Shown here one piece after another: positions 1 through 33,320 of a stretch of 33,320 nt of DNA. The notes under the pieces were generated by a model that was not told the DNA's origin, searched no databases, and saw nothing but the letters and a program-made list of their open reading frames with translations. Position 1 is the first letter of the stretch; the number at the start of each line of letters is the position of its first letter. The translations under genes and the position numbers were made by a program. The stretch lies in NCBI GenBank assembly GCA_937919205.1, contig CALFOZ010000241.1:1-33320 (forward strand), read 5' to 3'. The DNA is from an uncultured Planctomycetia bacterium (GTDB taxonomy: Bacteria; Planctomycetota; Phycisphaerae; Phycisphaerales; SM1A02).

Positions 1-450
1 CTCAAAATACTTGATCACCATGAAGCCAATCGCGCCCATGAACGTAAGAATTAAACAAATGATCAAACCCTTTTTACGATTGGTCTGGGCAAAGCGAACA
101 GCCAATGCCATGGTGAGGCTGGACAGAATAAGCACGCAGGTGTTGATGCCACCCATGATCGTGTCCAAGTAATGACTGGAGTAACTGAACACTTCGGGAA
201 AGCGATTGCGCAACACCGCGTACGCCACGAACAAACCACCGAAGAACAAAACTTCCGTTGCTAAGAACAACCACATGCCAAGCTTGGCGCTGTCAAATTG
301 GTGGTACGGCGTGTCAAAGTGGTGTTGCAGAAACGGGTACTTGGCGTGCTCGGCGCTTCCATGGGCGCCATCATGTGCACCGTCATGTGCGCCATCATGA
401 ACTCCTTGGCCGTCATCGGCGTGGCCAGGTTGTGTTTGAAGTGTGGTCAC
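1..450 (-). CDS. ctaE: Cytochrome c oxidase subunit III, partial (3' end beyond left edge)
   Basis: This is subunit III of a heme-copper oxidase, a membrane helix bundle that stabilises subunit I. The 150 visible residues contain the family signature AKLGMWLFLATEVLFF (residues 55-70) and continue through three predicted membrane segments to VIKYFE at the window edge. No ATG lies in frame after the ctaD stop, so I choose GTG at 450; it lies 27 bases after that stop, and no clear ribosome site precedes it. The N-terminus before the first helix is unusual: a His/Asp/Gly run made of HDGA units (residues 18-30). It is the last gene of the ACIII-caa3 operon that is visible. The family identity is secure; the start codon is inferred. 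Confidence 0.9.
   Translation of the reverse strand, partial: MTTLQTQPGHADDGQGVHDGAHDGAHDGAHGSAEHAKYPFLQHHFDTPYHQFDSAKLGMWLFLATEVLFFGGLFVAYAVLRNRFPEVFSYSSHYLDTIMGGINTCVLILSSLTMALAVRFAQTNRKKGLIICLILTFMGAIGFMVIKYFE
361..402 (-). repeat. 12-base coding repeat giving a His-rich HDGA run in subunit III
   Basis: Imperfect 12-base units related to GCGCCATCATGT on the plus strand encode three or more HDGA units at residues 17-30 of the subunit III N-terminus. The run lies before the first membrane helix. A metal-binding role is only a guess. Confidence 0.7.
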
Positions 451-477
451 AGATTTGTCTTTCGCATACGTTGTAAG

Positions 478-2190
478 TTAGTGCAAATTCTTAGTCGCCA
501 ATTGTGGATTTTTCGTTGAATCAAGGGCGGGGTCGGTAACATAGCCCTGCTCTTTTTCATCCCAGCGAATGGCTGTGAAGTCATAGCAATCACCCACGCG
601 CGGCTGGGTTGCAAAGTTATCAAACGGTGGCGGACTGGCGCATTGCCATTCCAAACTGCGACCACCCCATGGATTGGCTGGAGCAATGCGCCCGCCAAAC
701 AGACTGGCCAACAAGTAGTACGCGGTCAACAAGAAACCACAGGCCATGATGTAAGAACCAATCGTGCTGATCACGTGGTAAATCTGATACTCGGGCAGAT
801 AGTCGTAGTAACGCCGCGGCATGCCTTGGCTACCCAGGAAGAACTGCGTGAAGAAAGTCACATTGAAACCAATGAACACGGTGATGCAGGCAATACGGCC
901 GAGATTTTCGTTGTACATGCGGCCCGTCATCTTTGGCCACCAATGATGCAACCCGCCGATCATGCCGATCAGCGCGGAACCCATCATGACATAGTGGAAA
1001 TGCGCGACCACAAAATACGTGTCATGCAAATGCACATCGGTGTTGAGCGTGGCCAAATGGATACCGGTGAGCCCGCCAATGGTGAACAACACAAGGAAGG
1101 ACAGCGCGTACAACATGGGCGTATTCAACACAATGTTGCCCTTGTACAAGGTGGACATCCAATTGAACACTTTCACGGCGCTGGGAATAGCCACGCTGAA
1201 TGAAATTAAACTAAAGAGCGTGTTGAGCAGCGGGCTTTGACCGCTGGTAAACATGTGGTGGCCCCACACCAAGAAACTAAAGATGGCGATGGCGATTGAA
1301 CTGAGCGCGATGAACTTGTAGCCAAAGATGTGCCGATGCGCATGCACAGTGATCAGCTCGCTGATGATTCCCATGGCGGGAAGAATCATGATGTACACCG
1401 CGGGATGGCTGTAGAACCAGAAGAAGTGTTGATACAGAACTGGATCGCCACCCATGGATGGATCAAAGATTCCGATGTTGAACGCGCGCTCAACAATCAG
1501 CAGAAGAAGCGTGATGCCCAACACTGGCGTCGCAAGAACTTGAATAATGGCCGTGGCATAAATGGCCCACAAGAACAGCGGCATGCGGAACCACGTCATT
1601 CCAGGCGGACGCAATTTGTGCACGGTGACAATAAAGTTTAAACCAGTGAAGATGCTGGAGAAACCAAGAATGAACACGCCTGTGAGCGCGGGAATAACTC
1701 CGCCGGCTGGCGTTGTGGTTGAGTACGGCGTGTAGAAAGTCCAGCCCGTGTCAAAGCCGCCAAGCAGCAAACTGCTTACGGTGAACAGCGCGCCGAAGAG
1801 CCACAGGTAGTAGCTGAACAAATTCAGGCGCGGAAACGCAACGTCTTTGGCGCCCAACATGATGGGCATGATGAAGTTGCCAAGCGCGGCGGGAATACTG
1901 GGAATAATTACAAGGAACACCATGATGGCGCCGTGCAGTGTGAAGAAATGGTTGTAGACATCGGCGGTGACGCCTGGAATTGTTTGGCCTGGCGTGAGCA
2001 ATTCTGTGCGCACCAACAACGCGAACACGCCGCCCACAAAGAAACTGATCAACACGCTGACCATGTACATAACTCCAATGCGCTTGTGATCAAGCGTGAA
2101 GGCCCAACTCATAAAGCCACGCGTGTGCGTGAGGTAATTGTCGGGACGTGTGGCGGTGTCCAATGGTTGTGAAAGGTTGATTGTTGTCAT
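478..2190 (-). CDS. ctaD: Cytochrome c oxidase subunit I, A2-type (caa3 family)
   Basis: This is the catalytic subunit that reduces O2 and pumps protons, with a low-spin heme a and a heme a3-CuB centre. Ligands are visible: H86 in FFTLHGAIM (heme a), H262 and Y266 in [12 protein letters not shown] (CuB and the cross-linked Tyr), H311-H312 in WGHHMF (CuB), and H397/H399 in VVAHFHY (heme a3/a). The canonical D-channel Glu of HPEVY is replaced by Ala, preceded by Tyr-Ser; in the family this YS motif defines A2-type oxidases. I choose ATG at 2190 (MTTINLSQ, 570 residues), with AGAAG just upstream, over an in-frame TTG at 2223. It lies 52 bases after ctaC and 27 bases before ctaE. Confidence 0.97.
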
Positions 2191-2242
2191 ATCGCTTCTA
2201 CTTTCAGAAATACTTTTTATCAATCATCAAAAACAAATCCAA

Positions 2243-3355
2243 CTACTTCATGCTCACTTTGGGAGAGGGCGCGGCTTCCTTGAGATACTTGCCCTTGGTG
2301 TCAAACTCATCCATGTGTTTCAAGAATCCAATAATGGCGTCAATACCTTTGTCATTCAATTGGCCTTTGAAACTTGGCATGGCGTTGGCGTAGCCAGCCA
2401 CCACGTGTTCGCCAGGATTTAGAATGGACGCGCGGATGTAATCCTCTGGTGTTTGATATTGCTTGCCCGCGCCAATTTGACTTTGGTAGCTTGTTCCATC
2501 GACAAATTTGCCATCTTCGCCACCATTAACGCGCGACCACAGATTCTTCCACGACGGCCCGATGCCTTTGGTTCCGTCAAGTGAATGGCATTGCATGCAA
2601 CGCGCGTACAACTTTGGACCAGCGCGGAAATACAATTCCTCTTCTGGAATTTTGTCCAGCCACTGACTTTGCGCGGTCAACCACGCGTCAAATTCTGGTT
2701 GGGCCAACGCGTAGACCTTGCGATTCATATTGCTGTGACCCGTGCCGCAGTATTCGGAGCAGAACAAATTATGTCCAGAGCCTTCAGGCGTGACATTATC
2801 GGTTTGAAACCACAAATATGAATAGCGTCCTGGCACAAGGTCCTTCTTCACTCGGAAGTCAGGGATGTAGCAGGAGTGCAACACATCAGAACTGCGCATG
2901 GACAATTTCACGGGGCGACCCGTTGGTACATACAAGTCATCGCTCGTGGCCCCATTTGGATACTTGAAGAGCCAGCCCCACTTCTGCGCGGTGACCGCGA
3001 TCTCGTATGAATTCTTTGGCGGAGTCATGAAGTTCAAGTAATCACGGAATCCAAAGTAGAAAATGAAGATGACAATGAACAATGGAACAACAGCCCAGGT
3101 TGTTTCTAGCGGCAAGTGATGCAGAGGACCGTCGGTGCGGAATGGGCGATCCTTTTTCATGCGGTACTTCACCACCAGAATCACAAGCGCAATGACAATG
3201 CCAATAAAGAAGAAGTAGCAGACGACATTGATCCACCAAAACATCAAATCGCTGTTGACTGCGAGATTGCTGTCCTGCGGCGGAAGCCACAAAGTGCGTC
3301 CTTCGCGCGGATCGCCTGCGAGCAAGTTTGAAAAGATGGTGGTTGCAATGTTCAT
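2243..3355 (-). CDS. ctaC: Cytochrome c oxidase subunit II with fused cytochrome c (caa3-type)
   Basis: This subunit receives electrons and passes them to subunit I through CuA. The 370 residues run: an N-terminal segment, two membrane helices (about 38-62 and 86-104), a CuA cupredoxin domain with ligands H160, C199, E201, C203, H207 and M210 (CSEYCGTGHSNM), then a C-terminal cytochrome c domain with heme site CMQCH (253-257) and a likely axial Met in NAMPSFKG. The fused heme domain makes this a caa3 oxidase, so electrons may arrive without a free cytochrome c. No cleavable lipoprotein signal is evident. The ATG at 3355 lies 33 bases after the SCO gene, with no strong ribosome site. Confidence 0.96.
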   Translation of the reverse strand: MNIATTIFSNLLAGDPREGRTLWLPPQDSNLAVNSDLMFWWINVVCYFFFIGIVIALVILVVKYRMKKDRPFRTDGPLHHLPLETTWAVVPLFIVIFIFYFGFRDYLNFMTPPKNSYEIAVTAQKWGWLFKYPNGATSDDLYVPTGRPVKLSMRSSDVLHSCYIPDFRVKKDLVPGRYSYLWFQTDNVTPEGSGHNLFCSEYCGTGHSNMNRKVYALAQPEFDAWLTAQSQWLDKIPEEELYFRAGPKLYARCMQCHSLDGTKGIGPSWKNLWSRVNGGEDGKFVDGTSYQSQIGAGKQYQTPEDYIRASILNPGEHVVAGYANAMPSFKGQLNDKGIDAIIGFLKHMDEFDTKGKYLKEAAPSPKVSMK

Positions 3356-3388
3356 TGGAGGACTTGTATCTTTGGAGGGCTAATGGAT

Positions 3389-4294
3389 TCAGACCACTCC
3401 TGACACAATATTTTTTGAATTCACGTTTTTGGCGCCTGGAGCCGCCAAACGCTTGCTTCGGGCTTCATTGCGTAGCAACATCCATACCACGGTTCCAAGC
3501 GCGAGCAGAGTAACCGCCCCCGCAAGTTGCATGACGCGATAGGCCCAAATCACATAGCCGCCTTTGTTGGGATCAAATTGATGGCACCAAAAAACAAATT
3601 GATCAAATGTGGAGCCAAGCTTTCCATCACCCGCGCCGGTAAGCGCAAGACGCAAATCGGTTGGTGATTGCGCCACGCCCGGTAAATATTGCGCCAGCCG
3701 TCCGTCGCCTGTCACAACAAATACGGCCGCGGGGTGCGCGTATTCGCCGTTGTCCATTTTGCGATATGGAAATCCAACCGCGTTGGCAATACCGCGCACA
3801 CTGGCTTCGCTTCCAGTTAAGAAGCGCCACCCTTTTTCGCCACCGGCGCGCGCGTATTCCGCGGCGTAGCCCTTGCGCTTGGCGGCGGCCAATTCAAATG
3901 TTTCATCTGGGTTGATGCTGATGAACAACACATCAAATTCATCGCCCACCGACCAATCAAGTCCCTGCATGCCGCGCACCAGACCGTTAAGGGCAAGGCC
4001 GCACAACATGGGGCACTTCATGTAGCCAAGTTGAACAAGCTTGGGGCGGCCGTCAGTGAACAGTTCACCAAGCGTGATTGCTTTTCCATTTTCATCCACC
4101 AACGCGCTTTGCATTGGCAACACAACGCCGCGCTGATCCGTCACTTCTAGTCCCTCAAGTTCCTTGGGAGCGTCGGTGGTTTGTACTGGCGCCTGATACC
4201 CGTGTGGATCGAGCGGCCGTTGAGCGAAGACCGATTGCGCCAAAGCCGCCACCGCGATAAGACAAACAAGCAGTGTGGCTTGGCGCGAATTCAT
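3389..4294 (-). CDS. SCO1/SenC-family copper chaperone with C-terminal membrane anchor
   Basis: SCO proteins deliver copper to, or reduce, the CuA site of oxidase subunit II. The 301 residues begin with a signal-like helix ending near FAQ (about residue 25), followed by a thioredoxin-like fold with the copper Cys pair CPMLC (C94, C98) and the third ligand H187 in YAHPAAVFVV. An extra segment ends in a membrane helix (about 254-275), so the protein may be anchored at its C-terminus. The ATG overlaps the stop of the preceding small gene by 4 bases (ATGA), implying translational coupling. Its place directly before ctaC, whose product has the CuA site, fits the job. Confidence 0.93.
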   Translation of the reverse strand: MNSRQATLLVCLIAVAALAQSVFAQRPLDPHGYQAPVQTTDAPKELEGLEVTDQRGVVLPMQSALVDENGKAITLGELFTDGRPKLVQLGYMKCPMLCGLALNGLVRGMQGLDWSVGDEFDVLFISINPDETFELAAAKRKGYAAEYARAGGEKGWRFLTGSEASVRGIANAVGFPYRKMDNGEYAHPAAVFVVTGDGRLAQYLPGVAQSPTDLRLALTGAGDGKLGSTFDQFVFWCHQFDPNKGGYVIWAYRVMQLAGAVTLLALGTVVWMLLRNEARSKRLAAPGAKNVNSKNIVSGVV

Positions 4295-4737
4295 TGAGGC
4301 GCTCCAGGTTTCGCGGCGGGAGTTGCGGCGGGAGTTACGGTTGGTGTCGCGGTTGGTGTCGCGGTTGGTATTGCGGTTGGCTTGCTGTTGGCGGGCAATA
4401 TTTGTGGCGCGTTCTTGGCGTCTTGCATGAACATTTCCATGGCGCGATCAATTGGAATGCGCGTGAAAGTTGCGGTTGTTCCATCAGGCATGGTCCAGGT
4501 GTACTTGCTGTACACGGCCAACTCCTCGCGCTGGGTGGCGCGCAATTGCTCAAGGCTAAGCGTTGGCTGATCAATCACTTTGGCGTTCTCTTCAAATGAA
4601 TCAATCTTGAAATAGAAGGCGCTTGCCGCGACAATGATGACCACGAACGCGACAATAGTTGCCAACGACCAGAACCAGGTGCTACCTGGCTCAGGATCAT
4701 CGAGTTGCTTGAGAATGTCTGTTGGTGCGGTTGTCAT
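4291..4737 (-). CDS. Small single-pass membrane protein of the ACIII-SCO junction, function unknown
   Basis: The product has 148 residues: a short polar N-terminus, one membrane helix (about 22-42), a conserved-looking stretch YTWTMPDG followed by RIPIDRAM (93-100), and a low-complexity Pro/Thr/Ala tail (119-147). From memory, an IPI(D/E)RAM motif recurs in small membrane proteins encoded beside SCO genes in ACIII/oxidase clusters of other bacteria, but no function is assigned to it that I know of. It sits 21 bases after actF and overlaps the SCO start by 4 bases. A role as an accessory subunit or assembly factor of ACIII or of the CuA site is inference. It does not look like ActG by any motif I can name. 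Confidence 0.75.
   Translation of the reverse strand: MTTAPTDILKQLDDPEPGSTWFWSLATIVAFVVIIVAASAFYFKIDSFEENAKVIDQPTLSLEQLRATQREELAVYSKYTWTMPDGTTATFTRIPIDRAMEMFMQDAKNAPQILPANSKPTAIPTATPTATPTVTPAATPAAKPGAPQ
4297..4383 (-). repeat. 12-base tandem repeat encoding TPTA units
   Basis: Repeats of a 12-base unit (plus strand gttggtgtcgcg and variants) encode the Pro/Thr/Ala-rich tail of the small membrane protein. The copies differ at a few bases and stay in frame, consistent with replication slippage. Confidence 0.8.
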
Positions 4738-4758
4738 TTCAATGTTCCATTACAAATT

Positions 4759-6057
4759 TTACATATTTTCAAAACGCAAACTTTCAGTCAGGCGCGGGTC
4801 CTTGATGCAAAGCAAACCCATCGAACTTAATCGGCGCATGGTTGAGCCGGTGAGCATGAGCATGAATCCAATCAGCAAAACCCAATTCCATGGGCTGAGA
4901 AAATGCGCGCTTTCATTGCTGTATTGCGCCAAGATTTGCTCGTAGGTGTCGTAGGCGCCAATGTCATGCGGAATTTTGGGTTGAATCAAGTAGTACAAAT
5001 CAAACCATTGTGCGGCGACCATCCATACGCACGCAAAGAGCAACGTGCCGCGCCAACGCTTAGTCCATCGGCTGATTAAAAACAAGAATGGCAAAATGAA
5101 ATGGCCAAACAGAAGCACCACGCTGATCCAGCGCCACTCGCCAATTTGGCGCGCCAAAAACCACGCGGTTTCCTCTGGGATATTTCCATACCAAATCAAC
5201 ATGTATTGACTGAACGCGATGTAGGCCCAGAACACCACACCGAACGCGAAGAGCAGCTTGCCAATGTCTTGATAGTGCTCCGTGGTGATGATGCCCTTGA
5301 GGTAGCCAAGCGATTGCAAGCGCAAGCACACAATGCCGATGTAGGCGAAGCCGCCGGTGCAACAACCCACGAAGAAATACAAGCCAAACATGGTGCTAAA
5401 CCACGCGGGGTTCAGGCTCATAATCCAGTCAAAGGCGGCGAAGGATGTGGTGAGTCCAAACAGAATTGCGGCGGGACCCGCCCACTTCTCTAGTTTCTTT
5501 GTGTGCGCGACGGACCCGTCGCTGTCTTGCGCCACTGAGTTGCCCACAAAGAAGCGCGCTAGAACAAACCACGTCAGCACATACACCGCGGCGCGGATCA
5601 TAAAAAACTTTTCATTCAGAAACGCGGATTTCTTGGCGACCAATTCCGCCTCGGCCAAAGAAATTTCTTTCAGCGCCGCAAGATTGGCCCATGGAAAAAT
5701 AAAGTCCAACTCACCTTTCCACCAATAGAACACAAATGGCAAGAATCCAATCCAAAGCCATTGCAGATTTGCGGCGATTGCCTCGGCGGGTCGGCGCACC
5801 ACAACGCTCCACCCAGCGTGGGTGATGTGGTGCACGATCAAGAAAAACAACGCGCCCAATGAAATGGAGGTGACAAACAACCACGATTGCATCCATGTGC
5901 GCAGAAATAATCCCTGGTCCGGCGTGCGCATGCCCATGACAAACGCGATGATAAGAATCGCGAAACCAAGAATTCTTAAACCCGTACCAGGCGTTGCCAA
6001 CGCGTCGGCGCGAATATTGGCTGGCGTTAAATTTATAGCGGGCGCGCTTTCGCTCAT
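4759..6057 (-). CDS. actF: Alternative complex III subunit ActF (NrfD/PsrC-like, quinone-binding)
   Basis: This is the second NrfD-like integral membrane subunit of the quinol:cytochrome c oxidoreductase ACIII. The 432 residues are mostly membrane helices, beginning after a polar stretch of about 25 residues with GLRILGFAILIIAFVMG. The segment FFLIVHHITHAGWSVVVRR is typical of ActC/ActF proteins, and SQYMLIWYGNIPEETAWF is a recognisable family block. The C-terminus ends in a soluble tail. The ATG at 6057 overlaps the actE stop by 4 bases. In known ACIII structures ActF pairs with ActC in the membrane. The identity is secure from sequence and gene order. Confidence 0.94.
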   Translation of the reverse strand: MSESAPAINLTPANIRADALATPGTGLRILGFAILIIAFVMGMRTPDQGLFLRTWMQSWLFVTSISLGALFFLIVHHITHAGWSVVVRRPAEAIAANLQWLWIGFLPFVFYWWKGELDFIFPWANLAALKEISLAEAELVAKKSAFLNEKFFMIRAAVYVLTWFVLARFFVGNSVAQDSDGSVAHTKKLEKWAGPAAILFGLTTSFAAFDWIMSLNPAWFSTMFGLYFFVGCCTGGFAYIGIVCLRLQSLGYLKGIITTEHYQDIGKLLFAFGVVFWAYIAFSQYMLIWYGNIPEETAWFLARQIGEWRWISVVLLFGHFILPFLFLISRWTKRWRGTLLFACVWMVAAQWFDLYYLIQPKIPHDIGAYDTYEQILAQYSNESAHFLSPWNWVLLIGFMLMLTGSTMRRLSSMGLLCIKDPRLTESLRFENM

Positions 6058-6842
6058 AACTTGCCCTCAGACATTGATGTGGCCGGGTTGGATACAGAAA
6101 CATTCATTGGAGTTGGCGTCACATTGTTTGCCGCGTTGCTGATTGAAATAGTGTTGGGCGTGGAGCCGATGTTGTCGGCGACTTTGGTTCCAGCGGGAAC
6201 ATCCGAAGGTTGCGCATTTTGACTGCGTTGCAACGCCTTCACATAGGCCGCAATGGCCCAGCGATCCTCCGTTGGAATTTGACTGCCGTAGCCCGCCATG
6301 TTGCGAATGCCGTAGGTGATTGTGTTGAACAATTGTCCCATGGGTTGCACGGTGACCAATTCATCGTGCACTAGATTCTTGGCTTGCACCCACACGGTTC
6401 CATTCACGGGACCATTGGTGTTGGCCACCAATTCCATGGCGCGTTGATTCACAATTCCATTGCCGCCGCCAGAAATTCCGTGGCACACCGAGCAATAAAT
6501 ATCAAAGCGCTCTTGGCCGCGACGAAGCGTTGCAAAATCCATTTTGACTTGCGATGGAAGCACATTGGCCCATTGACCATCAATCACGCCGTCATACAAA
6601 TGCGCGTCAAGATAGGTTTCACCACGGGCCACCGCGTTGATCACTGGCGGACGCATGGTGTTGCCGTCGGCAAACATTGGATTGACGGCCTGAGTTTTAT
6701 ACTTGGACTGAAAAGCCATGTCCTGAATAATGTGGATGGGAAGATTGGAGTTGGGCGTGCTTCGAACGCGCGCGATAATTGCGGGCGGCAAGAGCAAGCA
6801 CAGCAGAAGAATCAGTCCAACAAATATAAAGATGCGTGGCAT
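6054..6842 (-). CDS. actE: Alternative complex III subunit ActE, monoheme cytochrome c
   Basis: ActE is a membrane-anchored or lipidated monoheme cytochrome c of ACIII that takes part in electron exit. The 262 residues start with a hydrophobic N-terminal segment (5-24) containing Cys15 in LLLCLLLP, which could be a lipid site although it is not a good lipobox. The heme site is CSVCH (117-121), and the likely axial Met is in RNMAGYGSQI (M182). The tail after residue 210 is Ser/Asn/Thr-rich and of low complexity. The ATG lies two bases after the actD stop, and the stop overlaps actF by 4 bases. Confidence 0.93.
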   Translation of the reverse strand: MPRIFIFVGLILLLCLLLPPAIIARVRSTPNSNLPIHIIQDMAFQSKYKTQAVNPMFADGNTMRPPVINAVARGETYLDAHLYDGVIDGQWANVLPSQVKMDFATLRRGQERFDIYCSVCHGISGGGNGIVNQRAMELVANTNGPVNGTVWVQAKNLVHDELVTVQPMGQLFNTITYGIRNMAGYGSQIPTEDRWAIAAYVKALQRSQNAQPSDVPAGTKVADNIGSTPNTISISNAANNVTPTPMNVSVSNPATSMSEGKL

Positions 6843-6844
6843 GA

Positions 6845-7462
6845 TTATGCTTCCACCATCTCGACGGCTTTGGCGCCAAGATCCTTCAGGAATTGTTCGG
6901 TGCGACTTGCGAAGAAACGCGGGTCACGTGATTCGATCACGATAAAAAATCGGTCGTCCGTGACGCGCAAGAAACGCTTGTTGGCAAGCAATGGATGATT
7001 CCAGCGCGGCAAACCGTTGAACAAGAACATGATTCCCACAGCGCTTAAGGCGGAAAGCAAGATGGTGAGTTCAAACATGACGGGAATAAACGCGGGCAAA
7101 CTGATCAGCGGCTTTCCGCTGATTAAGAATGGATATCCAGTGACCCATACCAAAGCCCAAATTGAGAAACTTGCGGCATTGGTAAAGGCTTGCAAACAAA
7201 AACCAATCATGGTTCCAGTCATGCCGGCGCCAAACACAAGCACTGGCAAAATAGTTCGTTTGATTCCCATGGCTTGATCAAGTCCGTGCACGGGAAATGG
7301 CGTGTGGCAATCCCACCAGCGAAACCCAGCCATGCGAACTTTGTCCGCGGCCGCCATGAGCGTTGCGGGATCATGAAACTCCGCCATGATTCCGTACAAA
7401 CGCTTGCGCGGAATTTGATTTCCTTGAATCACGGGCGCAGTGATTGGTGAAAGAGTTGTCAT
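6845..7462 (-). CDS. actD: Alternative complex III subunit ActD (DUF3341)
   Basis: ActD is a membrane-anchored subunit of ACIII without cofactors. The 205 residues show the DUF3341 hallmarks: [20 protein letters not shown] near the start, then [20 protein letters not shown], two membrane helices (roughly 76-97 and 117-142), and a cytoplasmic tail with [18 protein letters not shown]. The start ATG at 7462 overlaps the actC stop by 4 bases. Position between actC and actE matches the conserved ACIII order. Confidence 0.94.
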
Positions 7463-8997
7463 GGCGCGGATGGTCCTCCGTCTGGACCGCTACCAGGACT
7501 TCGCAGAGCGTCGGGACTTGCGAATGATGGCTGTGCGGAGCCGCCCGCATGGCCGTGATCATCATGCGTGGCGTAACCAGACCAATGCGGATTGGCTTGT
7601 GGCATGGTTGCCTTCACTTCCGCGATCGCGATCATTGGCAAATATCGGCAGAACAAAAGGAAGAGCGTTCCAAACAATCCAAACGCGCCCAACATTGTTC
7701 CCATGTCAACCCATGTTGGCGTGAAGAAGTCCCAACTAGTGGGAAGGAAATCATTGGCAAGGCTGGTGACAATAATCACGAAGCGCTCGAACCACATTCC
7801 AATGTTCACCACAAGACACAGCGCGAACATGATTGGAATACTGGTGCGGATGCTCTTGAACCAGAACAACTGCGGCGTGATCACGTTGCAACTGACCATG
7901 ATCCAATAGGCCCACCAATATTGTCCGAAAGCGCGGTTGATGAACGCGAAGCGCTCATACACGGCGCCCGAATACCACGCGATGAAGAACTCCATGGAGT
8001 AGGCGTACCCCACCATGCATCCCGTGACCAGGATAATTTTGTTCATGTTGTCCAAGTGGCGCAGTGTGATGAGATCCTTCAAGCCGAAAAGTTGGCGCGC
8101 GGGAACCGCAAGCGTGACCACCATCGCGAAACCGCTGAAGATGGCGCCCGCGACAAAGTACGGCGGGAAGATTGTTGTGTGCCAACCTGGAACTTGGCTC
8201 ACTGCGAAATCGAAACTCACCACGGAATGCACGCTTAACACAAGTGGCGTGCTCAACGCGGCCAGCAACAAATATGCGCGCTCATAGCGATGCCAATGTC
8301 GATTGCTTCCTCTCCAACCAAGCGCGAACAATCCATATGCGAATTGTTGAATGCGTCCGGTGGCACGGTCGCGCAATGTGGCCAAGTCTGGAACCATGCC
8401 CACGAACCAAAACACAAATGAAACTGTGAAGTACGTTCCTACCGCGAACACGTCCCACAACAGCGGACTGCGGAATTGCGGCCACATTTCCATTTGATTG
8501 GGAATTGGAAATAGCCAATACGCCAACCACACGCGTCCAACGTGAATGCCTGGAAAGAGTCCGGCGCAAATAACCGCGAAGATGGTCATGGCTTCGGCGA
8601 ATCGATTGATGCCAGTGCGCCACTTTTGTCTAAACAAGAACAAGATGGCGCTGATCAAAGTTCCGGCGTGACCGATGCCAACCCAGAACACGAAGTTGGT
8701 GATGTCAAACGCCCACATGACGGGATTGTTCAAACCCCACACGCCAACACCAGTGAAGATCAGATAGTTCACGCAGAAACCCAGCAAGCCGACAAGACCC
8801 AAACTGATTGTGAACGCGGCGTACCACGCGAACGGTGGCTTCTTGGATTCCGCCACTTGGCAGACTTGGCGTGTGACTTGGCCAAAGCGATCCATGTTCA
8901 ACACAAGTGGCGCGCGTACGCCTGGATTCTCAGCGGTGTTGTCGGATTCCTGAAAACCAGGAAGCGCGGTTTGGCGATTGACGGGAAGCGAACTCAT
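7459..8997 (-). CDS. actC: Alternative complex III subunit ActC (NrfD/PsrC-like, quinol-binding)
   Basis: ActC is the large NrfD-like membrane subunit, thought to hold the quinol site next to the ActB iron-sulfur clusters. The 512 residues have about ten membrane helices between residues 58 and 470. Family blocks include [30 protein letters not shown] and [18 protein letters not shown]. The C-terminal tail is polar, with several His/Gly (DDHGHAGGS). The ATG at 8997 overlaps the actB stop by 4 bases, and the stop overlaps actD by 4 bases. Family and order make the call firm. Confidence 0.96.
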
Positions 8998-11900
8998 GAA
9001 TGCGCTCCGTGATCGTGTCCGTGATCGTGTCCATGATCATGTCCAGAGTGATCGACCGCTGGATTGATGACCTTCGCCATGTACTTCACGCGTGGCTTTA
9101 CATTCAACTCCTCAAGCATGCCGTATGAAAGTTTGTTGGCGTGCAACTTGCTCACTTGGCTCTTTGGATCGTTCAAGTCGCCAAACACAATCGCCTGCGC
9201 GGGGCACGCTTGTTGACACGCCGTGATAATGGCGCCATCTGGAATGGAGAAATTGGAAGTGCCCGCGCTTGTGCCGCCAGCTTTCACCCATTGATTCTTG
9301 TACTTGATCTTGGCCGCGGCGATGCGTTGCACACAGAAGGAACATTTCTCCATGACGCCACGCATGCGCACGGTGACTTCAGGATTAAATTGCATGCGCA
9401 CCAAGACGTCTGGACCAGTCTCAACATAATATTCTGGCTTCACGGCGAGCGGACCACTTTGCTCGCGCACGGGTTCGCGCCGTTGATAATCAAAGAAATT
9501 GAAACGACGCACTTTGTATGGACAATTGTTACTGCAATAGCGCGTGCCAATGCAACGGTTGTACACCATGCTGTTGATGCCGTCGGGGTCATGCACGGTT
9601 GCGGCAACTGGACACACTTGCTCGCAAGGCGCATTTTCACAGTGCATGCAAGCCACTGGTTGAATGGCAAATCCATCAGGCTTGGCGGCGTCAGCTCCGC
9701 GGAAATATCGATCGATGCGAATCCAGAACATTTCGCGGCCGCGCTTGACTTGGTCCTTGCCCACGATTGGAATATTATTTTCCGCTTGGCACGCCGTGAC
9801 GCACGCACTGCAACCAGTGCATGTGGTGAGATCCACCGACATGGCCCAGCGGAACTGCGCGCCGTCCAAATTATTTTCTTGCCACAACGAAAGTCGATGC
9901 GGCATGTGCACTGCATGACCGGCGAAATCAGGATGGGTTTTGTATGACGCTAAAGAAGTTTGGCGCACCAACGTTGGCAATCGTTCTTGAATGCCGTCGT
10001 GGGGAACGCTTGGAATAAGCGCGGCATCAACGCTTCCGTGATCTTGCGTGTGCGCGAATGTGTACATGGCGCCGGTGGCTTGCACCGTTGCGCCGCGCAC
10101 AAGACGCATGGCGGAAGTGGTTCGTATTGGATAGGCGTTGAAACCGGCGCCCACGGCAATTCGTCCAGCCGATTCACCGCGCCCGCAACCAAGCGAAATT
10201 GTGGCGGCGTCATCAACCATGCCTGGAACTGGAAACGCCGCGGCTTGCATGCTTCGACCGCCAGCGGTCACGGTGACCATACTTCCTTGGCGTAGACCAA
10301 GTCGGCGCATTGTTGCCACGGACATCAGCAGAGCGTTGTCCCAAGTAATTTTGGTGACGGGATCAGGAAGCTCTTGAAGCCATCCACTGTTTGCGAGTGA
10401 TCCGTCAAACACGCGCGCGTCATTCATGAAACACAATTCAACGCTGGCGTCGCGGTTGGCGGGTTGCGCGTCGGCAAGAGTGTTGACGGCGCGCGCAATA
10501 TCGCCGGCGCGTGAAGAGACATTCACGCTGGTGATTGGTTTGCCCGCGATGATTCCAGTGTCAAGCCACGTGCGCCACGCGGCTTCAAAAGTTGAGCCAT
10601 TGAGTCCGCTCATGGCCATGTGCGTACGGCGCACCATGGCGTATCCATCTTGTGGTTGCGAATCACCAAGCGTGCTTGTCAGCAACATGCCCAGCGCTTC
10701 AATAGCGCTGTGTCCGCCTTGCGCTGGATCAATCATGGGTTGAATAAGCGGCTGTTGCACGGAAAGAGTTCCGTCTGGTGCGCGCACATCGCCCCAACTT
10801 TCCAAGAAATGCGACTGCGGCACATGGAATGTGCAAGCGGAATCCATGCTGGTTTCGTCGCGGTAATACGCCACGCGCGCGACGTTTGCAACCTTGCCCA
10901 TGGCCTTAGAGAAATCCAAATCAGCTGGCGCGTTGTAACAAGGATTGGCGCCAAGAATCATGAGCGTGTCCACTTGGCCCGCGTTCATGCTCTTGACAAG
11001 TTCAGGCAAGCCCATGGAGTCGTCAGTCATTGGCTCCATGTTCAGCGTTGTGCCGTTGGCGCCAAGTGATTCATTGATGGCGGCCACCAGCGCAACAACT
11101 TCCGCAGGTTGGCCATCGCCACACACCAACACGGATGAACCCTTTGCGCCCTTCAAGTCCTTCACAAGTTGCTCAAAAATTTCTTTCTCATGCTCGCCCA
11201 ATAAATTTTTTGACGCGGGGCACGTTGCCAAACGATCAATGGCGGACTTCAATGTTGAGTCACCCGTCATGCCAAGCGCTTGCGCGATCATGGCCACAAA
11301 CACGGGCATATCGCCGCGTCGAACGGCCAATCGACTGTCGGCGGCCATTCCAGAAACGCTCACGCCAGCTTCAACCACATACATTCTGTTTTGCGTTTGC
11401 TTGCTTGGATCTTCGGCGCGCACACGGCGACCATCGGCCCAAGCGCGCGTGTTGCGAAGCGAGAATGGACTTGCGGAAAATGGATCCCAGTCAAGGGCCA
11501 CAATCACGGTGGCTTTTTCAAGTTGTGGTTGCGCAAGCGTTGGCTGTCCAAATGCGATGCGCGAACCTTCGTTGCGCGCGGTGCCGAAGATGGGGTTCCA
11601 CTGAACAACTTTTGCTTTTGGGAAAGCCTGCGAGACGCGCGCGATCATGTCCAACATGGTTGGGCTAGAAGTTTTTTCCGTGAGAACAACTAGGCCATCG
11701 CCCTGCTTGGCTTGCAGTGCTTTGGCGCGCTCGCCAAGCCACGTTTTAAATTCAGCGTCGCTTGATGGCTTGCCCGCGCGAAAAACTTGGCGACTGCGAT
11801 CGGGGTCATACAGTTCAAGCACGCGCGACTGCATCCAACTAGTAGAAGTGCCGCCCCAATATGGATGCGCGGAATTGCCGTCGAGTTTGATTGGGCGGCC

Positions 11901-12401
11901 GTCGTAACTGGTGGCGAGAAGTCCGTACCCAATGCCCATGAAATCAACGGCGGTTGAATACGTCACCGACACGCCAGGCGTGCGGTTGGCGGGCTGACTT
12001 GCGTTTGGAACAATTTTGGATTCCGGCCATCGGCGGCAACCCGTCAGTCCCAGACCCGCAAGCGCGAAACCCGCGCCCATGATCTTGATGAAGTTGCGTC
12101 GGTCGTCGCCCTCAAGCACATCGCTGGCCGATGAAAATTCGCGCGCGATAAATTCGCTGGTTTGCGCGTCGGCGGATTGCGCTTCAAGAGAACGCCACAA
12201 TGAACGACCCGTGGCAGGATTTTTATTTTGCGCCGAGGCCTCTTGTGTTGAACCGCAACCGCAACCACTTTGTTCAGTGGACACTTCTTGCGTTGAACAG
12301 CAACCACCTTGTTGCGCGGGCACGCCTTGAGTTGATCCGCAACCGCAACCACCTTGTTGCGCGTCATTGATCGGCAAAGAAATATCTTTTGAAGAACTCA
12401 T
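8994..12401 (-). CDS. actB: Alternative complex III subunit ActB, fused molybdopterin-like and Fe-S subunit
   Basis: ActB joins a molybdopterin-oxidoreductase-like domain, which in this family lacks the cofactor, to a ferredoxin-like domain that carries electrons from quinol. From the ATG at 12401 it has 1135 residues: a Cys-rich repeat (15-58), a WRSLE block, a twin-arginine motif DRRNFIK (RR at 101-102) with a hydrophobic stretch ending TGC (C122), the large domain, then four-cluster Cys motifs [38 protein letters not shown] and CSFC with CQQACP, and a His-rich tail. I choose 12401 because it gives the same ATGA overlap seen at other junctions; ATGs at 12410 and a start at 12419 are alternatives. 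Export probably needs Tat. Confidence 0.96.
8997..9050 (-). repeat. 12-base repeat encoding the GHDH His-rich tail of ActB
   Basis: Tandem 12-base units (plus strand gatcgtgtccgt and variants) encode three GHDH units at the ActB C-terminus, just before the actC start. The repeat is in frame. Its role is unknown; it may bind metal. Confidence 0.75.
12228..12359 (-). repeat. Tandem repeat encoding a Cys-rich [11 protein letters not shown] segment in ActB
   Basis: Three diverged copies of roughly 39-45 bases encode [16 protein letters not shown] and SGCGCGSTQ, placing six Cys (19, 21, 34, 35, 47, 49) before the Tat motif. The usual ActB N-terminus that I recall has no such segment. If the Tat signal is cleaved, this part would be removed; if the signal acts as an anchor, it would stay cytoplasmic. 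Confidence 0.8.
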
Positions 12402-13051
12402 CGATGGCATGTTGAGCAATTAGAGTTGGGGTGAATGTTGTTGAGATTTTGTAACTCGACGCGTTGCGCCTCGGTCATTTCTTTATTCTGATCCCACGCC
12501 ATTTGCGTGACCATGGATGGAGGACGAATTCGATCGGTTGGATTGCGATGGCATTCCAAACACCAACCCATTGAAAGCGGAGCCACGCGATAGACCACTG
12601 TCATTTGATCAACTCGTCCGTGGCACTCAACGCAACCAACGCCACGCACAACGTGCGCGGAGTGGTTGAAGTAAGCGTAATCCGCCAGTTTATGAACCTT
12701 GACCCACTCAATAGGCATTCCTGTTTCGTAACTGGAACGAACCTTCTCAAGCTTGGGACTTTCGCGATGAATCTGCGTGTGGCAATTCATGCACGTTTGC
12801 GTTGCGGGCACGGCCGCGAACGAAGCCTTCTCAACCGAGGTGTGGCAATACCTGCAATCCATTCCCAACTTGCCCGCATGAACCGCGTGGCTATAAGGAA
12901 CTGGTTGCGTTGGCATGTAGCCAGCTTCCAATGTTTTTGGACTGAACCCATAGGCCACAAATAATCCCACATACAATGGCGCGATCGCCCCCAAAATAAT
13001 CACCAAAGGAAGAAATGCGTTGGACCAGCGTGGAAAGAGGAAGCGACTCAC
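12398..13051 (-). CDS. actA: Alternative complex III subunit ActA, pentaheme cytochrome c
   Basis: ActA is the multiheme electron-exit subunit of ACIII. The 217 residues have one N-terminal membrane helix (about 12-34) and five CxxCH heme sites: CRYCH (66-70), CMNCH (87-91), CVECH (140-144), CLECH (164-168) and CSTCH (212-216). The last lies at the very C-terminus, one residue before the stop. Five hemes is the usual number for ActA. The start is GTG at 13051 (VSRFLFPRW read as M), the only start that keeps the pre-helix segment; no Shine-Dalgarno is evident. It is the first gene of the operon and overlaps actB by 4 bases. Confidence 0.95.
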   Translation of the reverse strand: MSRFLFPRWSNAFLPLVIILGAIAPLYVGLFVAYGFSPKTLEAGYMPTQPVPYSHAVHAGKLGMDCRYCHTSVEKASFAAVPATQTCMNCHTQIHRESPKLEKVRSSYETGMPIEWVKVHKLADYAYFNHSAHVVRGVGCVECHGRVDQMTVVYRVAPLSMGWCLECHRNPTDRIRPPSMVTQMAWDQNKEMTEAQRVELQNLNNIHPNSNCSTCHR

Positions 13052-13088
13052 GGGTAAAAAAGTGTTCCTGTTAGAGGCAAGCGCAACA

Positions 13089-13106
13089 TTGTGAAAAGTT
13101 TCACAA
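13089..13106. promoter_or_regulatory. CRP/FNR-family-like operator box upstream of actA
   Basis: TTGTGAAA-AG-TTTCACAA is an 8-base inverted repeat with a 2-base centre. Within it, TGTGA-N6-TCACA matches the classical CRP half-sites exactly. It lies 38 bases before the actA GTG. If transcription begins at the promoter at 13121-13150 (start near 13114), the box is centred near +16, which suits repression; activation would need another start site. The cognate regulator is unknown. Confidence 0.55.
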
Positions 13107-13120
13107 AGTCTGAATAAATA

Positions 13121-13150
13121 ATTCTATGGGCGTTGCCATGCATGCGTCAA
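13121..13150 (-). promoter_or_regulatory. Sigma70-like promoter for the ACIII-caa3 operon
   Basis: On the minus strand, TTGACG (13150-13145) is followed after 18 bases by TAGAAT (13126-13121). Both are one or two changes from TTGACA/TATAAT. The start would fall near 13114, giving a leader of about 60 bases before actA. This is prediction only. Confidence 0.5.
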
Positions 13151-13560
13151 CAATAAGAAATGATTTGATAGGCAAAAAATGCGTCGCAGAACGCGCCGTG
13201 CGTTTCGCGGTCGATAATTCGGACTTTTTTTCTTGCATTGCGAGCTCATTATGCGCGCACAAGAATTCAAAGATCAATGAGAATTCGAGGCATATTGCCG
13301 GCAACGTTGATCAGGCGAAACTTGTTGGCCAACCCACGTACTTGCTCCTGGCTGGTGATCTATTAATTAGATTGCCAAGGTCAAAAACCTAAGATCTGTG
13401 TCATTTTTTACATAAGTGCTTTATTTAAATGGTCTTGCAATTTTAATTGCGCCTTAAAAACCATTGCGCGTAAAAATACAGTTTATAGGACTATGAAAGA
13501 GTGTTTTCATTTTTTATAGCCGCAATACCCAATGAGTGGTACGGTCAAACCAAGTTCAAC

Positions 13561-14364
13561 ATGATCGACACGCACTGTCATCTCACCTACGCGCCATTTC
13601 GCAATCGCCTGAAAGAGGAATTGGATGCCGCCGAAGCCGCCGGCGTGCGCGCCTGTATTTCCATTGGCACCAACAGCGAGGACTCCAACGCCGCGCGCGT
13701 GCTGGCCGAAAGCGATGCGCGCCTTTGGTTCACCGCTGGCATTCATCCACTTTCAACAGACGACCCTGTTGATTGGGGCGTTCTTCGCGCGTGCGCCGCA
13801 CATGCGCGCTGTGTGGCGTGGGGCGAACTTGGTCTTGACAATCATTATGAAAAACCCGTGGCTTCATTGCAACGGACAATGTTGGACGCGCAACTTGACC
13901 GCATCGCGCGTTGGTCGAGCGAAGGTCTTTCCAAACCAATCGTGATTCATTGCCGCAAAGCGTTCGATGATTTAATTCCCATTTTGAAAGCCAGCGGCTT
14001 GCCAAGCGATCGATTTGTTTTTCATTGCTTCACCGGCAATCCAGACGAGGCGCGAAAGGTGCTGGACTTTGGCGCGTGCATTTCCTTCACTGGCGTGGTC
14101 ACCTACCGCAACGCGCCCGAAGTGGCCGAGGCCGCCAAACTTGTTCCCGCCGATCGCATCATGGCGGAAACGGACGCGCCATTTCTTTCGCCTGAACCCA
14201 TGCGCACCGCCAAGCCCAATCGTCCCGCCCATTCAATTGTTGTGGCGCGGCACTTGGCCAAAATTCGCGGCGTGGATGAATCGACATTTCTGAATGTGCT
14301 AGACGACAACGCCGTGCGATTTTTCAACTTGCCTTTGGAAAAACTGGCGCCAATCGGCGGCTAG
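13561..14364 (+). CDS. tatD: TatD-family metal-dependent hydrolase (DNase)
   Basis: TatD proteins are cytoplasmic TIM-barrel hydrolases with two metals and reported 3'-5' exonuclease activity. The 267 residues start MIDTHCHLTY with the H-x-H metal pair, and continue with WGELGLDNHYE (Glu ligand), IVIHCRKAFDD, FVFHCFTGN (His ligands) and MAETDAPFLSP (Asp ligand). I choose ATG at 13561 because the family begins directly at this motif; an upstream in-frame start at 13501 adds a non-conserved leader. The stop is 9 bases before tatC, and the two are probably co-transcribed. Confidence 0.92.
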   Translation: MIDTHCHLTYAPFRNRLKEELDAAEAAGVRACISIGTNSEDSNAARVLAESDARLWFTAGIHPLSTDDPVDWGVLRACAAHARCVAWGELGLDNHYEKPVASLQRTMLDAQLDRIARWSSEGLSKPIVIHCRKAFDDLIPILKASGLPSDRFVFHCFTGNPDEARKVLDFGACISFTGVVTYRNAPEVAEAAKLVPADRIMAETDAPFLSPEPMRTAKPNRPAHSIVVARHLAKIRGVDESTFLNVLDDNAVRFFNLPLEKLAPIGG

Positions 14365-14373
14365 CATTGCAAC

Positions 14374-15381
14374 ATGACCGTTGACCATGATCCCAATCCA
14401 ACGCAAGGCTCGATGAGCTTTGGGGATCACTTGGAGGAATTGCGCCGCCGCTTGTTGTGGTCCATTGCCCTGCCAATTCCGCTGGCCATACTTGCATTTT
14501 CCTACGCCGCGCAGATTCGGGATTTTCTGTGCGCCCCCGCCATCGCCGCACTGAAGGCGCATGATTTGCCGGCGCAACTGCAAGTGCTCAGCCCCATCGA
14601 AGCGCTTTCAACGGACATGTATCTCAGCTTGATCGCGGCGATCGCGGCCAGCAGTCCGTGGATTTTTTGGCAAGTGTGGAAATTTATCGAGCCTGGTTTG
14701 TACGTTCATGAAAAACGCTTCGTGCGCTTTCTGATTCCGCTCAGTTCACTGCTTACGCTTGCAGGTTTCTCGCTGTTGTATTTCATTCTTATGCCAATCA
14801 TGCTTGATGTGCTTGTGGGTTTCGGCAGTGTCGATCCCGAGATCATCACCACCACGGCATCGACCGCCGCGCCTGGATCAAGCGCGTTCACCATTCCAAT
14901 ACTGCAACAAACCCCCGCCAATGTCGTGGTGGGACAAATGTGGCTCACGCCTGATCACAAACTTGTGATCGCCGCGCCACACATCTCTAGCGGAATTGAA
15001 TTGTTCACAGTGCCTTTGATGCACGCCACGCAATTGGCTCAACAATTTCGATTGGCCGATTACCTGGATTTCACGCTGACATTTATCTTGGGAACATGCC
15101 TGGCGTTTCAAGCGCCATTGGTGGTGTTGTTGCTTGGTTGGATTGGCGTATTGAATGTGCAATCGCTGGGAAAATTCCGCCGCTACGCGATCTTTCTGTC
15201 GTTGGTGCTTTCGGCCATCATCACTCCAACTGGCGACCCCTTCTCGCTATTTATCATGTTTGTTCCGCTCTATTTGCTCTATGAGTTTGGAATTATTTTA
15301 TTGCGCATTGCCCCACCGCACGCCGTTGCTGGTGGCGAAGTTTCCAAACGCTTCACTCGACTCTTTCGCGGAGATCGCTGA
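14374..15381 (+). CDS. tatC: Sec-independent protein translocase TatC
   Basis: TatC recognises twin-arginine signals and forms the core of the Tat translocon. The 335 residues carry the N-terminal signature FGDHLEELRRRLLWS, the block SPIEALSTDMYLSL, and the late block LGKFRRYAIFLSLVLSAIIT with PTGDPFSLFIMFVPLYLLYE. Six membrane helices can be placed. The protein is about 80 residues longer than the usual ~250; the extra part (about residues 150-225, rich in Thr/Ala/Pro) falls in an extracytoplasmic loop. TatA/B are not in the window. ActB carries a Tat motif, so one likely client is encoded next door. Its stop overlaps the tadA start by one base (TGATG). Confidence 0.94.
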   Translation: MTVDHDPNPTQGSMSFGDHLEELRRRLLWSIALPIPLAILAFSYAAQIRDFLCAPAIAALKAHDLPAQLQVLSPIEALSTDMYLSLIAAIAASSPWIFWQVWKFIEPGLYVHEKRFVRFLIPLSSLLTLAGFSLLYFILMPIMLDVLVGFGSVDPEIITTTASTAAPGSSAFTIPILQQTPANVVVGQMWLTPDHKLVIAAPHISSGIELFTVPLMHATQLAQQFRLADYLDFTLTFILGTCLAFQAPLVVLLLGWIGVLNVQSLGKFRRYAIFLSLVLSAIITPTGDPFSLFIMFVPLYLLYEFGIILLRIAPPHAVAGGEVSKRFTRLFRGDR

Positions 15382-15944
15382 TGCCGCCAACACTGTGGTC
15401 GCGCCATCGCAGGCGAAATGCCGCCATACTTGCCGCGCACAAACGCCAACACGATTGGCTTTCGCGTGTCGACCTTGAAATGATGCGCCACGCTTTGCGG
15501 TTGGCGCGCAATGCTGGACTGTGCGGAGAAATTCCTGTGGCCGCCATTGTGTACCGCGGCGAAGAAATTATTTCACAAGCCGCCAATGACCGCGAAGCTT
15601 CCAACGATCCCGGTGGCCACGCGGAACTTGTGGCACTGCGACTTGCGGGCGCAAAGCTTGGACGCTGGCGTCTGCATGATTGCCGCCTGGCCGTGACGCT
15701 TGAACCGTGCCCCATGTGCGCTGGAGCCATTGTGAACTCGCGTTTGCAAGCGTTGCTATTTGGAGCAAGCGACCCCAAGGCCGGCGCGGTTGGTTCGCTC
15801 TATCACATTCCACAGGACGCCCGCCTGAATCACAGACTTCCTTGTGCGGGCGGTATTTACAAACAGGAAGCGGCCGGACTTTTGAAGAGTTTTTTTGCCC
15901 AGCGACGCAATGCCAAGCGCGCCGATTATTATAAGACCACATAA
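15381..15944 (+). CDS. tadA: tRNA-specific adenosine deaminase TadA family
   Basis: TadA converts A34 to inosine in the anticodon of tRNA-Arg(ACG) using zinc. The 187 residues show the deaminase signature GGHAEL (H80, E82) and PCPMCAGAI (C110, C113), with GAVGSLYHIP before a C-terminal helix ending FFAQRRN. About 33 residues precede the usual family start at MMRHALRLA; the one-base TGATG overlap with tatC supports the long form, though an internal start cannot be excluded. Other nucleoside deaminases of the family are possible, but the motif spacing favours TadA. Confidence 0.88.
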   Translation: MPPTLWSRHRRRNAAILAAHKRQHDWLSRVDLEMMRHALRLARNAGLCGEIPVAAIVYRGEEIISQAANDREASNDPGGHAELVALRLAGAKLGRWRLHDCRLAVTLEPCPMCAGAIVNSRLQALLFGASDPKAGAVGSLYHIPQDARLNHRLPCAGGIYKQEAAGLLKSFFAQRRNAKRADYYKTT

Positions 15945-15953
15945 GAACCTTAC

Positions 15954-15975
15954 ATTTCACTTTTTAAGGTGAAAT
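15954..15975 (+). terminator. Hairpin after tadA, possible terminator
   Basis: ATTTCAC and GTGAAAT pair around an 8-base loop, 10 bases after the tadA stop. There is no following T run, so it is not a classical intrinsic terminator. The rest of 15976-16086 shows nothing recognisable. Confidence 0.35.
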
Positions 15976-16086
15976 CAGGGATCTTCCTTTGGATTCCTGC
16001 GGATAAATCTCAGGTTGAACACAGTTGATGCTGGCCACACTCGGATTGACATCTGAATTGGCACGGCTCAGTCAAACGTGTTCACT

Positions 16087-16114
16087 TTGAAAGTTGATTC
16101 AAACTTTCTAGAAA
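16087..16114 (+). promoter_or_regulatory. Possible promoter and inverted repeat upstream of the PEP-CTERM-like gene
   Basis: TTGAAA, 16 bases, then TAGAAA resembles a sigma70 promoter. It coincides with an inverted repeat GAAAGTT-GATTCA-AACTTTC (16089-16108). A purine-rich ribosome site (GAGAGAGGAAAAGGAAAG) follows just before the ATG, the strongest in the window. Confidence 0.4.
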
Positions 16115-16138
16115 ATCTGAGAGAGGAAAAGGAAAGAA

Positions 16139-17428
16139 ATGTTTATTTTTAATACTTTGAGACAGGAAAAAGGCTTGTGCGCCATCGTTGCGTCGAGGCC
16201 ATTGTGGCTTGCGACAACCACGCTAGGTATTGCATCCAGTTGTTTGGCCGGCACGCTCACTCCCACGTCAATTGTCTTTTACAACAACGAAACTCAGGTT
16301 CAATCCGGAGGAGGCGTTTTCAAGTCGAATGTGACTTTGAACTCCGTCACTTTGGGCGAGAAGACATTTTATCTCAATGGCGCTGATTTTCATTCTCCCA
16401 TCGCGGTGAAACTATTCGCGCAATCCACCAAGGACATCCAAAAGTTTAATCCGATCGACGACTCCATGATTGGTGTTGCCAACAGCGCGTTTCAATTTGC
16501 ATGTAGCCCAGATGTTGAAATGATTCCAGGCATGACTTCCTTGGACATGGCGCGCTCTTCGGACTGCGGTCGCATGCTCGCCTGCACTGGAACCTTGGCC
16601 ACGCGGACACAAATGTTTTTGTCGCTTCCAGAACGAGACAACAACGCGTTTGCGTATGACAATACGCCCGAGCTCATTGTGATGGGCTCGATTCCAAATG
16701 GAGCGATTCACATTACTCCAATCTTGGCTGGAACTCCGGAGATTCAGGCGTCCCTGATATTTGGTCCCACGCTGGAAATCGATCCATTCACCTTTGCCTC
16801 TGGCAAGACAGCCATCTCCATGCTTTCACATGACAGCGCCACTCCCAAACGCATGTGCGTTCTTGGGCTTGATTTGTCTGGTGATCTGAAGGTTCCATCC
16901 GACCGCATGGTGATTGGGTATCAACTTGAATGCCCCGCTGGCGCGAATTCACCAATGAAATTGATGGCTGTCGGAACGCAAGAATCCAACGTGTACGCCA
17001 GCGACACGCCAAATATGGAAAATATGAAATCCAATCCAACCTTTCGCACCGAAGGTCAATCCCAGCAGATATTCGCGCAGGCTTCGTTCACAAGTGAGCA
17101 GAGTGCTCCAGCGACTGTTGCCAGTGTATTTGGAGCTGATCCAGAGGCGATGTCCGACAGTTCTCTAGTGACAACACAAATCATCGGCCCCCTGTTTCCG
17201 TTTTTTCAATTGGGTGCCAATGCTCCGTTGCCAGAGCCTGGCTACAACGCGCCAAGCGTGAATACTTCACCCTATCAAAACCTTGACGGTAATGGCGGCT
17301 TCCCATCTACATCTGTCCCGCCACTTGTTGATGATCCAACAGTGGTTCCTGTTCCAGGCGCATTGACAATTTTGGGATGTGCTGTTGCCTTTGCAGGCAG
17401 ACGAAGAAATACTCGAACGCACTCTTGA
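16139..17428 (+). CDS. Exported PEP-CTERM-like surface protein, function unknown
   Basis: I recognise no enzymatic domain. The 429 residues have a signal peptide (hydrophobic 22-36, likely cleaved near SSCLA, residue 37). The body is rich in Ser, Thr, Pro and Asn. The C-terminal tripartite tail VPVPGALTILGCAVAFAGRR (from 403) followed by basic residues matches PEP-CTERM-type sorting signals: a VPxPG motif, a short hydrophobic helix and an Arg cluster. Such proteins are processed by an exosortase or archaeosortase-like system and placed on the cell surface or in matrix. No exosortase is in the window. The gene stands alone, with its own strong ribosome site, and converges on truD, with 20 bases between the stops. 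Confidence 0.8.
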   Translation: MFIFNTLRQEKGLCAIVASRPLWLATTTLGIASSCLAGTLTPTSIVFYNNETQVQSGGGVFKSNVTLNSVTLGEKTFYLNGADFHSPIAVKLFAQSTKDIQKFNPIDDSMIGVANSAFQFACSPDVEMIPGMTSLDMARSSDCGRMLACTGTLATRTQMFLSLPERDNNAFAYDNTPELIVMGSIPNGAIHITPILAGTPEIQASLIFGPTLEIDPFTFASGKTAISMLSHDSATPKRMCVLGLDLSGDLKVPSDRMVIGYQLECPAGANSPMKLMAVGTQESNVYASDTPNMENMKSNPTFRTEGQSQQIFAQASFTSEQSAPATVASVFGADPEAMSDSSLVTTQIIGPLFPFFQLGANAPLPEPGYNAPSVNTSPYQNLDGNGGFPSTSVPPLVDDPTVVPVPGALTILGCAVAFAGRRRNTRTHS

Positions 17429-17448
17429 ACTCTTGCGGCATTGCTGTA

Positions 17449-18753
17449 TCAAGACAACGTTGTATCTTGGGCAATTGCCCCACCAAATAATTCTTGTAGC
17501 ACGTTGGTGGCGTAGGCGCCTTTGGGCAAGTCAAATGCAACGCGCACAAAGTTGCCGTGTTCATCCACGCCGGACTCTGCTTGTGGATGGGTGAGCGCAA
17601 TTCGCAATGGTCTACGAGAACCGGATGGCTGGAAAGACGGATCAAGAAAGTGTTGCTGGGCAAGAGAAAATTGCGCGATGGCGTTCAGTTCAATTGGCAA
17701 CGCGGCGTCTTCACCCCACATCACGCCAGGACCTGCAAGCGGAGCGCTTGGTGAAATTTCAAATGCGTTCATGCGTGTTTGCAAAGTTGCCGCCTCTTGT
17801 TCGCTGTCAAGCATGAGTTGAGTGACTCTAAATATTGCGCCGCCCTTATGTAGAAACGCCAAGTCACCAGCGATGAAGCGGTCGAACGTGTTGGCGCGCA
17901 AGCGTTGATCAAGAACTGAATTGAATATGGCGGACTGCAAAGCGCAAATCCAGAAGTCCCGCATTTGCGGCTTGATGGCTTTCACCGCGGCCTTGGCCGT
18001 TGCGCCTTCGGACAGCGCCTTCAGCGCGGCGCGCTCGGCAAGATCGGATTGAGCCCAATGCGCAATGGCCGCGCGAAATTCATTTTTGTGAAACGTGTCG
18101 CGGCGATCTTGTTGCCACTGCGGAAATGGCGTGCCCGTGGCGCCAAGCAATTCATCAAGAAATCCTTGCCAATCTTGCAACACCAACAAGCGCCCAAGAA
18201 TGTGGCCATTCAATCGATAGCCAAATCGCTGGGCGCCAAACGCGTTTGGAACGCCGCTCTTTGACAAGCGATACAGGTCGCGATGAATTCTTGGAATGCA
18301 CGAAGGCTCAATGTCGCGCACGCGAATGGCGAAACGATTGCCAAGCAATTGCCCGATGCGCAATTTGGCTTGATGGCGCTTGGTCCAAAGAATGTGCACA
18401 TGCGGATGCTCAAGCGGACGGGGATCGGGTTGGCCTGGCAGGTGAATGGACAGGGATTGCTGGGCGACGGCGTGTTTATCCTTCATTCCGGCGTAGCCAA
18501 TGGCGCGCGGCGAAACGCCGCAGTGGCGCGCCACAATGTCGATGAGTTCGTCGTGGCGAATTCCAATTTTCTGAATGCCCATGTGCAAATGTTCGCCATC
18601 ACCGGTGAGATCATAAAGTGGAAGTTCCTCCACCAGAAAATCTTCAGGGCGTGCTTTTATTTTTCCCGCAAGTGGCGCTGTTTGAAGCAACGAGCATTGA
18701 CACAGAGGCGCTGGAATAGATCCGCACGGAACATTGAAAGCGGATTCATTCAT
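17449..18753 (-). CDS. truD: tRNA pseudouridine(13) synthase TruD
   Basis: TruD isomerises uridine 13 in tRNA-Glu to pseudouridine. The 434 residues include KIKARPEDFLVEELPLY near the start, the catalytic motif GYAGMKDKHAVAQQ with nucleophile D92, and the later block NAFGAQRFGYRLNGHILGRL, followed by the inserted TRUD domain with PGVMWGED and a C-terminal FDLPKGAYATNVLQELF. I choose ATG at 18753 (MNESAFNV); an in-frame TTG at 18792 gives 13 more non-conserved residues. It follows the HAD gene by 72 bases on the same strand. Confidence 0.92.
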   Translation of the reverse strand: MNESAFNVPCGSIPAPLCQCSLLQTAPLAGKIKARPEDFLVEELPLYDLTGDGEHLHMGIQKIGIRHDELIDIVARHCGVSPRAIGYAGMKDKHAVAQQSLSIHLPGQPDPRPLEHPHVHILWTKRHQAKLRIGQLLGNRFAIRVRDIEPSCIPRIHRDLYRLSKSGVPNAFGAQRFGYRLNGHILGRLLVLQDWQGFLDELLGATGTPFPQWQQDRRDTFHKNEFRAAIAHWAQSDLAERAALKALSEGATAKAAVKAIKPQMRDFWICALQSAIFNSVLDQRLRANTFDRFIAGDLAFLHKGGAIFRVTQLMLDSEQEAATLQTRMNAFEISPSAPLAGPGVMWGEDAALPIELNAIAQFSLAQQHFLDPSFQPSGSRRPLRIALTHPQAESGVDEHGNFVRVAFDLPKGAYATNVLQELFGGAIAQDTTLS

Positions 18754-18825
18754 GGCAATGCATTCGCGAGAAAATTTCGGGGCGCGGATCAATCTGCAAG
18801 CGAAGGGGTGATCGTGAAAACATTT

Positions 18826-19479
18826 TCATGGCAACACTCCGTGCAGTGCCAGGGCGCGGCGAATTTGCGGCACAGTTTCACAATGCGGATCAATCTGTAT
18901 CGCGCGCCAACCCGCTTGCGTGGCGGCGGCGATATTTTGCGCCAGGTCATCAAAGTACAGAATGTCCACGGCGCGCGCTTGCGTGGCGCGCTCAAATGCC
19001 TGAAAAATGGCTTGATCTGGCTTCTCCAATTGAAACAAGTGCGAGGCGTGGCGATGCTGAATTGCGGTGAAAGCCGCCATGGAGTGCATGAATTGCCAGT
19101 GCTGATGATTGGTGTTGGAAAGGCACGCCGTGCAAATGCCGCGCTGTTTCAAATCCAGCAACAACTGCTCCACGCCTTCGTAGGCGCCAACAATCACGGA
19201 CTGGTGAATGCGCGCCACATCGCAAGCGCTCAAAAGATTGGCGGTCAACTTGCTCACACCCTCGCAAAAAATATCATGCGAAAGAATGCCGCGCTGATGC
19301 CCTGAAACAAGTTTTTTAAACTCCGCCGCGCGATGCTTGGTGGGATCAAACGCGGAATCGTTGTGGCATTCAACTTTTGCGACGGCGGCGGCCTCTTGCC
19401 AAGAGTGGTGAATGCGAATGATCACGCCACCAAGATCAAACACAACCCAAGAAATGTCGCGGACTGATTGCGTTGCCAC
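18826..19479 (-). CDS. HAD-superfamily hydrolase (subfamily IA, YihX-like)
   Basis: HAD phosphatases form a phospho-aspartate on the first Asp of motif I. The 217 residues show motif I VVFDLGGVII (D15), motif II CLSNTNHQHW, the motif III Lys in LEKPDQAIFQ, and motif IV LYFDDLAQNIAAA. The DLGGV form, without the second motif I Asp, is normal for the YihX-like group; the substrate is probably a sugar phosphate or nucleotide but cannot be told from sequence. The GTG start at 19479 directly follows the TGA of the upstream DUF151 gene, so the two are surely co-transcribed. Confidence 0.87.
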   Translation of the reverse strand: MATQSVRDISWVVFDLGGVIIRIHHSWQEAAAVAKVECHNDSAFDPTKHRAAEFKKLVSGHQRGILSHDIFCEGVSKLTANLLSACDVARIHQSVIVGAYEGVEQLLLDLKQRGICTACLSNTNHQHWQFMHSMAAFTAIQHRHASHLFQLEKPDQAIFQAFERATQARAVDILYFDDLAQNIAAATQAGWRAIQIDPHCETVPQIRRALALHGVLP

Positions 19480-19965
19480 TCACAAATTCTCGTCTTCATC
19501 GTCTTGATCGTCGTCTTCATCTTCCATGTCGGCGCTGATCTCCGGCACCGAATTCATGCCCGCCGCGGCTTGGGCACATGCGGCATCTAGAACCTCCTCG
19601 GCCACCAAAATTGGAACGCCCTTGGCGATGCCAAGCGCAATGGCGTCGGATGGACGCGAATCAATTTCAATCTCATGTTCACTCTTGGACACGATCAGGC
19701 GCGCGTAGAACGTGCCTTCATTCATGTTGGTGATTTCGATGCGAAGCAACTCGCCACCAAGCGCCTCGATGGTGTTGGCCAGTAGATCGTGGGTTTGTGG
19801 GCGGGGAATTTCAATGCCCTTGAGGCGCCGTTCAATGGCGAAAGCCTCGGGCAAACCAATCACAATCGGAAACGCCCGCGTGCCGCCCACTTCCGAAAGT
19901 TCAATGATTTGCATGTCGGTCATTTCACGAATGAAAATTCGCGAGAGTTGCATTGGAATATTCAT
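19480..19965 (-). CDS. Bifunctional nuclease family protein (DUF151)
   Basis: DUF151 proteins include plant and mycobacterial nucleases reported to act on DNA and RNA; most bacterial members are uncharacterised. The 161 residues contain GGTRAFPIVIGLPEAFAI, RPQTHDLLANTIEALGGEL and IDSRPSDAIALGIAKGVPI, the usual core, then an acidic tail (EDEDDDQDDEDE). ATG at 19965 is chosen because it has GGAG seven bases upstream and matches the family start; an in-frame upstream start at 20076 would add 37 unrelated residues. It faces metK divergently. Confidence 0.9.
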   Translation of the reverse strand: MNIPMQLSRIFIREMTDMQIIELSEVGGTRAFPIVIGLPEAFAIERRLKGIEIPRPQTHDLLANTIEALGGELLRIEITNMNEGTFYARLIVSKSEHEIEIDSRPSDAIALGIAKGVPILVAEEVLDAACAQAAAGMNSVPEISADMEDEDDDQDDEDENL

Positions 19966-20097
19966 CGGGTTCTCCAAGCGACAGTGTAGGACGCCCCAAG
20001 GATCAAGGAGATCGTTACCATAGTGCCCTTCATTCTCTCTGTAATCGGAAACACTTTTAACAGCACTTCGCACCACAGCTTCAACAAGGAAACCGCA

Positions 20098-21306
20098 ATG
20101 TCATCAAAGCATCTTTTCACAAGCGAGTCAGTTTCAATGGGCCACCCAGACAAACTGGCCGACCAAATTTCAGATGCCATTCTTGACGCCATGTTGGCGC
20201 AAGACCCAAAGAGCCGCGTGGCTTGTGAAACGCTTGTGACCACTGGCTTGTGCGTTGTGGCTGGTGAAGTGACCACGACTGGCTGGGTGGATATTCCGGG
20301 CGTTGTGCGTAGCACGGTTTTAAAGGCCGGCTACGACGACGCCGATAAGGGATTTGATGGACGCAGTTGCGGCGTCAGCGTTGCGCTGGGAAAGCAAAGC
20401 CCAGACATTGCGCGCGGCGTGAACACCAAGAACTCCAAGAGCAAAAAGAAAAAAGCGCAAGGCGCCGGCGACCAAGGAATGATGTTTGGATTTGCCTGCA
20501 GTGAAACTCCGGAACTGATGCCTCTGCCAATTCAAATGGCGCATGATCTGGTGCGCCGCCAAGCCAATATCCGCGAGAAGTGTGCGATTGAAGGCTTGCG
20601 CCCCGACGCCAAGAGTCAAGTGACCGTGGAATACGACGGACTGATTCCAACGCGTATTGACACCGTGGTTCTGTCCACGCAACACGCGCCCATGTGGAAC
20701 GAGAAGCAGGATCGCCTGAAGCAAGAAGTGATTCAGCACATCATCAAGCCGTCGCTTGGACGTTGGTGGAACAACAACATTCGTGTGTTTGTAAATCCAA
20801 CTGGCCGCTTTGAAATTGGCGGTCCGCACGGCGATTGCGGCTTGACTGGCCGCAAAATTATCGTGGACACATACGGTGGACGCGGTCGCCACGGTGGCGG
20901 CGCTTTCAGCGGCAAGGATCCGAGCAAGGTGGATCGCAGCGCTGCGTACATGGCGCGCCACATGGCCAAAAATATTGTCGCGGCGAAGTTGGCGAAAGTG
21001 TGTGAGGTTCAACTTTCATACGCGATTGGCGTTGCCGAACCTGTCAGCGTGCATATTGACACGCAAGGAACGGGCGTGATTTCCGACGCGCACATCTCCA
21101 AGTTGGTTCAGAACTTTTATGACCTCACTCCAGCGGGCATCATTAAGCATTTGGATTTGCTCAAGCCCATCTACACGCCAACCGCGGCGCACGGGCACTT
21201 TGGACGCAAGCCTGGCGAGGGCGGCAAGGGCACGTTCACCTGGGAAAAGACCGAGGACGCCCCCGCTTTGGCAAAGGCCGCGCAACGATTTCGGTCCAAG
21301 CGTTGA
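20098..21306 (+). CDS. metK: S-adenosylmethionine synthetase
   Basis: MetK makes SAM from methionine and ATP in the cytoplasm. The 402 residues start with [20 protein letters not shown] (catalytic His in GHPDK, H16), and include [30 protein letters not shown] and [20 protein letters not shown], the ATP/phosphate signature. A Lys-rich insertion ([16 protein letters not shown]) lies just before the GDQG motif; short insertions here occur in several groups. The ATG at 20098 has AAGGA seven bases upstream. I searched the 130-base leader for a SAM riboswitch and saw none. The following methyltransferase uses its product, SAM. Confidence 0.96.
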
Positions 21307-21373
21307 TGCGCTTGCGGATTTTTTCACGCGCAAGGCGCGCGCTGGTGCAGTTTCAGATCAAAGCGAGTTGCGC

Positions 21374-22720
21374 GTGAATCTTGGCCGCGCTGGCGCCTAT
21401 GAACGCATCGCATTGTGCGCGCGCGAGTGGCCGCGCTTTGATTTTAAAGTTGACGCCGCGCAAGACAGCGCCATTGAGCCGCGTGATCGCGCGTTGGGTC
21501 GCACCATTGAATTGCAAGTTGTTCGCCGTTGGCTCACACTTCAAGCGGTGATCGCACCGCTACTTGATCGACCGTGGCACACCATTCAACCCGCAATGCA
21601 AGCGGCGTTGATGGGCGGCACTGCGCAATTGCTATTGATGGACCGCGTGCCCGACCACGCGGTGCTGGATGAAACAGTGGAGTGGGCCAAGACCGCGGTG
21701 CGCGTTGGCGCCGGTGGAATGGTGAACGCCATTTTGCGCAAGATTGCCGCACTGCGCGTGGAGAAATTATCCGCGCAGGCCTTTGCGAAATTTCAAACGC
21801 CACAGCGCTACCACCTTCCACTTGAAGATGGCGGCGCGTGGAGTTTGTCGGAGGATGTGTTCGCCAGTTCCGCGCCCGAGCGTTTGTCGCAACAATCAAG
21901 CCATCCGCTGGAGGTTGTTCTGCGCTGGACCAATCGAATGAGCGTGAAAGACGCGCGGCGAATTTGTTTTCATGGACTCACGGATCCCCCGCTTGTTCTG
22001 TATGGACTTCCAGCCGACGAACCGGAAACCGTGGCGCACGGCGCGCCGGGCGCGCGAATTTGGAATGGCTCGCACGTGGCGCTGTTGGCGGCGCTGGAAA
22101 AATATCCTTTGGCGCGCGTGCAAGATGTTGGAAGCGCGCTGGCGGTTTCGCTTTTGGAAGTGTCGGCGCCCAAAATTATTATTGACGCGTGCGCTGGCCG
22201 CGGCACCAAGACATTGCAGTTGGCCGCGAAATACCCCGGCGCTCAAATCATCGCCAGCGAACCAGATGCCGACAGGCGCACTTCACTTGCCGACGCCGCG
22301 CGCCGCGCCAGTTTGGCTGGCTTGAACAACATTCAAGTGGTCACGCCGCAAGACATTGGAAAGTGGTTTGGCAAAGCCGACGTGCTGGTGCTTGATGTGC
22401 CTTGCTCCAACAGTGGCGTGTTTGCGCGCAGACCAGAGGCCAAATATCGCTTTGACTTGAAGATGATGGATCGATTGGTTGTGCTACAGCGAAAAATTGT
22501 GGACGATCACAGGCCACTGCTGGCTGAACATGGAACACTGTTGTACGCCACATGCAGTTTGGAACACGAGGAAAATGAGCGCATGGCCACTTGGATTTCT
22601 CAGCGGATCAAGGCTCCCATGCGCCGCAGTGAGCGCAATATTCCCCAAGGATTGCCCGGTGAAACAGCCACTATGTGGCAGGATGGGGCTTTCGCGGCAA
22701 TCTTCTCAAATCATCCATAA
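21374..22720 (+). CDS. rsmB: RsmB/NOP-family rRNA (cytosine-C5) methyltransferase
   Basis: RsmB methylates C967 of 16S rRNA using SAM. With GTG at 21374 the product has 448 residues: an N-terminal NusB-like RNA-binding domain (RDRALGRTIELQVVRRWLTL, LMDRVPDHAVLDETVEWAK), then the methyltransferase with motif I IIIDACAGRGTKTLQLA (about 269-285), motif IV VLDVPCSNSGVF (C344) and motif VI LLYATCSLEHEENE (catalytic C394). The start is uncertain: no ATG is in frame, TTG at 21368 is equally possible, and the frame is open back into metK to 21119. Other m5C methyltransferases of the family cannot be excluded. Confidence 0.85.
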   Translation: MNLGRAGAYERIALCAREWPRFDFKVDAAQDSAIEPRDRALGRTIELQVVRRWLTLQAVIAPLLDRPWHTIQPAMQAALMGGTAQLLLMDRVPDHAVLDETVEWAKTAVRVGAGGMVNAILRKIAALRVEKLSAQAFAKFQTPQRYHLPLEDGGAWSLSEDVFASSAPERLSQQSSHPLEVVLRWTNRMSVKDARRICFHGLTDPPLVLYGLPADEPETVAHGAPGARIWNGSHVALLAALEKYPLARVQDVGSALAVSLLEVSAPKIIIDACAGRGTKTLQLAAKYPGAQIIASEPDADRRTSLADAARRASLAGLNNIQVVTPQDIGKWFGKADVLVLDVPCSNSGVFARRPEAKYRFDLKMMDRLVVLQRKIVDDHRPLLAEHGTLLYATCSLEHEENERMATWISQRIKAPMRRSERNIPQGLPGETATMWQDGAFAAIFSNHP

Positions 22721-22777
22721 TTGTTGACCGAAAATGGCTTGCTCTTGGTAGCATTGACCAAATCGCCAGAATTTCCC

Positions 22778-23239
22778 ATGAACGTACTTGAAGTTTTAAA
22801 TATTGATTGCGTCAAAGTTCCCTTGGTTGCCCACGACAAGCGTGGAGTGATCAGCGAGTTGGTGGATGCGCTTGGCGCATCTGGCGCAGTGGCGGACGTG
22901 GAAGCAGTGAAACAAATTGTTTGGCAACGCGAGGCGCAACGCTCGACTGGTATTGGCGAGGGCCTTGCGCTACCCCACGGAAAAAGTCCGTCGGTGAAAC
23001 GCATTGCCATGGCCATTGGCAAGCCGGCGCAACCCATGGAGTATGACTCGATTGACAAGAAGCCCGTGCGCTTGATTGTGTTGCTGGTGAGTCCGCCCGA
23101 AGCGGTGTCGGAACATATCCAAGCGCTCGGAAGAGTGAGCCGCTTGATGACCAATCCAGAGTTCCGCGAAAAATTATATTCATCTCAAAGCGCCGACGCG
23201 CTGTACAGTTTGTTTCGCAAAGCTGAAACCGCGGAGTGA
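22778..23239 (+). CDS. PTS EIIA-domain protein, PtsN-like
   Basis: EIIA domains of the PtsN/fructose type are phosphorylated on His by HPr or NPr and often act as regulators rather than sugar transporters. The 153 residues form one such domain, with the active-site motif GEGLALPHGKSP (H67), RLIVLLVSPPE and a final HIQALGRVSRLMTNPEFREK. No EIIB, EIIC, HPr or EI is nearby, which favours a regulatory role. ATG at 22778 (MNVLEVLN) is chosen as the domain start. It sits 57 bases after the methyltransferase and three bases before the DnaJ gene. Confidence 0.87.
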   Translation: MNVLEVLNIDCVKVPLVAHDKRGVISELVDALGASGAVADVEAVKQIVWQREAQRSTGIGEGLALPHGKSPSVKRIAMAIGKPAQPMEYDSIDKKPVRLIVLLVSPPEAVSEHIQALGRVSRLMTNPEFREKLYSSQSADALYSLFRKAETAE

Positions 23240-23242
23240 CGC

Positions 23243-24145
23243 ATGGCGCGTGACTACTATGAAATTCTTGGGGTTGCGCGCGACGCGACCGCGGATCAAA
23301 TTCGAAGCGCGCACCGCAAGCTGGCGCGAAAATATCATCCTGATTTAAACAAAGCATCCAACGCCTCGGCTATGTTCAAGGAAACGCAAGACGCCTACGA
23401 CGTGTTGTCGGACACCGCAAAGCGCGCCAAATATGATCGCTTTGGCCACGCCAGTGACCAGCAGTCCAACATGGGCGGCGGCAATGCTGGCGGTTACGGC
23501 GGCGTGGACGCGGACACGCTTGAGTCCATCTTTGGAAATTTTATGGGCGGTGGCGGGCGCGGCCGTGGCAAGCGCGCGCGCGGACCGCAACCTGGCGAGG
23601 ATTTAACCTCCACTATTCAAATTGGATTTATAACGGCCGCGCTTGGTGGAATGCATCACATTGATTTGCAAGGACCCACCGGCGCCATTGTGCTTGATGT
23701 GCGTATTCCACCAGGTATTTCATCCGAGGGACAATTGCGCGTGCGCGGCAAAGGCGGCGCGGGCGCGGGTGGTGGACCCAATGGTGATTTGGTTTTATCC
23801 GTGAAGGTCGCGCCGCATCCGTGGTTTCGCCGCGACGATCTTGATATTCTGCTTGATGTGCCAATTTCAATTGTTGAAGCCACTTTGGGCGCGAAAGTTT
23901 CCGTTCCACTTTTACAAGGTTCCGCGGAAATTCGCATAGAGCCTGGCACGCCAAGTGGCCGCAAACTTCGCCTAAAAGCCAAGGGAATTCAGGGCTCTCA
24001 AGGTGTGGGTGATTTCTACGCCGTGGTGCGCATTGAGCCGCCAGCGAAGTTGTCCAAGGAAGACGCTGACATGTTGCGCGATCTTGGCGAGCGCTTGCCT
24101 TCGCCGCGCGCGGGCGAACCATGGGCGCAATTGCAAGCGAAATAA
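23243..24145 (+). CDS. DnaJ-family co-chaperone without zinc finger (CbpA-like)
   Basis: J-domain proteins stimulate the ATPase of DnaK and hand over clients. The 300 residues have an N-terminal J domain MARDYYEILGVARDAT with HPD at 32-34, a Gly-rich linker (about 74-112), and the C-terminal beta-sandwich substrate domains (LDVRIPPGISSEGQLRVRGK; VEATLGAKVSVPLLQG). The four CxxCxGxG zinc repeats of DnaJ proper are absent, so it is a type II, CbpA-like protein. The start is three bases after the EIIA stop. No dnaK or grpE is in the window. Confidence 0.92.
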   Translation: MARDYYEILGVARDATADQIRSAHRKLARKYHPDLNKASNASAMFKETQDAYDVLSDTAKRAKYDRFGHASDQQSNMGGGNAGGYGGVDADTLESIFGNFMGGGGRGRGKRARGPQPGEDLTSTIQIGFITAALGGMHHIDLQGPTGAIVLDVRIPPGISSEGQLRVRGKGGAGAGGGPNGDLVLSVKVAPHPWFRRDDLDILLDVPISIVEATLGAKVSVPLLQGSAEIRIEPGTPSGRKLRLKAKGIQGSQGVGDFYAVVRIEPPAKLSKEDADMLRDLGERLPSPRAGEPWAQLQAK

Positions 24146-24310
24146 TTTTTGGAAGTCGCGCAAGTAACTGCTCTTTCAATTTTTTGATTGAAGCGCGTTC
24201 ATTTTTTTGCCTACGTTGCACGCACGCGCAACGAAGTGATGAACTCATCAAGAAGTGATTCCACAACTGAAAACAAAATGGCGCATCACATGGCGATCAA
24301 CGAATCATTA
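24146..24310. other. Convergent spacer between the DnaJ-like gene and hpt
   Basis: The spacer holds a weak hairpin TTCAAT-TTTTTG-ATTGAA (24175-24192), followed by a T run at 24201-24208, which may end transcription of the DnaJ-like gene. I see no gene in it. Confidence 0.35.
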
Positions 24311-24874
24311 TTAGCGAACGATATTTTTTGTTTCACCGCGCGGCCGCAAGGCCACCACGTCGGGAAGATTTCGAAACCATCCATCGCAGTCAAGGCCGTA
24401 TCCAGCCACGAATAAATCCGGAACTTCAAAGCCAACAAATTCGCACGGTGTGGCCATGGCTTCGGGCAATTGCTTGCGCAACAAAACGCATGTGCGCACG
24501 CTCAGCGCGCCGCTGTCTTGCACATTTTTGCGCAGAAAAGCAATAGTTCGTCCGCTGTCAACAATGTCATCCACAATCAGAACATGGCGCCCCTTCACGC
24601 CCTCGGGAACGCCGCCCTCAAGCTTTGGGCCTTGGCTGTGCGTGCCCACGCCGTAACTGCGCGCGGTGATCAAGTCAATGCGCAAGCGTTGAGGAAAGCA
24701 GCGAATGAGATCGGCGGCAAATACAAGCGCGCCAGTGAGTACTGGCATGATGACAAGGCCGTCCACATTTGCGCCAAGCGACGCGGTGATTTCTGCCGCA
24801 AGCAGTGGCAGGCGACGCGCGATGTCTTGCCGCGCAACGACTACTTCGCCTGGCTCAAGATTTGTCTCTTTCAT
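24311..24874 (-). CDS. hpt: Hypoxanthine phosphoribosyltransferase
   Basis: Hpt salvages hypoxanthine (and often guanine) to nucleotides with PRPP. The 187 residues are of normal length and show VIMPVLTGALVFAADLIR, the flexible loop RSYGVGTHSQG, the PRPP-binding motif HVLIVDDIVDSGRTI (98-112), and the base-binding end FVGFEVPDLFVAGYGLD. The start ATG at 24874 is the first good one. It lies 81 bases downstream of gatB on the same strand and may share its transcript. Confidence 0.93.
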   Translation of the reverse strand: MKETNLEPGEVVVARQDIARRLPLLAAEITASLGANVDGLVIMPVLTGALVFAADLIRCFPQRLRIDLITARSYGVGTHSQGPKLEGGVPEGVKGRHVLIVDDIVDSGRTIAFLRKNVQDSGALSVRTCVLLRKQLPEAMATPCEFVGFEVPDLFVAGYGLDCDGWFRNLPDVVALRPRGETKNIVR

Positions 24875-24955
24875 TGCGCGCTCCGTTGATGACGTTGGAC
24901 GTGAATGTTGCGTGAGTTCTGTTTCAAATAATGTGTACTCGCTCGAGCGCGCATT

Positions 24956-26464
24956 TTATTTTCTCAGTCGCTTGATCAAGCGCTCATTGATGCTCTTGGC
25001 GTCTGCCTTACCTTTTGAAAGTTTCATAACGTGACCCACCAAGCGGCCGGTCGCGGTGTCCTTGCCCGCGGCAACATCAACGGCGGCTTGCGGTTGCGCA
25101 AGAATGGCCTCCTCCACCCACGCGTCAAGCGCGGAGTCATCGCGCACTTGAAGAAGTCCGTGCGTTTGCGCCAAGGCGAATACCGTGTCATCCGAATCAC
25201 ACATGAATCCAAACAATTGATCAGCGGCTTGCGGGCCAACATCATTGGCTTCGCGCAATTTCACAAGTTGCGCCACTTGCGCCGGCGTTGCGCCCAGTTG
25301 ATGAATGAGGCATTTCTTTTCATTAGCGCGCTTGGAGCCTGCGTTGAGCAATAATTTTCCCACCGCAAATCCAGCGACAGCCGTTGCGCCCGCGGCGGCC
25401 ACGCACTCTTCAAAATAGAAACAGTCGTCGCGTTCGGCCACTAAATTCTCCGCGTCCACAGGCAACAGGCCCCACTCTTTTTGGTAACGACGTTGGCGGC
25501 TGAGCGGTTGCTCCGTCAGCGACGCGCGAATTTCTTGCAACCACGCGGCGTCCATTTTTACGGGCACAAGATCGGGATCTGGAAAATATCGATAGTCATG
25601 CGCGTCCTCTTTTTCGCGCTGTAACACCGTCTCCAATTTTTCATCAAGCCATCCACGCGTGGCCTTCATGCCACGGCCCATCACGCGACCATCTTGTTTC
25701 CACGCCTCCACTTGGCGCACAAACTCATATTCAATCGCGCCCTTGACGGCCTTGAATGAATTTAAATTCTTCACTTCAACAATGGGCGTGCGCACCGTCG
25801 TGCCATCTTCAAAGGTGATCTCAACATTGATGTTAGGTTCGAAACGCATGTGACCCTTCTGCATCACGCCCTCGGTCACGCCAAGAAACCGGCACAAAAC
25901 CCGCAGATTTTGCGCGAATGCAACCACTTCCGCCGCGCTGGCAAAATCTGGCGCCGTGACAATTTCTAGCAACGGCGTGCCCGCGCGATTCAAGTCCACC
26001 AAACTTCCATCGTAATGGCGGCCGCCTGGAAGTTCGTGGCCAAGCTTGCCGGTGTCCTCCTCCAAGTGCGCGCGAATAATTCCGATGGTCTTTGTGGAAC
26101 CATCGTCCATGGGCAATTCAAACTTTCCTTCGCCACACAAAGGCTGGTCGTACTGGCTGATTTGATAGCCCTTTGGAAGATCGGGATAAAAATAATTTTT
26201 TCTATCCCAGCGACATTGCTTGGCAATCTCGCACCCCAGCGCCATGCCAACGCGCGCGGACATTTCCACCGCCGCGCGATTCATCACGGGCAAAGTTCCT
26301 GGAAGCGCGGCCACTAACGGGTCCACAAGCGAGTTTGGATCGGAGCCATCAAAGTCCACATGGGCCGGATTGGGCGCGCGCGTGAACATTTTACTGCGCG
26401 TGCACAGCTCCACGTGAATCTCTAGTCCAACGATCAAGCGGGTTTGGGCAATGGCACTCTGCAT
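24956..26464 (-). CDS. gatB: Aspartyl/glutamyl-tRNA(Asn/Gln) amidotransferase subunit B
   Basis: GatB is the kinase/tRNA-binding subunit of GatCAB, which amidates Glu-tRNA(Gln) and/or Asp-tRNA(Asn). The 502 residues contain VGLEIHVELCTRSKMF near the start, KNYFYPDLPKGYQISQYDQP, HLEEDTGKL, DLNRAGTPLLEIVT, KNLNSFKAVKGAIEYE and DYRYFPDPDLVP, all family hallmarks, and end in the YqeY-like tail (GRLVGHVMKLSKGKADAKSI, NERLIKRLRK). The ATG at 26464 is chosen; a longer in-frame start at 26506 would overlap the divergent cyclophilin gene. gatA and gatC are not in the window. Confidence 0.95.
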   Translation of the reverse strand: MQSAIAQTRLIVGLEIHVELCTRSKMFTRAPNPAHVDFDGSDPNSLVDPLVAALPGTLPVMNRAAVEMSARVGMALGCEIAKQCRWDRKNYFYPDLPKGYQISQYDQPLCGEGKFELPMDDGSTKTIGIIRAHLEEDTGKLGHELPGGRHYDGSLVDLNRAGTPLLEIVTAPDFASAAEVVAFAQNLRVLCRFLGVTEGVMQKGHMRFEPNINVEITFEDGTTVRTPIVEVKNLNSFKAVKGAIEYEFVRQVEAWKQDGRVMGRGMKATRGWLDEKLETVLQREKEDAHDYRYFPDPDLVPVKMDAAWLQEIRASLTEQPLSRQRRYQKEWGLLPVDAENLVAERDDCFYFEECVAAAGATAVAGFAVGKLLLNAGSKRANEKKCLIHQLGATPAQVAQLVKLREANDVGPQAADQLFGFMCDSDDTVFALAQTHGLLQVRDDSALDAWVEEAILAQPQAAVDVAAGKDTATGRLVGHVMKLSKGKADAKSINERLIKRLRK

Positions 26465-26483
26465 CAGGACACTATAAAGTGGA

Positions 26484-27809
26484 ATGCCCATGCCTGAACA
26501 AAGCAATCATGTGGCTTGCAATTTTGCGGTTGGCGCACGCGTTCACCTTGGAAAAACCTTGGGATATTGCGCTTTGGCACTCCTATTCGCGTTCACGTCG
26601 TGTAAAAGCGCAAAACAAATCACCCTGGCTGAAACGCCAACTAGTTCCGATTCTAAAACTTTCACTCAAACGATTGTTCCGCCAAAAACAGACGTGGGCG
26701 GACAAGTGATTGCGGCATCCTCAAATGTGGACGCGATCGATACACAAAATTCCAACATGGAGCGAAGCACACTCGCAAAATCCGCGTCGCTGGAATGCGC
26801 GCGCAGATTTCATCGCGCTCAAGAACCAGTTGAGATTCGCGTGCTTGCGCCGTCAACCCACGGCAGGCTCACGATTGAAGTGCTTGACACCAAAGGCACA
26901 TCCCTGGGTGAACTTGGTGTGACGCCAGGCATTGTGGACATTCGCTCCATGATTCCAACAATGGATACTTTTTCCAAAGCCGTGTGGGTGCAACTTTTTG
27001 AGGATGCGAAACCCATCGGCGCGCCGATTGTTTTGGAACCGCTTCGCTCCGCGCCATCAGTGCGAACCATGCGTGGACTTCGCAAGGATTCCAACGAACC
27101 CTACACGCGCGTGGTTGGCTGGGGCGATCGATTGCTCAATCCCGCGGATCAAGAAGTGGTCGCGGCCTCGGCGCAATGGATCGCATCGGAGCCAATTGTT
27201 TTAAGCGGCTTTCGCACGGAAATGGATGTTGACGCAATTGTGATCACGGACGCCGGTCCAATTCGAATCGCATTGGCGCCAGACGCGGCGCCAACCACGG
27301 TGCGAAACTTTGTCACGCTTGCCGATCAAGGTTTTTACAACAACACTGTGTTTCATCGGATAGTTCCAATGAACCGCGAGGGTCAACCCTTTGTGGTGCA
27401 AGGCGGAGATCCAACCGGCACTGGCGACGGTGGACCAGGCTGGAACTTGGCGTTGGAACCAAGCGATTTGCCGCATGATTTAGGCGTGGTTGGAATGGCG
27501 CGGGGCGACGAACCACATTCAGCGGGCAGTCAATTTTATTTCGCGCTCTCGCGCGAAGGCACCGCCAAACTGGACAACCAATATTGCACATTCGGATTTG
27601 TTGTTTCGGGGCGTGATGCACTGCAAAAGATTGCCCAAGCGAATATCGCCGATGCGACCACGGGGCGCCCCACGAGCGCGCCGAAGATTCAATACGTTGA
27701 GATTGTTCCCGCGCCCGCGCGCGCGCGCGGAGAAAACAGGCGCGATCAACGCATCAGGCCTGAATTAATCAACCCCTTAATCACACCTGCTTCGCCGCAG
27801 ATGCGATAA
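26484..27809 (+). CDS. Probable lipoprotein with C-terminal cyclophilin-type prolyl isomerase domain
   Basis: Cyclophilins isomerise Xaa-Pro bonds. The 441 residues begin with a hydrophobic stretch ending FAFTSC (C40), a plausible though imperfect lipobox, then about 200 residues of unknown fold, and a cyclophilin domain (about 247-413) with FHRIVPMN, FVVQGGDPTGTGDGGPGWNL, and HSAGSQFYFALS. A basic, Arg-rich tail follows. Export of the protein suggests a folding role outside the cytoplasm. The ATG at 26484 is only 19 bases from the gatB start, so its promoter must overlap gatB. Its 3' end overlaps the next cyclophilin gene by 29 bases tail to tail. Confidence 0.88.
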   Translation: MPMPEQSNHVACNFAVGARVHLGKTLGYCALALLFAFTSCKSAKQITLAETPTSSDSKTFTQTIVPPKTDVGGQVIAASSNVDAIDTQNSNMERSTLAKSASLECARRFHRAQEPVEIRVLAPSTHGRLTIEVLDTKGTSLGELGVTPGIVDIRSMIPTMDTFSKAVWVQLFEDAKPIGAPIVLEPLRSAPSVRTMRGLRKDSNEPYTRVVGWGDRLLNPADQEVVAASAQWIASEPIVLSGFRTEMDVDAIVITDAGPIRIALAPDAAPTTVRNFVTLADQGFYNNTVFHRIVPMNREGQPFVVQGGDPTGTGDGGPGWNLALEPSDLPHDLGVVGMARGDEPHSAGSQFYFALSREGTAKLDNQYCTFGFVVSGRDALQKIAQANIADATTGRPTSAPKIQYVEIVPAPARARGENRRDQRIRPELINPLITPASPQMR

Positions 27810-28266
27810 CGCGCGACATGCTGATTGGTTTCAGTGGCCGACCCGAGCGCGGATCCACTTCCACAGCCGCGATCATGTGCACAACATCCATGCCCTTGAT
27901 GATTTGCCCAAACGCCGTGTATTGATTGTCCAAGTGCTGACATTGCTCGCGCGTAAGGCACACAAAAAATTGACTGCCGGCGCTATCAGGATGCGCGCTA
28001 CGAGCCATGCTGAGGGTTCCGGGCATATGTTTTTTCTTATTGAACTCGGCCTTCACTTGCCAACCCGGACCACCAGTTCCATCGCCTTTGGGGCAACCGC
28101 CTTGGATCATAAATCCGGCAATGACGCGGTGAAAAATAAGTCCGTCGTAAAAACCTTTCTTAACCAGCTTGAGAAAATTCTCGACGTGTCCAGGCGCCAC
28201 GTCGTTCCAAAGCTCAACTTCAATGTCGCCAAGGTCCGTACTCATGATCGCGGTTGGAAATGCCAT
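27781..28266 (-). CDS. Peptidyl-prolyl cis-trans isomerase, cyclophilin type
   Basis: This is a single-domain cyclophilin of 161 residues without signal peptide, so probably cytoplasmic. It shows FHRVIAGFMIQGG (catalytic Arg), GDGTGGPGWQVKAEFN, MARSAHPDSAGSQFFV and the Trp-less region HLDNQYTAFGQIIKGMDVV. The ATG at 28266 (MAFPTAIMSTDLG) is first; MSTDLG at 28245 is an alternative matching the family start closely. It converges on and overlaps the lipoprotein cyclophilin gene; the domains are similar but clearly diverged, so this is not a recent tandem copy. Confidence 0.92.
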   Translation of the reverse strand: MAFPTAIMSTDLGDIEVELWNDVAPGHVENFLKLVKKGFYDGLIFHRVIAGFMIQGGCPKGDGTGGPGWQVKAEFNKKKHMPGTLSMARSAHPDSAGSQFFVCLTREQCQHLDNQYTAFGQIIKGMDVVHMIAAVEVDPRSGRPLKPISMSRVIASAAKQV

Positions 28267-28323
28267 AGGCGTTTGAGGGTAGCAAGAGCAAGCGCGCGCA
28301 AATTGCCCGCGCTTGAATTACGT

Positions 28324-29517
28324 TTAACGCGTCAATAATTTGCCGGTGCGCAAGCCGCCAAATGAAGTTGGTAATAAATAGGAGCGCCCCTCAAACAAGC
28401 TGATTTCCCCTGAAATAATGCCGGAATTTAAACCGCCTGTAGCTTGGGCTTGCTTGGCCAGCGATTCGGTCAACGTGCACGGCAACAACTCAGCCTCGCG
28501 CTCACCCACTCGGCCGCGACTGGATTCAAACACAAATCTCCACACGCCATTCACGGGATCGCGCAGTACGGTGCCCAATCGATCATGCAGACGCCTGCCA
28601 GGTTGCAACCATTTCATTTCATTGGGCGCGCCTGGATTCAGAGCGGGCAACCGCGCGGCGTCCATGGAGCGTTGCACATCCCCCACGCGCGCCACAAGTT
28701 CCTGCTCAATATCTTGCGCGGAAATGCCGCCGATCATTTTTTGTTTTTGATTTTGCTCCATCGCCACCGCCTCGGAGGAAAGTGGCGAGGCGATTGAAAG
28801 AAATGCTCGGCGCACTAGGGCGATAGTTTGATCTTTGTTGGCTTGCTTGGATAACTGAGAGTTGCTTTGCGCCAACGCCTCGGCTTCGATGGAGCCATAC
28901 CACGCACCGGGCGGGGCAAAGATTGGCCTAGATTGGCGCGCTGGAAATTCGCTGATGGTGGTGGCAAAAAGCGGCATTACAAAATTCTCGCCGTGATATA
29001 GCGTGACGCGACCGGTGATTAAAAATTTGGAGATTGTCCCCGATGCCGCCAATGCGTGATTGCGAATCATGTCCGCCAATGTGATGGATGGAAGAAGTTG
29101 AACCACACGATCAGGTTCGCCCAGGAATGAATCCTGAAACCGAAAAACCCAACCACGGTCGCCTTCACTTGGCTCTAATGATCCAGGGACTTGTGTTAGG
29201 AACGCGCCTTCGGGCAACAATGGTGGACGCTCCATAATTTTTAATGTGCTTGATGGCGGCACAACAAGTGGCGAGGCGACTGATGGCGGCACAACGAGTG
29301 GCGAGGCGACTGGTGGTGACGCGACGGGTTGCGGCACAACGATTGGCGACGCGATTGGTGGTGACGCGACTGGTGGCGAGGCGACTGGTGGCGAGGCGAC
29401 TGGTGGCGCCACGGTGGCGGGCTGTACGGTTTGCGCTTGAGCGAGGGGCATCCGGGCTTGCGAAAAAATCGCCGCTCCTAAAATGATTCCAAAAGATTTG
29501 CAAATTAAAGTGCTCAT
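28324..29517 (-). CDS. Exported protein with Pro-rich repeat and duplicated LLPEG-type module, function unknown
   Basis: I recognise no named domain. The 397 residues have a signal peptide (hydrophobic 9-19, Ala-rich cleavage region AQAQ near 29), a Pro/Val/Ala/Ser repeat (34-90), and two copies of one module: about 97-185 (RPPLLPEGAFL, GWVFRFQD, VVQLLPSITLADMI, FLITGRVTLYHGENFVMPLF) and about 302-386 (WLQPGRRLHD, VWRFVFES, EAELLPCTLTESL, GIISGEISLFEGRSYLLPTSF). Between them is a charged, probably helical linker. I recall similar modules in other Phycisphaerae proteins of unknown function. The order suggests a cell-envelope protein with OB-like or small beta modules, but that is inference. 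Confidence 0.78.
   Translation of the reverse strand: MSTLICKSFGIILGAAIFSQARMPLAQAQTVQPATVAPPVASPPVASPPVASPPIASPIVVPQPVASPPVASPLVVPPSVASPLVVPPSSTLKIMERPPLLPEGAFLTQVPGSLEPSEGDRGWVFRFQDSFLGEPDRVVQLLPSITLADMIRNHALAASGTISKFLITGRVTLYHGENFVMPLFATTISEFPARQSRPIFAPPGAWYGSIEAEALAQSNSQLSKQANKDQTIALVRRAFLSIASPLSSEAVAMEQNQKQKMIGGISAQDIEQELVARVGDVQRSMDAARLPALNPGAPNEMKWLQPGRRLHDRLGTVLRDPVNGVWRFVFESSRGRVGEREAELLPCTLTESLAKQAQATGGLNSGIISGEISLFEGRSYLLPTSFGGLRTGKLLTR
29248..29418 (-). repeat. Coding minisatellite (PPVAS repeats)
   Basis: Degenerate 15-base units (plus strand ggtggcgaggcgact and variants) encode PPVAS/SPPVA units, with VVPPSVASPL variants. The units stay in frame and form a stiff Pro-rich spacer between the signal peptide and the first module. 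Confidence 0.85.
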
Positions 29518-29558
29518 TGCGTTGACGCCAAAGGCGTTCGGTGCAAGGATACGGTCTC

Positions 29559-29632
29559 GGCCGAGTACCCAAGTGGCCTAAGGGAACGGATTGCAAATCC
29601 GTGATTCGTGGGTTCAAATCCCACCTCGGCCT
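29559..29632 (+). tRNA. tRNA-Cys (anticodon GCA)
   Basis: The acceptor arms GGCCGAG (29559-29565) and CTCGGCC (29625-29631) pair fully. The anticodon stem ACGGA/TCCGT encloses TTGCAAA, with GCA at 29593-29595. The T arm GTGGG-TTCAAAT-CCCAC is perfect. The discriminator base is T, as expected for tRNA-Cys. CCA is not encoded. Confidence 0.95.
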
Positions 29633-29653
29633 TTCACTGATTTCTAGCGAATT

Positions 29654-29677
29654 GCTTTGAATTACCGCATTCAAAGC
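29654..29677. terminator. Hairpin between tRNA-Cys and the pseudopilin gene
   Basis: GCTTTGAAT and ATTCAAAGC form a perfect 9-base stem with a 6-base loop, 21 bases after the tRNA. It lacks a T run on either strand. It could end either convergent transcript or help 3' processing. Confidence 0.4.
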
Positions 29678-29731
29678 CAACATGCTTGCGGCTGAAATGC
29701 CTCGCAAAAAAGCTTTTGCTCGGCCGGGAAA

Positions 29732-30709
29732 TCAATCCTTGTATGAAGGACCCAGTGGATCCCAAATCAAATCGACCCGATTGAAATCCACATTTTTTTG
29801 CTTGGAGGGCTCGCTTCCGCCCGCGGGAGTGCAGGCCACCAGATTCTCGTACCAGTCCACGTGTCCATCGCCATACAGAAAGTGCCCGCCATTTCTGTGC
29901 CGCGCGGAGAATCGTTGCCAATCACCACGATGGCGATTGAGCGTCTCGCCGTAATAGGGATGCCAAAGCGCTGGAGGTTTGCCATCTTTGGTTCCGGCGC
30001 CATCAAGTTCCGTAGGAGTTGAGCGCATCTCCATCAACACCACCGACAGTGCTGGCTTCTTCATTTGACTTAATCGCATGCGCCGAGCGTCGATCCAATC
30101 GGAAGTGACGGCTGTGGTTTTAGGATCGTATTTTTTCGCAGTGCTACGCTCGTCAGTGGAGGGAAGCAAGTCCATCTGTGCCTCGATGGTGTTGTTTAAA
30201 TTTGAGTTTGGCACGTAGCAAAAGAAAAACTTGGCCTTTGAATTTGGAACAGTCCAACCCGTGAACACGCTCTGACCGCTACTAAATCCCGTAGGAGTTT
30301 GCGCGGATGGATCAATAAAAATTGAACCGCCATTCGGCGGCACTGGAATCGCACCATCCAATGAAGCCATGTCCGCGTACGCCGGTTGATCCACATATGG
30401 CGGAACCACATTTGCCCACCACCGCTGGCGATCAGCCAAATTTCGCGGCATTTGATTGGCGTCTTTCTCGCCTTCCCATGCCAGCATGCCCTTGCGTTCA
30501 GTGGCGAAGTTGACAGACCCAACGCCCCATTGCTTCATGTTGCTTTGGCTCACCATTTCCTTGGCGCGCGTTCGCACATGGTTTACTGTTGGAATGAGTA
30601 AGCCCAACAGCAACGCAATGATGGCGACAACGAGCAACAATTCGACCAATGTAAATGCTGATTGTTGCCGAGCTGTTGGTGGATGTGCGATTGTGTGTTG
30701 CGTGCGCAT
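29732..30709 (-). CDS. Type II-secretion-like pseudopilin, DUF1559-like
   Basis: The 325 residues begin with a prepilin signal: a short leader, then A18|FTLVELLLVVAIIALLLGLL with Glu at mature position 5, the site read by prepilin peptidase. The Gly normally before the cut is Ala here. A globular part follows, ending in the H-x-G-G...DGH motif (HRNGGHFLYGDGHVDWYENL) typical of the large planctomycete DUF1559 family, whose members are abundant and of unknown function. The ATG overlaps the stop of the upstream dockerin protein by one base (TGATG), so translation is coupled. Confidence 0.9.
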   Translation of the reverse strand: MRTQHTIAHPPTARQQSAFTLVELLLVVAIIALLLGLLIPTVNHVRTRAKEMVSQSNMKQWGVGSVNFATERKGMLAWEGEKDANQMPRNLADRQRWWANVVPPYVDQPAYADMASLDGAIPVPPNGGSIFIDPSAQTPTGFSSGQSVFTGWTVPNSKAKFFFCYVPNSNLNNTIEAQMDLLPSTDERSTAKKYDPKTTAVTSDWIDARRMRLSQMKKPALSVVLMEMRSTPTELDGAGTKDGKPPALWHPYYGETLNRHRGDWQRFSARHRNGGHFLYGDGHVDWYENLVACTPAGGSEPSKQKNVDFNRVDLIWDPLGPSYKD

Positions 30710-32448
30710 CAGTTGAATGAACCTAGAAGTGCTCCAAGATCAGCCGAGTCGGTGGCACCGTCTTTATTTAAATCCGTGGGGCATGGTCCCGATTGCGGGC
30801 ACGGCCCAAACAATCCAAGCAATGTTCCAAGGTCGGCGCTGTCCACGCCTCCGCTTTGATCAAAATCCGCTGGATCCCAAACCCGACACACGCCTTCGCC
30901 CAACGCGGAGAAATTCTGCGAGATCACCGTTGCATCATCAGGACAATTCGCCCATTGATTCGGCGCGCCAAATGTGCTGAAGCGCGCGGTGTCATCAAAG
31001 TCGCTGACTTGCGAAATGTGAGTGGACGGATCTTCTTCTAGGCGGCACACATCGTCCGTGCCAACACTGCCAAGGAAATATCCAACCGAGCCTTCGCCAA
31101 ATGGACCCGCGACAATTGCGCCACTGGTGTTCTTGATGGATACCGCAAATTCGTCATTACTGGTAGAAAAGGAGCCAAAACTAGCGCCAATTTTGGTGCT
31201 GGTTGTTGCCGCAATAACAGATGAATCGTCACTCACGATATTTATCCAACGATCGCCGCTTGCAATGTCAACGGACAAATCCGTGTCCGCGCCACCATTG
31301 CTTGCGTTGTTCTCGATGAGTGTGATGATGGTGCCCGATGGAATGCAAGACAGTTGGCTTGATTGTCCAAATGTGATTGTTCCAGAAGTGCCGCCAACAA
31401 CAACTTGTTCCCAAGCCAATGTCCAGCCGCGAAGATCTAGGCAATCAATCACCACCACAAACTCCATCCAGTTGCCGCCGTTGCCAAGCACGCGGCCAAA
31501 GTGCGTGTCCGCGGATGCGCCTCCATCGGCGTCCACTTCAAGGGTGCCGCCGTTTAAATATCCGGCGGACGTCACCGCGTTGTACTCATTTAAAAACATT
31601 GGCGTGCATGAGGCGCATTCGGCAAGCGCCGGCGCGCGCAATGTGGCCAAATCCTGATGCACTTTGCACGTGACAAAGATCGCATCCTTCCAAGAATTAG
31701 GTGAACCAAATGAGGAGTTGTCGCCATCGTCATACGAGGCGTTGGTGATGTCGGCGGTGGGTTGCGCTTCGAGCTTGCCAATCTCTGTGCTACTTACGCC
31801 ACTACCTCCCCAGATGGGTCCGCCTTCGCCGCAGGCCGGAGTAACCACTGTGTTGGAGGCGTCGCGGATTTCCATCAACCAAGCGTTGTTTCCTGTGCTG
31901 AAATTGCCGGGAACATCAAGGGTTTTGTTGGTGGTCGTTGTGAAGTAGGTCGGATTATTAAACGTGTGGGCGTTGATCCACCAATCACCGTTGCATGGAT
32001 CAAATGTGAAGTCATCGTTCTTGGCGCCGGCGGTGTTGGACGCGTCAAACTCGCAGACTGTGATGATTGTTCCCGCGCGCAAATCGCTCCAAGCGGCGTT
32101 GTTGGAGAACGTGATAATTCCTTGCTCAACCAAGCCGTTGCCATACCAAAGATCTGTTCCGTTGGTGGCCGTATTCAAGCTTTCGGCCCAGAGCAATTTC
32201 CAGCCGCGGACATCGAGATGATCTTGCGTGACAATCAATTCAATCCAGTTGCCGCCATTGCCAAGCACGCGACCAAAATATGAATCAACACCCTTGTCCG
32301 GATCACCAATCACTTCCGTGAGATACTTGGTGGAGCCAACCCCGTTGTACTCGTTCATAATCAGCCCCCCCGCAATCACTTGACTTGCAAACATTGCCGA
32401 CAAAGACAGGGCGATTACATTGTCGAACGACTTCTTTACGTCTTGCAT
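30709..32448 (-). CDS. Secreted two-repeat LTD-like protein with C-terminal dockerin-like domain
   Basis: The 579 residues have a signal peptide (hydrophobic 11-26, cut near VIAG), two copies of a ~220-residue domain (28-254 and 284-500) sharing NEYN, FGRVLGNGGNW, DLRGW and SGTIIT-type blocks, and a dockerin-like pair of Ca-binding loops (DFDQSGGVDSADLG 528-541 and DLNKDGATDSADLG 559-572). The repeats resemble lamin-tail (LTD) domains in their NE...W(I/M)E...L(D)RGW pattern; this is a moderate call. Dockerin-like ends in this phylum are thought to mark secreted proteins rather than cellulosomes. A promoter and an AAAGGA ribosome site precede it; it is followed at once by the pseudopilin. Confidence 0.85.
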   Translation of the reverse strand: MQDVKKSFDNVIALSLSAMFASQVIAGGLIMNEYNGVGSTKYLTEVIGDPDKGVDSYFGRVLGNGGNWIELIVTQDHLDVRGWKLLWAESLNTATNGTDLWYGNGLVEQGIITFSNNAAWSDLRAGTIITVCEFDASNTAGAKNDDFTFDPCNGDWWINAHTFNNPTYFTTTTNKTLDVPGNFSTGNNAWLMEIRDASNTVVTPACGEGGPIWGGSGVSSTEIGKLEAQPTADITNASYDDGDNSSFGSPNSWKDAIFVTCKVHQDLATLRAPALAECASCTPMFLNEYNAVTSAGYLNGGTLEVDADGGASADTHFGRVLGNGGNWMEFVVVIDCLDLRGWTLAWEQVVVGGTSGTITFGQSSQLSCIPSGTIITLIENNASNGGADTDLSVDIASGDRWINIVSDDSSVIAATTSTKIGASFGSFSTSNDEFAVSIKNTSGAIVAGPFGEGSVGYFLGSVGTDDVCRLEEDPSTHISQVSDFDDTARFSTFGAPNQWANCPDDATVISQNFSALGEGVCRVWDPADFDQSGGVDSADLGTLLGLFGPCPQSGPCPTDLNKDGATDSADLGALLGSFN

Positions 32449-32478
32449 GTTGTTTCCTTTTGATGGCGATGAAATTCG

Positions 32479-32507
32479 TTTATAAACGTTGAATCATTGT
32501 GCATCAA
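32479..32507 (-). promoter_or_regulatory. Sigma70-like promoter for the LTD-dockerin/pseudopilin pair
   Basis: On the minus strand TTGATG (32507-32502), a 17-base spacer and TATAAA (32484-32479) are close to consensus. The -10 sits in a perfect 12-base palindrome CGTTTATAAACG (32477-32488), which might also bind a regulator. The start would be near 32471, with AAAGGA ahead of the ATG at 32448. Confidence 0.6.
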
Positions 32508-32603
32508 AAAACAACCCGTTCCATTTAGGTTTGGTCAGAAAAATATTTGTTTTGTATTTAGATATGGTTTAGGCGAATTGCGCGCCCAAGAAATAAGCGC
32601 CGC

Positions 32604-33320
32604 TTAGTTGAACGCGCCAAGCACCAAACCAACATCCGCTGAATCCACAACATTGTCGCCATTCAGGTCGGAGATGCAGGGAACGCCAACAATACAATCG
32701 CCGTAATCCGCAAGAACGTAGCCCAAATCACTGCTATTTACAGAACCATCGCCGCTGATATCGCCGAACACACCCGAACCAACAACTATGTCAAAGTTGA
32801 CCGTGATGTTGCGCGACGCCGCGCCCAGAATGTCCTCATCGCTGGTGCGCACAGTGGCGATTGCGGAGTAGGAGCCAGACGTCACGCCCGTTGTGTTAAA
32901 AGCAAAGCGAAGCGTTCGCATACCTGTGGTCAAGCCAGCGCCAAGACCGCTGGCAAGTGAAAGTCGGCTGGCCGCGGTGCCTGTGAATGACACGCTGTCA
33001 ATATCCAACTTGGCTTGACTGCTGTCGTACAAATAATTGCGCACCCCCGCGTCTACGGTGACTGAACCAAGATTTGGTTGCGTGTCCATGAGCAACGTGA
33101 CGCTGTCCACATCCGCCACTGAGTCCAATGTTGGATTGCTTGAGCGAATCACTTGCGCGGAAACAGGCAGGGCAATGGACGGAGTCTCAACGCCCTCATT
33201 GCTACTGGTGACATTCACGCTACCCGTGGCTGTTCCAACAACTGAAGTATTCAGCGTGACAAATTTACTGATTGAGCTTGGCGACAAGGGACCAGTTCCA
33301 GAGGCGGTTCCACTGACACT
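32604..33320 (-). CDS. Secreted repeat protein with C-terminal dockerin-like domain, partial (5' end beyond right edge)
   Basis: The frame is open to the window edge, so the 238 visible residues are the C-terminal part. The first part has Ser/Thr/Val-rich, Ig-like beta repeats (SVSGTASGTGPLSPSSI, TSVVGTATGSVNVTSS) of the kind found in choice-of-anchor or adhesin-type extracellular proteins. The end carries two Ca-binding loops (DISGDGSVNSSDLG and DLNGDNVVDSADVG) followed by LVLGAFN, the same ending as the neighbouring dockerin protein. The 155 bases between the two genes contain the next gene's promoter. The function is unknown; surface location is likely. Confidence 0.82.
   Translation of the reverse strand, partial: SVSGTASGTGPLSPSSISKFVTLNTSVVGTATGSVNVTSSNEGVETPSIALPVSAQVIRSSNPTLDSVADVDSVTLLMDTQPNLGSVTVDAGVRNYLYDSSQAKLDIDSVSFTGTAASRLSLASGLGAGLTTGMRTLRFAFNTTGVTSGSYSAIATVRTSDEDILGAASRNITVNFDIVVGSGVFGDISGDGSVNSSDLGYVLADYGDCIVGVPCISDLNGDNVVDSADVGLVLGAFN

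Follow-up and report, generated by a model that had tools for sequence, protein, structure and literature searches.

The window, by which we mean the whole stretch of 33,320 nucleotides analyzed here, carries an operon with the gene order ActA, B, C, D, E, F, ActG homologue, SCO, CtaC and CtaD. The ORF of interest lies on the minus strand at 4291–4737, starts with an ATG codon and encodes a protein of 148 amino acids. It is directly preceded within the act cluster by actF, from whose end (4759) it is separated by a 21-base gap (4738–4758), and it overlaps the SCO gene by four bases (4291–4294, ATGA). When compared with the PDB, the ActB, ActC and ActF proteins of the window all matched chains of the solved alternative complex III (ACIII). 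The first-pass annotation had placed the ORF in an operon with its neighbours, citing the same gap and overlap, and this reading was borne out by the coordinates and by the Pfam and PDB matches. The features are as follows.

478–2223, minus strand: ctaD, encoding COX1 (PF00115, E = 2.5e-151)
2243–3355, minus strand: ctaC, encoding COX2 with a C-terminal cytochrome c, caa3 type (PF00116, PF00034)
3389–4294, minus strand: gene for the SCO copper chaperone, directly downstream of actG (PF02630, E = 9.3e-11)
4291–4737, minus strand: actG homologue, an ORF of 148 amino acids (match of the family profile to PDB ActG, E = 8.2e-5, later 4e-7)
4294–4383, minus strand: Pro/Thr/Ala-rich tail of the ActG homologue, residues 119–148, variable among relatives (translation, alignment A1)
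4438–4461, minus strand: RIPIDRAM motif, residues 93–100 (conservation; an AlphaFold2 (AF2) helix, 96–109, starts just past the Pro)
4510–4557, minus strand: predicted second helix, residues 61–76, past the transmembrane helix (AF2 model, moderate confidence)
4609–4665, minus strand: predicted single transmembrane helix, residues 25–43 (hydropathy maximum; AF2 helix 17–56)
4759–6057, minus strand: actF, directly upstream of actG (PDB ActF: 6f0k_F, E = 2.1e-61; 8k9e_F, E = 1.3e-41)
6054–6842, minus strand: actE, encoding a cytochrome c (PF13442, E = 5.9e-12)
6845–7462, minus strand: actD (PF11821, E = 2.3e-60)
7459–8997, minus strand: actC, NrfD-like (PF03916; matches 6f0k_C and 8k9e_C)
8994–12419, minus strand: actB (matches 8k9e_B, 6lod_B and 6f0k_B)
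12398–13051, minus strand: actA, encoding a multihaem cytochrome c (PF14522, E = 1.7e-12)

Assignment and architecture of the 148-residue protein

Single-sequence searches with the window protein against Pfam, NCBIfam and the PDB returned nothing relevant. Matches at E ≤ 0.1 were found in 31 of the 41 genomes of its own genus, family and order (its own included), some of them weak or of low complexity. A profile of 18 sequences (A2) matched ActG in the PDB with E = 8.2e-5, the next match being at 0.43, and a profile of 58 sequences (A5) matched it with E = 4e-7, the next match being at 0.15; ActG was the sole convincing PDB protein. This ActG is chain G of the ACIII entries 8k9e, 8k9f, 8x2j and 9ilt, presumably from Chloroflexus aurantiacus, and the same entries also hold homologues of the ActB, ActC and ActF proteins of the window. 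In the reverse direction, a 39-residue piece of PDB ActG retrieved 46 ORFs at E ≤ 0.1 among 14,767 locus ORFs; counted as distinct ORFs, there were 45 matches among 14,494, and all 45 were G ORFs by profile A5. When the 58 members were run against Pfam and NCBIfam, no family matched more than three of them, among the 25 most frequent of the 50 families in each. COX4, the Pfam oxidase small subunit, was considered and rejected: it gave no listed match for the window protein and matched one of the 58 members, at E = 0.03.

Because of the profile match, the ActB, ActC and ActF homologues in the same entries, the reciprocal retrieval and the lack of any consistent Pfam or NCBIfam match, the window protein is very probably ActG. 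By these comparisons, it would be a known, little-studied subunit of respiratory ACIII. The gene is real and had been correctly read; only the label "unnamed" was wrong, since the protein has a name and a family with a chain in solved ACIII structures. It is highly improbable that the window protein is an unrelated small protein sharing a short common motif with ActG, as the roughly 40-residue alignment and the empty single-sequence searches might suggest, since the E-value of 4e-7 has no competing match, retrieval was reciprocal for 45 of 45 distinct ORFs, I94-P95 of the motif falls at equal residue numbers in both proteins, and the gene comes after actF, just as actG does in the available text of PMC3150298.

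The significant match to PDB ActG spans the C-terminal ≈40 residues only, and the two proteins share a C-terminal domain with IPIDRAM at I94-P95, identical in residue numbering. The PDB chain has 112 residues; the window protein, with 148, is longer ahead of the motif and ends in a Pro/Thr-rich tail. Unlike the gene for PDB ActG, the window actG belongs to an operon that encodes a caa3 oxidase along with the full act cluster. No assigned role for ActG was found in the literature passages available. In the literature text, no paper naming 8k9e, 8k9f, 8x2j or 9ilt was found, and IPIDRAM occurred only in a paper on salmon.

The window protein has one hydrophobic maximum, at residues 25–43 (mean hydropathy 2.56), predicting a single transmembrane helix. 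An AF2 model made with 48 sequences (pLDDT 78.6, pTM 0.38) has a long helix at 17–56 that includes this stretch, a helix at 61–76, two short strands and a helix at 96–109, past the motif Pro; the single long helix at the hydropathy maximum agrees with the one membrane helix proposed in the first-pass annotation. Foldseek with this model (pTM 0.38) gave one weak unrelated match and did not return ActG. There is no Cys or His among the 148 residues, and no redox cofactor site. The orientation in the membrane was read in two opposite ways. In 40 of the 58 sequences, Lys and Arg are more numerous past the transmembrane helix, and in 9 before it, which suggests that the C-terminus is cytoplasmic. 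Some relatives have N-terminal extensions of ≈95–170 amino acids with no obvious signal peptide by eye, suggesting instead that the N-terminus is inside.

The RIPIDRAM motif, which the first-pass annotation had pointed out, is real and occupies residues 93–100. In 26 sequences gathered independently of the motif, P95 and A99 were invariant and I94 was at least 90% conserved; P95 and A99 were invariant again in a second set of 26 that partly overlapped the first. Conservation of the motif is thus, as far as these alignments indicate, beyond chance. R98 and M100 also look conserved in the 58-sequence set, but this is partly built in, because 47 of the 58 sequences were fetched by the pattern IP[IV][DE]RAM. 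Of the MEMFM stretch, M100 alone recurs across the alignments.

Two kinds of N-terminal region were noticed among the relatives. Five from one Bacteroidota class (L208, L210, L211, L213 and L216) have, in our view, an HTH-like domain before the transmembrane helix; that of L216 matched Pfam HTH_Tnp_1 at 24.2 bits (cut-off 24.1), and those of L208 and L211 matched nothing in Pfam above the cut-off. A respiratory subunit carrying a membrane-bound HTH would be an odd fusion. Nine others (L194–L198, L201, L202, L204 and L136) have a region that looks fibronectin-III-like by eye, for which Pfam gave nothing above the cut-off with L195 and L204.

Occurrence and gene neighbourhood of ActG

The family was seen in Planctomycetota, Acidobacteria, Bacteroidetes, Verrucomicrobia, Gemmatimonadetes and others. 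Among 246 Planctomycetota genomes, 50 had a G match and 137 had ActD. ActD was present in 49 of these 50, the exception (G103) being a match to the transmembrane region only, as was that in G208. Of 52 Planctomycetota matches, 47 lay on the strand of ActD, 1.6–3.1 kb downstream of it; the other five comprised two with ActD on a different contig and three weak matches in the transmembrane region. In Acidobacteriota, G was found in 95 of 247 genomes and ActD in 177, including all 95 with G, and 88 of 97 G matches adjoined ActD, among the matches listed. In the Bacteroidota class of L112, G was present in 78 of 80 genomes. Finally, ActD was found in 15 of the 16 genomes reached through their loci (G285 included); the one in which ActD was not matched is the fragmented L072 genome, where ActE and ActF immediately precede G. 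Among the genomes searched for ActD, convincing members were therefore found only where ACIII genes occur (in L072 by way of ActE and ActF), which agrees with the co-occurrence expected from the first-pass annotation; neither of the findings that the annotation had named as contrary evidence turned up.

This distribution bears on earlier descriptions. The available text of PMC9316378 describes ActG as specific to C. aurantiacus and as lacking in R. marinus; the claim of specificity does not hold against the present distribution. In R. marinus, according to the part of PMC5928083 available, ActG was detected by mass spectrometry and had no density, has one predicted transmembrane helix, like the window protein, and is encoded by a gene that is not in every act cluster. 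R. marinus ActG may belong to the same family, a suggestion drawn from the 78 of 80 genomes in the L112 class. In the passages available, actG was not found in Melioribacter (PMC3534657), and actF and actG were missing from Nitrospirales genomes with ACIII-like genes (PMC12342949).

To describe the neighbourhood, we used a scan of one genome per species in which 564 pattern matches led to 408 relatives, of which the best 80 were kept. The order in most loci was ActF-G-SCO-COX2-COX1. Among those of the best 80 of 408 with enough contig, ActF was upstream of G in 72 of 75 and ActC in 60 of 63, while SCO was downstream in 68 of 74 (L077, missed by the counting rule, is a 69th), COX2 in 65 of 69 and COX1 in 63 of 67. 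Thirty Bacteroidota loci with short flanks gave a similar picture (ActF 29/30, SCO 26/30, COX2 29/30). The available literature describes ACIII genes followed by those for an A2-type caa3 oxidase in Acidobacteria (PMC8407424) and adjoining cbb3 in verrucomicrobial methanotrophs (PMC8498564).

Several loci departed from this order. In L095, L108 and L134, G-SCO-COX was found without adjoining ACIII, and ActD lay elsewhere in each genome. Each of these genomes has one G, beside SCO-COX, and no G-like ORF was found in their four ACIII loci. Three Acidobacteriota loci (L186–L188) had the order B-E-G-SCO-COX2-COX1-...-C; ActF came behind C in two of them, L187 and L188, and ActA was seen in L187. 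Behind ACIII-G, L114 and L131 had an oxidase gene of the COX1 family and no SCO; FixO is present too in L114, which indicates an oxidase of the cbb3 type there. L136 had G-COX2-COX1 and no SCO. No SCO or COX match was found behind ACIII-G over 5.7 kb in L079 and over 1.9 kb in L072. According to the available text of PMC3150298, C. aurantiacus actG follows actF in the Cp operon (actABCDEFG, described without oxidase genes) and precedes SCO in the Cr operon, which comprises B, E, A, G, SCO and COX and lacks C, D and F. L186–L188 share the position of G before SCO with the Cr operon and resemble it in order, but have ActC in the same cluster.

ActD was present and no G profile match was found in 88 Planctomycetota and 82 Acidobacteriota genomes. 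From this pool, we took 20 regions of each phylum, hand-picked for variety rather than at random, some of them short. Where SCO-COX2-COX1 was present, a weak G-like ORF was found in 6 of 6 Planctomycetota and 15 of 16 Acidobacteriota loci, the exception (L173) having none despite a 941-base gap. Loci of the order SCO-COX1-...-COX2 had no G match (0/4 Planctomycetota, 0/3 Acidobacteriota), and those without an SCO match had a G-like ORF in 1 of 10 Planctomycetota (L142) and 0 of 1 Acidobacteriota; two of these ten Planctomycetota loci, L147 and L153, have COX2-COX1. Altogether, a G-like ORF was found in 21 of 22 profile-negative loci with SCO-COX2-COX1 versus 1 of 18 without. These ORFs scored 10.5–39 bits (E < 0.5), and the calls rest partly on position. 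In L162, ActB and ActC matched only partly, so that ACIII is incomplete in the data.

Because 0 of 7 SCO-COX1-...-COX2 loci matched G, ActG is not general to ACIII–oxidase pairs. In four of the seven, the ActF-SCO gap of 934–1220 bases leaves space for a gene. Four loci of this order (L149, L175, L176 and L185), with no G match, have a weak match to an ActE-like cytochrome c between ActF and SCO. Haem c was considered as a separator of the oxidase types with and without G and was rejected: CxxCH was present in the COX2 frames of both, in 7 of 7 loci of the SCO-COX1-...-COX2 order and in 101 of 101 others; 3 further loci had none. The overlooked G-like ORFs sit in oxidase-linked clusters, and because the sample was drawn from profile-negative genomes, it gives no rate of G for oxidase-free ACIII clusters.

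Possible functions of ActG

The first-pass annotation had argued from position for a role in ACIII/oxidase assembly, copper delivery or the bridging of ACIII and caa3. The association with ACIII, SCO and the oxidase was strongly supported; the copper delivery part was not. SCO/Cox11-type copper chaperones offer a natural comparison, since SCO is encoded by the neighbouring gene and is membrane-anchored like ActG, but the window ActG, unlike them, has no Cys or His to serve as copper ligands, and only M100 of MEMFM recurs. A copper chaperone for the oxidase is unlikely on these grounds. Because of the AF2 model and the absence of Cys and His, a carrier of electrons or copper is unlikely, and a scaffold or docking element fits.

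Our preferred reading is that ActG is a small accessory subunit of ACIII, with one transmembrane helix and a short C-terminal domain of helix, hairpin and RIPIDRAM helix. The transmembrane helix would lie at the periphery of ACIII, with the conserved RIPIDRAM helix presenting a docking surface by which the partner haem-copper oxidase (here caa3) would be placed or stabilized beside ACIII. ActG itself would carry neither electrons nor copper. Taken as a whole, we give this statement, identity included, a probability of about 0.52. The docking or stabilizing role toward the oxidase, considered by itself, is held tentatively, at a little under even odds. More speculatively, ActG might be a coupler of ACIII to the oxidase, belonging physically to ACIII and genetically to the SCO-caa3 (sometimes cbb3) module, with RIPIDRAM as its docking element; this we regard as possible and on balance doubtful.

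Gene linkage suggests, short of proof, that ActG couples ACIII to a partner oxidase, and a bridging subunit is the reading that it favours, because G stays with the SCO and oxidase genes in the split and rearranged loci. Confidence in docking was held down because of L079 and L072 and the bias in sampling profile-negative loci. The actG of the Chloroflexus Cp operon, L079, L072 and the Flavobacterium supercomplex argue against a docking function that is general or essential: in the available passages, the ACIII of F. johnsoniae has six subunits, ActA–F (PMC8552683), and its supercomplex forms via oxidase subunit III (PMC8361435).

The alternative that survives best, though we think it rather unlikely, is that ActG is purely a structural or stability subunit of ACIII and that its position before SCO reflects an old gene order. 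This would agree with the chain in the solved ACIII, with the Cp operon having actG without oxidase genes in the available text of PMC3150298, with the lack of an oxidase behind ACIII-G in L079 and L072, and with the finding of convincing members only where the genome has ACIII genes. It is harder to reconcile with the genomes in which ACIII and oxidase are split, where the sole G stays beside SCO-COX (L095, L108, L134), with the retention of G before SCO in the three rearranged clusters, and with the uneven occurrence of weak G-like ORFs in profile-negative loci (21/22 versus 1/18).

An oxidase assembly factor that, with SCO, loads copper into CtaC would explain why SCO lies downstream of G in 68 of 74 loci among the best 80 of 408 and why G keeps its place before SCO in clusters with a rearranged ACIII. 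We consider this improbable, given that the protein lacks Cys and His, that ACIII structures contain its homologue as a chain, that G precedes oxidase genes without SCO in L114, L131 and L136, and that the searches made found no convincing member in a genome without ACIII genes.

On the docking reading, the gene linkage of ActG gives a testable prediction about how ACIII and oxidase are joined, and if the coupler reading is true, ActG would be a dedicated link in a widespread class of respiratory superoperons. ActG belongs to a kind of protein that is known and widespread yet has been neglected, and showing a multi-phylum family with one signature allows its annotation; among the Pfam and NCBIfam families listed, none corresponds to it.

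Three other features of the window were noted, all on the minus strand. The ORF at 28324–29517 has PVASPPVASPP repeats near the N-terminus of its product and no Pfam match at E ≤ 0.001. The ORFs at 30709–32448 and 32604–33287 encode paired C-terminal Asp-rich repeats that, judged by eye, resemble those of dockerins; Pfam at E ≤ 0.001 gave no match for either product. Lastly, provided that the TTG start is correct, the N-terminus of ActB (≈12225–12350) contains Cys- and Gly-rich near-repeats (GGCGCGSTQ); of 39 other ActB frames tested, only 3 had at least two Cys in the stretch ahead of the conserved WRSLE.
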